Shown piece by piece: positions 1 to 64,000 of a stretch of 64,000 bases of DNA. The stretch covers positions 4,650,001-4,714,000 of the forward strand of contig NZ_CP084032.1 in assembly GCF_020181655.1 (NCBI RefSeq). The letters run 5' to 3'. Below the pieces are notes generated by a model that saw only the letters and a list, made by a program, of their open reading frames with translations, had not been told where the DNA came from and searched no databases. The position numbers and the translations under genes were made by a program. The first letter of the stretch is position 1. Each line of letters opens with the position of its first letter. This DNA is from Pectobacterium colocasium (GTDB taxonomy: Bacteria; Pseudomonadota; Gammaproteobacteria; Enterobacterales; Enterobacteriaceae).

Positions 1-1100
1 ATGCCGTCAATCACACCAATGATCTCCGCCATACGCTGAGATGAATCGCGAATGCCGCGCATTTTCTGCGTCACCGAAATCATCACGTCGCCGCTTTGCT
101 TCGCCGCACCGGAGGCTTTATTGGCGATTTCCGTCGCCTGCTGGGTGTTCTCCGCCGTGTTTTTAATGGTAGAGGTAAGCTGTTCCATCGACGCTGCGGT
201 TTCTTCCAGCGAGCTGGCCTGTTCTTCCGTGCGCGCTGACAGATCCTGATTACCTGCGGCGATTTGCGAGGCTGCCGTCGAGATGGTTTCCGCACCGTCA
301 CGCACCTGTCCGACAATCGTGCTCAAGCTGGTGTTCATGTGATCCAACGATTGCAGCAGCAATCCGGTTTCATCTTTGCTGGTAACAGTGATACGTGAGG
401 TCAGGTCGCCCTGTGCCACTCTGTCTGCCACTTGCAAAGCCTGCTGTATCGGTCGGGTTACGCTGCGCGTAATTGACCAGGCAATCAATGCCCCGAATAC
501 GGCACCCAGCGCCAAAATGAGCAGCAGAATAATACGAGTCTCGCGGTATACCTCAGCCATATCTTCAACGGAGGCTCCCATTGCATCATCCTGATAGTTA
601 ACCAGTTGCCTTACCGCATCACGGTACTGGCGCTGGATGACATTCAGGTTATTGTTGAACTCCTCAATTGCCGCATCCCGATTACCCGCCACCACATCGC
701 TAACAATTTTGTCGCCGGATTTCAAAAATTCGGTACGAATCCCGCGGATAAGACGTAACTGAGCGACCGAACGTTCTTCAACGGTCTGGCTTTCTAGCTT
801 ATCTAATAGGCGACCGATCTCCTGGCGGAATTCATTCACACGAGTAACATTTGCCTTGATTTGATCTGCACCTGAAACCAGCATTAGCCGCTGATATGCC
901 ACCAGAATGCTGTTCACATTATCGATAAGGCTATTAGAATCAACAGTCTGAGGGTAAACGTCTTTCACGATACTTCTGGCACTATCCTGAAAACCAGATA
1001 GCTTAGACAAGGAAAAAATACTCACGACAAACAGCATCAAAATCAGGATGGCAAATCCGGCTCCCAGTCGATAGCCAATACGCCAGTTCGCTAAATTCAT
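1..1100 (-). CDS. Methyl-accepting chemotaxis protein (3' end outside window)
   Basis: This is a transmembrane chemoreceptor that relays ligand binding to CheA/CheW. About 366 residues are visible from an ATG at 1098-1100, preceded by AAGGAG. The N-terminus [13 protein letters not shown] leads into a first membrane helix, followed by a four-helix-bundle type periplasmic domain, a second helix near residues 190-212, a HAMP segment ([20 protein letters not shown]) and the first half of the signalling hairpin ([20 protein letters not shown]). The gene runs off the left edge just before the hairpin tip. It is a close paralogue of the next gene on the same strand; the cytoplasmic parts are nearly identical, while the periplasmic parts differ, so the ligands probably differ. 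A FliA-type promoter lies at 1442-1468. Confidence 0.93.
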   Translation of the reverse strand, partial: MNLANWRIGYRLGAGFAILILMLFVVSIFSLSKLSGFQDSARSIVKDVYPQTVDSNSLIDNVNSILVAYQRLMLVSGADQIKANVTRVNEFRQEIGRLLDKLESQTVEERSVAQLRLIRGIRTEFLKSGDKIVSDVVAGNRDAAIEEFNNNLNVIQRQYRDAVRQLVNYQDDAMGASVEDMAEVYRETRIILLLILALGAVFGALIAWSITRSVTRPIQQALQVADRVAQGDLTSRITVTSKDETGLLLQSLDHMNTSLSTIVGQVRDGAETISTAASQIAAGNQDLSARTEEQASSLEETAASMEQLTSTIKNTAENTQQATEIANKASGAAKQSGDVMISVTQKMRGIRDSSQRMAEIIGVIDG

Positions 1101-1790
1101 GTCTCACTCCTTTAAGGTAATGCATAGCAAGGTCAATTGCGCACATGTCGCAGATTGATGGAACCACAGGGCGGAGAATGGTTGGCGATCCGAAGGAAAA
1201 AACCTTCTGACGCGACAGAGATACCTTAAGGCAGGCATTTTTTACGCATGCTCTGAGCAGCATGAGAAGCGCTATCAAAAATCAAATAGTTTCCCTCGGG
1301 TGTTGAGGTGCAAAAGTGGAAATAAATCGAACAATGCTACAAATACAACTGATAAGACCGCAGAGACGTGATTGAAGTGATAAATCGTGGTCTTCCCTCT
1401 CCGGACTCATGCAGCCATAACCGCTCCTGTGTTATCTATTTTTATCGGCAAGGCGTTTCTGAACTTTACGAATTGATCGTTTAAATCATTCAAAAACATA
1501 TAATAAATAGACAGCAACTATCAAAAGTCAAGTTTCGATCGGAAAAATCACAGTTTAATCAACCAATAATTAACATAAGTAACGCCTCAATTACATAAAA
1601 GGATAGTCAGACATGTCTGATATTAAAAATAAAGAGATGGGAATATTTCTTAGTAAAGAATAACCAGCTGAATAAGAAGAGAAAAAATCATATTTGCTCT
1701 ATACAGCGTAGAGAACGAATTAGGGGAGTATATTGCTCCCCTGCTGAAATAGGTGCGGTACAGCAACACGACCAAACGCTAGCCGTAAAT
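1101..1790. other. Long spacer between tandem chemoreceptor genes
   Basis: This AT-rich 690-base spacer holds no convincing gene. It contains the long leader and FliA-type promoter of the first chemoreceptor. Near the downstream gene's end it has a GGGGAG/CTCCCC hairpin at 1723-1741 that could end or stabilise that transcript. Confidence 0.5.
1442..1468 (-). promoter_or_regulatory. FliA (sigma-28) type promoter of the first chemoreceptor
   Basis: On the minus strand the sequence reads TAAAGTTC, 11 bases, then GCCGATAA. The consensus is TAAAGTTT-N11-GCCGATAA, so the -10 is perfect and the -35 matches 7 of 8. It lies about 340 bases upstream of the chemoreceptor start. Flagellar sigma factor control of chemoreceptors is established in enterobacteria; use here is inferred. 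Confidence 0.75.
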
Positions 1791-3413
1791 TTACTCTTTG
1801 CTTGCCAGCGCCAGAGACAGCGTCGGCGTGCTCATCGGCACATAAGAGCCGTAACCGCCGCTGTTATACGACTGTATTTTAAACGCGCTCACCGCGTCTG
1901 CCAGAACAGAGGCCTGTGCTTGCAGAGACAGCGCTGCGGAGGCAGATTCTTCTACCAAAGCCGCGTTCTGCTGAGTCGTGGTGTCAATCTGTCCAATCGC
2001 CAGATTCATCTGGTTAATCCCGTCGCTCTGTTCACGGCTGGCCTGCGAGATCTCGCTGATAATGTCGTGCACGTCCTTCACGTGGGCCGTCAATCCGCCC
2101 ATGGTTTCTTCAGCAGTATCGACAAGATCCATTCCTTCGCGAATTTTGCTCACCGAGTCGTCGATCAAATCCTTGATCTCCCGTGCTGCGGTCGCACTGC
2201 GCTGTGCCAATGAACGGACTTCTCCCGCCACCACCGCAAAGCCGCGTCCCTGTTCGCCCGCCCGCGCCGCTTCAACCGCCGCGTTCAGCGCCAGAATATT
2301 GGTCTGGAAAGCAATGCCGTCAATCACACCGATGATTTCCGCCATACGCTGGGACGAATCGCGAATACCGCGCATTTTCTGCGTCACGGAAAGCATGACA
2401 TCGCCACTTTGTTTTGCCGCACCAGTCGCCTTATTAGCAATTTCTGTCGCCTGCAGGGTGTTCTCCGCCGTGTTTTTAATAGTGGATGCCAGTTGCTCCA
2501 TGGAGGCTGCCGTTTCCTCCAGCGAACTCGCCTGTTCTTCCGTGCGCGATGACAGATCCTGATTGCCCGCCGTGATTTGTGACGCCGCCGTCGAGATAGT
2601 TTCCGCCCCATCACGTACCTGGCCGACAATCATGCTCAGGCTGGTGTTCATACGATCCAACGATTGCAGCAGCAATCCGGTTTCATCCTTGGTGATCACC
2701 GTAATACGTGAAGTCAGGTCGCCCTGTGCCACGCGATCGGCCACTTGCAATGCCTGCTCTATTGGGCGGGTTACGCTACACGTAATCGCCCAGGCAATCA
2801 GCGCTCCAGATACGGCACCTAGCGCCAAAATAAGCAGCAAAATCATACGAGTGCTGTTATACACCTCAGCCATGGTCTCGACAGAGTTATCCATCGCCTC
2901 ATTTTGGTAATTCACCAGTTGCTTCACCGCGTCACGGTAATTGCGCTGAATCACGTTCAGGGTGTTATTGAATTCCGCGATGGCGACATCGTTGTTGCCC
3001 GCCTGCGCATCACTAATAATTTTATCGCCGGATTTGATGAACTCGGCACGAAACCCGCGGACAACCCCCACTTGCTTGCGAGCCTGTTCTCCTGAAGCAT
3101 TCCTTTCCAGATTATCAAGCAGACGGCTAATCTCCTTGCGGTACGCCATAATCCGATCGACATACCCCTGACGCTGTTCCTGACCGGATACCAGCAGCAT
3201 CTGCAAATAAGCGACGAAGTGCCCATTCACATTATCGATGAGGTCATTCGCATCTACCGTTTGTGGGTAAACGTCTTTAACAATATCTCTGGCGCCATCC
3301 TGAAAGCCGGACAGTTTAGACAGAGAAAAAATACTCACGGTAAACAACATCAGGATTAAGATAGCAAACCCGCTTCCTAATCGATAACCAATACGCCAAT
3401 TCGCTAAATTCAC
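1791..3413 (-). CDS. Methyl-accepting chemotaxis protein
   Basis: A complete 540-residue chemoreceptor. It has transmembrane helix 1 (about 10-32), a periplasmic four-helix-bundle type domain (about 33-188), helix 2 (about 190-212), a HAMP domain (about 213-267) and a long cytoplasmic coiled coil with the invariant tip [20 protein letters not shown]. The start codon is GTG (3411-3413), behind AAAAGGAG. The C-terminus (LALASKE) lacks the WxxF-type pentapeptide that tethers CheR/CheB, so it may depend on neighbouring receptors for adaptation. It is a tandem paralogue of the gene at 1-1100. A FliA-type promoter sits at 3648-3674. Confidence 0.95.
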
Positions 3414-3647
3414 ATCTCACTCCTTTTAGGTAATACCTAATAATCACTACTGCGCACGGTTATCGTCTAATAACCTCGCAGAGTGGGGGAAATAATCGTT
3501 TTCGGGGAAATAAATATGCTTCATGGGTATAATAAATATACCCACAAGAGAGTAATTGCAGATGCATTTTCAACATCAGTAAAACGTTAGAAAATACAAA
3601 CAACCTCACTCTACTTGTACGCCTAAGCTGCCTCCATGCCGTTTACC

Positions 3648-3674
3648 TTATCGGCATAAGACTGCTGAGCTTTA
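3648..3674 (-). promoter_or_regulatory. FliA (sigma-28) type promoter of the second chemoreceptor
   Basis: The minus strand reads TAAAGCTC, 11 bases, then GCCGATAA: a perfect -10 and 6 of 8 at the -35. It is about 235 bases upstream of the GTG start. The same architecture precedes the paralogue at 1442-1468. Confidence 0.7.
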
Positions 3675-3906
3675 TGACAACGTTGCTTAAATGCTTTGAG
3701 GAATAGATATATCGATGACCGATGAATATTCAATTTCGGAAAATAACCGACCAGTCGATGCAGAAAAAAACGCGGAATAGCGAGACAACTTTATTAAAGG
3801 AAAGACAATATAGTTAATTCTCGGGAAGGCAGACAATATGCAGAGAGAAATAATAAAAATTGAGAAGCGGGGGAAATAATGCGTATTTTATCTATTCATC
3901 TGGTGT

Positions 3907-3935
3907 AAAAAGTCAGGGAGGCCATGCCTCCCTGA
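3907..3935 (-). terminator. Rho-independent terminator of metE
   Basis: A perfect 10-bp stem (TCAGGGAGGC at 3913-3922, GCCTCCCTGA at 3926-3935) with a 3-base loop is followed on the minus strand by a run of five T, 20 bases after the metE stop. Confidence 0.85.
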
Positions 3936-3954
3936 TGTCATCAGCCATTAACTA

Positions 3955-6219
3955 TTACTGAGTTTCACGCAGACGTTGTGCTGCCTGAACCATATTCGCC
4001 AGCGCCTGACGCGTTTCCGGCCAGCCACGGGTTTTCAGACCGCAATCCGGGTTCACCCACAGGCGTTCCGCTGGGATACGCTGTGCCGCTTTCTTCAGCA
4101 GATCTTCCATCCATTCCACGCTCGGTACGTTCGGGGAGTGGATATCATAAACGCCCGGACCGATTTCATTCGGGTACTCGAACTCTTCAAACGACTCCAG
4201 TAATTCCATATCGGAACGAGAGGTTTCAATCGTGATCACGTCTGCATCCAGCGCGGCGATAGAATCCATGATGTCGTTGAACTCGCAATAACACATATGG
4301 GTATGGATCTGCGTATCATCTTTCGCCACCGCGGCATTCAGACGGAAAGCATCGACTGCCCAGGCCAGATACGCCTCCCAGTCTGAGCGGTGCAGCGGCA
4401 GACCTTCACGCAGCGCCGGTTCGTCAATCTGGATGATGCCAATACCTGCGGCTTCCAAATCTGCGACTTCATCACGCAGCGCCAGTGCAATTTGCTTAGC
4501 GATAGTTTCACGCGTGACGTCTTCACGCGGGAAAGACCAGCACAGGATGGTCACCGGACCTGTCAGCATGCCTTTCATCGGCTTGTCGGTCAGAGACTGT
4601 GCGTATTTCGCCCACTCAACGGTGATCGCTTCTGGACGACTCACATCACCAATGATGACTGGCGGTTTCACACAGCGAGAACCGTAGCTCTGTACCCAGC
4701 CGTTCTGGGTAAAGATAAACCCATCCAGATGCTCACCGAAGTATTCCACCATGTCGTTGCGCTCGGCTTCACCGTGCACCAGTACGTCCAGACCCAGACG
4801 CTCTTGCTCAGCCACGGCCTGTTTAATGTGTTCGGCAATGCCAGTGCGATAGTTATTACCATCCAGACGACCCTGCTTGAAATCCAGACGCAGGCCGCGA
4901 ATTTCCGTGGTCTGCGGGAAAGAACCGATCGTGGTCGTCGGCCATGCTGGCAGATTAAAGCGCTCACGCTGAGCATCCGCACGCACCGAATACACGCTCT
5001 GACGCTGGCTGTCCTGTGCGGTAATCGCTGCCAGACGCTGCGCAACGGCGGCGTTATTCACACGCGCTGAGGTACGACGGGCACGAATCGGCGCGCTGTA
5101 GGCTTCCAGTGCCTGACCGTTGCCGCTATTCAATGCCTGAGACAACAGTGCCAGCTCCGCACATTTCTGAATCGCAAAGGCAAACCAGCTCTTCACTTCA
5201 TCATCCAGACGTACTTCCACGCTCAGATCGATAGGGCTATGCAGCAGTGAGCATGAGCTACCCAGCCACAGATCGCGCGTTCCCACCAACGGTTGCAGAC
5301 GCTCGAACCAGTTGCTCAGATCGGCGCGCCATACGTTACGCCCATTAATCACCCCCAGAGACAGTACCCAGTTAGCAGGCAGTTGGGCGCTCAGCGTCGC
5401 GGCATCATCCTTACCGTGAACCAGATCGATATGCAGCCCCTGAACCGGCAGCGCTTTGATCGTTTCCAGATTCTGGCTCACGCTATCAAAATAGGTCGTC
5501 AGCAGCAGTTTCACCTGCCCCTGCAACGCATCGTAAGCCGGTTTAAACGCGGCCAGCCACGCTTGCGGCAGTTCCAGCGCCAGCGCAGGTTCATCAATCT
5601 GCACCCACTCAATCCCGCGTTTCGCCAGTTCAGCCAGCACCTGCTGATAAACTGGCAGAATATCCTGTAGCAGCGACAGACGATCAAACTGCTCACCTTT
5701 CACTTTACCCAGCCACAGATAGGTAACCGGGCCTAACAAAACAGGCTTCACGTTATGGCCCAGAGCCAGTGCTTCATCCACTTCATCCAGCAGCTGTGTC
5801 CAGGTCAGCTTGAACTGCTGCCCTTTGGTGAACTCCGGCACCATGTAGTGATAGTTAGTGTTAAACCACTTGGTCATTTCAGCGGCAGCGGCAGGCTGAC
5901 CGGTTGGCGCACGTCCACGGCCAATACGGAACAGCGTATCCAGATCGACCGAGCCGTCTTCATTCTGATGACGTGCGGGTACGTTACCCAGCAGCAGACT
6001 GGTGGTCAGTACATGGTCGTACCAGGCGAAATCACCCACTGGCAGCAGATCAACGCCAGCATCCTTCTGTTGTTGCCAATGACGCGCACGCAGCTCACGT
6101 CCAACGGTCAGCAACTCTTCCTGTGTCGCGTTACCAGCCCAGTAGCTTTCCTGCGCTTTTTTCAGTTCACGGCGTAATCCAACGCGCGGAAAACCCAGTG
6201 TGTGATTCACAATCGCCAT
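3955..6219 (-). CDS. metE: Cobalamin-independent methionine synthase MetE
   Basis: Transfers the methyl group of 5-methyltetrahydrofolate (polyglutamate form) to homocysteine, the last step of methionine synthesis, in the cytoplasm. The 754 residues match the usual family length. There are two TIM-barrel halves: the N-terminal half opens with [18 protein letters not shown], and the C-terminal catalytic half opens near [13 protein letters not shown]. The zinc ligands are visible as [10 protein letters not shown] (about residues 640-650) and NPDCGLKTR (about 726). It is divergent from metR, with MetJ-like boxes between the two genes, as in other enterobacteria. Regulation by MetR activation and MetJ repression is inferred from that arrangement. 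Confidence 0.98.
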
Positions 6220-6235
6220 CGTTAATTCCTCATTT

Positions 6236-6259
6236 AGCCGTCCAGATGTTTACACATCC
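6236..6259. promoter_or_regulatory. Candidate MetJ operator (three tandem met boxes)
   Basis: Three adjacent 8-base units, AGCCGTCC, AGATGTTT and ACACATCC, resemble the met box AGACGTCT (6, 6 and 5 matches of 8). They lie in the metE-metR divergent region. MetJ is known to bind tandem imperfect boxes. A palindrome TTCACTGTCACTGTGAA lies at 6299-6315, just before the metR ribosome site. Confidence 0.5.
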
Positions 6260-6323
6260 ATAATCCGCAGGTAGTGTAGTAACTACAAGCGCAATTTATT
6301 CACTGTCACTGTGAAGGACTCTC

Positions 6324-7259
6324 ATGATCGAATTCAAACACCTGCGAACGCTGCAAGCACTGCGCAATACCGGATCGTTAGCCGCCGCTGCCGCTGCACT
6401 TCATCAAACTCAATCGGCGTTATCCCACCAGTTCAGCGATCTGGAACAGCGCCTTGGGTTCAGGCTATTCGTGCGTAAAAGCCAGCCGCTGCGCTTTACG
6501 CCTCAGGGAGAAATTCTGTTGCAGTTGGCAGAGCAGGTGTTACCGCAAATCCAGCAGGCGTTGCAGGATTGTCATGCGCCGCACCAAACCACGCTCCGTC
6601 TAGCCATTGAGTGTCATAGCTGTATTCAGTGGCTGACGCCGGCGCTAGATGAGTTCCATCTGCACTGGCCGCAGGTGGTGATGGATTTTAAATCAGGCGT
6701 GACATTCGACCCTCAGCCAGCACTCCAGCAAGGCGAGTTGGATCTGGTGATGACCTCCGACATCATGCCGCGCAGTGGCCTGCAATATTCGCCTCTGTTT
6801 GATTTTGAAGTCAGGCTAGTGCTGGCACCCGATCATCCGCTGGCAGGAAAAGAGAAAATCGAACCGGAGGATTTCACCGCAGAGACCCTGATGATCTATC
6901 CGGTACAGCGGCAACGGCTGGATGTCTGGCGTCACTTTTTGCAGCCGGCCGGCGTCAGCCCTACGCTGAAAAGCGTGGACAATACGCTGCTGTTGATTCA
7001 GATGGTAGCCGCCCGCATGGGCATCGCCGCGCTACCGCACTGGGTAGTGGAAAGCTTCGAGCGTCAGGGGCTGATTGTAACCAAATCGCTGGGTGACGGG
7101 CTGTGGAGCCGGTTGTACGCCGCCGTCCGTGACGGAGAGCAGCGCCAACCGGTGATTGATGCGTTTATTCGTTCGGCGCGTCAGCACGCTTGTGAGCACT
7201 TACCGTTTGTGAAGGACGCTTCACGACCCAACGCTGGTGTACCCACAGTGAGGACGTGA
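6324..7259 (+). CDS. metR: LysR-family regulator MetR
   Basis: Homocysteine-responsive activator of metE and related methionine genes. It is 311 residues, with an N-terminal winged helix-turn-helix ([20 protein letters not shown] through about residue 60) and a LysR substrate-binding domain from about 90. The ATG follows AAGGACTCTC. It is divergently paired with metE, the standard enterobacterial arrangement, and its last 95 bases overlap the 3' end of the opposing bioP gene. The assignment rests on sequence resemblance and on this context. Confidence 0.96.
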
Positions 7260-8064
7260 TAATTATCGTCCCCACGATAAAGCTCAGCCAGTCTGGCGTT
7301 TTATGCCAGATAGCGAAGTTAACCAAAAGCCCAGTCGGCACATGGAAGTTATTCATTATGCTGAGCGTTCCGGCATCCACCTGGGTTGCGCCGTAGTTCC
7401 ACATAAAATAACCCAGACCAGAAGCGCCAATCCCCAACCAGAGCAGTACGCCCCACTGTAAGGTGGTGGTGGGTAATTTATCCAGATTGCCGAAGAGCAG
7501 CCACGCGGTTATCGTCACGATCGCCGCGCCCAGGTAAAACCAGGAAAATGCACAGTGCTGCGGTACGGGATAGAGCTCCATCAGGCGCTTGTAGCCAACC
7601 TGACCTGCGGCAAAACACACGTTAGCCGCCTGCACCAGCAGGAATCCCCACCAAAAATGCTCACTCACACCGTGATAGTGGATCACGGCTGCGCCGAATA
7701 CCGCCAGCAGAGCACTCATGACATAGCCCCAGCGCAGACGCTGCCGAGCAAGCAAATCATAAATCAGCGTGACGTATAGCGGCGTCATCACCGTAAAGAG
7801 TAAAAACTCAGGTACGGTCAGGTACAAGTAGGCCTGGAAGACGAACAGGTACATGATACCCAGTTGGCAAGCACCCACTAACAGATATAAGAAAATGACG
7901 CGTGGCGCATAGCCTCGAAAGCGTAAAAACGGCAAAAACACCACAGCCGCCGCTGTCAGGCGGAACATCGCAGAAAACCAGCTATCAACCTGACCCGCCA
8001 GATATTCGCCAATCAGGCTGAATGAAAATGCCCACAAGATAGTGGTAATAGTAAGTAATGGCAC
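7165..8064 (-). CDS. bioP: Biotin transporter BioP/YigM (DMT superfamily)
   Basis: Inner-membrane permease of the drug/metabolite (EamA) superfamily; the E. coli YigM orthologue was shown to import biotin. It is 299 residues, the same as E. coli, with about ten hydrophobic helices beginning at [21 protein letters not shown] and the conserved stretch [16 protein letters not shown] near 230. Position next to metR is as in E. coli. The gene is convergent with metR, and the two share 95 bases of 3' coding sequence on opposite strands. Confidence 0.92.
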
Positions 8065-8274
8065 AACAACATCCGCTTAGGAAAAAGTCTCGCCATTGTA
8101 ACGGAGATGACTGAATGAATTTCAGTCAATGTGGTTTACATTAGAGTAAGTATTAAACAAACGGACGAGTAAGTAACTGTCACAATGAGAGAAACGGCAT
8201 TAAATAACCATTTCCCAAGTAACATTTACACCACCGAATATATTCTGTTAACGCAACGCTTTATCAAATAATTA

Positions 8275-8304
8275 GAGCCTCTTTTTATGAAATAAAAGAG
8301 GCTC
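8275..8304 (-). terminator. Terminator downstream of pagP
   Basis: A perfect 11-bp inverted repeat (GAGCCTCTTTT / AAAAGAGGCTC) with an 8-base loop sits 12 bases past the pagP stop, with A/T tracts inside the stem. It could act in both directions between the convergently oriented regions. Confidence 0.75.
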
Positions 8305-8316
8305 GATAACCTAAAA

Positions 8317-8955
8317 TCAAATCTGCCATCTTAACCAGGCAAAGAAAACATTACCGTTATTATATGTGCCAGGGATGTAAGTCGCCTGGAAAGAGAGTTT
8401 GTTATAACTTATTGATGCCAGAGGCAGCAATACAGGAATCGGAATATAGTTCCAGTTGTCACGCATCGTTACGCCGGCCGTAAAACCCAGCCCCAATTGG
8501 AAATCCTGATCGCTGGTTGGCCGCCAGCGCTTTTCATAACCATAGCCACCGATAGGCTCCCATTTATTATAGGAATCTTTAAATGCCATAATATAAAGCC
8601 CGTGCCAGTCCCCATCCTTATCCAAACGGGAAAGGCCGTAGCCCGCGCCCCACGGCCTTTCATTATATCGATCAGTCTTTTCTTTATCGTACGTCCAGCG
8701 GTTATGCCAGGTAATCGCCGGGATATAAATATCGTGGCTTTGCGGCGAATTCCAGGTCGTAGACAGGTTATTTTTACTTCTTTGCCACCAGCTTTCACTC
8801 TGCTTATCCGATGCCAAATCATTGGAATCAACCGCTGTAAGGGTACGGTTAGCCATGCTATCCGTATTATTTATGCTTTCTGCTGCGTAGCTCAAAAAAG
8901 GGACAACGGGTAGTGTACTCAAACTCAGCGTGATTAAAGTTCGCTTCAAATACAT
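8317..8955 (-). CDS. pagP: Lipid A palmitoyltransferase PagP
   Basis: Outer-membrane beta-barrel enzyme that moves a palmitate chain from a phospholipid to lipid A, strengthening the membrane against cationic peptides. It is 212 residues: a signal peptide to about residue 25 (SYAA), a linker to about 60, then the eight-strand barrel. The catalytic residues of the family are visible as H84 (ITWHNRW) and D127-S128 (FKDSYNK). The C-terminus FFAWLRWQI fits an outer-membrane insertion signal. The gene is monocistronic. The N-terminal linker before [16 protein letters not shown] is somewhat longer than in E. coli. Confidence 0.96.
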
Positions 8956-9265
8956 ATAATTTTCTCTGTAACAGCGTCACGATTCCATTCAAACAAAGGT
9001 AATCCAGATAAAGCTATCCTTGGTCGTTACCAAAATATATAGTTCAACTTACGCCATCTGCCTATATAAACGGTAAACTAAAGCAACCTATTATGAAGGG
9101 ATAAGTAGCAACTTTGCTTAAATAGATAGTGAATTCAGTACCGATTTCAGACGTTTCTTAGCAGAAATAACAAAAAACCACCTTGTTTACCGGTGGTTTA
9201 TACTCTGATGAGGAACCGTTTCAGATGGATAGCAAAAACGTTAAATCGCCTATGCTGCTGCGGGG
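8956..9265. other. Spacer between cysE and pagP
   Basis: It holds the cysE terminator at 9172-9199 and presumably the pagP promoter. A GTTTA-CC-GTTTA pair near 9070 on the minus strand is reminiscent of a PhoP box but has the wrong spacing. No gene is seen. Confidence 0.4.
9172..9199 (-). terminator. Rho-independent terminator of the secB-gpsA-cysE operon
   Basis: The stem AAACCACC / GGTGGTTT (9175-9182 and 9192-9199) is followed by a T run on the minus strand, about 67 bases past the cysE stop. Confidence 0.7.
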
Positions 9266-10087
9266 CTAGATACCATCACCGTATTCAAAGCCACGATTGA
9301 TGCCGTTGAAATACTGATCCATATCCATAGCAGGTTTATCGCTTTCCGGTCGACCAACAATACGAGCCGGGACACCTGCCGCCGTCGTGTGTGGAGGAAC
9401 GGATTGCAGCACGACAGAACCGGCGCCAATTTTCGCGCCACAGCCAACTTCAATGTTCCCCAGAATTTTAGCACCAGCACCAATCATCACGCCTTCACGA
9501 ATTTTAGGGTGACGATCGCCGCTCGTTTTACCCGTACCGCCCAGCGTCACGGATTGCAAAATAGAGACATCATTTTCAACCACCGCGGTTTCGCCGATCA
9601 CAATACCTGTTGCATGATCGAGCATGATCCCGCAGCCGATTCTCGCCGCTGGGTGGATATCGACACCGAAAGAAACCGAGATCTGGTTCTGGAAATAGAC
9701 CGCCAGCGCTTTACGATCCTGCGACCAAAGCCAGTGGCCAATACGGTAAGCCTGTAGTGCATGAAACCCTTTCAGATAGAGCAACGGCGTCGAATATTTA
9801 TCCACCGCCGGATCGCGCAGGCAGACGGCCTGAATATCGCGCGCGGCAGAAATGATCATCTGTGGATCGGCGTCGTAGGCTTCTTCAACTACTTCACGAA
9901 TGGCGATCGCAGGCATGATCGCATTTGCCAGCTTGTTTGCCAGCATATAGCTCAATGCGCTACCCAAATTCTCGTGCTTCAGCAACGTGGCATGAAAAAA
10001 GCTGGCCAGCATCGGTTCACAGTCTGCGAGACTGCGCGCTTCTGCCTTGATATTGGTCCAGACCAGTTCCAGTTCTTCTGTCGACAT
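9266..10087 (-). CDS. cysE: Serine acetyltransferase CysE
   Basis: Makes O-acetylserine from serine and acetyl-CoA, the committed step of cysteine synthesis, and partners with CysK. It is 273 residues from the ATG at 10085-10087 (MSTEELELVW), which has GGAG/AAGG upstream; the frame extends nine codons further, but 273 is the usual family length. The N-terminal helical domain is followed by left-handed beta-helix hexapeptide repeats (about 140-240: HPAARIGCGIMLDHATGIVIGE and onward). The C-terminal tail carries the region that binds CysK. It is the last gene of the secB-gpsA-cysE run. Confidence 0.97.
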   Translation of the reverse strand: MSTEELELVWTNIKAEARSLADCEPMLASFFHATLLKHENLGSALSYMLANKLANAIMPAIAIREVVEEAYDADPQMIISAARDIQAVCLRDPAVDKYSTPLLYLKGFHALQAYRIGHWLWSQDRKALAVYFQNQISVSFGVDIHPAARIGCGIMLDHATGIVIGETAVVENDVSILQSVTLGGTGKTSGDRHPKIREGVMIGAGAKILGNIEVGCGAKIGAGSVVLQSVPPHTTAAGVPARIVGRPESDKPAMDMDQYFNGINRGFEYGDGI

Positions 10088-10234
10088 TGCCTTACTCTCC
10101 GAGCGACCACACACTACAACGTATATCTGTTCTCAAACGGCAGGCTTATTTGCACCACCGTTCGCATACAAGAAAATGAAGATACTATGAGCCTCCCAGA
10201 TTAGGAAGCCCAGCGCAGCATAGAACAACGTGTT

Positions 10235-11254
10235 TTATAACCTGGCGGTTTCATCTTTACGCGTGCGCCCCAACAGGCTCAGCGCCGCCTCTCGGGCGTC
10301 TTTTCCGCAATACAGCACCTGCCAGAGTTGTTCGGTAATCGGCATTTCAACGCCGTAGCGCTGTGCTAGCGCCAACACCTCTTTCGTATTGCGATATCCT
10401 TCAACAACCTGACCAATGCTATCCTGCGCGCTCTGTACATCCATTCCCTGCCCCAGCATCATCCCGAAGCGTCGGTTACGGGACTGATTATCAGTACAGG
10501 TCAGAACCAGATCGCCCAGCCCCGCCATCCCCATGAAGGTGGTGGGATCGGCACCCAGCGCCGTGCCAAGCCGAGTCATTTCTGCCAGCCCGCGGGTGAT
10601 CAACGCGGTTCGTGCATTCGCGCCAAACCCAATGCCGTCAGACATCCCGGCACCGATAGCGATGACATTTTTCACCGCCCCACCCAGTTGCACGCCGATA
10701 AAATCAGGATTACTGTACACGCGGAAACTTTTCCCACAGTGCAGCAGTCGCTGTAGGTCGTCAGCAAATTCACTGTCCGTCGATGCCAGAGCAATCGCCG
10801 TTGGCATACCGGCCGCTAATTCTTTGGCAAATGTCGGACCGGAGACCACCGCAAGCGGAATAGTGTCGCCCAACGCTTCGCGGGCAACATCCTGCAATAA
10901 ACGTCCCGTTTCGGCTTCCAGCCCTTTTGTCGCCCACACGATACGTGCATCGGCTCGTAAATACGGTTTCAACTGACGCAGAACATCACCAAACACATGG
11001 CTCGGCACCACAACCAGCACGTTTCTGCTGGCAGCGAGCGCCTGCGCCAGATTGGTTTCCAACTGTAGCGAATCGGGGAAAGGCACATCCGGCAGAAACG
11101 CCTGATTACAGCGGGCAGCCTCTAACGCCTGAATGTGTGCAGAGTTGTGGCCCCACAGCACAACTCGATGGCCATTACGCGCCAGCGTAATGGCCAATGC
11201 GGTGCCGTACGAACCGGCACCGATGACGGTCATGGAAGCGTCAGACGCGTTCAT
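10235..11254 (-). CDS. gpsA: NAD(P)-dependent glycerol-3-phosphate dehydrogenase GpsA
   Basis: Reduces dihydroxyacetone phosphate to sn-glycerol 3-phosphate, the phospholipid backbone. It is 339 residues. The N-terminal Rossmann motif is [12 protein letters not shown] (about 10-21), and the catalytic domain includes [16 protein letters not shown] (about 190) and [20 protein letters not shown] (about 245). Its start overlaps the secB stop by one base (TGATG), indicating translational coupling, the same order as in E. coli. Confidence 0.97.
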
Positions 11255-11724
11255 CAGGCATCCTGATGCTGCGCAGCGCCTTCACCTTCGGTCTGCTGCT
11301 GCAGGTAGTTCATGAACAGCGCATCAAAGTTAACTGGTGCCAGGTTCAGTTGCGGGAAGGTACCGCGAGAAACCAGGCTGGTGATGCACTCGCGCGCGTA
11401 AGGGAACAGAATGTTCGGGCAGTATGCGCCCAGGCAGTGCGCCAGTTGAGTTCCTTCAATGCCGCCAACGGTAAAGATACCGCCTTGCTGAACTTCACAC
11501 AGAAACGCAGTTTCTTCACCCAGAGAAGCCGTTACAGTCACGCGCAGAACAACTTCATAGATGTCATCAGCCAGTTGGCTCGAGGCCGTATCCAGATCCA
11601 GTTTTACTTCCGGCTGCCATTCCTGCTGGAACACCTGAGGCGCATTTGGCGCTTCAAAAGAGATATCTTTGGTGTAAATACGCTGGATCTGGAAAGCCAT
11701 TTCTGTGTTGTTTTGTTCAGACAT
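11254..11724 (-). CDS. secB: Protein-export chaperone SecB
   Basis: Cytosolic tetrameric chaperone that keeps precursors unfolded and delivers them to SecA. It is 156 residues, with the conserved opening [20 protein letters not shown] and the core [18 protein letters not shown]. The gene begins the secB-gpsA-cysE run here. In E. coli grxC lies between yibN and secB, but only 203 non-coding bases separate the two here. Confidence 0.97.
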
Positions 11725-11927
11725 GTTAAGTAATACCCTTTTGTTAGATTTTTTTGACGTCTTCCGTCGTCATAAATAGGCGGACGTCAGCACAGTTCAG
11801 TCATTATCGTACTGCAATCAGCCTGTCGATTATCCTGCCAAATCGTTGCCATTTTCGCTGCGTATGACTCATCACACTATGACTGATCACACACGGCACG
11901 ACGAGGATAGTTTTACCACAAACCGTG

Positions 11928-12359
11928 TTACTTGCCGCGGACTAAAGGCAGATTCTCACCACTCCAGCCAGCCAGGCCGTCTTTCAGTATCTGCACACGC
12001 TCAAAGCCCGCTTTGAACAAATTTTCGGCCGCTTCACGTGAAGAGAGGCCATTGGCGCAAACCACGATAATCGGCTGCGACTTATGTTTTTCAAGTTCAC
12101 CTACACTGCCGTTCTTAATGTCGTTCGGCAACAGGTTAAATGCGCTGGCAATATGGCCACGGCGATAGTCATCACGGTTACGGATATCGACGACGACAGC
12201 ATCTTCTTTATTAATCAGGCGGATCGCTTCACCGCGAACCACTTCTTTTACGTTCGACAGTTTACTCTTCACAGTAAGCACGATAACCGCAACCAACAGT
12301 GCAACCCAGGAAATGCTCAAAATAGGGTTCTTGCTAATGAATGGCATAATCTCTTGCAT
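11928..12359 (-). CDS. yibN: Membrane-anchored rhodanese-like protein YibN
   Basis: 143 residues, the same length as E. coli YibN. One N-terminal membrane helix (about 10-30) precedes a single rhodanese domain with the persulfide-type active-site cysteine C101 in [15 protein letters not shown]. The role in the cell is not settled; a sulfurtransferase-like or membrane-protein-associated function is plausible. The gene lies upstream of secB on the same strand, but grxC is missing between them. It is divergent from envC. Confidence 0.92.
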
Positions 12360-12723
12360 GGGGTGTAACGACTCCCGGATCAGTTAATCAACAAAAATAT
12401 AAGGTTCCTGAGTATACCTGCGCGATACGGCAATTACAGCCAGTAAGCCAACATAGCGTATCGAATCTGCGGCGCGATACCCAAAAATTTCCAGGATAGC
12501 GATTTAACGCCATCCCAACACCGACGCCAGCCAGAGAGAGCAGGCCACAGAAACTGGCATACCCAATAATGCCATTCCTTCATTTTATGCGCAGAGCTTT
12601 CCATTTATCCATTATTGATGCGCATAGATGCCCGTCTTTGTGCCATGCTTGTCACGTCTGGAAATAGAAATCAGACAAGAGACAACTGGTAAGCCGCTGT
12701 TCATCGTGGAATAATTCACCGCT
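12360..12723. other. yibN-envC divergent spacer without gpmM
   Basis: In E. coli gpmM begins here and precedes envC; no phosphoglycerate mutase sequence is present. On the minus strand, about 12430-12590, a hydrophobic stretch reading GIIGYASFCGLLSLAGVGVG appears without a proper start and may be the relic of a membrane-protein gene. Promoters for both flanking genes must lie here, but none stands out. Confidence 0.4.
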
Positions 12724-14025
12724 ATGAGTAAAAACGCGTTATTTGTACAGAGTCGAGTGGCATGTAGCGCCGATCGCCATTTATCCGCATTGCAAAGGCT
12801 GCTCACCCGCTGCGTCAGCGCGCTCTGCGTTGGCGTTTTGCTGTTGCCCGCGCTCAGCCAGGCGGAAGATAATCAGGCGCAGCTCAAGACCCTGCAACAA
12901 GATATCGCCGCAAAAGAAAAAAGCGTTCAAGAGCAACAAAAGCAGCGCAGTGCGTTAGTCCAACAGTTGAAAAAGCAGGAGCAGTCTATCTCTCAGGCCA
13001 GTCGTCAACTGCATGAAACGCGCAATACGCTGTCCACGCTAAATAAAGAATTAACCAGCCTCAGCGCGTCTATCGCCAAGCTGCAATCTCAGCAGGATAA
13101 GCAACAAACGCTGCTCTCCCGTCAGCTTGACGCCGCCTTCCGGCAAGGCCAGCACAGCGCGCTGCAATTAATGCTGAGCGGAGAGGAAAGCCAGCGCAAC
13201 GAACGCATCCTCGCCTACTTCGGCTACCTGAATGAAGCTCGCCAGAAATCCATCCACGAATTGCAGCAAACCCGCGTGGAACTGGCTGACCAAAAACGTC
13301 AGTTGGAACAAAAGCAGACGCAGCAAAAAACGCTGCTGAGTGACCAACAGCAGCAACAGCAGACGCTGGAGCAGGCGCAGTCCGATCGGAAAAAAACGCT
13401 GTCGACGCTGGAAAGTTCGCTGGAAAAAGATCGGCAGCAGTTGACGGAGCTGCGCCAGAATGAAACCCGGCTGCGCGACCAGATCGCTCGCGCCGAGCGA
13501 GAAGCGAAAGCCCGCGCCGAACGAGAAGCGCGTGAGGCCGCCAAAGTTCGTGCGAAGGAAGAACAGGCCAAACGCAGCGGCAGCAGCTACAAACCTACGG
13601 AAGGTGAACGCTCACTTATGGCGCGAACTGGCGGTTTAGGGCGACCTTCAGGTCAGGCTATCTGGCCAGTCAACGGCCGCATCGAACATCGTTTCGGCGA
13701 ACCGCTACAGGGTGAACTACGCTGGAAAGGGCTGGTGATTGCCGCGCCGGAAGGTACAGAGGTGAAAGCCATTGCCGATGGGACCGTACTAATGGCTGAC
13801 TGGCTACAGGGCTATGGGTTGGTCGTTGTCGTTCAGCATGGTAAAGGCGATATGAGCCTGTACGGTTATAACCAAAGCGCGTTGGTCTCCGTTGGCGCTC
13901 AGGTCAAAGCCGGTCAACCTATTGCGCTGGTTGGCACCAGCGGCGGGCAGAGCAAGCCTGGGCTGTATTTTGAAATCCGTCGTCAGGGTCAGGCGGTCAA
14001 TCCACAACCTTGGCTAGGAAGATAG
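12724..14025 (+). CDS. envC: Murein hydrolase activator EnvC
   Basis: Periplasmic LytM-family factor recruited by FtsEX that activates amidases AmiA/AmiB to split the septum. It is 433 residues: a signal peptide ending about residue 47 (LLPALSQA), a long coiled coil (about 50-290, rich in Q, E and K, such as DQQQQQQTLEQAQ), and a C-terminal LytM domain (about 310-433). The LytM domain is catalytically degenerate, as in the family: the second metal motif appears as YFEIRRQG instead of HxH. It is followed by yibQ with overlapping signals. The usual upstream partner gpmM is absent. Confidence 0.94.
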   Translation: MSKNALFVQSRVACSADRHLSALQRLLTRCVSALCVGVLLLPALSQAEDNQAQLKTLQQDIAAKEKSVQEQQKQRSALVQQLKKQEQSISQASRQLHETRNTLSTLNKELTSLSASIAKLQSQQDKQQTLLSRQLDAAFRQGQHSALQLMLSGEESQRNERILAYFGYLNEARQKSIHELQQTRVELADQKRQLEQKQTQQKTLLSDQQQQQQTLEQAQSDRKKTLSTLESSLEKDRQQLTELRQNETRLRDQIARAEREAKARAEREAREAAKVRAKEEQAKRSGSSYKPTEGERSLMARTGGLGRPSGQAIWPVNGRIEHRFGEPLQGELRWKGLVIAAPEGTEVKAIADGTVLMADWLQGYGLVVVVQHGKGDMSLYGYNQSALVSVGAQVKAGQPIALVGTSGGQSKPGLYFEIRRQGQAVNPQPWLGR

Positions 14026-14027
14026 TC

Positions 14028-14975
14028 TTGTCATATTTAACCAAAACACCGTTACTGGCATTGGGTCTGCTCGCGTTGTCTCCTTTAGCGCTGGCTGGGA
14101 AACTGTCCATCGTCATCGATGATTTCGGCTATCGTCCGCACAATGAGAACCAGATTCTGGCAATGCCAACGGCGATTTCCGTTGCGGTATTGCCCAATGC
14201 GCCGTACGCCCGTGAAATGGCGACCAAAGCCCACCAGCAAGGGCGAGAAGTCTTGATCCATCTGCCAATGGCACCGATGAGCAAGCAGCCGCTGGAGCGT
14301 GACACGTTACGCCCGGACATGAGCAGTGATGAAATCCAGCGCATTATTCGCCAGTCGGTCAATAACGTGCCTTACGCCGTGGGGTTGAACAACCATATGG
14401 GCAGCGCGATGACCGCCAGCCTGCCCGGCATGCAAAAAGTCATGCAGGCGCTAAGCGCTTACCAGCTCTATTTCCTCGATAGCATGACCATCGGCAGCAG
14501 CCAATCCAGTCAGGCTGCGGCGGGAACGGGCGTCAAAGTCATCAAACGCAAAGTCTTTCTGGATGATTCGCAAAACGACGCCGAGATTCGTAAGCAGTTT
14601 ACCCGCGCGGTGCAAATTGCCCGCCGCAGCGGTTCCGCCATCGCTATCGGGCATCCGCATCCTTCCACTATCCGCGTCTTACAGCAGATGCTGCCCACGC
14701 TGGATGCCGATATTGTCTTAGTCCGCCCCAGCCAGTTACTGAATGAACCGGCGCGACAGTACGAACCTCAGCCGCAACAGCCGGTTAAACCGCGTAATCC
14801 GTTCCGCGGCATCCCGCAGTGTCGGGTCAAACAGCCGCCGGAACCGGTGAAGAGTGATGTGTTCTTCAGGCTGGTGAGCAGCAGCATTCGGGAAAGCGCC
14901 CCAGTGATGTTTATCAAGCACCGCTGGCAGACCTGGGTGGTTCCAGCCGACACCGAAACGCACGTTCAGCCGTAA
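14028..14975 (+). CDS. yibQ: Divergent polysaccharide deacetylase family protein YibQ
   Basis: 315 residues from TTG at 14028, preceded by AGGAAG; an in-frame TTG at 14010 inside envC is a weaker alternative. A signal peptide (LGLLALSPLALAGK) is followed by the divergent polysaccharide deacetylase fold: SIVIDDFGYR near 15-30, ALNNH-type GLNNHMGSAM near 115, and AIGHPHPSTI near 205. It lies downstream of envC as in E. coli, suggesting a cell-envelope role; its biochemical activity is not established. Confidence 0.88.
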   Translation: MSYLTKTPLLALGLLALSPLALAGKLSIVIDDFGYRPHNENQILAMPTAISVAVLPNAPYAREMATKAHQQGREVLIHLPMAPMSKQPLERDTLRPDMSSDEIQRIIRQSVNNVPYAVGLNNHMGSAMTASLPGMQKVMQALSAYQLYFLDSMTIGSSQSSQAAAGTGVKVIKRKVFLDDSQNDAEIRKQFTRAVQIARRSGSAIAIGHPHPSTIRVLQQMLPTLDADIVLVRPSQLLNEPARQYEPQPQQPVKPRNPFRGIPQCRVKQPPEPVKSDVFFRLVSSSIRESAPVMFIKHRWQTWVVPADTETHVQP

Positions 14976-15026
14976 CACCTGGCGTACGTTTCCCTTTTGC
15001 CATCGCACAAATTCGTTACGGCAGGG

Positions 15027-16058
15027 TTATTCTGTCCCCCAATTGAGAATCACCTTGCCCGACTGACCCGAGCGCATGGCGTCAAAGCCTTGCTGAAACT
15101 CATCAATGTGAAAGCGGTGGGTGATAATCGGTGACAAATCCAGTCCAGACTGAATCAGCGCCGACATTTTGTACCAGGTTTCGAACATTTCCCTTCCATA
15201 GATCCCTTTGATAAACAGCCCCTTAAAAATCACCTCTCCCCAGTCAATCGACATCGGTTCGTGCGGAATACCCAGCATGGCGATGCGGCCACCGTGATTC
15301 ATCGCTTTCAACATGGCACGAAAGGCTGACGGTGCGCCCGACATCTCCAGTCCGATATCAAACCCCTCAGTCATACCTAATTCGATCATCACATCTGCCA
15401 GATTTTCCTGCGCCACATTGACGGCACGCGTCGCCCCCATTTTACTGGCCAGCTCCAGCCGGTACGCATTAACATCGGTAATGACGACATTCCTTGCGCC
15501 GACGTGACGGCACACCGCTGCCGCCATCATGCCTATCGGCCCTGCGCCAGCAATCAAGACATCTTCCCCCACTAAATCAAAGGAAAGCGCGGTATGCACC
15601 GCGTTGCCGAAGGGATCGAAAATGGCGGCCAGCTCATCAGAAATATTGTCGGGAATGCGAAACGCGTTGTAGGCAGGAATCACCAGATATTCTGCGAACG
15701 AACCGGGACGATTGACCCCGACGCCGATGGCATTGCGGCATAAATGACGTCGCCCAGCCCGACAGTTGCGGCAGTAGCCGCAGGTAATATGGCCTTCGCC
15801 GGAGACCCTGTCGCCAATATGGAAACCGTTAACTTCCTGACCGATAGCGACAATTTCACCAACGTATTCATGCCCGACGACCATCGGAACGGGAATCGTC
15901 TTCTGCGACCATTCGTCCCAGTTATAGATATGCACATCTGTTCCGCAGATCGCGCTTTTGCGGATTTTAATCATAATGTCGTTATGCCCGAGTTCCGGCA
16001 TGGGGGAATCCACCATCCAGATGCCTTCTTCTGGTCGCAGTTTTGCCAATGCTTTCAT
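15027..16058 (-). CDS. tdh: L-threonine 3-dehydrogenase
   Basis: Oxidises threonine to 2-amino-3-ketobutyrate with NAD+, feeding Kbl. It is 343 residues from the ATG at 16056-16058 ([12 protein letters not shown]); the frame is open another 62 codons into kbl, but that extension is not conserved. Zinc-alcohol-dehydrogenase features are catalytic zinc ligands in [12 protein letters not shown] and GHEYVGEIV, four structural-zinc cysteines in [15 protein letters not shown], and the nucleotide motif GAGPIGMM. It lies 10 bases downstream of kbl as a two-gene operon. Confidence 0.97.
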
Positions 16059-16068
16059 GACGGTTTCC

Positions 16069-17265
16069 TCAGTTGATAACACCCAGACGTTTGCCCACGC
16101 GCACAAAAGCCTCGACGGCAAATTGGATTTGCTGCGGCGTATGGGCGGCCGACATTTGGGTACGAATACGCGCCTGACCGAGGGGAACAACGGGATAGAA
16201 AAAGCCGGCGACGTACACGCCTTCCCGCTGTAGCGCCTGCGCAAAATCCTGCGCCAGTTGCGCTTCGCCCAGCATCACGGGAATGATGGCGTGATCGGCT
16301 CCCGCCAGCGTGAACCCTGCGGCAGCCATCTTTTCACGGAACAGACGAGCGTTTGCCCACAGACGCTCACGCCGTTCGCCACTCCGTTCCAGCAGATCGA
16401 GAACGCTGAGCGATGCAGCGACAATCGCAGGCGCAAGCGAGTTGGAAAACAGATAGGGTCTAGAGCGCTGGCGCAGCCAATCGATCACCTCATGTCTGCC
16501 CGCCGTATATCCCCCCGACGCGCCCCCCAGCGCCTTGCCTAGCGTACCGGTAATGATGTCGACGCGATCCATCACCCCACGGTGTTCATGCGTTCCGCGC
16601 CCTTGTTCGCCCACAAACCCCACCGCATGGGAATCATCCACCATCACTAGCGCGTCATAACGATCCGCCAGATCGCAAATCCCCTGCAAATCGGCAATGA
16701 CGCCATCCATCGAAAACACGCCGTCAGTGGCGATCATGATGTGCCTTGCCCCTTCCGCTCTCGCCAGTTGCAACTGCGCTTCCAACTGATTCATATCGTT
16801 ATTGGCATAGCGGTAGCGTCGCGCCTTCGATAGTCGAATACCGTCGATGATTGAGGCATGATTAAGCACATCAGAAATAATCGCGTCTTCCGCTTCCATC
16901 AGCGTTTCAAACAGCCCGCCGTTGGCATCAAAGCAGGAGGAATAGAGAATCGCGTCATCCATTCCCAGAAAATCCGCCAGCTTACGTTCCAGCTGCTTGT
17001 GGATATCCTGCGTTCCACAGATGAAACGCACCGATGCCATACCGAAACCGTGGCTGTCCAATCCGGCTTTGGCGGCGGCAATCAGCTCAGGGCTATCCGC
17101 CAGGCCAAGATAATTATTGGCACAGAAGTTGAGCAGGCGCTTGCTGTCCACCACCTCGATTTCAGCCTGCTGCGCAGAGGTAATAATGCGCTCTTCTTTG
17201 AACACCCCTTCGGTGCGTGCTGCCATAACTTGTGTAGTAAGTTGTTGATAAAACGCGGCAGGCAT
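16069..17265 (-). CDS. kbl: 2-amino-3-ketobutyrate coenzyme A ligase
   Basis: PLP enzyme that cleaves 2-amino-3-ketobutyrate with CoA to glycine and acetyl-CoA. It is 398 residues, the standard length. The Schiff-base lysine is in [14 protein letters not shown] (about residue 244), and [13 protein letters not shown] supplies cofactor contacts. It is the first gene of the kbl-tdh operon, divergent from hldD. Confidence 0.97.
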
Positions 17266-17507
17266 AGCGTGACTCTCCCATAAAAAGATCGCTTTATGGT
17301 TTTTAAGCTAGCGGATGTGGGCAGAAATGCGGGGTAAACAGTCTGAAAATGCAGGCTTCGTCACGGCCTGAATCATCTTAAAAACGTTGAGGCAACACGG
17401 GATAAATTAAGCTCTGGCTGCTTGCGGTAAAATGAAATGCTATTATAGCGGTCATAAATAGCGTGGGGCGCGGTGCCCCACCAGCAAGATTAACAAAGGT
17501 CGCGCCC

Positions 17508-18440
17508 ATGATTATCGTTACTGGCGGTGCCGGTTTTATCGGCAGCAATATCGTAAAATCCCTGAATGACATCGGCTATCGGGACATTCTGGTGGTCGAT
17601 AACCTGAAAGACGGCACCAAATTCGTCAATCTGGTCGATCTGGACATCGCAGATTACATGGATAAGGAAGACTTCATCGCCAGCATCGTTGCAGGCGATG
17701 ACTTGGGCGATATCGATGCCGTATTCCATGAAGGTGCCTGCTCATCTACCACCGAGTGGGATGGCAAGTACATGATGGATAATAACTATCAGTATTCCAA
17801 AGATGTACTGCACTATTGCCTCGATCGCAACATTCCGTTCCTGTATGCCTCTTCTGCCGCAACCTACGGCGGTCGCAACGATAACTTCATCGAAGAGCGT
17901 CAATACGAGCAGCCGCTGAACGTCTATGGCTACTCCAAATTCCTGTTCGATCAATACGTGCGTGAAATTCTCCCGGAAGCTGAATCGCAGATCTGCGGCT
18001 TCCGCTATTTCAACGTCTACGGACCGCGCGAAGGCCACAAAGGCAGCATGGCGAGCGTCGCATTTCATCTGAACAACCAGATTAATCAGGGTGAAAATCC
18101 GAAGCTGTTCTCCGGTAGCGAAAACTTCCAGCGTGACTTCATCTACGTCGGCGATGTCGCGGCCGTCAACCTGTGGTTCTGGCAAAACGGTGTCTCCGGC
18201 ATCTTCAACTGCGGTACTGGCCGTGCCGAATCCTTCCAGGCAGTTGCCGACGCGACGCTTGCTTTCCATAAAAAAGGCAGCGTGGAATACATCGAATTCC
18301 CCGAGAAGCTGAAAGGCCGTTATCAGGCCTACACTCAGGCTGACCTCACCAACTTGCGTGCCGCAGGCTATGACAAGCCGTTCAAAACCGTCGCCGAAGG
18401 CGTAGCGGAATATATGGCCTGGCTGAACCGTACCGTTTAA
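17508..18440 (+). CDS. hldD: ADP-L-glycero-D-manno-heptose-6-epimerase
   Basis: Epimerises ADP-D,D-heptose to ADP-L,D-heptose, the heptose donor for the LPS inner core. It is 310 residues from the ATG at 17508 ([14 protein letters not shown]); the frame runs 15 codons upstream but lacks a ribosome site there. It is an extended SDR with GxxGxxG at 7-13, the YxxxK pair in [11 protein letters not shown] (about 140), and the substrate region [12 protein letters not shown]. It heads the hldD-waaF-waaC-waaL operon. A possible -35/-10 pair (TTGCGG at 17422, TATAGC at 17444) lies upstream. Confidence 0.97.
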
Positions 18441-18463
18441 TCAAATAAGGATTCATAAGCGGT

Positions 18464-19549
18464 ATGAAAATTTTGGTCATCGGCCCTTCCTGGGTCGGCG
18501 ATATGATGATGTCGCACAGCCTTTATCGCACCCTGAAGGCTGAACACCCGGAAGCGGTTATTGACGTGATGGCGCCAGCCTGGTGCCGTCCGCTGCTGGC
18601 ACGTATGCCGGAAGTCAATCAGGCGTTAGCCATGCCGCTCGGTCACGGCGCACTGGCGCTGGGCGAACGTCGCCGCCTTGGCGTCTCGCTGCGTGATGCA
18701 GGCTACGATCGCGCTTACGTGCTGCCCAACTCCTTTAAATCCGCGCTGGTTCCGTTCTTCGCCAACATTCCACAGCGCACAGGCTGGCGCGGCGAAATGC
18801 GTTACGGACTGCTGAACGACTTACGCGTGCTGGATAAGGCGGCATTTCCGCTGATGGTTCAGCGTTATGCCGCATTAGCCTACGATCGTCGCCGTATTCG
18901 TCGTGCCGAAGATCTGCCGCAGCCGTTACTGTGGCCACAGTTACAGGTCAATCAGGCCGAAATGGCGGACATGATGCGAGCCTTCGATCTCAGCGATGCA
19001 CGCCCCATCATCGGCTTTTGCCCCGGAGCCGAATTCGGCCCCGCTAAACGGTGGCCGCATTATCACTATGCGGCGTTGGCACAATCACTGATCGAACGCG
19101 GCTACCAAATCGCGCTGTTCGGCTCCGCCAATGACCGTTCAGCCTGTGACGATATCCTTCAGGGATTGACGGAAGACGCACGACAGCATTGCGCCAATCT
19201 GGCGGGGAAAACCTCGCTGGAACAGGCGGTGGTGCTGATCGCCGCCTGCCACGCCGTCGTCAGCAACGACTCCGGGCTCATGCACGTTGCCGCAGCGCTT
19301 CATCGTCCGCTTGTCGCGCTTTATGGCCCGAGCAGCCCCGATTTTACCCCGCCGTTGTCCCATCAGGCCGAGGTGATTCGGCTGATCACCGGCTATCACA
19401 GAGTGCGCAAAGGCGATGCGGAACAAGGTTACCACCAGAGTTTGATCGACATTCAGCCCGAACGCGTACTCAGCGCACTGGATAAGTATCTCGTTAAGGA
19501 AAAAAGCGTTTTTTCCGGAGAAAGTCCGCTGCCGGGAGCTGGCGCATGA
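18464..19549 (+). CDS. waaF: ADP-heptose:LPS heptosyltransferase II
   Basis: GT9 enzyme adding the second L-glycero-D-manno-heptose to the inner core. It is 361 residues, opening with MKILVIGPSWVGDMMMSHSLY and carrying the GT9 donor-site stretch VVSNDSGLMHVAAAL (about 262-276). The last four bases overlap the waaC start (ATGA), indicating coupling. Confidence 0.96.
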   Translation: MKILVIGPSWVGDMMMSHSLYRTLKAEHPEAVIDVMAPAWCRPLLARMPEVNQALAMPLGHGALALGERRRLGVSLRDAGYDRAYVLPNSFKSALVPFFANIPQRTGWRGEMRYGLLNDLRVLDKAAFPLMVQRYAALAYDRRRIRRAEDLPQPLLWPQLQVNQAEMADMMRAFDLSDARPIIGFCPGAEFGPAKRWPHYHYAALAQSLIERGYQIALFGSANDRSACDDILQGLTEDARQHCANLAGKTSLEQAVVLIAACHAVVSNDSGLMHVAAALHRPLVALYGPSSPDFTPPLSHQAEVIRLITGYHRVRKGDAEQGYHQSLIDIQPERVLSALDKYLVKEKSVFSGESPLPGAGA

Positions 19550-20529
19550 GAGTGCTGATCGTCAAAACATCGTCGATGGGCGATGTGCTGCATACGTTAC
19601 CCGCCTTGACCGACGCCATGCAGGTGATTCCCGGTATTCAATTCGACTGGGTGGTTGAAGAAGGTTTCGCGCAGATTCCCAGCTGGCACCCGGCGGTTTC
19701 CCGCGTGATTCCGGTGGCGATACGTCGCTGGCGCAAAAGCTGGTTCAGCGCCCCGATACGTCAGGAACGTGCCGAATTTAAACGCCAGCTACGCCAGTAC
19801 CGTTATGATGCCGTCATTGATGCGCAAGGGCTGATTAAAAGCGCGCTGCTGGTGACGCGACTCGCCAACGGAAAGAAACACGGACTGGATTGCAAGAGCG
19901 CGCGTGAACCGCTGGCAAGCTGGTTTTATAACTATCGCCACCCGATAAGCCGTCAGCAGCATGCCGTCGAGCGCGTACGAGAGCTGTTTGCCGCCAGTCT
20001 GGGCTACCGGAAACCCGCCGAGCGCGGCGATTATGCGATTGCCTCGCGTTTCCTCTCCCAGCCGCCCGCAGACGCCAACCGCTATCTGGTGTTTCTCCAC
20101 GCCACAACGCGCGATGAAAAACACTGGCCGGAAGCACACTGGCGTGAACTGATTGCCCTATTGGCACCGAGCGGACTACGCATCAAACTCCCCTGGGGAG
20201 CGGAGCATGAGCATCAGCGCGCATTACGGCTGGCGGAAGAATTCTCCCACGTTGAGGTCTTACCGCGCCTCACGCTGCAACAGGTCGCCGAGGTATTAGC
20301 AGGCGCTAAAGCCGTCGTTTCCGTCGATACCGGGCTTAGCCACCTGACGGCGGCACTGGATCGTCCGAATATCACCTTGTACGGACCAACCGATCCGGGG
20401 CTAATTGGCGGCTACGGAATGAATCAGGTGGTGGAAATGTCTGAAAACCAGAAAATGGAGACAATTCCTGCTAGCCACGTCCATCAGAAATTAGAGAAGC
20501 TGATAGAATTATCCGCATCAGGCGAGTGA
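19546..20529 (+). CDS. waaC: LPS heptosyltransferase I
   Basis: GT9 enzyme that attaches the first heptose to Kdo2-lipid A. It is 327 residues, opening with [21 protein letters not shown]; the donor-binding motif [18 protein letters not shown] lies near 265-282. It is coupled to waaF by an ATGA overlap and to the ligase gene by a GTGA overlap. Confidence 0.97.
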
Positions 20530-21815
20530 CATCGCTCCCGACAGTGAACAAATACATGCTTAATGAATTAAGATACGAACTGGGCAAAACGCCCAGTATA
20601 AGCTCGACTGTCGCGCTTAAAACTGTTTTCCCCGGCTGTTTACTCACATTAGCCATTATGCCATTTAGTAGCATTATTGCCGGGTGGCTGTTTTATCTCA
20701 CGGGTTCTCTCTCTGTTTTCTATGTGGCGACAAACCTAAGAACCGTAATAGCGGCTAAACGATTGTTACTGATTCCACTTTTCCTGCTGGCTATCGGTTT
20801 AACCAATCTCATCTGGTATCACCACTATTATCAACCTGATAGCCTTTTCCCTTATGTCTATAACGCGTACAGGGCATCCGCACACGCCGGTATTCTGGGT
20901 GCATTTACCCTGCTGACGGTCTTGCATCTCTCACAAAAGAGTCAGCCACAACGGTTACATGCCTATATGCTCGTCATTTGTGTCTTAGCATTAGGATATG
21001 CATTTTATCAGGCATGGTTCAGTGGAATGCATCGTATTGGGTTGGTATTTGGCACAGCCACGAGCGCGGCCTATTTTCTGACTTTCATTGGCGCCCTAAG
21101 CGCACAGGCACTGCTTAAACTCGATTCGCCTTATAAGTATTATCTTTACCTGGGGCATTTTCTGTTAGTGATGGTGGCTATTCTGCTAACAGAGACGCGG
21201 GCAGCGATATTCGTCTACCCGATTGTCGGCGCAACTATTTTATTGTCAGAAGTCAGACATAATAAACGCCTGCTTATTAAAGCATTCATCGGCTCAGCCG
21301 CCACACTTCTCCTGTGTTTATTCCTCTTCCAGAATACACTTCATCAACGAGTCAACGACCTGATCAACGATATACACAGCTATAGTATGGACAACAGCAT
21401 GACATCGGTGGGGGCGCGTATTGCGATGTACCAATCTGGTATCGAGGCAGGAGAAGAAGCCCTGTTTGGACAATCCGCCGAACAGCGTGCAGAACATATC
21501 ATTGCACAAGCAAAGCAAGAGTCTGAATTATCCGGCGCGCTGGGGTATTTGAATGTTCACCTGCATAACGAAGTGATTGACGCTTTTTCGTTGAAGGGCA
21601 TACCAGGAGTGATACTGCTAGTATTGCTTTATGCCTCTCTATTTTATTTTTCATTTTTTGTTCTACGCAGCCATCTCTCTGCGGCGCTGCTTTTCGCACT
21701 GCTGATGTATGGGCTGAGCGACGTTATTCTCTATTCACGAGATATGCTTATTGCGTGGCTGATGGCGTTTTGTCTTGGCACCACGCTGACGGGAAAATGG
21801 CTAAAGCAGCGATGA
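20526..21815 (+). CDS. waaL: O-antigen ligase WaaL
   Basis: Inner-membrane ligase that transfers undecaprenyl-linked O-antigen onto the lipid A-core acceptor. It is 429 residues with about ten to twelve hydrophobic helices and a large periplasmic loop (about 265-360) containing [14 protein letters not shown] and [17 protein letters not shown], the region where the family keeps its key Arg and His (here the HLHNE segment). The GTG start overlaps the waaC stop (GTGA); an ATG at 20556 is possible. The gene ends convergently against doc. Confidence 0.9.
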
Positions 21816-21817
21816 TC

Positions 21818-22192
21818 CTAATCGACGAGTTTTTTCAGTTCTTCCGCGACGGTATGAACGTCGTAAAGCCCTTGCGCTGCCATTACCACAAAATCAGCAA
21901 AGTTTTCTGACGGAGTCATTGACGCGCCATTCATATCAAGAAACACCATAGCCGCTGCCGCCGAAGTCCTTTTATTCGCATCATTAAAGCCATGCCCGCG
22001 CGCTATCGAAAGCAACAGCGATGCGGCAAGCATGTGCAGGTCATTCTCATTCTGGTATGTGTGAAGATTCTCAACGCGGGCAACCATGCCTTCCACTACG
22101 CCGATATCCCTGTACCCAGGCAAGCCACCATACATTTCCAACTGATAATCATGGATTGCGATGACCTGCTCAACCGTTAAGAAGAAGATCAT
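21818..22192 (-). CDS. doc: Doc-type toxin (Fic fold)
   Basis: 124-residue death-on-curing family toxin; characterised Doc proteins phosphorylate elongation factor Tu and stop translation. The Fic-type motif is intact as H67-G-F-N-D-A-N-K-R-T. The start overlaps the stop of the upstream antitoxin gene (ATGA), typical of a type II toxin-antitoxin operon. The pair sits between waaL and the waaQ operon, reading against both. Confidence 0.92.
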   Translation of the reverse strand: MIFFLTVEQVIAIHDYQLEMYGGLPGYRDIGVVEGMVARVENLHTYQNENDLHMLAASLLLSIARGHGFNDANKRTSAAAAMVFLDMNGASMTPSENFADFVVMAAQGLYDVHTVAEELKKLVD

Positions 22193-22413
22193 TTATCAGC
22201 AAGTTCCTTAAACAACGCCTGATTCTTTGGCTTACTCATTACCTTGGCAAGAGAAGCTTCAAATTTAGCCTGCTGCAACTCGGCAAACTGTGCCGCGGTG
22301 ATAACCACCATATCCGGCGCTGAACGACGGGTAATCGTCACTGGTTGCGTAATAGCCGTATCCAGCACTTTGGCAAATTTCTGCCGAACATCAGAGAAAG
22401 TCATCGTCAACAT
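22189..22413 (-). CDS. Phd/YefM-type antitoxin
   Basis: 74 residues from the ATG at 22411-22413 (MLTMTFSDVRQKFAKVLD), with AAGGAACAGG upstream; the frame is open 12 codons further but that extension has no ribosome site. The N-terminal DNA-binding fold (FSDVRQKFAKVLDTA, then VTITRRSAPDMVVITAAQFAEL) is typical of Phd/YefM antitoxins. The charged C-terminal tail (MSKPKNQALFKELADK) would wrap the toxin. It is presumed to neutralise Doc and to repress its own promoter. Confidence 0.85.
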   Translation of the reverse strand: MLTMTFSDVRQKFAKVLDTAITQPVTITRRSAPDMVVITAAQFAELQQAKFEASLAKVMSKPKNQALFKELADK

Positions 22414-22598
22414 CGCCTGTTCCTTTACATTATTTCGGGTTGATATCAACTAAGTTGTACAATTAAGTTGATATGACTGTCAATTCAATGCGCTCAACAT
22501 CTTTTCGAAAAACGAGGAAGGGCATGACAACACAAAACCATCGGTGGTCGGGAACCTCCGAGTAAAGGTAACCTCTGCGCAGCTTTCAAGATGACGGG

Positions 22599-22604
22599 TA
22601 TAAT
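22599..22604 (+). promoter_or_regulatory. -10 element for the waaQ operon
   Basis: A perfect TATAAT lies about 115 bases upstream of the ops element and 170 upstream of waaQ. The -35 region (around 22576) is poor. A promoter followed by a leader bearing ops is the usual layout for RfaH-controlled operons. Confidence 0.5.
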
Positions 22605-22693
22605 ATTAATTACCTCTGTGAGAGGGGTGTAGGTTTTAGTACCATAAAGGAAAAATTAGCTATCCATGCTGTCGCGCCACATGGATAGAATCA

Positions 22694-22730
22694 GCCTTTT
22701 GGTCGCTGTTGAGCCAAGGCGGTAGCGTGC
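22694..22730 (+). promoter_or_regulatory. JUMPStart sequence with ops element (RfaH recruitment)
   Basis: The ops core GGCGGTAGCGTG is exact at 22718-22729 and is preceded by GCTGTTGAGCCAA, matching the rest of the JUMPStart consensus. RfaH is known to load onto RNA polymerase paused at ops and to suppress Rho-dependent termination in long, AT-rich surface-polysaccharide operons. This predicts RfaH control of the genes from 22771 to about 30839. Confidence 0.93.
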
Positions 22731-22770
22731 CTGTAAAAATCATAACTTTTGATGACATGAAGGAAAACGA

Positions 22771-23841
22771 GTGAGTCAACGCATCATCTCTTATCGCCGA
22801 ATTCTCGTGGTGAAGCTTAGATATCATGGCGATATGCTGCTGACCACTCCGCTCATCAGCACACTGAAAGCTAATTATCCTGAGGCTAAAATCGACGTAT
22901 TACTCTATCAGGATACGATGCCCATTCTCTCCGCCAATCCAGAGATCAATCAGCTTTATGGGTTGAAGAGAAAAACGAAGACGCTCTCCGAGAAAGTGCG
23001 TAATTTCACCGATGTCAGAAAAACACTGAAAAAAAATAAGTACGACCTCATCGTTAATCTTGCGGATCAGTGGCCGATTGCGTTGTTAGTAAAATCCTTA
23101 GGTGGACGTAGCATTGCGCTCGATCGCGGTAATAAGCTGAAGGGTAAAATCTGGCGTTTGTTTTTCGACCACTGTGTACCGCCAATAGGCGCACATATTG
23201 TTGAACAAAATCTCTATTTACTTACGCCGCTAGCGCTACCAGCATCGAATACCGTTTCACGACTATCACTGCATTATCATCAAGACGATGCCAAACGTAT
23301 TTTTAACCACTGTCCGACGCTGTTAACACAGCCTTATGTCGTCATCCAGCCCACAACGCGTCAATATTATAAATTTTGGGATAACGACAAGTTCGCTCAG
23401 GTGATTGACTATCTTAAAGAAAAAAATCTGGAAGTCGTGTTAACGTGCGGTCCATCGGAAGAGGATTTATCTGTCGTTCGCGATATTTATTCACAGTGCA
23501 TTCATAAACCTGAGATGTCATTTGCGGGCAAAACGAGCTTTCCGGAACTGGCGGCGTTAATCGACAATGCCGTGCTATATATTGGCGTAGATTCAGCCCC
23601 AATGCACATGGCTGCCGCATTAAATACGCCACTCGTCAGCTTATTTGGCCCAACAGACTACAAGGTATGGCGTCCGTGGTGTGAACACTATAAACAGATT
23701 TGGGCAGGGGAATATCAACCGATGCCAGCTCACTATAACTATGATCAGACGGTTAAGTATTTGTCCTGCATCCCTGCGGAAGATGTCATTTTGGCCTCAG
23801 AACAGATGCTGAATATCACGTCGCAAAGAGATGCCCAATGA
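22771..23841 (+). CDS. waaQ: LPS core heptosyltransferase III (WaaQ)
   Basis: GT9 enzyme adding the side-branch heptose to heptose II of the inner core. It is 356 residues from GTG 22771, behind AAGGAAAACGA. The GT9 features are VVKLRYHGDMLLTTPLIST near 10-30 and YIGVDSAPMHMAAALNTPL near 270-288. It is the first gene of the ops-led operon and overlaps waaG by four bases. Confidence 0.94.
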   Translation: MSQRIISYRRILVVKLRYHGDMLLTTPLISTLKANYPEAKIDVLLYQDTMPILSANPEINQLYGLKRKTKTLSEKVRNFTDVRKTLKKNKYDLIVNLADQWPIALLVKSLGGRSIALDRGNKLKGKIWRLFFDHCVPPIGAHIVEQNLYLLTPLALPASNTVSRLSLHYHQDDAKRIFNHCPTLLTQPYVVIQPTTRQYYKFWDNDKFAQVIDYLKEKNLEVVLTCGPSEEDLSVVRDIYSQCIHKPEMSFAGKTSFPELAALIDNAVLYIGVDSAPMHMAAALNTPLVSLFGPTDYKVWRPWCEHYKQIWAGEYQPMPAHYNYDQTVKYLSCIPAEDVILASEQMLNITSQRDAQ

Positions 23842-24962
23842 AAATCGCATTCTGCGTCTACAAATTCTTTCCTTTCGGCGGGCTACAGCGAGATTTTCTG
23901 AGCATCGCACAAACTTGCCAAAAACAAGGCCACAATATTCGTGTTTACACTAGCGAATGGCAAGGCGACAAACCTGAAGGGTTTGAGATCATTCTCGTGC
24001 CCATCTCTGGATTGGGAAATCATACTCGCCATCGCCGTTTTTCCGACTGGATACAACGCCATTTACAACAGCATCCTGTCGATCGCGTTGTCGGATTTAG
24101 CAAAATGCCAGGACTGGACTTCTACTATGCCGCAGAAGGATGTACGGCAGAAAAGGCGGTTCAGGAAAAAGGCTTCTTTTATCGGTTAACACCACGCTGC
24201 CGAGGATATGTGGCACTTGAACGCGACGTGTTCGACAGAAACAGTCGCACGCGTATGCTGATGCTAACACCGAGGCAAATTGCCCATTTTCAGAAGCATT
24301 ACGGCACACAAGATGAACGCTTCTTTATGCTGCCACCGGGGATTTCACGGGATAGAAAATACAGCGCACATTCTCCCGATACGCGTTCTCGGTTTCGTCA
24401 ACAGCACCATCTGGATGAAAACGGATTTGTTCTGTTGCAAGTCGGTTCCGATTTCAAACGCAAAGGTGTTGGCCGCAGCCTGAGCGCGATTGCCAGCCTG
24501 CCACAAGAACTGCGTCAACGCGTTACGTTTCTCGTCGTCGGTCAGGATGATCCAAAACCGTTTCAACAACAAGCGGAACAGCTTGGTATTGGTAAACAGA
24601 TCCACTTTTTCTCTGGCCGAGATGACATTCCTAACTTCATGGCGGCCGCAGACTTGTTACTGCATCCGGCTCATCAGGAGGCCGCTGGCATCGTTTTGCT
24701 TGAGGCTATTGCGGCGGGGTTACCGATACTGGTTACCGATGCGTGCGGTTATGCTTTTTACATTGAACGCTCGCAGGCTGGGCAAGTGATCCCCGAACCT
24801 TTTAACCAGATAGCGTTGAACCATGCGTTGTCACATGCACTTAGTCAGCCAGAAACGCTGAAACAGTGGGCAGAAAATGCCCGCCATTTTGCTGATACAG
24901 AAGATATTTATAGCCTGCCAGAAAAGGCAGCGCAGTTGATTATCAGAGAAAACGATAGTTAA
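23838..24962 (+). CDS. waaG: LPS core glycosyltransferase WaaG (GT4)
   Basis: GT-B enzyme that in E. coli adds the first outer-core glucose to heptose II. It is 374 residues, opening with MKIAFCVYKFFPFGGLQRDF and carrying the GT4 signature HPAHQEAAGIVLLEAIAAGLP (about 275-295). It is translationally coupled to waaQ. In related genera the corresponding enzyme can use galacturonic acid, so the exact sugar is not certain. Confidence 0.93.
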   Translation: MKIAFCVYKFFPFGGLQRDFLSIAQTCQKQGHNIRVYTSEWQGDKPEGFEIILVPISGLGNHTRHRRFSDWIQRHLQQHPVDRVVGFSKMPGLDFYYAAEGCTAEKAVQEKGFFYRLTPRCRGYVALERDVFDRNSRTRMLMLTPRQIAHFQKHYGTQDERFFMLPPGISRDRKYSAHSPDTRSRFRQQHHLDENGFVLLQVGSDFKRKGVGRSLSAIASLPQELRQRVTFLVVGQDDPKPFQQQAEQLGIGKQIHFFSGRDDIPNFMAAADLLLHPAHQEAAGIVLLEAIAAGLPILVTDACGYAFYIERSQAGQVIPEPFNQIALNHALSHALSQPETLKQWAENARHFADTEDIYSLPEKAAQLIIRENDS

Positions 24963-25036
24963 ACCAACGCAATCTATTGTTGTCAAAATAACGCGTTGAT
25001 CCCCATCTATTTTTAAGAGTTATAACCGAGTTCACT

Positions 25037-26056
25037 ATGTATTTTTCATCGCAAGGTATTATAAAAAGAAAAATTTCATTTACTCATCCCTTAACGGAAA
25101 ATTCAGAATCCGATACGCTAAATATTGCTTACGGTATTGATAAAAACTTTATGTTTGGCTGCGCCATTTCAGCAGCATCAATCTTGCTTCATAATCCTGA
25201 CATCAACTTTTCATTTCATATATTCACCGATTCATTAAATGATGATGAAGAGCAGAAATTTCGAGCCCTTAGCACTCAATATAATGCAGAAATTAATATT
25301 TATATTGTAGATTGTGATGAATTGAAATCACTGCCCAGCACCAAAAACTGGTCTTATGCAACCTACTTTCGCTTTGTGATTGCCGATTTGCTTTACCCGG
25401 AAATTGAAACACTTCTTTATATCGATGCCGATATTGTTTGCAAAGGTTCATTACACGAGCTGTTAGGAATCGAATTCAACAACAACATTGCGGCAGTGAT
25501 TGCAGAAGAAGATAAGGTTTGGTGGGAAAAACGAGCCAATGCACTTGATGAGCCAGGAATCAATGTAGGGTACTTTAATGCTGGTTTCCTATATATCAAT
25601 CTCGCACAATGGCAAAAAAACGATATTAGTTCGCAGGCTATGTCGCTTCTTGCCGATGATAAAGTAAAGTCAAAAATATCTTATCTTGATCAAGACATAT
25701 TGAATATCTTACTTATAGATAAAATGATATGGCTTGATAAAAAGTACAACACACAATATAGCATTAATTATGAACTTAGTACGCCTAAGCCAGTCAACCC
25801 TATAAAGGATGACACAGTTATGATTCATTATATCGGGCCGACAAAACCCTGGCATCAATGGGCTGAACATTATGCTTGCACGGAGTATTTTTTAGATGCC
25901 AAAAGCGCATCACCGTGGAATCAGTCTCCCTTACTGCAAGCAACAACCACGAGTAATATGAGATATTGTGCTAAACATCAGTTTCATAATAATTTCGTTT
26001 TTTTTGGGATATTCAGCTATTTTAAATATTTTTATAGAAAGATTTTATCAAAATAA
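25037..26056 (+). CDS. GT8 LPS outer-core hexosyltransferase (WaaI/WaaO type)
   Basis: 339 residues, GT-A fold of family GT8. LNIAYGIDKNFMFGCAISAAS (about 28-48) precedes the metal-binding D130-A-D132 in LLYIDADIVCKG, then the acceptor-loop GYFNAGFLYINL and the donor-site IHYIGPTKPWHQW near 267-279. The C-terminus has the short Glyco_transf_8C-like tail rich in F and Y seen in E. coli WaaO/WaaI/WaaJ. The sugar transferred (glucose or galactose) cannot be told from sequence alone. AT content begins to rise here compared with waaG. Confidence 0.88.
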   Translation: MYFSSQGIIKRKISFTHPLTENSESDTLNIAYGIDKNFMFGCAISAASILLHNPDINFSFHIFTDSLNDDEEQKFRALSTQYNAEINIYIVDCDELKSLPSTKNWSYATYFRFVIADLLYPEIETLLYIDADIVCKGSLHELLGIEFNNNIAAVIAEEDKVWWEKRANALDEPGINVGYFNAGFLYINLAQWQKNDISSQAMSLLADDKVKSKISYLDQDILNILLIDKMIWLDKKYNTQYSINYELSTPKPVNPIKDDTVMIHYIGPTKPWHQWAEHYACTEYFLDAKSASPWNQSPLLQATTTSNMRYCAKHQFHNNFVFFGIFSYFKYFYRKILSK

Positions 26057-26094
26057 TTACTACCATATTAAATCATAAAGTTAGGAATATAATA

Positions 26095-27039
26095 ATGAAG
26101 ACACTATTTCTAAAAAGAACTGGTGGTGGATTGAACAATCAAAAAATGATCTTTCTTGCCCTATTAATTGAAGCCATAGAAAAAAAATCTCCCATAGCAC
26201 TTCCTTACTTCATTAATTTTATCGCTAATAAAAGCAAAAAGAGTTTGAAAGATAAAGTTTATTTTTCTTACATATATAAATTCTTTCATAGAGATATAGA
26301 TCTATTCACAGTATTCGATAAGAAATCAATGGATGCTTTCTTCGAAAAGTACAATATAAAAATAAACAACTATATCACCTCTCGATATACAGGAAAAAAA
26401 CTCAATCCTGACAAACTATTTTTCAAAGGCGAATCTATCGTCAACGAATTTATAAAAAATCAGAACTATGAATATAGAAATATAGTAATCGATTTTTTTA
26501 AATATTTGACACCATCTAAATATATGGAAGATAAGATAGAGTATTTTATTTCGCACGCACATCCATATGATGCTGTTTGTCAACTACGAATAGAAAGTGA
26601 TTGGCCGTTAGACATTGAAGACTCATGGAAAAAAAAACCCAGTGAGGTTAACTCAACACCGTTAGAACGTTGCAATCACATATTTAGTAAAATAAAAAAA
26701 ACCTTACCCTCTCTAAACACACTTTATATTACTTATGATAAAAGTGCTCTAACCTGCTCATTCGAGGATATAAAAAAACTAGCAAAAGATAGGTTCGGAT
26801 TCAACTTAAAAGAAAAACATTCAGCGGTTAATGATGAATTCAATCCTAAAAATTCATTAGAGGCCTCAATTATTGATTTTGAAATTGCAGCACGTAGTAG
26901 TATATTTATCGGGACGGACATGTCTACATTTACATCAATATCAGCAGTGACCAAGTTTTGCCGAGATGGGCATCCACCTAAAGATAGGTATTTATATAAC
27001 CTACCTGGGAAGAATTTAGTTCCCGATGAAAAATTTTAA
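26095..27039 (+). CDS. O-fucosyltransferase-like glycosyltransferase
   Basis: 314 residues, strongly AT-rich. The N-terminus has RTGGGLNNQ (8-16), matching the GGLNNQ donor/acceptor loop of the O-fucosyltransferase (GT-B) superfamily. The C-terminal part has DFEIAARSSIFIGTDMSTFT (261-280), matching the superfamily's D-x-x-x-x-S-x-x-F-I-G-T-x-x-S-x-F block. The middle is not recognisable. Position in the core operon suggests transfer of a sugar (GDP-fucose or another donor) to the LPS outer core; this is inference. The ribosome site AGGA lies 9 bases before the ATG. Confidence 0.6.
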   Translation: MKTLFLKRTGGGLNNQKMIFLALLIEAIEKKSPIALPYFINFIANKSKKSLKDKVYFSYIYKFFHRDIDLFTVFDKKSMDAFFEKYNIKINNYITSRYTGKKLNPDKLFFKGESIVNEFIKNQNYEYRNIVIDFFKYLTPSKYMEDKIEYFISHAHPYDAVCQLRIESDWPLDIEDSWKKKPSEVNSTPLERCNHIFSKIKKTLPSLNTLYITYDKSALTCSFEDIKKLAKDRFGFNLKEKHSAVNDEFNPKNSLEASIIDFEIAARSSIFIGTDMSTFTSISAVTKFCRDGHPPKDRYLYNLPGKNLVPDEKF

Positions 27040-27287
27040 TAGTAGTTAATTAGAATAAATAACTTCTTACATTAATGCTTCACTTCTCATTGTGCAAGGC
27101 CTGTACTAACAGGAGCCACAGCCTGCCAGTGTGCGCTCTCATATAAGCTATTTAGAGTTAATAGTTAAACGTTGTTTTTACTGGTGAATAACGTGCACCT
27201 CTCAATATAAAATTATTTATCAATAGTGCCCATTATAATTTACAATGCGCTATTTCTTATCTGAACAATTCGACTATAAGAGTTAAT

Positions 27288-28187
27288 ATGTTGATAAATG
27301 CAATTGTTGTTATATATAACTCAGCACTTATGGAATCACAAACCATAAAGGCAATATTTAATTCCAACCAGAACGATATTACATTAAATATCATCATATG
27401 GAACAACGGACCTAATCTATTAAAAGATGAAGATATAGATGATTACATATCGGAGTGTAAAACTAGAAAAATATCGACGATTATTTATCAAGACATAAGA
27501 AATATTTCTTTAAGCAAGATCTACAATTTAATTATAGAAAAAGAACCCTTTGATTTTTTTGCTATATTAGATCAAGATACAAAGATATCTACAGATTTTT
27601 TCTCTAATATTTTGGAAAACAAAGAATACGAATTAATCTGCCCAGCAATATATTTAGAAAATAATAATAATCAACTTGACTCTCCGGTTTATAGTAATTC
27701 ATTAGAAATTATTCCCTCCGGTGATTTTAACGCTAATCATATGTTAACTTGTGGCTCAGGGATTGCCATTTCCCACTCGCTATGTGAAAAAGTAATAAAC
27801 AAGTATGGCTTCATGTTTGATGAGGCATATGCATTTTACTTGGCAGATCATAGTTTTTTATTTAATCTGAATGACTTCAATTTTATAAAAGGAAAGTGCG
27901 TAGGTAAAATACACCATAATCTATCTGGTTATGGGATAAATTATAAAAAAATGAAAGAAACTGCAAAATTAGAGCATGGACTCGCACTAATTTTAAGAAG
28001 AGTGCACAAACAGAAAAAAACCAATATAGTGAAAAATCTTTTTCATGCTCTGAAATTTTCTATAAAATCTCGCTGTAGTTACAAAAGCACTTTAAAAATT
28101 GTCTCTTGTGCATTAACCGGAAATCACCCGAGGTCTAAATATAGTATCGAAAAAAACAAAGAGCCAACGGTAATGTTTAAATTATAG
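27288..28187 (+). CDS. GT2-like glycosyltransferase, first of a tandem pair
   Basis: 299 residues with a GT-A type N-terminus: INAIVVIYNSALMES (3-17), IWNNGP (37-42), RNISLSKIYN (71-80) and the metal motif D95-Q-D97 in FAILDQDT. GSGIAISHSLCEKV (about 156-170) resembles the rhamnosyltransferase-type GT2 acceptor region. The C-terminus is basic and ends with NHPRSKYSIEKN. It is collinear with the next gene, a diverged duplicate. The acceptor and sugar are unknown; a role in LPS outer core is inferred from the operon. The DNA is very AT-rich. Confidence 0.8.
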   Translation: MLINAIVVIYNSALMESQTIKAIFNSNQNDITLNIIIWNNGPNLLKDEDIDDYISECKTRKISTIIYQDIRNISLSKIYNLIIEKEPFDFFAILDQDTKISTDFFSNILENKEYELICPAIYLENNNNQLDSPVYSNSLEIIPSGDFNANHMLTCGSGIAISHSLCEKVINKYGFMFDEAYAFYLADHSFLFNLNDFNFIKGKCVGKIHHNLSGYGINYKKMKETAKLEHGLALILRRVHKQKKTNIVKNLFHALKFSIKSRCSYKSTLKIVSCALTGNHPRSKYSIEKNKEPTVMFKL

Positions 28188-28225
28188 ACTCTCATTAAAG
28201 CTCTACTGATCGGAATTTTATAAAA

Positions 28226-29128
28226 ATGAATATAACTGCCGTTGTTGTCTTATACAATATGAGTCTTTCAAAATCAGATACGTTGCAAAGTATTTTAATG
28301 AATCAACTTAACAACATTAAACTCACCTTGAAAATATGGAACAACGGCCCTGTAAAACTGGAAGAAAAAGATATAGAGGGATTTTTCTCTTTCTGTTCAA
28401 GTTTAAATATAAAAGTTGATATATTTCAGGATATGAGAAACGTATCACTCTCTAAGATATACAATCATTTCATTAAAGATATAGACTATGACTACATCAC
28501 AATATTAGATCAGGATTCAGCACTATCTGAAGAATTTTTTGATAACAAGCTCTATGAAAATGCAGACATTATAATACCTAAAATTTATTGTGATATAAAT
28601 GGAAAAATAACTCAAACGCATCCATATAAAACCGAAAGCGGCGAAAAAATAACCACAGAAGGTTTTATCAATGAGAAAATAGAGACGGTGATGTCTGGTC
28701 TTACCTTATCCAAGAGTGTTACAAATAGAATTATAGAATACCGAAAATATATCTTTGAAGAAAGACTGGGATTTTATGGGATCGATTGTGATTTCTTTAA
28801 AATATTTAATACAATGGAACCATCACCCAGAATAACTGTTTGCTGTAAAAATAAAATATTTCACTCTTTCGCACTATTAGATCCTAACGAATCAAGAAGT
28901 GAATTTAGGCAGATAGAGTTGTATTACTTTAAGTTATTTTCACGGATTGAATATCAGAAGAAAGGCTCAATCAGCACTCTCTGGGTTATTCTTAGAGATT
29001 TTATTAGGATGAAAAACAACTTCGTAACAACATATAATATGACTATGTTTGTGTTAAGAAAATGTCATCCTAGATCTATTTTTAATATAAAAAATAATTA
29101 TCCAACCCATAGACTGAAATTAATATAA
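28226..29128 (+). CDS. GT2-like glycosyltransferase, second of a tandem pair
   Basis: 300 residues, with the same landmarks at identical positions as the preceding gene: [15 protein letters not shown] (3-17), IWNNGP (37-42), [10 protein letters not shown] (71-80), D95-Q-D97 and a C-terminal [11 protein letters not shown]. The central region around 125-230 has diverged, including a different acceptor segment ([15 protein letters not shown]). This fits duplication followed by a change of acceptor or donor. Only 38 bases separate the two genes. Confidence 0.8.
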
Positions 29129-29147
29129 CTTAATCATAAGGAAAGAA

Positions 29148-29927
29148 ATGAGAAAATATCTGTCTATTGGGATAATCACAAAAAATGAATCCGAACTAAT
29201 CGAAGAATGTCTACAATCTATCTCGTGGGCAGATGAAATCATTGTCGTCGATTCTGGCAGCACTGATTCTACGGTAGAAATAGCTCGTCAATATGGTGCT
29301 AGAGTCTATCAACACAATGATTGGCCGGGATACGGCAAACAAAGACAGCGCGCACAGAACTATGCCACTGGTGATTACATTTTTTTTATTGATGCCGATG
29401 AAAGAATAACGTTTGAACTACGTCAATCCATTGAAAGCGTGCTACTCAACTCCAGTCTAGACGATAAAATTGTCTACTCCTGCGCGCGACGAAACCTTTT
29501 CCTTGGTCGTTTTATGAAGCATAGCGGTTGGTATCCTGATAAAGTCATTCGGCTCTATGCCAACCAACGCTATAAATATAATGACAACAGTGTGCATGAA
29601 TCATTGGATTGCGGCGATGCACCTATCCAGTATCTATCTGGAGACCTTAAGCATTTAACCTGCCGTGATTTATCAGTATTCCAGGAAAAACAGTTACGTT
29701 ACGCTTCAGCATGGGCAAAAGAGCGTCATGAAAAGGGTAAATTATGTAGCTACACCTCTATTTTCATCCATACCATCTTCTCATTTTTAAAAACCTGGCT
29801 ATTACGATGCGGTTTTTTAGATGGAAAACAAGGGTTATTACTCGCATTTGTTAACGCTCAATATACATTTAATAAATATACTTATTTATGGTCTCTAAAT
29901 AATAAAAAACAAAAACCACAACTTTAA
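29148..29927 (+). CDS. waaE: LPS core beta-glucosyltransferase WaaE (KdtX)
   Basis: 259-residue GT2 enzyme. In Klebsiella and Serratia WaaE adds glucose to heptose I. Motifs are [20 protein letters not shown] (6-25), [19 protein letters not shown] (34-52), DADER in [12 protein letters not shown], and QxxRY-type [10 protein letters not shown] near 183. The start follows AAGGAAAGAA. In those genera waaE lies between waaA and coaD; here it is upstream of waaA, inside the ops-led operon, with a GT32 gene between. Confidence 0.9.
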
Positions 29928-29978
29928 TAAAATCACACTACTGAATGTTTTTAATTTTATACCAAGGACGACACTGCA

Positions 29979-30839
29979 ATGAAAATACCTAAAAAAATCC
30001 ATCAGATATATACAAAAGGTATAAATGAGTTACCTGAAGAAGTTTTAGCATCTATAGAAAAATTAAAAAAAATTAATCCAACGTGGGAATACTCTTTCTA
30101 TGATGAAAAAAGTATAGTTGAATATATAGAAAAGCATTATGGAAAAGAAACTCTTCAAATCTATTTAAGCATCGATCCAAAGTATGGAGCAGCCAGGGCT
30201 GATTTATTTCGTTATCTGTTGATTTATATTGAGGGCGGCGTTTACTTAGACATTAAAAGTTCATGTTTAATCCCTTTTGATGAAGTCATTAGAGATGATT
30301 GCGAGATATTGTTGTGCAGTTGGGATAATAAATCGCGTGGCTGTGATAAAAACATGGGGATACACAAAGAGTTAAGTTTCTTAAAATGTGGGGAATATCA
30401 ACAATGGAACATAACTTCAGCACCCAGGTCTCCTTATATCAAATCTGTAATAGACGAAGTTATTCATAGATTAAAAATTTACAAGCCTTGGATTTATGGT
30501 GTAGGAATGAAAGGCGTATTAAATACTACAGGCCCAATTCCATTTTCCATTGGCATTGAAAAAATCAAGAAAACCGATTTTTTCCATCATGAAGAAAACC
30601 ATCGGAACATCGGATTTAAATACCGTAATGTTACCAATGAGATAATAAATAAATTTAACAGAAACCATTACAGCAAGCTAAAAGACTCCATTGTTATTCT
30701 GGAAGGAAACGACAAATTTTATTATAGATTATGGTTGTTATTTGTTTATCCACTACAGCGACTTAAGAAAAACATTATTAATGAAACTAAAGGCGTAATA
30801 AGAAAAATGAAACGTATCTTCTGTGAGAAACCTCAATAG
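29979..30839 (+). CDS. GT32-family glycosyltransferase (OCH1-like)
   Basis: 286 residues. The N-terminal IPKKIHQIYTKG, then PTWEYSFYDE, and the sugar-binding core ARADLFRYLLIYIEGGVYLD (72-91) define the Gly_transf_sug/GT32 family. The metal motif reads D91-I-K93 where the canonical form is DxD; a D-I-K version is also seen in capsule-type members. The C-terminus is basic with a hydrophobic stretch (YRLWLLFVYPL), suggesting membrane association. It is the last AT-rich gene of the operon; its donor and acceptor are unknown. Confidence 0.82.
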   Translation: MKIPKKIHQIYTKGINELPEEVLASIEKLKKINPTWEYSFYDEKSIVEYIEKHYGKETLQIYLSIDPKYGAARADLFRYLLIYIEGGVYLDIKSSCLIPFDEVIRDDCEILLCSWDNKSRGCDKNMGIHKELSFLKCGEYQQWNITSAPRSPYIKSVIDEVIHRLKIYKPWIYGVGMKGVLNTTGPIPFSIGIEKIKKTDFFHHEENHRNIGFKYRNVTNEIINKFNRNHYSKLKDSIVILEGNDKFYYRLWLLFVYPLQRLKKNIINETKGVIRKMKRIFCEKPQ

Positions 30840-31071
30840 ATACTAACGTCTCATAAATTCAAGGTCGGACGAATAAAAACAGTAGGATCTTCTGGTTCGT
30901 TCGATTGCCTGTCTATCCAGAATTCGATTCAACGATTGCCGTCATGTACACCTCAGCAAGCTGATTTTCAGGAAAATGGGTAAAGGAATAAACAACCCCC
31001 GTTTTACAAATAGCCTTATCCTCACTAACCCGATAAAATCACCCCAGCGATAACCGATAACAGTAAACCTT

Positions 31072-32349
31072 ATGCTACAAACTCTCTACACCATTATCCT
31101 GTACCTCATCCAACCGTTGATTTGGCTTCGCCTGTGGCTTCGCGGCCGTAAGGCTCCTGCCTATCGTCGGCGCTGGGGTGAACGCTACGGTTTTTGTGCA
31201 GAGAAGGTCAAACCAGACGGTATCATGCTGCATTCGGTGTCGGTGGGTGAAACGCTGGCCGCCATTCCCTTAGTGAGAGCGCTGCGCCATCGTTATCCCA
31301 ATCTGCCGATCACAGTAACAACCATGACGCCAACCGGTTCCGAGCGCGTGCGTTCCGCTTTTGGCGACACGGTCTATCACGTTTACCTGCCTTATGATTT
31401 GCCCAGCGCTCTGAAACGCTTTTTTGACCAGGTTCGTCCGAAAATCGTCATCATTATGGAAACAGAGCTATGGCCAAACCTGATTGCAGAGCTGCATAAA
31501 CGTGACATTCCGCTGGTTATTGCAAACGCAAGGCTGTCAGAGCGATCTGCGGCGGGTTATAAGAAAATAGGCAAGCTAATGCGCCATATCTTGCAGCGCA
31601 TTACCCTCGTTGCCGCACAGAATCAGGAAGACGGGAATCGATTTATCGATCTTGGCCTGAAGCGCTCAAGCCTGAAAGTGACCGGCAGTCTTAAATTTGA
31701 TATTTCTGTGACGCCGGAACTGGCGGCACGTGCGGTGACATTACGCCGACAATGGGCGCCGCGCCGCCCAGTATGGATCGCTACCAGTACACACGAAGGT
31801 GAGGAAGCGATCGTTCTGGCCGCTCATCGACAACTGCTTGCTACCTACCCTGATTTATTACTGATTCTTGTGCCCCGCCATCCGGAACGTTTCGCAACCA
31901 CTCAATCATTGGCGGAAAATCTGGGATTTACCTATACGCTGCGCAGCAGTGGTGAACAGCCTTCAGCCAGCACTCAGGTCGTGATTGGGGACACCATGGG
32001 TGAGTTGATGTTGTTGTACGGCATCGCCGATCTGGCGTTTGTCGGTGGAAGTCTGGTTGAACGAGGCGGGCATAATCCACTAGAAGCCGCAGCCCATGCT
32101 ATTCCGGTATTGATGGGGCCACACACGTTCAATTTCAAAGACATCTGTAACAAGCTAGACCAGGCCGACGGATTGATTACCGTGACCGATGCAGACTCGC
32201 TTGGCAAAGAAGTAGGGAAACTGCTCGCTGACGAAGACTATCGCCTCTACTATGGTCGACACGCCGTGGAAGTGTTACACCAAAACCAGGGCGCACTACA
32301 GATGCTGCTTACGCTCCTGGAACCTTATTTGCCCCAGCGGACGCAGTAA
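31072..32349 (+). CDS. waaA: Kdo transferase WaaA
   Basis: Transfers Kdo residues from CMP-Kdo to lipid IVA at the inner membrane. It is 425 residues: an N-terminal membrane anchor (LQTLYTIILYLIQPLIWLRLW), the HSVSVGE loop with the catalytic glutamate (about 53-59), METELWPNL, and the C-terminal donor domain with FVGGSLVERGGHNPLEAAA. Base composition returns to the chromosomal average here, so this gene marks the end of the variable block. It is followed by coaD. Confidence 0.96.
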   Translation: MLQTLYTIILYLIQPLIWLRLWLRGRKAPAYRRRWGERYGFCAEKVKPDGIMLHSVSVGETLAAIPLVRALRHRYPNLPITVTTMTPTGSERVRSAFGDTVYHVYLPYDLPSALKRFFDQVRPKIVIIMETELWPNLIAELHKRDIPLVIANARLSERSAAGYKKIGKLMRHILQRITLVAAQNQEDGNRFIDLGLKRSSLKVTGSLKFDISVTPELAARAVTLRRQWAPRRPVWIATSTHEGEEAIVLAAHRQLLATYPDLLLILVPRHPERFATTQSLAENLGFTYTLRSSGEQPSASTQVVIGDTMGELMLLYGIADLAFVGGSLVERGGHNPLEAAAHAIPVLMGPHTFNFKDICNKLDQADGLITVTDADSLGKEVGKLLADEDYRLYYGRHAVEVLHQNQGALQMLLTLLEPYLPQRTQ

Positions 32350-32373
32350 AGTCGCTACCGAGACAGTGAATGA

Positions 32374-32871
<498 letters not shown>

Positions 32872-32880
32872 TTGTTAGAT

Positions 32881-33954
32881 TTACTCTGTCACAATACGGA
32901 TCAAATTTTCGGTGTTTGTATCGCGACCAAATCGTGCTCTGACATCTTTTTTTCCGACTTCGGCATAAGCTCGGATAACGTCTTTATTTGACAAGGCCGA
33001 CGCGATCGCCTTTACCCATGCCTGCGGTTCATTAGACGACACAACTATACCAGTAACACCATCCTGCACTGTTTCCGGTAAACCACCTTCGTTGCTTATA
33101 ATGACGGGAACAGCCAATCCTAGCGCCTCTATTTGCGCCATCCCAAGCGGCTCCCTTGTCGATGGCATTACCAGAATGTCCGCGCATTTCAGTGCAGCAG
33201 CAACGGAGCTAAGCTCACCAATCCAGACATGCTGTTGCAAATTGCGGCTAGCTATATCTTTTTGCAACGGCTCAGCATTACCACCGCCTGCAATCACATA
33301 GCGCAAATTAGGCGAATGCAGTACAAGCTCACTCAATGCGGCAAGAATAATGCCATGTCCTTTTTCCTCACGCAGCATTCCGAGCTGGATGATCACATCC
33401 CCTTCTCCTTCACCCAACCATGCTGCAAATGAGTCAGAGAGCGGTAAATTCACTTCCCTATCCAATTTCTCAAATGCAATGCCAGGATACACAACTTCAA
33501 TCTGCTTACCTGGGAAATGAGGTCTGACCTTTTCAGCCATAAATTGGCTTGGCACCATAACTAAATCGATAGGGAGAAAGCAGCTTAACGGATTAGGTTT
33601 TCTATTCGTGTAGTAGGTACGTGAGCGAATAATTTTCGGTCGATTAAGCAATGTTAGAACCGCAATACACAAATTATTAGCGTCGTGTCCACTATGGCAA
33701 ATACAAGCAAGTGGACGTTGACGTTTTATTTCATTTCGTATTCCACGAACAGTAGGTAAATGACAACTATTACGAAACGGTAAATTAATCACAGATAGAC
33801 CACGAGCCCGAGCTTCATCATTTATGCGACCTTTCTCACTACAAAAGAGGTTGGTAGTAAATCCCCGAGCATTCAACGATTCCATTTGCTGTAAAAGCTG
33901 CCACTCTTGCCCCCCCATATTCTTTGAGCTTTCAAGGAAAAAGACTGTACCCAT
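32881..33954 (-). CDS. GT4 glycosyltransferase, probable LPS core enzyme
   Basis: 357 residues from the ATG at 33952-33954 (MGTVFFLESSKNMGGQEWQL), chosen over an ATG four codons upstream because GGAA precedes it. It has a GT-B fold: an acceptor loop with GGQEWQ near 14-19 and a C-terminal glycosyltransferase family 4 domain (VIIQLGMLREEKGHGIILAAL near 190, then the E-x7-E region MPSTREPLGMAQIEALGLAVP). It lies between coaD and mutM, which are neighbours in E. coli, so it is an extra gene, most likely a core-sugar transferase left outside the main operon. Its sugar is unknown. Confidence 0.85.
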   Translation of the reverse strand: MGTVFFLESSKNMGGQEWQLLQQMESLNARGFTTNLFCSEKGRINDEARARGLSVINLPFRNSCHLPTVRGIRNEIKRQRPLACICHSGHDANNLCIAVLTLLNRPKIIRSRTYYTNRKPNPLSCFLPIDLVMVPSQFMAEKVRPHFPGKQIEVVYPGIAFEKLDREVNLPLSDSFAAWLGEGEGDVIIQLGMLREEKGHGIILAALSELVLHSPNLRYVIAGGGNAEPLQKDIASRNLQQHVWIGELSSVAAALKCADILVMPSTREPLGMAQIEALGLAVPVIISNEGGLPETVQDGVTGIVVSSNEPQAWVKAIASALSNKDVIRAYAEVGKKDVRARFGRDTNTENLIRIVTE

Positions 33955-34002
33955 ATTGATTTCCATAGTCTGAATTGATTTTTATTATTTACTAATAGGT
34001 GG

Positions 34003-34812
34003 TTAACGTTGACAACGGTGGCAGAAAAACGTGCTACGTTGCCCATGTTTCGCGGTTTCGATCGGTGTCCCACATGTCCGGCAAGGTTCACCATTGCGGC
34101 CATAGACTCGCAGTTCCTGAGCGAAATAGCCGGGTTTACCGTCTGACTGCAAAAAGTCACGCAGCGTCGTTCCACCTTGCTCAATCGAAAGCTGTAGCAC
34201 CTGCTTAATCACGTTCACTAATACGGCTGCATCGTTTTCATTTAACGATCCGGCGGCTCTGTCAGGGTGGATACCCGCAGCAAACAGCGATTCGCTCGCA
34301 TAGATATTGCCTACGCCAACCACCACTTTGTTATCCATAATCCACTGTTTGATTGCCGTTTTTTTACCGCGCGAGGCCTGATAGAGATAGTCCGCAGAGA
34401 ATTCCGCCTCTAACGGCTCCGGCCCCAGATGCGCCAATACCGAGCAGGTTTCCGGATTATCCGTCCACAGCCAGGCACCAAAGCGCCGGGGATCGGTGTA
34501 ACGCAGCACTTTGCCACTGTCCATCACCAAATCAACATGATCGTGTTTCTCCGGCTCGCTATATTCCGGCAGTACCCGCAGGCTGCCCGACATGCCGAGA
34601 TGCACAATAATCCAACCGCGAGTCAGTTCAATCAGCAGGTATTTTGCCCGCCGACGCACGCTGCGCACCGGCTCATCGCTCAGCGAGAGGATCTCAGCCG
34701 ACACCGGCCAGCGCAAGCGCGTATTCCTAACCTCAGCATACAGAATGGTATGATCGACAAGATAGGGTGAAATCCCCCGACGACTGGTTTCAACCTCAGG
34801 TAATTCAGGCAT
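34003..34812 (-). CDS. mutM: Formamidopyrimidine-DNA glycosylase
   Basis: Bifunctional base-excision repair enzyme that removes 8-oxoguanine and formamidopyrimidines and nicks the site. It is 269 residues. The mature N-terminal PELPEVE supplies the catalytic Pro and Glu; the H2TH region (about 130-200, [24 protein letters not shown]) and the C-terminal zinc finger [20 protein letters not shown] followed by CHRC complete the fold. In E. coli it follows rpmBG directly; here a DUF6880 gene intervenes. Confidence 0.98.
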
Positions 34813-34837
34813 ATTCTCTCTCTGGAAGATATCTCAA

Positions 34838-36211
34838 TTATTGCAAACGCTGCCAGAATGAATATTTCCGACCATGTTGCTGTTTTAGCTGCTCTTGATA
34901 CTCGCCCCACTCCGATAAAGGTGCATGGCTTGTGAGCTGAGAAGCCAGTTTGTCCAATTTACGATAGTACGTCGCCGCATGATCATAAGCCTTACTGCGC
35001 CCAGAAGATAAAATATCGTCGAGTAGTAGACGATAACAAGCAACTTCAGCCAGAAATGCGTTAGCGCGATGGAATTTATCAGCCCAATCGATCAATCTGC
35101 CATAAAAAACAGACAATGAGGATAAATGCTCAATAACTTGTGTTCCTGCTTCTGTATAAGCACATAGAGCGAGTAAGGTATCGATTCTTGTGACGATATC
35201 GCTTATCGTGATCGCATTCGTGACAGCCTGACGTTCTAGTGCTTCCCGTTCTTGCTGGTCGGGTAATACCTCCAGTAACGCGCATAACCGATGATAATCA
35301 GGGGAACGTTGATAAGCCTCACGCCGTAAAATCAAAAGCGCATTGAGATCGCCAAGCTGCCTATAGGCTTGATCCAGCAAGGCTTGACGTCGGCTTTCGG
35401 CATGATGTTGGAACGGTTTCAGTAGCCATTTCAGTGCCGATTGCGCTTCATTGATCGACAGACAAAATTCTACAATACGTAGCTTTTGTAATTCATTAGG
35501 TTCTGGAGAGCCCAACAGTATAGAACGCTCAAAGAGCGCTACGTCTTTCAACGCTTCCGCCACACCAGAAATCCCTATCGCGGCATGTGCGGCTCGGAAG
35601 TTATATTCTTCGAGAGGAGCATTGATCAGCGCTGCCGCATATTCATGTTCAAAGTCCTGCGCCAGTTGCCGCAACTCTGGCTCGGTAAGTAACGTGCCAC
35701 TTTGTGCAATCAAATCATCCCACACGGCATAATCGTTCTCGTCATGCCGTTTTTTTACCTCATCAGGCCAATTCCGTGTCTTTCCGCCTTGCGAACGCCA
35801 CTGGCTTGCCGCCTTAATCCACACACTAAGTGCTGCTGCATAGGCTCCACCAATATCGCCATTTGAATCATCCGCTCGTTCATAGACACGGGAATGTGTA
35901 GACATCAGTTGATCAATCAGCGCAAATGCCACTTTCGGCGTGTCGTCAATCAAGTAAGCGATATCACCAACCAGTGCCTCAAGTTCCATGGCAAAGCCAT
36001 AAGACTGATAATAATCAATAAATTTCTTACCGCGAGTAATGGATGCAATACGCTGTTTTAATGAGGTTTCTTGCATAGCGATATTCTGGCCATGTAACAA
36101 CATTTCAATACGCTGGTCTACTTTGGGATCTAAACCATAAACTGCTTCAACGAGCAGTAAGAGTTGCGTATGTGGTGTTGCTAACAACAGTTGGTGCAAT
36201 GTCGAGTCCAT
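34838..36211 (-). CDS. DUF6880-family protein of unknown function
   Basis: 457 residues from the ATG at 36209-36211 (MDSTLHQLLLATP); the frame is open 59 codons further, into the rpmG terminator, so the longer version is unlikely. Visible family landmarks are TRGKKFIDYYQSYGFAMELE near 50-70, RADDSNGDIGGAYAAAL near 112, and the terminal HGRKYSFWQRLQ. The protein looks all-helical and repeat-like, with no catalytic signature I can name and no signal peptide. It is placed between rpmG and mutM. The family match is by recall of its conserved tail, so function stays open. Confidence 0.75.
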   Translation of the reverse strand: MDSTLHQLLLATPHTQLLLLVEAVYGLDPKVDQRIEMLLHGQNIAMQETSLKQRIASITRGKKFIDYYQSYGFAMELEALVGDIAYLIDDTPKVAFALIDQLMSTHSRVYERADDSNGDIGGAYAAALSVWIKAASQWRSQGGKTRNWPDEVKKRHDENDYAVWDDLIAQSGTLLTEPELRQLAQDFEHEYAAALINAPLEEYNFRAAHAAIGISGVAEALKDVALFERSILLGSPEPNELQKLRIVEFCLSINEAQSALKWLLKPFQHHAESRRQALLDQAYRQLGDLNALLILRREAYQRSPDYHRLCALLEVLPDQQEREALERQAVTNAITISDIVTRIDTLLALCAYTEAGTQVIEHLSSLSVFYGRLIDWADKFHRANAFLAEVACYRLLLDDILSSGRSKAYDHAATYYRKLDKLASQLTSHAPLSEWGEYQEQLKQQHGRKYSFWQRLQ

Positions 36212-36300
36212 GTCTGCGTACCGAATGGTTGTAAGGTCGAAGTACAGGAAATTGGCATAACGCCAGACTGGGTACAAGAAGTAAGACTGAAATATGGGCG

Positions 36301-36330
36301 AAAAAAAACCCGACCAAGGCCGGGTTTTTA
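36301..36330 (-). terminator. Rho-independent terminator of rpmBG
   Basis: On the minus strand a CCCGGCC/GGTCGGG stem (36309-36324) is followed by eight T, 15 bases past the rpmG stop. It separates the ribosomal protein operon from the DUF6880 and mutM genes. Confidence 0.9.
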
Positions 36331-36344
36331 TCAAGAAGCAGAAA

Positions 36345-36515
<171 letters not shown>

Positions 36516-36523
36516 TCAGTTCC

Positions 36524-36781
<258 letters not shown>

Positions 36782-36997
36782 TCAGCTCGAGCTTCGTATA
36801 GGGTTTGGCCGCCTCGTCAGGCTTTAGAGCCCATCTCAGCAACTTCACTGAAAAGACTCTGTCATCAGGATAAACCTGCTGAGATAGGCTCTTAACGCCA
36901 CACCCAAGATTCTCAAAGGTGGCGTAGTATACGCTCTGAAGCGTAAGTGCTCAAGTCCCGAACAGCTAAAGATCCCACCGGATCGCGGAAATATCTG

Positions 36998-37663
36998 TTA
37001 AATCCAGCCGCGTTCAGCAAAAGAAACGTATTCGCCATGCCCAATAACCAAATGATCGAGCACGCGGATCTCCATTAACTGACAGGCTTTAACAATCTGT
37101 TCGGTTATCGCACGGTCCGCCTGACTCGGCTCCGCTTTTCCCGACGGGTGATTATGCGCCAAAATCAACGCCGCGGCATTTGCCTTTAGCGCTTCACGCA
37201 CAATTTCACGCGGGTGTACTTCCACGCTGTTAATCGTACCAACAAACATCTCCTGATGGCGAATAACGTGATGCTGATTGTCCAAAAACAGGACTAAAAA
37301 AACTTCGCGCTCACGTCGTGACAGCAGTAGCTGCAAATACTCGCCTGTCGCCTGAGGATTCAGCATCGCGTCCTCTTTCGCCAGACGAGAGAAAAACAGC
37401 CTACGCGACAGCTCTGCAATCGCCTTGATTTGCGTATATTTCGATATTCCTACGCCTTTGGCGGTATGAAATGCGGATTGATCGGCTGTCATCAGCTGAT
37501 ATAACGACCCGAATTGCGCCAACAACGCTTCCGCCAGCTGCATCACATGCACGCCCGGCAACCCTGTGCGTAAAAAAATCGCCAACAGTTCAACATCCGT
37601 CAGCGATTCGGCCCCTAATCGCACCAGTTTTTCACGCGGTGCCAATCCCTTTTCCCAGCCCAT
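36998..37663 (-). CDS. radC: RadC/YicR-family JAMM-domain protein
   Basis: 221 residues: an N-terminal helix-hairpin-helix type region (about 10-80) and a C-terminal RadC/JAB1-MPN domain with the zinc motif H170-N-H172[11 protein letters not shown]183. Despite its name a DNA-repair role is not supported in E. coli and its function is unsettled. The place between rpmB and coaBC matches E. coli yicR. Confidence 0.95.
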
Positions 37664-37846
37664 AACCCTCTCCCTATACCGCTCAATAGCATCATGTCAC
37701 GCCCGTAAAAACAGGACGATAGCGGTGACAAAAGGCTGCGAAGCGCTTCGCAATCTTCCTAGGAAAACCGCAGCAGTGACCTTAAGATTCCTATCTGGCT
37801 GCAAGGTTATGGTAAAATGGCGCATCTTCTGACTTTCAATCGGACC

Positions 37847-39094
37847 ATGATGATGACGGAATTTTCCAGCCTGAATGCACTCGTCGGCAAACGAATCGTG
37901 CTGGGTATCAGCGGCGGCATTGCCGCGTACAAGTGCCCGGAACTGGTACGGCGCCTGCGCGATGCCGGAGCCGACGTACGGGTTGTCATGACATCTGCCG
38001 CTAAAGCTTTCATCACTCCGCTGACGCTACAAGCTGTCTCCGGTTATCCCGTTTCAGACGACCTGCTTGACCCCGCGGCGGAAGCCTCAATGGGTCACAT
38101 TGAACTGGGGAAATGGGCTGATTTAGTCATTCTCGCTCCGGCCACCGCCGATCTGATCGCTCGAGTCGCAGCCGGTATGGCGAACGACCTGCTGACCACC
38201 ATTTGTCTGGCGACCTCTGCCCCCATCGCCGTTGTCCCTGCGATGAATCAGCAGATGTACCGCGCGGAACCCACGCAAGACAACCTGCGCACGCTGGCAG
38301 CTCGAGGTTTGCCGCTCTGGGGACCGGATAGCGGTAGCCAGGCGTGTGGCGATGTTGGGCCAGGCCGTATGATCGACCCGCTGGAAATTGTTAGGCTGGC
38401 GCAGCGTCATTTTTCTGCCATCAACGATCTGCAACATCTCAATATTCTGGTCACCGCCGGGCCGACGAGAGAAGCGCTGGATCCCGTTCGCTTTATCACC
38501 AATCACAGCTCCGGGAAAATGGGCTTTGCTATCGCACAGGCCGCGGCTGCCCGTGGCGCTAAGGTCACATTGGTGAGCGGCACGGTGTCACTCTCCACGC
38601 CGCAGGGTGTCACACGTATTGATGTTGGCAGCGCATTGGAGATGGAGCACGCGGTAATGGAACACGCATCCCAGCAGCACATTGTGATCGGCTGCGCAGC
38701 GGTTGCCGACTATCGCGCCAAACATATCGCCGATGAGAAGATTAAAAAACAGAATCAGCAAGGCGATGAAATGACTCTCACTCTGGTCAAAAATCCGGAT
38801 ATTATCGCCGGTGTTGCAGCCATGACGAAAAATCGTCCTTATGTTGTCGGGTTTGCTGCCGAAACCCAGAATGTGGAAGAATACGCCCGGCAAAAACTGG
38901 CGCGTAAAAAGCTGGACTTGATTTGCGCGAACAACGTCTCTCTTTCCGGGCATGGTTTTAACAGTGAAACCAATGCGTTACACCTTTTTTGGCAAGGTGG
39001 AGACGTACCGTTGCCACAGTGTGACAAACGTCTTCTTGGCCAAAAATTAATCGACGAGATTATCAGCCGTTATGATGAAAAAAATCGACGTTAA
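37847..39094 (+). CDS. coaBC: CoaBC: phosphopantothenoylcysteine synthetase/decarboxylase
   Basis: Bifunctional CoA-pathway flavoprotein, formerly Dfp. It is 415 residues from the first of three consecutive ATG codons at 37847; the frame opens at 37817, but a TAAAAT promoter-like element lies there. The CoaC half has [20 protein letters not shown], the active His in [11 protein letters not shown] and the substrate-flap Cys in [14 protein letters not shown]. The CoaB half begins about residue 185 with [20 protein letters not shown] and SSGKMG. The last 23 bases overlap dut. Confidence 0.95.
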
Positions 39095-39530
39095 GATTGT
39101 TGACCCACGCGTTGGGCAGCAATTTCCGTTACCAACCTATGCCACTCCGGGTTCTGCCGGACTCGATCTGCGTGCCTGTCTGGATCAGGCGATTGAACTC
39201 AAAGCCGGGGAAACCACGCTTATCCCGACTGGGCTGGCGATTCACATTGCCGATACCGGGCTGGCGGCGGTCATCCTTCCCCGTTCCGGATTGGGCCACA
39301 AGCACGGCGTGGTGCTGGGGAATCTGGTTGGGTTGATTGATTCGGACTATCAGGGGCAACTGATGGTGTCCGTCTGGAATCGTGGTCAACAAGCGTTTAC
39401 GGTTGAGCCGGGCGAACGCATCGCGCAGATGGTCTTTGTGCCCGTCGTTCAGGCCGAATTTAATCTGGTCGACGATTTCGTCAGCAGCGAACGTGGAGAA
39501 GGCGGCTTCGGCCACTCCGGCCGTAGCTAA
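39072..39530 (+). CDS. dut: Deoxyuridine triphosphatase
   Basis: Trimeric dUTPase that cleaves dUTP to dUMP and PPi, keeping uracil out of DNA. It is 152 residues with the five family motifs visible: [37 protein letters not shown] and GEGGFGHSG. The start ATGATGAAAAAA lies inside the end of coaBC, as in E. coli, suggesting coupling. Confidence 0.98.
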
Positions 39531-39644
39531 CGCGCTCCAGCCACCCCATAGTGTAAAAAATTCATATAAGCCACAGCGTGCTATCGCGACTGTGGCGCTA
39601 CCGGGTGCTTGTCAGTCAAATATTTAGCAAGGGTCTTTTCAGAC

Positions 39645-40241
39645 ATGGCAGAAAAAGAAAGTACGAAAAGGAATCGCCGCGAGGAAATTTTGCAGGCGCT
39701 GGCACAGATGCTGGAATCCAGCGACGGCAGCCAACGCATCACCACGGCAAAACTGGCAGCGAACGTCGGCGTGTCCGAAGCGGCGCTCTACCGGCATTTC
39801 CCCAGTAAAACGCGGATGTTTGATAGCCTGATTGAATTTATTGAGGATAGTCTGACCACCCGCATTAACCTGATTCTGCAAGATGAAAAAGAAACGTTTA
39901 ATCGTCTTCGTCTGATTTTGCTGCTTATTTTAGGGTTTGCGGAACGGAATCCGGGTCTGACTCGCATCATGACTGGCCACGCGCTGATGTTTGAACAGGA
40001 CCGCTTGCAGGATCGCATCAACCAGCTGTTTGAGCGCATTGAATCGCAGCTACGTCAGGTGTTACGCGAGCATAAGCTGCGCGGCGGACAAAGTTTTCAG
40101 CATGACGAAACGCTGTTGGCCAGCCAGCTGTTGGCATTTTGTGAAGGGATGCTGTCGCGCTTTATTCGCTCGGAGTTCCGCTATCGCCCGACGCAGGAAT
40201 TCGATACCCGCTGGCCGCTGTTGGCCGCCCAACTGAACTAA
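39645..40241 (+). CDS. slmA: Nucleoid occlusion factor SlmA
   Basis: TetR-fold protein that binds SBS sites on the chromosome and disrupts FtsZ polymers over the nucleoid. It is 198 residues from the ATG at 39645 ([14 protein letters not shown]), the E. coli length; the frame extends 12 codons upstream without need. The helix-turn-helix is in [21 protein letters not shown] (about 31-51). Confidence 0.97.
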
Positions 40242-40254
40242 ACGCTGTGATTAC

Positions 40255-40278
40255 CCGCCAGACAACACTGGCGGGTTC
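40255..40278. terminator. Terminator between convergent slmA and pyrE
   Basis: A perfect 8-bp stem (CCCGCCAG/CTGGCGGG) with a 6-base loop lies between the two convergent stops. The flanking T tract is short. Confidence 0.65.
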
Positions 40279-40291
40279 ATAACTCACAACA

Positions 40292-40933
40292 TTAAATCCC
40301 GTACTGCTCACGATAGGCTTTCACCGCATCCAGATGCGCTGCCATCTCTGGTTTTTCCGCCAGATAGGCAATCAGCTCCTTCAGCGTAATAATCGAAATC
40401 ACCTTGCACTGATAGTCGCGTTCAACTTCCTGAATCGCAGACAAATCGGCACGGCCACGCTCCTGACGATCCAACGCAATCATCACACCCGCCAGCGTTG
40501 CTCCGTGCGCAGCAATGATCTCCATGGACTCGCGAATCGCCGTCCCTGCCGTAATCACGTCATCCACCAGCATCACACGACCCTGTAATGGGCTGCCGAC
40601 CAGACTACCGCCCTCGCCGTGGTCTTTGGCTTCTTTGCGGTTAAAGCAGTACGGCAGGTCACGATCGTGGTGTTCTGCCAGCGCCACTGCGGCGGTAGTG
40701 GCAATCGGAATGCCTTTGTAAGCCGGCCCGAACAGCAAATCAAACGCCACACCGGAATCAACCAGCGCTTCGGCATAAAAACGCCCCAGTAAGGCCAGAT
40801 CGCGCCCGGTATTAAACAGCCCGGCGTTGAAGAAATAGGGGCTGATACGCCCGGATTTCAGGGTAAACTCGCCGAACTTCAATACCTGCTTGCTGAGTGC
40901 AAACTCAATAAACTGGCGCTGGTAGGCTTTCAT
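40292..40933 (-). CDS. pyrE: Orotate phosphoribosyltransferase
   Basis: Converts orotate and PRPP to orotidine monophosphate in pyrimidine synthesis. It is 213 residues. The PRPP loop is [17 protein letters not shown] (about 119-135), and catalytic Lys are in [15 protein letters not shown]. It is downstream of rph behind an attenuator hairpin, which in E. coli makes pyrE expression sensitive to UTP. Confidence 0.98.
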
Positions 40934-40991
40934 TACGGCATCTCCTCGTCTTACGAATTAATCACGTTGTTAAGCAATTTATCTATACCCT

Positions 40992-41018
40992 AAAAAAAAG
41001 CGACCAATTGGTCGCTTA
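40992..41018 (-). promoter_or_regulatory. pyrE attenuator (intrinsic terminator after rph)
   Basis: On the minus strand AGCGACC-AATT-GGTCGCT followed by a T8 run begins 8 bases after the rph stop codon and about 60 bases before pyrE. Ribosomes finishing rph would reach this hairpin, matching the known UTP-sensitive attenuation of rph-pyrE. Confidence 0.9.
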
Positions 41019-41023
41019 TAAAA

Positions 41024-41740
41024 TCAATCGATTAAGGCAGCTTTCTGCGCCTGAACGATGGTATCAATTCCCCCTCGGGCCAGCGCCAGCAGGGTCAGCA
41101 ATTCCTCGTGGCTGAACGGCTCGCCTTCGGCGGTTCCTTGCACTTCAATCATGCGGCCGTCTTCGGTCATCACCACATTCATGTCGGTTTCAGCGGCGGA
41201 ATCTTCCACATATTCCAGATCGCACAGCGCTTCGCCGTTAACAATACCGACGGAAACCGCCGCGACCATGCCTTTCATCGGGTTCTTCTTCAGCTTGCCG
41301 CTGGCAACCATCTGGTTCAGCGCATCGGCCAGCGCTACGCAGGCCCCGGTGATGGACGCCGTACGCGTACCGCCATCCGCCTGCAAGACGTCGCAGTCGA
41401 GCGTAATGGTGTATTCGCCAAGCACTTTCAGGTCGATCGCCGCACGTAAGGAACGCGCAATCAGGCGCTGAATCTCCAGCGTCCGCCCGCCCTGTTTGCC
41501 TTTAGCGGCTTCGCGGGCGTTGCGGCTGTGCGTCGCACGCGGCAGCATGCCGTATTCGGCGGTGACCCATCCTTGCCCCTGGCCTTTCAGAAAGCGCGGG
41601 ACACCCTCTTCTACCGTGGCATTGCATAACACTTTGGTGTCGCCAAATTCGACTAAAACGGAACCTTCGGCGTGTTTCGTGTAATGACGGGTTAATTTGA
41701 GGGGGCGTACTTGCTGTGCACTTCGGCCTGTTGGGCGCAT
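41024..41740 (-). CDS. rph: Ribonuclease PH
   Basis: Phosphorolytic 3'-5' exoribonuclease that trims tRNA precursors. It is 238 residues, full length (E. coli K-12 has a frameshifted copy, this one is intact). Conserved parts are [38 protein letters not shown] and [20 protein letters not shown]. It forms an operon with pyrE. Upstream, in place of the divergent yicC, is a peptide-metabolism block. Confidence 0.97.
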
Positions 41741-41836
41741 GGCTCATCTCCGGCGGGTCAATGAAAACTGGCGCGTATTATACACGAAATCCTGCGCGTT
41801 GCGGCAAAGCGCAACCAGAAAGCCATACCTTGAAAA

Positions 41837-41863
41837 TAGGGCATAACCTGAGGTTATACCCTA
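41837..41863. promoter_or_regulatory. 27-bp palindrome upstream of the peptide operon
   Basis: The core ATAACCTGAGGTTAT (41843-41857) is a perfect inverted repeat about a central G. Outside it GGG pairs with CCC and the TA ends also pair, leaving one mismatched position per arm over 27 bases. It lies 80 bases before the epimerase gene and 97 bases before rph on the other strand. It looks like a dimeric repressor or activator site; the LysR protein at 51482 is one candidate to bind it. Confidence 0.6.
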
Positions 41864-41942
41864 CTGATGAACAAGTATTCGTCAGTGATGATGCATCATG
41901 AAATAGTCCGTTCATCCCCTGAGCGTTGATGAGAAAAAAATC

Positions 41943-42911
41943 ATGATGCGGCATATGCAAATTGAAACCGTCAATCTGCCACTAGCCCGTCCTATGGCGG
42001 CTGAGAACGGTACGCGTCGCGCGGTTACCGTTATCCGCGTCGCGCTAGAAGAAAAAGGATTTATTGGACAAGGCGAATGTACGCCTGTCGCCCATTATGG
42101 CGAGTCCGCCGATAGCGTATGTCGCCAGCTCTCAGCGATCCGTGAGGCAATAGAACACGGCCTGACCATCGAACAACTCCAGAAAGACTTAGCGCCAGGT
42201 GCGGCCAGAAATGCATTGGACTGCGCGCTGTGGCGGCTCAACACGGCATTGGAAAAACAGACGCTGTGGCAGCGCCTCGACATTCATCCCCCTACATCCG
42301 TGGTCTGTGCGCAAACGTTGGCGCTCGATAGCGTGGAGAAAATGGCCGCCGCCGCATCCAATGCCGTTTCCCACGGCGCACTGCAGCTGAAAATCAAACT
42401 GGATCGCGAGCTGATTCTGGAAAAGGTTGCCGCCATTCGTACCGCCGCACCCAACGCCAAATTGATTATCGACGCGAGAGCAAGCTGGAGCGGGCTGGAT
42501 TTACATAGCCTGTCCACGGCTCTGCTGCCCTATCAGGTCGCCATGATTGAGCAACCGCTTCCTGTCGGTAAGGACGAAGATTTACAGCGCTTTGCCCACC
42601 CGATTCCTATCTGTGCGGATGAAAGCTGCCGCCACAGTGGCGACATCGTCGGGCTGCGTCGTCGTTACGACATGATCAACATCAAGCTGGACAAATGTGG
42701 CGGGCTGACCGAAGCCCTGGCGATGGTACGTGAGGCTCACTTTCACGGCCTGCGCATTATGGTCGGCTGCACGCTGGGCTCGTCGATGGCGATGGAAGCC
42801 GCTCTGCCCGTCGCCGCCGATGCCGAGCATGTCGACCTCGACGGTCCTATCTGGCTGGCCGCCGACAGCTCGCCTTATCTGACCTATAACCTTGGCCGAA
42901 TCTGGCTATGA
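41943..42911 (+). CDS. L-Ala-D/L-Glu epimerase (YcjG-like, enolase superfamily)
   Basis: Interconverts L-Ala-D-Glu and L-Ala-L-Glu, a step in use of murein-derived dipeptides. It is 322 residues; an ATG four codons in is an alternative start. The barrel catalytic set of the muconate-lactonizing subgroup is in place: K150-x-K152 (LKIKLD), metal ligands D177 (IIDARA), E203 (IEQPL) and D226 (CADES), and the second base K251 (IKLDKCGG). It is the first gene of a run that continues with a peptide importer and peptidases. Epimerase specificity is inferred from resemblance and context. Confidence 0.87.
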   Translation: MMRHMQIETVNLPLARPMAAENGTRRAVTVIRVALEEKGFIGQGECTPVAHYGESADSVCRQLSAIREAIEHGLTIEQLQKDLAPGAARNALDCALWRLNTALEKQTLWQRLDIHPPTSVVCAQTLALDSVEKMAAAASNAVSHGALQLKIKLDRELILEKVAAIRTAAPNAKLIIDARASWSGLDLHSLSTALLPYQVAMIEQPLPVGKDEDLQRFAHPIPICADESCRHSGDIVGLRRRYDMINIKLDKCGGLTEALAMVREAHFHGLRIMVGCTLGSSMAMEAALPVAADAEHVDLDGPIWLAADSSPYLTYNLGRIWL

Positions 42912-42976
42912 CGCAATCAACTTATGACGCAACGCAATTAACTACAGTAACCCTAAAACCCTCAACCGGAGTGACC

Positions 42977-44848
42977 ATGACGGATATCATGCACGCGGGT
43001 GCCGCCACAGCACCCGGTAACGCCCCCAGGCCTGTACTGGAAATCGACGATCTGAGCGTCAGCTTTAGTGGCCGCTCCGGTACGCATCAGGCGCTAAAAG
43101 GCATTTCCTTTACCGTGAATAAAGGGGAAGTCGTCGCCGTGGTCGGCGAAAGTGGTTCAGGCAAGTCCGTGACGTCACTGACCGTGATGGGGCTGCTGGC
43201 GGACTCTGCCAACATCGAACGCGGCGCGCTCCGTTTCACCGCGCGCGACGGTCAACAACACGACCTGTTGAGCATGAAAGCGGAAGCGCGTCGTAAGCTA
43301 CGTGGGCGCGATCTCGCCATGATTTTCCAGGAGCCGATGACCTCACTCAACCCGGTACTGAAAGTCGGCGACCAACTCACCGAAGCGCTGCTGGATCACA
43401 AAATCTGCGATGCCGCCAGCGCGGATAAGAAAGCCCGTGAACTGCTGCACAAGGTACGCATCGCGGACGTCGATCGCGTGATGAAAAGCTACCCGCACTC
43501 GCTGTCCGGCGGGATGCGCCAGCGTGTGATGATCGCACAGGCGCTGGCCTGCGATCCGCAACTGCTCATTGCCGACGAACCGACCACGGCACTGGATGTC
43601 ACCGTGCAGGCGCGCATTCTGCAAATCCTGCGTGATCTGCAACAGCAGAGCGACATGGCAGTGCTGTTTATTACGCACGATATGGGCGTGGTAGCGGAAA
43701 TCGCCGATCGCGTGGTGGTGATGTATCGCGGCGAGATCGTGGAGCAAGGCACCGTCGAGCAGATTTTTGCCGCACCGCAACACCCGTATACCCAATCGCT
43801 GCTGGCCGCCGTACCGAAACTGGGCGATATGCGCGATAGCCTCTGGCCGAAGCGTTTTCCTTTATTGGGGCAAGCTGCCGACCCGGAAAACAGTGAACAA
43901 GTCACCGCGCGCTATGACGCCGAGCCGCTGTTGGATATTCGCGGGCTGCGGGTGTATTACCCGATGCGCAGCGGGATTTTATCCACCGTGACCCACCATG
44001 TTCACGCGGTAGAACAGATCGATTTCAACGTCTGGCCGGGCGAAACGCTGGCTATCGTCGGGGAAAGTGGCTGCGGCAAGTCCACCACCGGGCGCGCCCT
44101 GCTGCGTCTGGTACAGAGCGAAGCCGAGAGCATCCATTTTCAGGGCAACGAAATTTCCCAGATGAAAGAGCGTGATTTCCAGCCGCTGCGCCGGGAAATG
44201 CAGATGGTGTTTCAAGATCCGTACGCTTCGCTCAACCCACGCCTGACGGTCGGCTTCACTATCGCCGAACCGCTGCTGCTGCACGGGCTGGTGAAATCAT
44301 TGGAGGAAGCGACGCCGCAGGTACAGGCGCTATTGAAAAGCGTTGGTTTGCTGCCTGAGCACGCCCGCCGTTATCCGCATGAATTTTCCGGCGGGCAGCG
44401 TCAACGCATCGCTATTGCCCGTGCGATGGCGCTACAGCCGCAGGTCATCATTGCTGACGAAGCCGTGTCGGCGCTTGATGTGTCCATTCAGGCGCAGGTC
44501 GTCAACCTGATGATGGATCTCCAAAAGAAAACCGGCGTGTCGTGGATTTTCATCTCGCACGATATGGCCGTCGTCGAGCGTATCGCCAACCGCGTCGCGG
44601 TGATGTACCTCGGCCAGATTGTGGAGATCGGCCCGCGCCAGTCGGTGTTTAACGATCCCCAGCATCCGTATACCCGCCGCCTGTTGGCCTCGGTTCCGAT
44701 TGCCGATCCAACCCGTCGCGGCACACGCCAGTTTGACGACAGTGAAATCCCCTCTCCTTTGCGTAAAGCAGGTGAGGTCGTCGCCAAGACGCGCTACCGC
44801 GAGGTCGCGCCGCAGCACTGGGTTGCCGACAACGAATCGGCAGCCTGA
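42977..44848 (+). CDS. gsiA: Glutathione/dipeptide ABC importer, fused ATPase (GsiA type)
   Basis: Double ATP-binding subunit energising the importer. It is 623 residues from the ATG at 42977 (MTDIMHAGA), which has CCGGAG in place and gives the E. coli GsiA length; a longer frame from 42908 overlaps the epimerase stop (ATGA) and adds 23 residues. Each half has Walker A (GESGSGKS, GESGCGKS), the signature (LSGGMRQR, FSGGQRQR) and Walker B (LLIADEPTTALD, VIIADEAVSALD). OPP-type C-terminal extensions (HPYTQSLLAAVP, HPYTRRLLASVP) follow each domain, typical of peptide importers. Confidence 0.9.
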   Translation: MTDIMHAGAATAPGNAPRPVLEIDDLSVSFSGRSGTHQALKGISFTVNKGEVVAVVGESGSGKSVTSLTVMGLLADSANIERGALRFTARDGQQHDLLSMKAEARRKLRGRDLAMIFQEPMTSLNPVLKVGDQLTEALLDHKICDAASADKKARELLHKVRIADVDRVMKSYPHSLSGGMRQRVMIAQALACDPQLLIADEPTTALDVTVQARILQILRDLQQQSDMAVLFITHDMGVVAEIADRVVVMYRGEIVEQGTVEQIFAAPQHPYTQSLLAAVPKLGDMRDSLWPKRFPLLGQAADPENSEQVTARYDAEPLLDIRGLRVYYPMRSGILSTVTHHVHAVEQIDFNVWPGETLAIVGESGCGKSTTGRALLRLVQSEAESIHFQGNEISQMKERDFQPLRREMQMVFQDPYASLNPRLTVGFTIAEPLLLHGLVKSLEEATPQVQALLKSVGLLPEHARRYPHEFSGGQRQRIAIARAMALQPQVIIADEAVSALDVSIQAQVVNLMMDLQKKTGVSWIFISHDMAVVERIANRVAVMYLGQIVEIGPRQSVFNDPQHPYTRRLLASVPIADPTRRGTRQFDDSEIPSPLRKAGEVVAKTRYREVAPQHWVADNESAA

Positions 44849-44948
44849 AACACGATGTACTTACAAGAAAGTCATTACAAAAAATAGCAACAAAACACGA
44901 CGTACTCATCACACAACACACGTTCATTGCTGACCAGGAGAGATAACC

Positions 44949-46490
44949 ATGAAGCCATTCGTTCGCCGCTCCGCCTTTGCCCTCGGGCTCTCACTGTGTC
45001 TGGCGGCTGTTGCCCAGGCGCAAGACCTTCGTATTTCCATCTATGCCGATATCACCGGGCTCGATCCGCACGATACCTCAGATACGCTGAGTTACTCGAT
45101 TCAGAGCGGCATCTTCGAACGTCTGTTCCAGTTCGATAATAAAATGAAGCTGGTGCCACGTCTGGCGACGGGCTATACCAGCAACGATACGGCGACTGAA
45201 TTCGTCGTTACCCTGCGCGAAGGCATCACCTTCCAGGACGGCACGCCGTTCAACGCCGACGCCGTTAAAGCCAACCTTGACCGTCTTGCCGATCAGAGCA
45301 AAGGACTGAAGCGCAACAGCCTGTTTAACATGGTGCAAACCGTCACCGTGCTGTCGCCGACGCAGGTCAAAATCGAGCTGAACAAATCCTTCGGTGCCTT
45401 TGTGAACACGCTGGCGCATCCGTCCGCCGTCATGCACAGCCCGGAAGCACTGAAGAAATACCCGGATGAAGCACAGTTGCGCGTCCACCCAGTCGGTACG
45501 GGGCCGTTCAAATTCACCGAATGGCAACAGGGTAAAGACGTGAAGCTGGTGAAATTCGACAACTACTGGCAGAAAGGCTGGCCGAAAGTCGACAGCGTGA
45601 CCTTCTACCCGACGCCAGAAGATTCCACCCGCGTGGCGTCCCTGAAATCCGGCCAGGTCGATGCCGTGTATCCGCTGCCTTCCGACCTGATTGCGACCGT
45701 ACAAAGCGACAGCAAGCTGGCGATTCAGCGCGACGCGAGTATTTATCAATTCTGGCTGGCGATGAACAACCTGCGTCCGCCGCTTAACGATATCCGCGTG
45801 CGTCAGGCGCTCAACTACGCCATCAACCGCGACATCTGGCTGAAAGTCGGCTTCGCCGGCATGGGTGTTCCTGCTACCTCTGCAATGGCGCCGGACGTCC
45901 AGTTCTTCGCACGCCAAAGCTCACCGAACTACACCTACAACCCAGAAAAAGCCAAGGCGCTGCTGAAAGAAGCGGGCTACGCCAACGGCCTGAGCCTGAA
46001 ACTGTGGACGACGAACCGCACCGACTACATTCGTAGTGCGCAGTTCTTCAAGCAGCAGTTAGAGCAGGTCGGCGTCAAAGTTACCGTCACGCCGATGGAT
46101 TCTGGGATGCGCAACGCCAAACTGTTTGGCGTGAAAGATCCGAAAGATGCCGAATTTGACCTGTTCTACAACGGCTGGTCGCCATCCACCGGTGATGCCG
46201 ACTGGGCGCTGCGTCCACTGTTCGCCACCGAGTCCTGGGTGCCGGTTGCGTATAACGTCTCTTACTACAGCAACCCGGTAGCAGATAAAGCGATCACCGC
46301 CGGCTTGGCTACCGCCGATGCCGACAAACGTGCCGCAGCTTATGCCGACGCACAGCGTCAAATTTGGCAGGATGCGCCTGTGGTCTTCCTGGGGACGCCG
46401 GACAACATCGTCGGTAAAACCAAGAACCTCGACGGCGTATATATGCTGGCAGATGGCTCGCTGATCTTCGATCAGGCTGAATTTAAGTAA
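44949..46490 (+). CDS. gsiB: Periplasmic peptide-binding protein (GsiB type)
   Basis: 513-residue solute-binding protein of family SBP_bac_5. A signal peptide (FALGLSLCLAAVAQAQ, cleaved near 25) precedes a mature part beginning DLRISIYADITGLDPHDTSD. The family block TEFVVTLREGITFQDGTPFNADAVKANLDR is the usual oligopeptide/glutathione binder signature; it lies around residues 80-110. No lipobox is seen, so it is free in the periplasm. The ligand could be glutathione, a gamma-glutamyl or a murein dipeptide; neighbouring enzymes favour unusual dipeptides. Confidence 0.9.
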   Translation: MKPFVRRSAFALGLSLCLAAVAQAQDLRISIYADITGLDPHDTSDTLSYSIQSGIFERLFQFDNKMKLVPRLATGYTSNDTATEFVVTLREGITFQDGTPFNADAVKANLDRLADQSKGLKRNSLFNMVQTVTVLSPTQVKIELNKSFGAFVNTLAHPSAVMHSPEALKKYPDEAQLRVHPVGTGPFKFTEWQQGKDVKLVKFDNYWQKGWPKVDSVTFYPTPEDSTRVASLKSGQVDAVYPLPSDLIATVQSDSKLAIQRDASIYQFWLAMNNLRPPLNDIRVRQALNYAINRDIWLKVGFAGMGVPATSAMAPDVQFFARQSSPNYTYNPEKAKALLKEAGYANGLSLKLWTTNRTDYIRSAQFFKQQLEQVGVKVTVTPMDSGMRNAKLFGVKDPKDAEFDLFYNGWSPSTGDADWALRPLFATESWVPVAYNVSYYSNPVADKAITAGLATADADKRAAAYADAQRQIWQDAPVVFLGTPDNIVGKTKNLDGVYMLADGSLIFDQAEFK

Positions 46491-46508
46491 TCGGTCAGGG
46501 AGAACGCC

Positions 46509-47429
46509 ATGTTTACTTATATCGTCCGACGTTTGCTGGAAATGATCCCGGTTCTACTGGTGGTCTCCCTGTTAGTGTTCGGTTTTATCAAGCTGTTGCC
46601 GGGTGACCCGGCACGTATTTACGCAGGCGCTGACGCAACGATTGAGGCAGTGGAAGCCGCCCGTCAGCAGCTAGGGTTGAACGACCCGCTGCCGCAGCAG
46701 TATGTCCACTGGCTCGGCGACCTGTTCAGCGGCGATCTGGGTGTGACGTACCGCACCCAGCAACCGGTCATCGACGTTATCAGCAAAAGCTTTATGCCCA
46801 CCATGTGGCTAGCGCTGGCGGGTTTCGTCTGGTCGGTGCTGCTTGGCCTGCTGATTGGCGTGGTGTCCGCGCTCAAACGGGGCAAATGGCAGGACTGGAC
46901 GCTGATGAGCTTCGCCGTCGGTGGGATTTCCATGCCGCCGTTCTGGCTCGGCCTATTGCTGATTCAGTTTGTCGCCATGCCGTTCGGCGTCTTTTCCGTC
47001 AGCGGCTTTAATCAGCCCAGCGACATCATTCTGCCCGCGCTGACGCTCGGGGCATCGGTAGCTGCCGTTATGGCACGCTTTACCCGCTCCGCGTTTCTGG
47101 AAGTTGCACAGGAAGACTACGTACGTACCGCTCGCTCCAAGGGGCTGCGCAATCGGCTGGTCACCTGGAAGCATGTGATGCGTAACGCGCTGATTCCGGT
47201 TATCACCATGCTGGGGCTGCAATTCGGCTTCCTGCTCGGTGGATCCATCGTGGTCGAGAGCGTATTTAGCTGGCCGGGGCTCGGCTGGCTGCTGATTGAA
47301 TCCATCAAGACACAGGATCAGCCCGTCATTCAGGCGCTGGTGATGCTGTTCGTGTTTGAATTTATTGTCATTAACCTGTTGGTGGACCTGCTGTACGCGG
47401 TGGTCAATCCGGCGATTCGCCTACGTTAG
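46509..47429 (+). CDS. gsiC: Peptide ABC importer permease (GsiC type)
   Basis: 306-residue inner-membrane permease of the DppB/OppB family: six hydrophobic helices, N-terminal MFTYIVRRLLEMIPVLLVVS, and the EAA loop YVRTARSKGLRNRLVTWKHV near 200-220 that contacts the ATPase. It lies 18 bases past gsiB. Confidence 0.93.
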   Translation: MFTYIVRRLLEMIPVLLVVSLLVFGFIKLLPGDPARIYAGADATIEAVEAARQQLGLNDPLPQQYVHWLGDLFSGDLGVTYRTQQPVIDVISKSFMPTMWLALAGFVWSVLLGLLIGVVSALKRGKWQDWTLMSFAVGGISMPPFWLGLLLIQFVAMPFGVFSVSGFNQPSDIILPALTLGASVAAVMARFTRSAFLEVAQEDYVRTARSKGLRNRLVTWKHVMRNALIPVITMLGLQFGFLLGGSIVVESVFSWPGLGWLLIESIKTQDQPVIQALVMLFVFEFIVINLLVDLLYAVVNPAIRLR

Positions 47430-47437
47430 GAGACACG

Positions 47438-48337
47438 ATGAACCTTCCTTCCGAACCCGTCGTGGCCGCTGCCACGCTTGATGAAGAGACGATACGTTCG
47501 CCGTGGCGCGATTTCGTTCAGGTCTTTATCCGTAACCCGATGGCGCTGTTATCCAGCGGCTTCGTCCTGCTATTGGTACTGGTCGCGATTTTCGCGCCCT
47601 GGCTAGCACCGTGGAACCCAATGGAGCCTGACTGGGCATCGCTGGCTTCACCGCCTTCAGCGGCGCACTGGATGGGCACCGACGATTTGGGGCGTGATGT
47701 GATGAGCCGTATCATCTACGGTGCACGCATCTCGTTATATATCGGTATCTTTTCCGTCACGCTGGGCATGCTGGTCGGTATCGTGCTCGGCCTGCTGGCA
47801 GGCTACTACGGCCGCTGGGTCGATACGTTGATCATGCGCGGTTCCGACGTGCTATTCGCGTTCCCCGGCATGCTGCTGGCGATTGCGGTTGTCGCCATCC
47901 TCGGCCCTGGCCTGAATAACGTGATTATCGCCGTCGCGGTCTTTAGCGTGCCGGTCTTCGCCCGCATCGTGCGCGCCTCCACGCTGTCGCTGAAACAAGC
48001 GGCTTATGTGGAAGCGGTACGCTGCGCCGGTGCGCCGGATCGCATCATCCTGATGCGCCATATCCTGCCCGGCACCCTGCCTAACGTGATCGTCTATTTC
48101 ACTATGCGTATTGGCACCAGCATCCTGACGGCCGCAGGGCTGAGCTTTATCGGTCTCGGCCCAGAGCCGGACGTACCCGAGTGGGGCAATATTCTGGCGA
48201 TGAGCCGCAGCCTGATGATGGCAGGTGCCTGGCACGTCAGCGTGTTCCCCGGTCTGGCGATTTTCTTCACCGTGCTGGCGTTTAACCTGCTCGGGGATGC
48301 GCTGCGTGATACGCTCGATCCCAAACTGAAAAGCTGA
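47438..48337 (+). CDS. gsiD: Peptide ABC importer permease (GsiD type)
   Basis: 299-residue permease of the DppC/OppC family, with an N-terminal cytoplasmic extension before helix 1 (FIRNPMALLSSGFVLLLVLV), MGTDDLGRDVMSRIIYGAR in the OppC_N region, and an EAA loop AAYVEAVRCAGAPDRIILMR near 187-206. It pairs with the preceding permease, 8 bases apart. Confidence 0.93.
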   Translation: MNLPSEPVVAAATLDEETIRSPWRDFVQVFIRNPMALLSSGFVLLLVLVAIFAPWLAPWNPMEPDWASLASPPSAAHWMGTDDLGRDVMSRIIYGARISLYIGIFSVTLGMLVGIVLGLLAGYYGRWVDTLIMRGSDVLFAFPGMLLAIAVVAILGPGLNNVIIAVAVFSVPVFARIVRASTLSLKQAAYVEAVRCAGAPDRIILMRHILPGTLPNVIVYFTMRIGTSILTAAGLSFIGLGPEPDVPEWGNILAMSRSLMMAGAWHVSVFPGLAIFFTVLAFNLLGDALRDTLDPKLKS

Positions 48338-48345
48338 GGAAGGCG

Positions 48346-49422
48346 ATGCACGGCGATCACCCGATGAACGACTATCACCAGCAGCAGCAGGTGCTGTTGC
48401 TACAACGCTGGAAAGCGACGCGGCAGTTGGGTACGCCGCGTTCAGCTAGCGGACCGCATAACCGTATCAGCGATGTGGCGGGCGTGCGCGTCGGCCACTG
48501 CACGCTGGCGGCAGGCGAAGTGCAAACCGGCGTCACGGCGATTGTACCGCCCGGCGACAACCTGTTCACCCAGCCCCTGCCCTGCGGCGCGGCGGTACTA
48601 AACGGTTTCGCTAAACCTGTCGGGCTGGTACAGATTGAGGAACTGGGACAGTTGCAAACGCCCATCCTGCTCAGTAATACGCTGGCGACCGGCACGCTGT
48701 TTACCACGCTGGTGCGCGACGCCATTGCCCGCAACCCCGAACTGGGCCGCACGCTACCGACGGTGAACCCACTGGCGCTAGAGTGTAACGACGGCTGGCT
48801 AAACGACATTCAGGCGCTGGCGGTAACAGAACACATGGCACGGCAAGCGCTGGACAGTGCTGCGGACAGCTTCACACGCGGTAGCGTCGGTGCCGGACGT
48901 GGTATGAGCTGCTTTAGCCTGAAAGGCGGCATCGGCACCGCATCACGTCTGATTCCTGAATTGAATGCCACGCTCGGCGTACTGGTGCTGGCAAACTTCG
49001 GCACGCTTTCCTCACTGACGCTGGACGGCGTGCAAATGGGGAACGCCCTCGCCCCTATCCTGCCTGGGCTCGCACCGCAGCAAGACGCCGGATCGATCAT
49101 CATTATCATGGCGACGGATGCCCCGCTCGATGCCCGACAGCTCAAGCGCATCGCCAAGCGTGCCGGTGCAGGATTAGGTCGGCTAGGCAGCTACTGGGGA
49201 CACGGCTCCGGCGATATCGCCGTCGCGTTCTCCACTTGCCCACAACCACGACCGCCGGAGGATGCGCAGCTTGAACCGCTATTAAGCGCCGCCGCCGACG
49301 CCACCGAACACGCGGTGCTCGACGCCATGCTTCAGGCTGACGCCGTGACCGGTTTTCGCGGCCATCATCGCCCGACGCTGCCACAGGCGTTGGATCGGTT
49401 GGCTGCAACTCTTTATCCATAA
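48346..49422 (+). CDS. DmpA-type aminopeptidase (P1/S58 family)
   Basis: 358 residues. The family consists of self-cleaving N-terminal-nucleophile hydrolases that release N-terminal amino acids, some with D- or beta-residue specificity. Landmarks are NRISDVAGVRVGHCTL (39-54), NPLALECNDGWLND (141-154), GSVGAGRGMSCFSLKGGIGT (179-198) and the presumed cleavage site N217-F-G219/T220. DmpA has Ser at the nucleophile position; here it would be Thr. The ATG follows GAGGAAGG. The gene sits 8 bases after gsiD, so imported peptides are its likely substrates. Confidence 0.88.
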   Translation: MHGDHPMNDYHQQQQVLLLQRWKATRQLGTPRSASGPHNRISDVAGVRVGHCTLAAGEVQTGVTAIVPPGDNLFTQPLPCGAAVLNGFAKPVGLVQIEELGQLQTPILLSNTLATGTLFTTLVRDAIARNPELGRTLPTVNPLALECNDGWLNDIQALAVTEHMARQALDSAADSFTRGSVGAGRGMSCFSLKGGIGTASRLIPELNATLGVLVLANFGTLSSLTLDGVQMGNALAPILPGLAPQQDAGSIIIIMATDAPLDARQLKRIAKRAGAGLGRLGSYWGHGSGDIAVAFSTCPQPRPPEDAQLEPLLSAAADATEHAVLDAMLQADAVTGFRGHHRPTLPQALDRLAATLYP

Positions 49423-49448
49423 GCAAATTCTCCCGTAGGAAACTGACT

Positions 49449-50270
49449 ATGAAAGTGTTTATCTCTGCTGATATCGAAGGGATCGCTGGCGTGATGCGCC
49501 CGGAACAGTGCAGCCCCGGCACCGCAGAATACCAACTGGCGCGCGGCCTGATGGAGCAGGAAGTGAACGCCGCGATTGACGGTGCGTTCGCGGGTGGCGC
49601 AACAGAGGTGGTGGTCGCCGACAGCCATGCGGCAATGGTCAATCTGCGTGCGGAGAATATCGACGCCCGCGCCCGGCTGGTACAAGGTAAACCGCGCGGC
49701 TATTCGATGGTAGAAGGGCTGGAGCAACAGCAGTTCGACGGCCTGATCTTCATCGGTTATCACAGCGCGGCAGGTGAGTTTGGGGTGTTATCGCATACCA
49801 TCAATGGTCGTGCGTTCTACCGCGTGCGCATCAACGGCGAAATCATGGGTGAGAGCGACATCTACGCTGCCGCCGGCGTGGAACAGAAGACGCCGCTGTG
49901 GCTGGTCAGCGGCGATGACACGCTCCAGAGCTGGATCGCTCGCTACTACCCCAACACCGACTATGCCTGCGTCAAGCGTGCCATTTCGCAACATGCGGCC
50001 GAATCCCTCAGCACCGAACAGGCACGTCAGGTGATTCGTGACGCAGCAAAAGCCGCGGTGGAAAAAGCACACCGTACGCTGAATTCGCGGATTCAGGCAC
50101 CCTATCGCCTCGAACTGATGGTGGCAAAACCGGTACTGGCCGATCTATTCTGTCTGCTGCCAAGCGTTGAACGTTTGGATGCCATAACCGTAGGTTATAC
50201 GGCGCAGAGCATGCGGGAAATCACCAGCCTGCTAGGCGCATTTTCCTATCTGGCGACAACGCAAAACTGA
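49449..50270 (+). CDS. DppA-type D-aminopeptidase (M55 family)
   Basis: 273 residues. Bacillus DppA is a zinc D-aminopeptidase that acts on D-Ala-containing peptides. The metal and catalytic set is visible: D8 and E10 (SADIEGIAG), H60 (VADSHAAM), H105 (GYHSAAG), H116 (LSHTING) and E135 (GES). No signal peptide, so it is cytoplasmic. It is 26 bases past the DmpA-type gene. Two aminopeptidases of D-specific families in one operon point to D-amino-acid peptides as the nutrient. Confidence 0.9.
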   Translation: MKVFISADIEGIAGVMRPEQCSPGTAEYQLARGLMEQEVNAAIDGAFAGGATEVVVADSHAAMVNLRAENIDARARLVQGKPRGYSMVEGLEQQQFDGLIFIGYHSAAGEFGVLSHTINGRAFYRVRINGEIMGESDIYAAAGVEQKTPLWLVSGDDTLQSWIARYYPNTDYACVKRAISQHAAESLSTEQARQVIRDAAKAAVEKAHRTLNSRIQAPYRLELMVAKPVLADLFCLLPSVERLDAITVGYTAQSMREITSLLGAFSYLATTQN

Positions 50271-50330
50271 TTCCGGTCTCTCCGCCCCTGATTTTGGGGG
50301 CGTAAACCGCTTGAAAAGAGAATTTATCGC

Positions 50331-51278
50331 ATGACGAAACCCGTGATTGTGATCCACGGTGGCGCAGGTGCGCTGACCCGCTCGGCCATGAACGCTGAAA
50401 AAGAGCAACGCTATCTGGCCGCGCTGTCCGAGATTGTCGCCAGTGGACAACGCATTTTGGCCGAAAACGGCAGCGCGCTGGATGCCGTAACGGAAGCCGT
50501 CCGCCTGCTGGAAGAGTGCCCCTTGTTCAACGCCGGACACGGCTCGGTCTTCACTCACGCGGAAACCCACGAACTGGACGCCAGCATCATGGACGGACGC
50601 ACGCTGGATGCCGGTGCGGTCAGCTGCGTCAGCCATATCCGCAATCCGATTCTGGCAGCACGTACCGTACTCGAAGCCAGCCCGCATGTGATGTTTACCG
50701 CCGACGGCGCGGAAGCCTTTGCACAGCAGCACGGACTGGAAAGGGTCGAACCTGCGTTTTTCTCCACCGATGAACGCCGTCAGCAACTGCATAACGCACA
50801 GGCAGGCTCAGGCCGCGTCATCCTCGATCATGACGGCCAGAACGACCCTATCGATCCCGACCGTAAATTCGGCACCGTCGGCGCGGTCGCTCTCGACAGC
50901 GCGGGGAATCTCGCGGCGGCAACCTCGACGGGCGGCATGACCAACAAACAGGCCGGACGCGTGGGCGATAGCCCCATCATTGGTGCTGGCTGCTACGCCA
51001 ATAACCAGACGGTAGCCGTTTCCTGCACCGGTACAGGCGAAGTCTTTATGCGCGCCGTCGCCGCCTATGATGTCTCGGCGCTGATGGAATACGCCGGACT
51101 CACGCTACAGCAGGCCAGCGATCGTGTGGTGATGGAGAAACTGGTACGGATGGACGGCAGCGGCGGGATGATTGCCGTCGATAAAGCAGGCAACATTGCC
51201 CTGCCGTTTAATAGCGAAGGCATGTACCGCGGCTATGGCTACGTGGGTGAAGAACCCGTCGCCGATATCTATCGTTAA
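50331..51278 (+). CDS. iaaA: Isoaspartyl peptidase / L-asparaginase IaaA
   Basis: Ntn hydrolase cleaving isoaspartyl dipeptides and asparagine. It is 315 residues, matured by autocleavage at G181/T182 in KFGTVGAVALD, with T182 the nucleophile; VIHGGAGAL (7-15) and MTNKQAGRVGDSPIIGAG complete the active site. In E. coli iaaA precedes gsiABCD; here the same five genes are present but iaaA is last and two aminopeptidases lie between. Confidence 0.95.
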   Translation: MTKPVIVIHGGAGALTRSAMNAEKEQRYLAALSEIVASGQRILAENGSALDAVTEAVRLLEECPLFNAGHGSVFTHAETHELDASIMDGRTLDAGAVSCVSHIRNPILAARTVLEASPHVMFTADGAEAFAQQHGLERVEPAFFSTDERRQQLHNAQAGSGRVILDHDGQNDPIDPDRKFGTVGAVALDSAGNLAAATSTGGMTNKQAGRVGDSPIIGAGCYANNQTVAVSCTGTGEVFMRAVAAYDVSALMEYAGLTLQQASDRVVMEKLVRMDGSGGMIAVDKAGNIALPFNSEGMYRGYGYVGEEPVADIYR

Positions 51279-51307
51279 CGTTCCAGCACATTGAAACAGA
51301 GCCAAAC

Positions 51308-51341
51308 GCCCAATAGCGGTGCGCTCGCACCACTATTGGGC
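51308..51341 (+). terminator. Hairpin after iaaA
   Basis: A long inverted repeat (GCCCAATAG/CTATTGGGC outer arms with GGTGCG/GCACC inside) lies 30 bases past the iaaA stop. The T tract is weak, so efficiency is uncertain. Confidence 0.6.
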
Positions 51342-51481
51342 TTCATGATAGTGCAAAAAACCACTTCATCGCTTATCTATCGACCATTCATCGCGGCCTT
51401 ATAATCTGGCGTAATAATTGCAGAACTTTTGGTTATTACTCATACGATGCTCATCAGAAAGCATCAGCCGGAGCCTGCACC

Positions 51482-52390
51482 ATGCGATTACGCCACATTG
51501 AGATCTTCCAGGCCATTGTTCAGGCAGGCACCATTAGCGGCGCCGCGCGCTTGCTCAACGTCTCTCAGCCCAACGTCAGTCGGGTATTGAATCACGCAGA
51601 ACAACAACTGGGCTTCTCTCTGTTTGAACGCCGTACTCAGGGGATGGTCGCCACAGAAGAAGGGCTGCGCCTCATCCCGAAAGTGCAGGAACTATTCAGC
51701 CACCTGCAAAGCATCAGTTCCCTCACCGAACAAATCAAAACCAGCAAAGCCCACTCCGTACGGCTGGGGGCAGCGCACGCGTTCGGACAGATGATCGTGG
51801 CACCGACGCTGGTGGAGTTTCATAAGCAGGCGGCCTCGGTTAACGTCGAACTCGTCACCGAACACTTCAGCACGCTGTGCCAGAACATCCTGCAAAACCA
51901 GCTCGATTTCGCGCTGATCTTTGGTCAGCAGGTGCCGTCCGAACTGCTGGCAGAACCGCTATTCCAGTCCACGATGGTGGCCCTTCTGCCGAAAGACAGC
52001 CCGATAAACCGCCCCGTCTCGCTGGAATGGCTGTGCAACAACAACCTGCTAATGATGCAGCATCAGGATCCGCTCGGTCAGGTGCTGCACCGTGCGCTGC
52101 GCGACAGAGCGCTACAGCCAGCGGCCTCGCTCTACATCAAAACCTACTCGGTGATTGCCGATATGGTTCTGGCGGGCGGCGGTGCGGGCATCGTCGATCT
52201 CTTTACCGCCTGTCGCTATGCCAATCAGCTAAAGATTGTCCCTATCGACCAGCCGCTGCCTTTTGAAGTCACGCTGATCAGCCGACGTGATAACCCACAA
52301 TCACAGGCAACATTGCAACTGAAACAGATGATGAAAAACCGCTGTCGGGAGATAGCCAAACAGAACGAAGCCTTGCTTAACGCCGCCTGA
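51482..52390 (+). CDS. LysR-family regulator of the peptide block
   Basis: 302 residues: a winged helix-turn-helix at about 1-60 (RLRHIEIFQAIVQAGTISGA, then LNVSQPNVSRVLNHAE) and a LysR effector domain from about 90. It resembles the LysR/LysA-type branch more than OxyR or CysB, but I cannot name an orthologue. It follows iaaA in the same direction, with its own upstream AT-rich spacer containing TAATAA and TTATTA arms. It is a likely regulator of the importer-peptidase genes. Confidence 0.85.
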   Translation: MRLRHIEIFQAIVQAGTISGAARLLNVSQPNVSRVLNHAEQQLGFSLFERRTQGMVATEEGLRLIPKVQELFSHLQSISSLTEQIKTSKAHSVRLGAAHAFGQMIVAPTLVEFHKQAASVNVELVTEHFSTLCQNILQNQLDFALIFGQQVPSELLAEPLFQSTMVALLPKDSPINRPVSLEWLCNNNLLMMQHQDPLGQVLHRALRDRALQPAASLYIKTYSVIADMVLAGGGAGIVDLFTACRYANQLKIVPIDQPLPFEVTLISRRDNPQSQATLQLKQMMKNRCREIAKQNEALLNAA

Positions 52391-52488
52391 TTCACGACAA
52401 GCGCTACAGGGCAGACGGTTTTTTCTATCCCCTGCGGCGGACTCAACGCTATAATCTTTCTCATCATTTGCTTTACAGGTATGCACCA

Positions 52489-53352
52489 ATGATTCGCAGC
52501 ATGACCGCTTACGCCCGCCGAGAAATCAAGGGCAACTGGGGAAGCGCAGCCTGGGAACTGCGTTCCGTTAACCAGCGCTATCTGGAAACCTATCTTCGTT
52601 TACCGGAACAATTCCGCAGCCTCGAACCCGTCGCTCGTGAGCGCATCCGCGCCCGTTTGACCCGTGGCAAAATCGAATGCAACCTGCGTTTTGAACTCGA
52701 CCCGAGCGCGCAAAGTGCGCTGATCCTGAACGAAAAGCTGGCGAAACAGCTGGTTAATGCCGCCAACTGGGTCAAAATGCAGAGCGACGAAGGGGAAATC
52801 AACCCGGTTGATATTCTACGCTGGCCTGGCGTAATGTCGGCGGAAGAGCAGGATCTGGATGCGATCAGCGCCGAACTGCTGACCGCTCTGGAAGGTGCGC
52901 TGGATGACTTCATCGCCGCACGTGAAAGCGAAGGCAACGCGCTGAAAGCGCTGATCGAACAGCGCCTGGCTGGCGTCAGCGCCGAAGTCGTCAAAGTCCG
53001 CGCCCAGATGCCAAACATCCTGCTATGGCAGCGCGAACGCCTGCAAAGCAAGCTGGAAGATGCGCAGGTACAGCTGGAAAATAACCGTCTGGAACAGGAA
53101 CTGGTGCTGATGGCACAGCGCGTCGACGTCGCCGAAGAACTCGACCGCCTCGACGCTCACGTCAAAGAAACCTACAAAATCCTGAAAAAAGAAGAAGCCG
53201 TCGGCCGCCGCCTCGACTTCATGATGCAGGAATTCAACCGCGAATCGAACACGCTGGCCTCGAAATCCATCAACGCCGACGTCACCGCTTCAGCCATTGA
53301 ACTGAAAGTGCTGATCGAGCAAATGCGGGAACAAATCCAGAACATTGAGTAA
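52489..53352 (+). CDS. yicC: YicC-family endoribonuclease
   Basis: 287 residues from the ATG at 52489 (MIRSMTAYARREIKG), the E. coli length; seven more codons upstream are open but not conserved. The N-terminal YicC domain (RSVNQRYLETYLRLPEQFR) and C-terminal DUF1732 (RRLDFMMQEFNRESNTLASK) are both present. E. coli YicC has been reported to act as an endoribonuclease on small RNA. It normally lies back to back with rph; here it is 10.7 kb away. Confidence 0.95.
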   Translation: MIRSMTAYARREIKGNWGSAAWELRSVNQRYLETYLRLPEQFRSLEPVARERIRARLTRGKIECNLRFELDPSAQSALILNEKLAKQLVNAANWVKMQSDEGEINPVDILRWPGVMSAEEQDLDAISAELLTALEGALDDFIAARESEGNALKALIEQRLAGVSAEVVKVRAQMPNILLWQRERLQSKLEDAQVQLENNRLEQELVLMAQRVDVAEELDRLDAHVKETYKILKKEEAVGRRLDFMMQEFNRESNTLASKSINADVTASAIELKVLIEQMREQIQNIE

Positions 53353-53380
53353 ATTCCACTCTGTACCACCGACTGCCACA

Positions 53381-53406
53381 ACGCCCTGTTTTAAGGGCGT
53401 TTTTTG
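53381..53406 (+). terminator. Rho-independent terminator of yicC
   Basis: The 7-bp stem ACGCCCT/AGGGCGT with a 6-base loop is followed by six T, 28 bases past the stop. Confidence 0.9.
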
Positions 53407-53733
53407 CTTATGAAGAATAACAACGCAGAAAAACACGTTACTTGTCTACATTCAAATATACCCAATCACTAAGGTGTAAAGGACCAAATATGCACTACCT
53501 TGTATAGTCTTTGGATATGATCAAGATGATGAAAATAACAGGCGCTCAAAGCAACGCATTGATATCCGCGCCTAAGCAAGTAGTTTATGCAAGTTACTAG
53601 TCTAACGAGGGATAACTCCGTTTATATAAAATTCGGCAAAATCAGTAGAAACGAATTGACGCGAGATCAGCGTTGCACAAAAATGAAGCTGTGATGATAG
53701 ACGATCTTTATATTTAAGGGCGCAAGACAGCAG
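53407..53733. other. Spacer upstream of the PIN module
   Basis: This AT-rich stretch marks the step from core genome to accessory genes. No gene, tRNA fragment or obvious attachment repeat is seen. The promoter of the module should lie here. Confidence 0.4.
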
Positions 53734-54450
53734 ATGGGCAAGAAAAATAGCCTGACTCTCAAACTTGACGGCACAAGCCCAGATAAACTGCCAATGGCTA
53801 GACTGGGTAAGTATCTGTCTGCACTTTCAGAGCTTTACGGCTCTACTGATGCCGTTCACTTCAAGGATGTGAGCGAGGGCTCTGCGTGCCTAAACAGCTG
53901 GGTTGACAATGACTCTGCATATAATGATGTATTGCAGCGCTCCATATCTCAAGCATCTAATTCAGGTAGCTCTTACCTGAAACTGGTTACATTATTAGAG
54001 CAAGATAAGCTAGAGGGGAGAATTATCAATGACGATGACGTTACAATTGTTGATTTCCCACGAATAAAACAAGACTCTCCGTTTTTGGTTAGAAAGAAAG
54101 CAAAAATACAAGGCAGACTGTATAACGTCGGCGGCAAAGATGAATCAGTCCCTGTAAAATTAGAGGGTGCAAATGGGGAGACATTCAACTGTGAAGCTTC
54201 TCCATCGATGGCAGTTAAACTCGGAACCCTGCTCTTCCAACAGATAAGAGTAGAGGGCGATGGTGAGTGGGAAAAAAAAGACGGAATATGGAAGCTCAAG
54301 AAGCTTAAAATTTCATCATATGAAGAGTTGCAAAAGTCATCTCTAAAAACCGCTTTGTCATCCATACATAATGCGCCTGGAAATCAATGGAAAGAACAAG
54401 ATGACTTACATGTTGTCTTAAAAGCACTAAGGGCTCTCAGTTGCGAATAG
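53734..54450 (+). CDS. Unknown protein paired with a PIN-domain nuclease
   Basis: 238 residues, not recognised. The N-terminus MGKKNSLTLKLDGTSPDKLP and the block SELYGSTDAVHFKDVSEGSA look globular and soluble. The centre (about 95-190) appears beta-rich, with VRKKAKIQGRLYNVGGKDES and GTLLFQQIRVEGDGEWEKKD. No signal peptide or membrane helix. Its last 10 bases overlap the PIN gene, so the two are co-translated. It could be an atypical antitoxin, a target-recognition partner or a regulator; nothing in the sequence decides this. Confidence 0.75.
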   Translation: MGKKNSLTLKLDGTSPDKLPMARLGKYLSALSELYGSTDAVHFKDVSEGSACLNSWVDNDSAYNDVLQRSISQASNSGSSYLKLVTLLEQDKLEGRIINDDDVTIVDFPRIKQDSPFLVRKKAKIQGRLYNVGGKDESVPVKLEGANGETFNCEASPSMAVKLGTLLFQQIRVEGDGEWEKKDGIWKLKKLKISSYEELQKSSLKTALSSIHNAPGNQWKEQDDLHVVLKALRALSCE

Positions 54451-54986
54451 TCTTTGATACCAATGTGTTAGTTCAAGCGATTACTGGCACTAAAGCTGGT
54501 TGTACATTATCAAACCCTGCGAATGGGGAGAATATACCTGACCTTGAACGCAGGATGGATGCCCTAATTGATCACGTAGAAGCAAATCGCGGCAAAATAA
54601 TAATTCCAACGCCGGTTTTAGCAGAATACTTAGTTGGGATCGATAAGAGCCATCATCAGACGCATTTAAATCTTATACAATGTCAGTCATGCTTTGAGAT
54701 CGCCCCGTTTGATGAAATTGCGGCCATTGAGTGTGCACAGATGCCAAGTATAAAAGAACTAAAAGCGATGATGGCTAAAGACACAGCAAACAAAGTTAAG
54801 TTTGACAGGCAAATAATATCCATTGCGATTGCACTAAATGTAGATGAGGTATGGACTCACGACAAAGGTGTTTACAACCGTTGCAATGAACTGGGCATTG
54901 TAGCCAAATCTCTAGCGGACATAACACCAGCACCCAAACAAGGGATCATTGATTTGTCGAATGAATTCCCAACTGAGCTTCATTGA
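54441..54986 (+). CDS. PIN-domain ribonuclease
   Basis: 181 residues from TTG 54441, inside the end of the upstream gene. The PIN acidic residues are visible as D6 (VFDTNVL), E62 (VLAEYL), D122 (KFDRQI) and D141 (THDKG). PIN proteins of this size are often VapC-like toxins that cut RNA; here the partner upstream is far larger (238 residues) than a normal VapB antitoxin. A possible weakness is the TTG start, but no later start keeps the first Asp. Confidence 0.82.
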   Translation: MRIVFDTNVLVQAITGTKAGCTLSNPANGENIPDLERRMDALIDHVEANRGKIIIPTPVLAEYLVGIDKSHHQTHLNLIQCQSCFEIAPFDEIAAIECAQMPSIKELKAMMAKDTANKVKFDRQIISIAIALNVDEVWTHDKGVYNRCNELGIVAKSLADITPAPKQGIIDLSNEFPTELH

Positions 54987-55048
54987 CACCAACCTCAGCC
55001 TACTTTCAGGTTTCTTATTGCCTACCTACGCATCTACAATTTTAACCA

Positions 55049-55065
55049 ACTACGAAACTCGTAGT
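55049..55065. promoter_or_regulatory. Perfect 7-bp inverted repeat ACTACGA-AAC-TCGTAGT
   Basis: It lies 60 bases upstream of the small gene at 55125. It could be a regulator site or, with its 3-base loop, a small RNA hairpin. There is no T tract, so it is not a clear terminator for the PIN module. Confidence 0.35.
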
Positions 55066-55091
55066 ATCTGAACCCGTAAAAAGCATCGACA

Positions 55092-55126
55092 ATTGGCGAC
55101 ACTGACTTTCAAGGAGGATCGCCAAT
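55092..55126 (+). promoter_or_regulatory. Hairpin enclosing the ribosome site of the 89-residue gene
   Basis: ATTGGCGA (55092-55099) pairs perfectly with TCGCCAAT (55119-55126). The loop contains the strong AAGGAGG, and the right arm ends in the first two bases of the ATG. In RNA this would cage the start codon, so it may control translation. Confidence 0.5.
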
Positions 55127-55394
55127 GACCACGACAAATGCAGCCATTACCGAGAGTTCCATTACCATTTTCCGAGACCTCATCGCTTCGCTACCCGTTG
55201 CTCACCTTAGTCATGCTCAGCGTGACGATTTCAGCGCAATCGCCGCTGAGTCGGTTGAAGGGTTGTGCCACGGTCTGCAATATGCCAGCGAATCACTGGC
55301 GACAGAAGCCACCACAGAACACCTTCAACAACTCAGAGCCTACCTCAGTACTTGTGCGCACCTGATCCCTGCGCTGATGGTAATCAGCGAATAG
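55125..55394 (+). CDS. Small protein of unknown function
   Basis: 89 residues, MTTTNAAITESSITIFRDLI onward, preceded by an exceptionally good ribosome site (AAGGAGG, 7 bases before ATG). It is predicted helical with no membrane segment; the end STCAHLIPALMVISE is hydrophobic. I do not recognise the family. Its start codon lies in the arm of a predicted hairpin. Confidence 0.7.
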   Translation: MTTTNAAITESSITIFRDLIASLPVAHLSHAQRDDFSAIAAESVEGLCHGLQYASESLATEATTEHLQQLRAYLSTCAHLIPALMVISE

Positions 55395-55447
55395 ATGGCA
55401 TCAGTTCGCACCGTAAACCCCACCTAAACTGTCTCTATCCGATCCTA

Positions 55448-55828
55448 ATAAGGACAAACCTTCTATAATTTGTCCTTATTGGCTTGAACTTTGTCCTTAT
55501 ACCTACTACGTTTAGAGACACCGACTACTATTCTGTCCTTATAAAAATGAGCCAAGACAATCGTATACAGCAAGAAAAAACATCAATTTTGAAAGCAATG
55601 CTTCAGTTCGATGAAGCAAAAAGCTTGGGCGAAATTGAAAAATTATTATTATTTTCAATAAATAAGAAAACACTACAGCGCCGACTTAAAGAGCTGTACG
55701 ACGACAGGCAAATCGTGACGGTAGGGGAAAAACGCAATACTAAATATTATGCAAATAAGGACAACTCATCTTCATTGCGTGTCCTTAAGTCATTCGATAA
55801 GGACACTATCGATAACAACACAAGGACA
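55448..55828. repeat. Eight-copy array of the 9-bp motif TGTCCTTAT / ATAAGGACA
   Basis: Copies on either strand start at 55448, 55471, 55492, 55534, 55755, 55780, 55797 and 55820; six are exact and two (55780, 55820) differ at one position. The first two form a perfect 12-bp inverted repeat around TATAAT (55464-55469), a consensus -10. The third and fourth lie between that and the ATG at 55547. The rest lie inside the Fic coding region in more than one reading frame, so they are not a by-product of protein repeats. This looks like a multi-site operator, plausibly for the protein's own winged-helix domain. Confidence 0.75.
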
Positions 55829-56962
55829 ATACGTGCAGATGAAGACAATCACCCCATCTTTTCCAAAGAGGCTATCTCACAGCTCGCCTATTTAGATACG
55901 CCTTCGTATGCACGTAAAAAATCCAGCTATCAATTTGATATTTTGGATAATTATTTACCCAACGTAACTCAGTACCTGCCGAATCAGATACAAACGACGC
56001 TGGCGAAAATGGGGAAACGATTTGATGACACACTGGCAGCAGGGACTTATGCGAGGAATATTAGTCAACGTCTACTCATTGATTTGTCTTATAACTCTAG
56101 TCGACTAGAAGGTAATACCTACTCCAAGCTTGATACACAAAAACTCATAGAACAGGGGCTGACAGCCGATGGTAAAGTTCATAAAGAAACCATCATGATC
56201 ATGAATCACAAAGAAGCGATTGAATTTTTAATTGAAAATGCCGAAGAGATAATAATTAATCCCTTCACAATCAGAAATATTCACGCCCTGCTTTCGCAAG
56301 ATTTACTCGCCAATCCCAACGCATGCGGTAACATCAGGCAGATAGAAGTCTCTATTGGAAAATCGGCCTATTTGCCGCTAAACAACCCCCATCAACTCGA
56401 AGAATACTTCTCTCTATTGCTACGCAAAGCAGAACAAATCCACGACCCATTTGAACAGAGCTTTTTCTTATTCCTTCATTTATCGTATCTACAAGCCTTT
56501 GAAGACGTAAACAAGCGAACTGCTCGATTATCTTGCAATATCCCTTTTATTAAGCACAATTTTTGCCCGTTAAGTTTTATTGATGTACCGCAAGAGGATT
56601 ACTTTAAAGCATTGCTGTACTTCTATGAAACCAATGAGCTCCTGCCCGCTTTGGAGCTGTTCAAATGGGCCTATACGAGATCTTGCGAACAATATGATGT
56701 AGTAAAAGAGTCGATTGGCGAAATTGATATTTATCGCATACAACATCGTGTGGCACGAAAAGTGGCGATGGGGAGTATTATCCGGGAAAATCTTAATGAA
56801 CAGCTTGCAGAACAATATCTTGAGAAATATTGTGCAGAAAATGAAATTCCTTCTGCCGATAAATTTATTGCCATGACACTCAGTGATTTAGCTCAACTTC
56901 ATGTTGGCTCAATCATTGGACTTGGCATTACAGAAAAAATGTTTATTGAGTGGAAAAAATAA
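55547..56962 (+). CDS. Fic-fold protein with N-terminal winged helix; catalytic His replaced
   Basis: 471 residues from ATG 55547; an in-frame TTG at 55484 would add 21 residues but falls among operator-like repeats. It has an N-terminal winged helix-turn-helix (about 10-70: TSILKAMLQFDEAKSLGEIE, KTLQRRLKELYDDRQIVTV), then a Fic domain with the self-inhibitory-type motif SSRLEGN (184-190) and the core motif Q316-A-F-E-D-V-N-K-R. Active Fic AMP-transferases have His at the Q position and Gly at the V position, so catalysis by the normal mechanism is doubtful. A C-terminal helical part follows. It may be a DNA-binding regulator or use altered chemistry. Confidence 0.87.
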   Translation: MSQDNRIQQEKTSILKAMLQFDEAKSLGEIEKLLLFSINKKTLQRRLKELYDDRQIVTVGEKRNTKYYANKDNSSSLRVLKSFDKDTIDNNTRTIRADEDNHPIFSKEAISQLAYLDTPSYARKKSSYQFDILDNYLPNVTQYLPNQIQTTLAKMGKRFDDTLAAGTYARNISQRLLIDLSYNSSRLEGNTYSKLDTQKLIEQGLTADGKVHKETIMIMNHKEAIEFLIENAEEIIINPFTIRNIHALLSQDLLANPNACGNIRQIEVSIGKSAYLPLNNPHQLEEYFSLLLRKAEQIHDPFEQSFFLFLHLSYLQAFEDVNKRTARLSCNIPFIKHNFCPLSFIDVPQEDYFKALLYFYETNELLPALELFKWAYTRSCEQYDVVKESIGEIDIYRIQHRVARKVAMGSIIRENLNEQLAEQYLEKYCAENEIPSADKFIAMTLSDLAQLHVGSIIGLGITEKMFIEWKK

Positions 56963-57139
56963 TTGAATAAACGGAAGAATCGCAGCGAATCGATAGGAGT
57001 TACTCGTCAGGACAGAAACGTAATAGTGGCGAGCGGCAAAGCGGTATCCAAAGATCACCAAAATGCCAAGCTAGACGCCGAATTTGCTCTCATCATGCAG
57101 CGCCACGGTCATACCATCGAAGCACTGCATGACCGATGA
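56963..57139 (+). pseudogene. Possible gene remnant after the Fic gene
   Basis: A 58-codon frame starts with TTG directly after the Fic stop and ends at 57139, giving SIGVTRQDRNVIVASGKAVS and then KLDAEFALIMQRHGHTIEAL in the second half. The C-terminal part looks protein-like, but there is no ribosome site or good start. It may be the 3' end of a lost gene. The family is not recognised. Confidence 0.3.
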
Positions 57140-57284
57140 TAAATGCAACAAAATAGGACTGTATTCCTACAATCCCATCAAAAATGGGAATATAGTCCCA
57201 TCATCGCAGTACAAATCGATCCACCAAATCACCAGCACCATCTCAGGAACATCTTCACCCGCAACAAAACAGGGAAAAACCGTC

Positions 57285-57842
57285 ATGCGTTATCTCGTCC
57301 TCCCCGTCATCCTTCTTGCGTTAACCGGTTGTCAGGGGCTCACTACCTTCGATAAATACGCCACGATGCGCCTTTACGAAGTGTATGAAGCTAAGAACCT
57401 TTCTGCCTGTGAGTACAAGCCGCAGTTTCGCGACTGTACTGTAGATAAGCGCTCTTTTAACGTCAGGATTACCGACGATAAAAGCAAAATCGCGTTAGTG
57501 GTAGGAAAGCGCTATGCCTATTTCGGCTTCACGCGTGATGATTTTTCGCGCCAAACGCAGCCGCTGCGTGATTTCCTGATTTGGGCAGAAGATCCGAACG
57601 CGCAAGATAAACAGATCAAGCAATTACGCAAAGCCGGAAACGTTGGCGGAAGTCTGTTTTACAACACGGAGGTGGAATATCAGTTTGATTACCTGCACAC
57701 GCGTGCCGATGTTGCGCTGCTCGTTGTTAAACCTCATCAAACGGCTGATTCTTATGGCTTGACCGTCGAGGAAGTGGAAAACCTGCTGTCGGTGATGGAC
57801 GCTTGGTATGCCAGTACGTTTACCGGGAAACAGCTCACCTAA
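57285..57842 (+). CDS. Predicted lipoprotein of unknown function
   Basis: 185 residues from ATG 57285, preceded by AGGGAAAAACC; the frame is open 67 codons upstream, but the signal peptide fixes this start. MRYLVLPVILLALTGC gives a clean lipobox (LTGC, Cys16). The mature part includes KYAYFGFTRDDFSRQTQPL-like segments and two cysteines (CEYKPQFRDC) that could form a disulfide. No family is recognised. It reads toward a second lipoprotein on the other strand. Confidence 0.75.
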   Translation: MRYLVLPVILLALTGCQGLTTFDKYATMRLYEVYEAKNLSACEYKPQFRDCTVDKRSFNVRITDDKSKIALVVGKRYAYFGFTRDDFSRQTQPLRDFLIWAEDPNAQDKQIKQLRKAGNVGGSLFYNTEVEYQFDYLHTRADVALLVVKPHQTADSYGLTVEEVENLLSVMDAWYASTFTGKQLT

Positions 57843-57889
57843 GCACAGTGAAGGCGGGCAGACAGATCACATCTGGCCGAGTAGCAGCA

Positions 57890-58435
57890 TTAAAACTTAT
57901 GCACTCTGGAATCAAATCCACCACAGTTTTTCAGCATCAAATCTTTGACCAGTCGGCGGTCGTAGTAGCCTTTTTCCGTCTTGAATACTTCGTAGACTTC
58001 GATGCGGCGTGGTGAATAAACATCAACAAATTTACCAGTAACATAATAGTAATTCCCCACCACGGGCTTAAAGGTCACGGTACTAAATCCACCATTGGCA
58101 GCAATCATTCTGACTGCAATATTATGTTGTGCACTGACCCAGAATTCACGAATCATCGTTGGCGTTTCGGGAATAGCTGGAAAGCCGAACTCTTTATTAT
58201 TGAGTTTAGTTTGGAACCCAAACGCATTATTGGTGTAGCCATTTTCTGGCGCATCAATATTAATACATCGGCCAGTCGTCGGGTACACGCGAATATAGTC
58301 GAGGTTACGATTATCGAACGTGATCCCTACGCGGTCAGCCCCCTGATAATCCTCCAGTTTATGACTATAGGTCGCTACCGAGCATCCGCTGAGTAATGCC
58401 GCACCTATCGCAATCAGAATAAATTTCCCAAACAT
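57890..58435 (-). CDS. Predicted lipoprotein of unknown function
   Basis: 181 residues from the ATG at 58433-58435, which has AAGGAATGGTG correctly spaced; an ATG two codons upstream overlaps that ribosome site. MFGKFILIAIGAALLSGC is a lipoprotein signal with Cys18. The mature part has RCINIDAPENGYT and a beta-rich VVGNYYYVTGKFVDVY segment. Unrelated in sequence to the lipoprotein it faces. Function unknown. Confidence 0.75.
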   Translation of the reverse strand: MFGKFILIAIGAALLSGCSVATYSHKLEDYQGADRVGITFDNRNLDYIRVYPTTGRCINIDAPENGYTNNAFGFQTKLNNKEFGFPAIPETPTMIREFWVSAQHNIAVRMIAANGGFSTVTFKPVVGNYYYVTGKFVDVYSPRRIEVYEVFKTEKGYYDRRLVKDLMLKNCGGFDSRVHKF

Positions 58436-58548
58436 CACCATTCCTTATTTTTATAAAATCAGAACTTCCTGATTATTTTATGCCGTTTTTTATTCGAAAA
58501 TTTATGCGGTATTACCTCACCTTAAACACTATTAATAAACGAGGCAAC

Positions 58549-58935
58549 ATGGCAATTTCTCTCTATTACACCGCTAGACGCAAAAAATCCCTTAACCCAC
58601 AAGAGATCTCTGCCGTGAAGGAGATCGTTCAGCGTCATTCCGTTAATGAACAAATTGAGAACTATCTGACAACCGGGGAAGGCTTGAACTGGGAATCCTT
58701 TGATTTCGCTCTCAACGTGAAAACCGGTAACGTGTTCAGAAAAGGAATCGTGCTCTCTGGTTCGACCAAACTTCCCGATAACGACGAGGAAGCCACCTGG
58801 GTTGGCGTTCAGCACTGGTGCCAATGTTTATCCGAAATACGCACCGCTCTGACGCACTGTGAATGGCACGTCGCGGTCAACGATCATGTGATTCCGTGGA
58901 GCCATGAGGTCAACGCCTATGACCCCACACGCTAG
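58549..58935 (+). CDS. Hypothetical protein
   Basis: 128 residues from ATG 58549 (MAISLYYTARRKKSL), with GAGG upstream; the frame begins 23 codons earlier without a ribosome site. No signal peptide or membrane segment. WESFDFALNVKTGNVFRKG and EWHVAVNDHVIPWSHEVNAY look like a small alpha/beta domain. Not recognised. Confidence 0.65.
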   Translation: MAISLYYTARRKKSLNPQEISAVKEIVQRHSVNEQIENYLTTGEGLNWESFDFALNVKTGNVFRKGIVLSGSTKLPDNDEEATWVGVQHWCQCLSEIRTALTHCEWHVAVNDHVIPWSHEVNAYDPTR

Positions 58936-59089
58936 AGGGCGGCTTTCTGAAAGGCAAAGGCAGTAGAAAATCCTGCCCTTTCCCCTACATACTCTTGATT
59001 CCACCTAATCATAGACCATCGCTACTATTTACCTTATTCTCACACACGCCATGAACAACGTATTCACTCTTGCATCAAGCGGAACAAAC

Positions 59090-59164
59090 ATGAGTAAACC
59101 AACGATTGTTTTTATCGTGATTGCCATCATAGTCGGTTTAGGCAGCAATTTGGGCTGGTGGTAA
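59090..59164 (+). CDS. Possible 24-residue single-helix membrane protein
   Basis: MSKPTIVFIVIAIIVGLGSN followed by LGWW is a short start, one hydrophobic helix and an aromatic end, the layout of known small membrane proteins. GGAA lies 6 bases before the ATG; an in-frame ATG at 59051 would give 37 residues. Supported only by its composition. Confidence 0.4.
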   Translation: MSKPTIVFIVIAIIVGLGSNLGWW

Positions 59165-59431
59165 CGACGTCCCACACTTAAGGCTGCAAATACGTTGCCT
59201 TAAGTGCCTAAAAGAATGATTTTATAAAATGACAGCCACCTCTATAAAATAAAAAATATATTTTTATTCTTTAATATCATCATTTTAAAACCCAACGTTA
59301 CTGCCAGAGATAAATAAAATCACCTTGCTTTCACCAGAGAAAACATCCCTTTTCCTCCGCGATTCCACCCGTAAAGTTTACGTTACTTTTTCCTATGACA
59401 TGTTCAATTTCTATTTTTATCGTTTCGTTGA

Positions 59432-59508
59432 TTTTAACGATCGATGAAACTATATTGATAGGTTTTTTCTTTTTGTTTTTTTGATTTTAAATGCTTTTAA
59501 CGATCGAT
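59432..59508. repeat. Direct repeat TTTTAACGATCGAT, two copies 63 bp apart
   Basis: Exact 14-bp copies start at 59432 and 59495; the 63-bp period equals six helical turns, so both would face the same side of DNA. They lie just upstream of the better FliA-type promoter for the chemoreceptor. They could bind a regulator that loops or bends DNA. Confidence 0.55.
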
Positions 59509-59512
59509 TTAA

Positions 59513-59539
59513 TAAAGATTTTACCCCTTCGTCCGATAC
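59513..59539 (+). promoter_or_regulatory. FliA (sigma-28) type promoter of the third chemoreceptor
   Basis: TAAAGATT, 11 bases, TCCGATAC: 7 of 8 and 6 of 8 matches to TAAAGTTT-N11-GCCGATAA, about 195 bases before the start. A second candidate at 59372-59398 has a perfect -35 but a poor -10 (TCCTATGA). Confidence 0.6.
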
Positions 59540-59731
59540 TCCATACCGTACAAGAATGTGGCTAAGCCAATCGGCTATTGTAAAAAATCAATGGCATACA
59601 ACCCCTTATCCTATTGTTAAAAATGAATTTTAATTATTCCGCTTCACATAGGACTCCCAGGGCAATGACATCGCTTACCACCACTCATAACAATGATTAA
59701 ATCCACATAATTATCAGGTAAAGGAAAAAAG

Positions 59732-61405
59732 ATGAGCATCGTAAATTGGCGCATTGGTTATCGGCTAGGCATAGGTTTCTCTGGGTTGATTATTCTGTTG
59801 TTCCTTGTCGGCACCTTATCTGTCACCCGATTATCAGATTTCAATCAAAGTGCAAAATTAATCGTAACCGACACCTACTCAGATACCGTTGACGCAAATC
59901 GTCTACGTCAGGCCATTGATGAAACGGTACTGGGCTATGACCGTTTATTGCTGGCAGAAGACGAACAACAACTGCGGAATGCATTAAATTCGATTGAGAA
60001 AATTCGCCAACAGGGCAGAACGATATTGAAGGCAATCATTCAGGACTCAGCGGAAAGCGATGATCCTACACTGCAAAAAATCATGTCGGATATGGCGCCG
60101 ACACGCAATGATTTCATCGCTTCGGGCGATGCACTGATCGCCGCCATCACCGCAGGAAACCGTGAAGCCGCAAAGGCCGAGTTTGCTAATCGCTTAGATC
60201 GTGCTCAAACTCTTTTTATTGAACAAATCCAACGCTACGTCGACTATAAAGACAATGCCATGATGAAAACACTGGATGTCATGGATGAAGATTTTCAGCA
60301 TTCTCGTTTATTTTTGCTGACGTTGATCGGCATCGGTGCGATCTCTGGAGCCATAGCCGCGTGGGTGATCACCCGCAGCGTAACCCAACCCATTCAGCAA
60401 GCACTGACCATCGCGAATCGTGTGGCTGAAGGCGACCTGACTTCACAGATTGTGAGCAATCGCCAAGATGAAACAGGGCAATTGTTAGCCGCGCTGAGCC
60501 ATATGAATACCAGCCTATGCCACATTGTGAGCCAAGTTCGCGATGGTTCCGAGGCGATTTCAACAGCGGCATCACAAATCGCAGCAGGCAATCAGGATCT
60601 CTCCGCTCGTACTGAAGAGCAGGCAAGTTCACTGGAACAGACCGCATCATCAATGGAAGAACTCACATCCACCATCAAAAATACGGCTGACAATACCCGC
60701 CAAGCGATGGCGGTTTCACGCCAGTCATCTGAAGCCGCCGAAACGTCCAGTGTCGTCATGACATCGGTGACCCAAAAAATGCGTGGTATTCGTGATTCAT
60801 CTCAGCGTATGGCCGAAATCATCAGCGTCATTGATAGCATTGCGTTCCAGACGAATATTCTGGCGTTGAACGCGGCTGTTGAGGCCGCACGAGCGGGCGA
60901 ACAGGGGAGAGGTTTTGCAGTGGTCGCCAGTGAAGTACGTTCGCTGGCACAACGCAGCGCCACAGCAGCAAAAGAAATCAAAGAATTAATTGATGATTCA
61001 GTAAACAAAGTGCAAGAGGGAATGATGTTAGTCGACTCAGCCGAAGCGACGATGAATACCCTGACGAGCCATGTTTCTGACGTCAATGCCATCATCGCTG
61101 AAATATCTCAGGCCAGTCAGGAACAGAGTGATGGTATCAGCCAGATAAATATCGCGGTTGGACAAATTGATACCACAACGCAACAGAATGCCGCACTGGT
61201 TGAGGAATCTGCAGCAGCAGCAGTATCGTTACAATCTCAGGCAAATGTGCTAACACAGACCGTCAGCGCATTCAAACTGGCACAATCAGGCACACCAGCA
61301 CGCTTATCCATCGTGCCAGAACTGGCATTAGGCAGCGCGGGATCCCCCAAAAGTTCCACATTGAAAACACCGAAAAGTGACACGCAGGACTGGACATCCT
61401 TCTAG
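59732..61405 (+). CDS. Methyl-accepting chemotaxis protein with CheR-docking tail
   Basis: 557 residues: helix 1 (about 10-32), a periplasmic four-helix-bundle type domain (33-190), helix 2 (about 191-213), HAMP ([20 protein letters not shown]) and the signalling coiled coil with tip [20 protein letters not shown]. The C-terminus ends DWTSF, fitting the xWxxF pentapeptide that tethers CheR and CheB, which the 540-residue paralogue lacks. The periplasmic part differs from both receptors at the left of the window. The start follows AAAGGAAAAAAG. Confidence 0.95.
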
Positions 61406-61407
61406 TT

Positions 61408-61442
61408 CACAGTGGAGCCACACCCGTGGCTCCAGCGCTGTG
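61408..61442 (+). terminator. Hairpin after the third chemoreceptor
   Basis: TGGAGCCAC/GTGGCTCCA with a 4-base loop, extended by CACAG/CTGTG arms, starts 2 bases past the stop. No T run follows, so termination may be partial or the hairpin may protect the mRNA end. Confidence 0.5.
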
Positions 61443-61516
61443 CCGTGTGAGTTTATAAGGCAGGTCCTTTCACCCACACTCCGTCATTTGACAGGCTATT
61501 TTATCTCGACATCCCC

Positions 61517-62716
61517 TTATTCGGCTTTCTTACTCGCCGTTTCGTTACCTTCTCGCGCCCGATGATCCGCCGTCTGACTCCCCTCCGCATCAGCCTCTTC
61601 GGGAGTGGTCGTACTCGCGTACAAGCGACCTTCCTCGATAAAATCTTCGTCGATGCCTTCAATATTTTCCTGATTATCCCGCCCAGAGAGGATGTTCCAG
61701 CAGGCGATGAACAGTGCGGCAATCAGCGGACCAATCACAAAACCGTTAATCCCGTAGATTTCCATGCCGCCCAGCGTGGCGATCAGAATCAGATAGTCCG
61801 GCATTTTAGTGTCTTTCCCCACCAGCAGCGGACGCAAAATGTTATCCACCAGCCCAATCACCAGCACGAAGAACGCGACGATGAAGATGGCCTGCCAGAG
61901 CATATCTGTTGCAAAGAGATAGATCGCGGCGGGAACCCAGATAATCGCCGAGCCTACGGCAGGGATCAGCGATAGGAACGCCATTAGCGAGCCCCACAGC
62001 AGGCTCCCTTCTATTCCTGCGATGGAGAACGCAATGCCGCCCAACGTCCCCTGCACAATCGCCACCACAGCGGTGCCTTTTACGGTCGCCCGGGATACCG
62101 CGGCAAATTTCACCAGCAGGTGGTGCTTAACATGGGTGGAAAGCGGTAGTGATTCCAGAATCAGGTTTACCAGATAGGAACCGTCTTTCAGGAGGAAGAA
62201 CAGCAGGTAGAGCATCACCCCGAAACCAACGAAGAAGGTGAACGTACCTTTACCGATCAGCAATACGCTTCCCGCCAGATATTGCCCGCCTTTCAACGCA
62301 ACCTGCGACAGCTCTTGCTGTATTTTGGCGGCGTTATCCAGATTGTGTTCCGCCAGGAAATGCCGCGCCCACTTCGGCAAATGCTGAAGCAGCTCCGCCA
62401 GCACCACCGGGAATTGCGTATTGCTGTCCTGCAATCGGGTGTAAACCCCGTTAATCTCAACCACCAACGAGGAAACAATCACGCCCAATGGAATGAAGAC
62501 GATCAGGAAGATGATCAGGACCGTCAGTAGCGAGGCAACACCGTTGCGATCGTTTAATTTTTGCCGAATTTTGCTTTTCAGCGGATGGAAGATGACGGCC
62601 AACACCGCCGCCCACAAGATGGCGGAATAATACGGCGCCAATATGTCAAAAAACGCCAGCGTAACGACAAATAAGATCAGGATGAAGAATCCCTTCGTAA
62701 GCCCTTTAATATTCAC
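61517..62716 (-). CDS. AI-2E family membrane transporter
   Basis: 399 residues from GTG (62714-62716, MNIKGLTKGFF), preceded by AAGGGGAAATC; the frame opens 20 codons earlier without a ribosome site. Seven or eight hydrophobic helices and a central amphipathic region fit the AI-2E/UPF0118 family, with conserved VQGTLGGIAFSIAGIEGSLL and VDNILRPLLVGK near 285-320. Family members include the AI-2 exporter TqsA and Na+/H+ antiporters, so the substrate is undefined. The C-terminal tail (about 355-399) is acidic and hydrophilic. Confidence 0.88.
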   Translation of the reverse strand: MNIKGLTKGFFILILFVVTLAFFDILAPYYSAILWAAVLAVIFHPLKSKIRQKLNDRNGVASLLTVLIIFLIVFIPLGVIVSSLVVEINGVYTRLQDSNTQFPVVLAELLQHLPKWARHFLAEHNLDNAAKIQQELSQVALKGGQYLAGSVLLIGKGTFTFFVGFGVMLYLLFFLLKDGSYLVNLILESLPLSTHVKHHLLVKFAAVSRATVKGTAVVAIVQGTLGGIAFSIAGIEGSLLWGSLMAFLSLIPAVGSAIIWVPAAIYLFATDMLWQAIFIVAFFVLVIGLVDNILRPLLVGKDTKMPDYLILIATLGGMEIYGINGFVIGPLIAALFIACWNILSGRDNQENIEGIDEDFIEEGRLYASTTTPEEADAEGSQTADHRAREGNETASKKAE

Positions 62717-62861
62717 AACGATTTCCCCTTCGTTCAATCTGCTCTCGAAATATAGAACGAAGTGGAGCGTTTGCAATATAGGAAAAAGCCGTCGTCCGGT
62801 GAAATACTATCAGAAAGCGCGGCGAGGAGACGGTAAATGCCTCTCGCCGCGTCATCCGTGC

Positions 62862-64000
62862 TTACAGGCCATCCAGCCGCCGCTGGGTCGCCTGCACCAG
62901 CGAGTCGGTGGTGATATCGGCAATTGCTTTAGCTCCCGTGAGCGTCATCGCCACGCGCATCTCTTTTTCAATCAGGTTCAGCAGATTAACCACACCCGCT
63001 TCGCCTGCTGCTGCCAGCGCGTAGACAAACGCGCGCCCGAGCATCACGCCATCCGCGCCCAGCGCAATCATACGCACCACGTCCAGCCCGGTACGAATAC
63101 CGGAATCCGCCAGAATGGTGATATCGCCTTTCACTGCATCGGCGATAGCGGGCAATGCATGTGCCGTCGAGAGCACGCCGTCCAACTGACGACCGCCGTG
63201 ATTGGAGACCACAATGCCATCTGCGCCGAACCTGACGGCTTCTTTGGCATCTTCCGGGTCGAGGATGCCCTTGATGATCATTGGCCCTTTCCACATCTCG
63301 CGGATCCACGCCAAATCCTGCCACGAAATAGAGGCATCGAAATTCTCCGCCAGCCAGCCGATATAGTTTTCCAGCGTCGTCGGCGTACCGCGATAGGCGG
63401 AAACGTTGCCCAGATCATGAGGTTTACCGTTCAGGCCAACGTCCCATGCCCACTGTGGATGTACCATCGCCTGCAAAACACGGCGTATCGCCGCATTCGG
63501 GCCGCTCATGCCAGAGTGCGCATCGCGATAGCGCGCACCCGGCGTCGGCATATCCACGGTAAACACCAGCGTCTTGACCCCTGCCGCCTGTGCGCGTTCC
63601 AGCACGTTGCGCATAAAGCCGCGGTCTTTTAGCACATAGAGCTGGAACCATAGCGGCCGATTAATGGCAGGAGCCACTTCCTCAATCGGGCAGACAGAGA
63701 CGGTAGACAGCGTAAAGGGAATCCCCTTCTGCGCCGCTGCGCGGGCAACCTGAACCTCGCCGCGTCGGGCGTACATTCCGGTCAGGCCAACGGGAGCCAG
63801 CACCACCGGCATCGCCAGTTTTTCGCCGAACAGTTGGGTTTCCAGGCTGAGGTCGGAAACATTTTTCAGGATGCGCTGACGCAACGCGATATCCGCCAGA
63901 TCGGCAGTATTACGCCTGAGCGTGTGCTCGCCATACGCGCCGCCATCGGCGTAGTGGAACAGAAAAGGCGGCAACTTACGCTGCGCCGCCGCCCGGTAGT
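62862..64000 (-). CDS. lldD: L-lactate dehydrogenase LldD (5' end outside window)
   Basis: FMN-dependent, membrane-associated enzyme oxidising L-lactate to pyruvate and passing electrons to quinone. The frame is open to the window edge, reading [20 protein letters not shown] at the left; by comparison with E. coli only about eight residues are missing. Active-site landmarks are [22 protein letters not shown], the catalytic His in [12 protein letters not shown] and the FMN-phosphate stretch [20 protein letters not shown]. Any lldP or lldR partner lies beyond the edge. Confidence 0.97.

Follow-up and report, generated by a model that had tools for sequence, protein, structure and literature searches.

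The locus considered here raises the question of why a single nine-base word, TGTCCTTAT, should crowd together over the start of a fic gene. A sequence-only reading of the window, i.e., the whole 64,000-nucleotide stretch of Pectobacterium colocasium DNA analysed, had counted six exact copies and two with one change within 381 bases, four of them inside the coding region in different frames, and had proposed that they form a cooperative operator array read by the winged helix of the very protein that the gene encodes. The count holds: positions 55448-55828 contain six exact and two one-mismatch copies, and these six are the only exact ones in the 64-kb window, against a mean of 0.29 and a maximum of 2 in 100 dinucleotide shuffles of it. 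Across the 4,912,018-bp genome (one contig), the word occurs 24 times, a rate from which 0.0014 copies would be expected per 381 bp, and each of the 18 off-locus copies is isolated. The 8-mer TGTCCTTA is found 60 times, seven of these at the fic locus and the remaining 53 spaced by at least about 1 kb; no second array of either word, searched as exact words, is present in the genome. With the fic ATG at 55547, four copies are upstream and four within the gene, the latter at nt 208, 233, 250, and 273 and in three frames, as had been claimed (Table 1). Two outcomes had been named as speaking against an operator array, namely a word that is common across the genome and related fic genes that lack the array. 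Since the word is rare genome-wide and none of the six Pectobacterium orthologues compared lacks the array, neither was seen.

Table 1. Coordinates of the fic gene, its protein segments, and the putative half-sites in the window; variation refers to the six Pectobacterium orthologues.
Feature	Position	Strand	Remark
Putative operator half-site 1, exact TGTCCTTAT	55448..55456	-	0/9 bases vary
TATAAT between sites 1 and 2, candidate -10	55464..55469	+	absent from the other five orthologues
Putative operator half-site 2, exact TGTCCTTAT	55471..55479	+	0/9 bases vary
Putative operator half-site 3, exact TGTCCTTAT, 21 bp from site 2	55492..55500	+	0/9 bases vary
Putative operator half-site 4, exact TGTCCTTAT, 42 bp from site 3, directly 5' of the ATG	55534..55542	+	1/9 bases varies
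fic gene, 471 aa	55547..56962	+	winged helix, linker, Fic core, helical C-terminus
Predicted recognition helix, codons 40-52	55664..55702	+	AlphaFold model
Putative intragenic half-site 5, exact TGTCCTTAT, codons 70-73 (NKDN)	55755..55763	-	0/9 bases vary
Disordered linker, codons 77-98	55775..55840	+	carries sites 6-8; site 5 lies just before
Putative intragenic half-site 6, one mismatch TGTCCTTAA, codons 78-81 (RVLK)	55780..55788	+	0/9 bases vary
Putative intragenic half-site 7, exact TGTCCTTAT, codons 84-87 (DKDT)	55797..55805	-	0/9 bases vary
Putative intragenic half-site 8, one mismatch TGTCCTTGT	55820..55828	-	2/9 bases vary
SSRLEGN, codons 184-190, class-II-type inhibitory motif	56096..56116	+	kept in the loci examined
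Fic motif QAFEDVNKRTAR, codons 316-327, Gln replacing His	56492..56527	+	motif alignment

The protein itself offers a candidate reader for such an array. The AlphaFold model predicts a confident winged helix at the N-terminus, with a recognition helix at residues 40-52 (mean pLDDT 88), and a helical C-terminus; a first model was poor outside the winged helix, and a second one, based on alignment A2, was used instead. Membership in the Fic family is indicated by a PF02661 profile match above the gathering score together with the Fic fold. The catalytic His of HPFx[D/E]GN[G/K]R, which marks active AMPylating Fic enzymes, is replaced by Gln in 90/90 non-redundant loci, in 118 of the 120 listed homologues (those whose motif fits the pattern), and in 101/101 sequences of A2; at least 7968 of 8000 scored candidates match the Fic protein, and the statement on Gln covers the listed and aligned proteins and the fetched loci. 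The class II signature (S/T)xxxE(G/N) is retained, with S184, E188, and G189 present in 90/90 loci. PADLOC matches to SoFic / PDC-S04 fall in the Fic core, with best E values of 1e-14 to 1e-15 for each protein; the output gives no cut-off. Matches to FICD (PDB 6i7l, 4u0u) likewise cover the Fic core alone (model residues 145-393) and leave the winged helix outside, and in 5jj6, a homologue of FICD, the corresponding position holds the catalytic His. The His-to-Gln substitution is already published as a hallmark of Fic ‘clade D2’, the consensus of which, Qx[FY]x[DE][GV]NKR, is fitted by Q316-A-F-E-D-V-N-K-R324. The accessible text on that clade (45 sequences) presents usually single-domain proteins and describes no winged helix, array, or regulatory role (PMC4454073), unlike the three-part organization of winged helix, Fic core, and helical C-terminus predicted here.

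If the copies are functional, they should resist change where their surroundings do not, and comparison within the genus allows this to be gauged. The fic gene is found in 5/24 other same-genus genomes. Across the six orthologues, bases in the promoter sites vary at 1/36 positions against 27/69 in the flanks (Fisher p 2e-5). The intragenic sites vary at 2/36 positions, both in site 8, compared with 22/55 in the rest of nt 200-290 (p 0.0002) and 23/85 in the rest of nt 200-320 (p 0.007); against the whole rest of the gene (213/1377) the difference is not significant (p 0.15). Third codon positions within them vary at 0/12, versus 10/35 nearby (p 0.046) and 137/459 in the rest of the gene (p 0.022). 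Thus, at the level of sequence, intragenic conservation is clear relative to nearby DNA and not relative to the whole gene. Half-site 8 is exact in L002 and reads ATAGGGACA in 4/6 orthologues. The homologous block that carries the gene begins, in window coordinates, at 55407 in G012, at 55444 in G006, and near 55050 in G010, G023, and G005. Its other end lies just after fic, at 56972, in G012, G010, and G006, and further right in G023 and G005. In all five of these genomes, the array lies inside the block common with the gene, and in two of them the outermost copy sits approximately where homology starts. As the block edges enclose both gene and array, the array travels with fic. In G018, both flanks are present and the fic block is missing, and the stretches fetched from G016, G020, G007, and G009 contain no match to it.

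At the promoter, sites 1 and 2 form a perfect 12-bp inverted repeat (arms 55447-55458 and 55469-55480), as the sequence-only reading had it. Its further point, that this repeat surrounds a consensus TATAAT, does not survive comparison: the hexamer's last base (55469) falls inside the right arm, and the other five orthologues have TATGAA, TATAAA (three), or TATAAC in its place. Scanning 55380-55560 for a sigma-70 consensus turned up no promoter. Between 55520 and 55549, a Shine-Dalgarno-like purine run is absent before the ATG, and half-site 4 occupies that place. At the homologous locus L026, a TATAAT lies 7 nt 5' of the ATG, which would fit a leaderless mRNA.

Outside Pectobacterium, the exact word TGTCCTTAT is in none of the fetched homologues over the stretch scanned. 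Their own upstream regions, however spelled, were examined by an unbiased test in which the most frequent 8-mer, with one mismatch allowed, was counted in the 200 bp upstream of fic. The training set comprised the loci numbered to L076 (76), from which L009 and L011 were dropped for want of a match at 1e-20, L017 for lack of a start, and L008 as short; 14 of the 72 left were removed as redundant, giving 58. A held-out set of 40 loci was reduced to 32 by removal of L103, which lacks a start, the short L106 and L116, and another five that were redundant; for seven of the held-out loci, the protein was already among earlier matches, their DNA having previously not been looked at. In the unbiased test on the 58 loci, p is at the floor of 0.005 in 28 and at most 0.05 in 40. 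One 8-mer occurs at least five times upstream of fic in 39/58 loci versus 52/1038 control windows from the same loci, and at least six times in 25/58 versus 8/1038. The promoter in our window gives a count of 4 (p 0.02), a value reached by 4/13 of its own control windows. The words so recovered constitute one family, mainly T[G/T]NCNN(A/T)A, which includes TGTCCTTA of Pectobacterium, TGTCCATT, TGACCTTA, TGGCGCAG, TGTCGCAA, TTGCGCAT, TGGCCGTA, and others. The pattern T[GT]NCNNN[AGT] scores at least 2.5 in 78/90 fic upstream regions (51/58 training, 27/32 held-out) versus 9/715 control windows; the five held-out loci with v < 2.5 were set aside, leaving 27 usable ones with a clear motif, and over both sets a clear array was not found in 12/90 loci. 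Most of these homologues thus have an array upstream of fic in a spelling of their own.

Most of these arrays have 3-6 sites near the start codon. The region upstream of L039 (about -340 to -47) has TGGCGCAA 13 times, with 10 sites in the last 220 bp, mostly at a pitch of 18-20 bp, which exceeds the need of a simple operator. Upstream of L110, L111, and L112 there are tandem half-sites, 4-6 copies at a pitch of 11-12 bp, about one helical turn, a packing that differs from the usual 20 bp. Seven genomes (G051, G131, G172, G246, G653, G954, and G1168) each possess two Fic relatives with different arrays. Orthogonality of such co-resident paralogues was considered and set aside: the 8-mers differ in 7/7 comparable genomes (weak L007 included), a figure that is uninformative because two random loci share an 8-mer only about 4% of the time.

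The differing spellings allow a more incisive question, namely whether they follow the predicted DNA-contacting part of the linked protein. Homologues that differ in the recognition helix have a different half-site in the corresponding position. Residues 39, 41, 44, and 45 track half-site bases 3, 5, 5, and 2, respectively, residue 39 being just before the helix at 40-52. Y/F45 goes with T and R45 with G at base 2 in 78/78 loci (51/51 in training); in training, K41 goes with C at base 5 in 7/7 loci, with a single C among 44 R41 loci, and the base-3 rule fits 39/42 R45 loci. These three rules were frozen before the 40 new loci were fetched. On held-out loci, base 2 was right in 27/27 (26 G, one T) and base 3 in 26/27, T being right in four of five predictions and G in 22 of 22. 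The frozen base-5 rule failed (14/26). All 12 of its misses have R/K at residue 44, and with ‘or R/K44’ added it fits 78/78 over both sets, a repair that is post hoc. Over both sets, the base-3 rule holds in 64/66, a figure that leaves out two of the 68 R45 loci with A at base 3, unforeseen by the rule. Among the nine control windows that pass the score, the rules are right in six (base 2), one (base 3), and five (repaired base 5).

Shared descent could mimic such a code, and two analyses bear on this. On a tree built from the Fic part alone (66 loci for base 3), base 3 and its rule each change 11 times. Eleven independent pairs can be drawn over all branches, of which 9-10 are concordant and none opposite (sign test about 0.002-0.004); with well-supported branches only, there are six pairs, about five concordant and none opposite (p 0.06). 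Base 5 undergoes four changes and base 2 only two, every one of them concordant; the 78/78 of base 2 hence does not represent 78 independent cases. Mutual information was computed on the 429/470 columns filled in 90% of loci, the unfiltered version having been dominated by gappy linker columns. For base 2, residue 45 ranks first of the 429 columns (NMI 0.95, next 0.38), and for base 3, residue 39 ranks first (NMI 0.35, next 0.25). Residue 44 comes first for base 6 and residue 47 for base 8, both narrowly, and for base 7 no recognition-helix column is within the top eight. The base-5 link is confounded by descent, since residue 44 is equalled in rank by several columns of the Fic core. Thus, as read from genomes, array spelling follows the linked recognition helix at two bases.

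The geometry of the sites points in the same direction. Distances between neighbouring half-sites (TG-type motifs, gaps up to 60 bp) were taken by orientation, modulo 10.5. Their mean phases are 9.8 (++), 0.2 (--), 6.4 (+-), and 2.5 (-+) in training and 10.2, 0.4, 6.7, and 2.7 in the held-out loci, with mean resultant lengths of 0.60-0.94; the loci are related, which makes Rayleigh p values inexact, and the held-out phases repeat those of training. The Pectobacterium gaps, both upstream (22 for -+, 21 and 42 for ++) and intragenic (24 for -+, 18 for +-, 23 for --), are within about 2 bp of these family phases. Judged from these spacings, the half-sites of training and held-out loci alike lie on a single DNA face.

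The extension of the array into the gene, which the sequence-only reading had suggested, has a narrower reach: it stands in the Pectobacterium and L014-like subclades and fails across the family. The peptides NKDN, RVLK, DKDT, and TRT, located at codons 70-94 within the disordered linker or next to it, are the translation of the four intragenic sites, and synonymous recoding produced three TGTCCTTA in 0/20000 trials. At K41 loci, own-motif sites have a density of 14.5 per kb in the linker versus 2.1 elsewhere in the gene (from 11 and 22 sites at 8 loci), values that omit the hand-set motifs (L007, L014, L015, L086) and redundant rows; with three extra rows, two of them redundant (L015 and L086, both with L014), and with the hand-set motifs, they become 15.6 versus 2.0. 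At 70 R41 loci, the corresponding densities are 0.88 and 1.06 per kb. As L027, L043, and L044 have no intragenic own-motif site and L045 has one, the feature is confined to the two groups named. Peptides that echo the sites (KD, VLK, and the like) occur 59 times in the linkers of 75 homologues versus 12.7 +/- 3.4 in permuted ones, on a list chosen after the linkers were inspected; the 75 are those of 120 proteins that had a pattern-delimited linker.

The array, its conservation, its phasing, and its covariation with the recognition helix, along with the lack of another exact-word array, lead us to consider it probable, on the strength of sequence comparison, that the eight copies are half-sites of an array to which the winged helix of the encoded protein binds, autorepression being the most likely purpose. 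To that extent, the proposal of an operator array read by the encoded protein is upheld at the sequence level, by the near-invariant promoter copies, the covariation, and the common face. Under it, Fic subunits would occupy one DNA face at intervals of roughly one or two helical turns, over the promoter region and, in the Pectobacterium subclade, on a second stretch inside codons 70-94. Accumulated protein would most likely shut its own gene down by negative autoregulation, with the intragenic group perhaps serving as a roadblock or loop partner. Binding, cooperativity, repression, and looping are what we infer, and the Gln-substituted Fic core would likewise have a regulatory rather than a catalytic role. 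The genome lacks another exact-word array, which makes self-regulation, rather than control of a regulon, the most likely task of the protein. Neither the weaker intragenic conservation against the whole gene nor a more cautious view of the family's size alters these odds, because the argument draws mainly on the promoter array and on the held-out loci.

Among the alternatives, activation of the gene by its own product through the array appears unlikely. In-phase upstream sites are compatible with it too, and the promoter is poor by consensus, but the sites reach the start codon and recur inside the gene, whereas activators rarely bind down to the start codon or within a gene. Further, the characterised relative CccR is a repressor according to the available text of its report (PMC9755527). 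We likewise give little credence, even less than to activation, to an array that the Fic protein binds for a non-transcriptional end, as an iteron- or centromere-like element that helps to maintain mobile DNA, autoregulation then being a by-product. Repeats of 20 bp that are in phase and bound by a winged helix do resemble iterons; long arrays occur, as at L039, and some homologues are on plasmids, several beside integrase genes. However, the gene studied here is chromosomal, what other Pectobacterium genomes have in common with it is a block of gene plus array, and most arrays elsewhere consist of 3-6 sites near the start codon. Nor do the annotations of the plasmid loci (available for 13 of the 15 fetched; L072 and L073 have none) show a neighbour shared by all.

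That a different regulator, for instance one encoded elsewhere in each host, reads the array is very improbable. In its favour, the evidence is drawn from sequence; against it, bases 2 and 3 follow residues of the recognition helix in the linked Fic protein, also at held-out loci, and the array lies in the gene's block in the five other fic-bearing Pectobacterium genomes. Finally, the region is A+T-rich (36% GC versus 50%), and copies 1 and 2 could pair in RNA; still, an origin of the array in chance, base composition, a transposon relic, or an RNA hairpin is scarcely credible in the face of the shuffles, the genome counts, the footprint in orthologues, the phase of all orientations, and the recoding. 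Chance and composition in particular are rejected by the shuffles, genome counts, and recoding along with the unbiased 8-mer test. We therefore retain the autoregulatory array as the preferred explanation.

Fusions of Fic proteins with HTH domains have been recognized for a long time. It was proposed that such domains may regulate fic expression, though the available text describes no operator, specificity code, or array for these fusions (Kinch et al., 2009; PMC2686095). The closest precedent is CccR of Yersinia pseudotuberculosis, a Fic-HTH protein that represses its own promoter via two inverted 10-bp repeats; within the literature searched, in so far as its text was accessible, it is the only Fic-HTH protein with a mapped specific operator. 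The protein studied here resembles it in combining a Fic domain with a DNA-binding domain and in having an inverted repeat over its own promoter region (12 bp, its core bases unchanged in orthologues). In CccR, by the available text, the HTH is C-terminal, the catalytic His is present, and one pair of 10-bp repeats 26 bp apart was footprinted (PMC9755527), in contrast to the predicted N-terminal winged helix, the Gln, and the multi-copy phased arrays, some with intragenic sites, found here. CbFic2 of Coxiella burnetii is comparable as a DNA-binding Fic protein, a property predicted here, and in its class II inhibitory helix/motif; it has a C-terminal HTH and HPFDDGNGR with His, its DNA binding alters enzyme activity, and the accessible text establishes no specific operator (PMC10628234). 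In the open-licence PMC literature, as far as its text was accessible, we found no description of a multi-site array or recognition code for the Fic family. The family-wide array with its partly readable code, its intragenic extension with the peptide echo, and the link to the Gln-Fic clade hence appear to be new.

The relatives' own array spellings make part of a DNA-recognition code readable from genomes; it is testable for a whole, little-known protein family, and the putative operators of dozens of homologues, along with some of the residues that would choose their bases, can be read in this way and were checked on held-out loci. It also suggests self-regulation as the likely role of Fic proteins that lack the catalytic His, and points to a candidate operator located within coding sequence, its DNA site being echoed by the linker peptide encoded there. 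More speculatively, and with more doubt than conviction on our part, the Gln-substituted Fic family might consist of self-contained DNA-array regulators, each with a private, evolving half-site code and a Fic core that acts as a nucleotide-responsive switch, some of their operators being intragenic and shaping the linker, such that NKD, VLK, and DKD would be the operator's translation. If so, the Fic core would release or tighten the array, and the large Gln-Fic family would not be toxins.

The distribution of fic is patchy: at E <= 1e-60, and with its own genome included, it is found in 36/369 sampled genomes of the class and 10/394 of the order. Two-gene Fic toxin-antitoxin systems (Phd-Doc, FicTA) are defined by an adjacent conserved antitoxin; no such neighbour is common to the annotated plasmid loci, and in three Pectobacterium genomes the homologous block stops just after fic. 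Neighbours at the plasmid loci include integrases, WYL, SIR2, TIR, HipA, ThiF, and others. A single-protein scan of phage collections gave no match; these collections contain four partial Fic matches in phage records and five distant relatives in viral contigs. In the window, two overlapping genes lie between a yicC-like gene and fic: 53734-54450, encoding a 238-aa protein without a Pfam or NCBIfam match (E up to 0.1), and 54441-54986, encoding a PIN-domain protein (PF01850, E 1.5e-5). Together, they may form a two-gene toxin-antitoxin or defence unit. The gene at 52468-53352, which we take to be yicC, has matches in 24/24 same-genus genomes searched, its own included. What follows this gene (within 52468-57157) differs between genomes of the genus: the fic block is missing in some, and where both genes are on one contig, as in five genomes (again with its own included), about 1.5-13 kb separate them.
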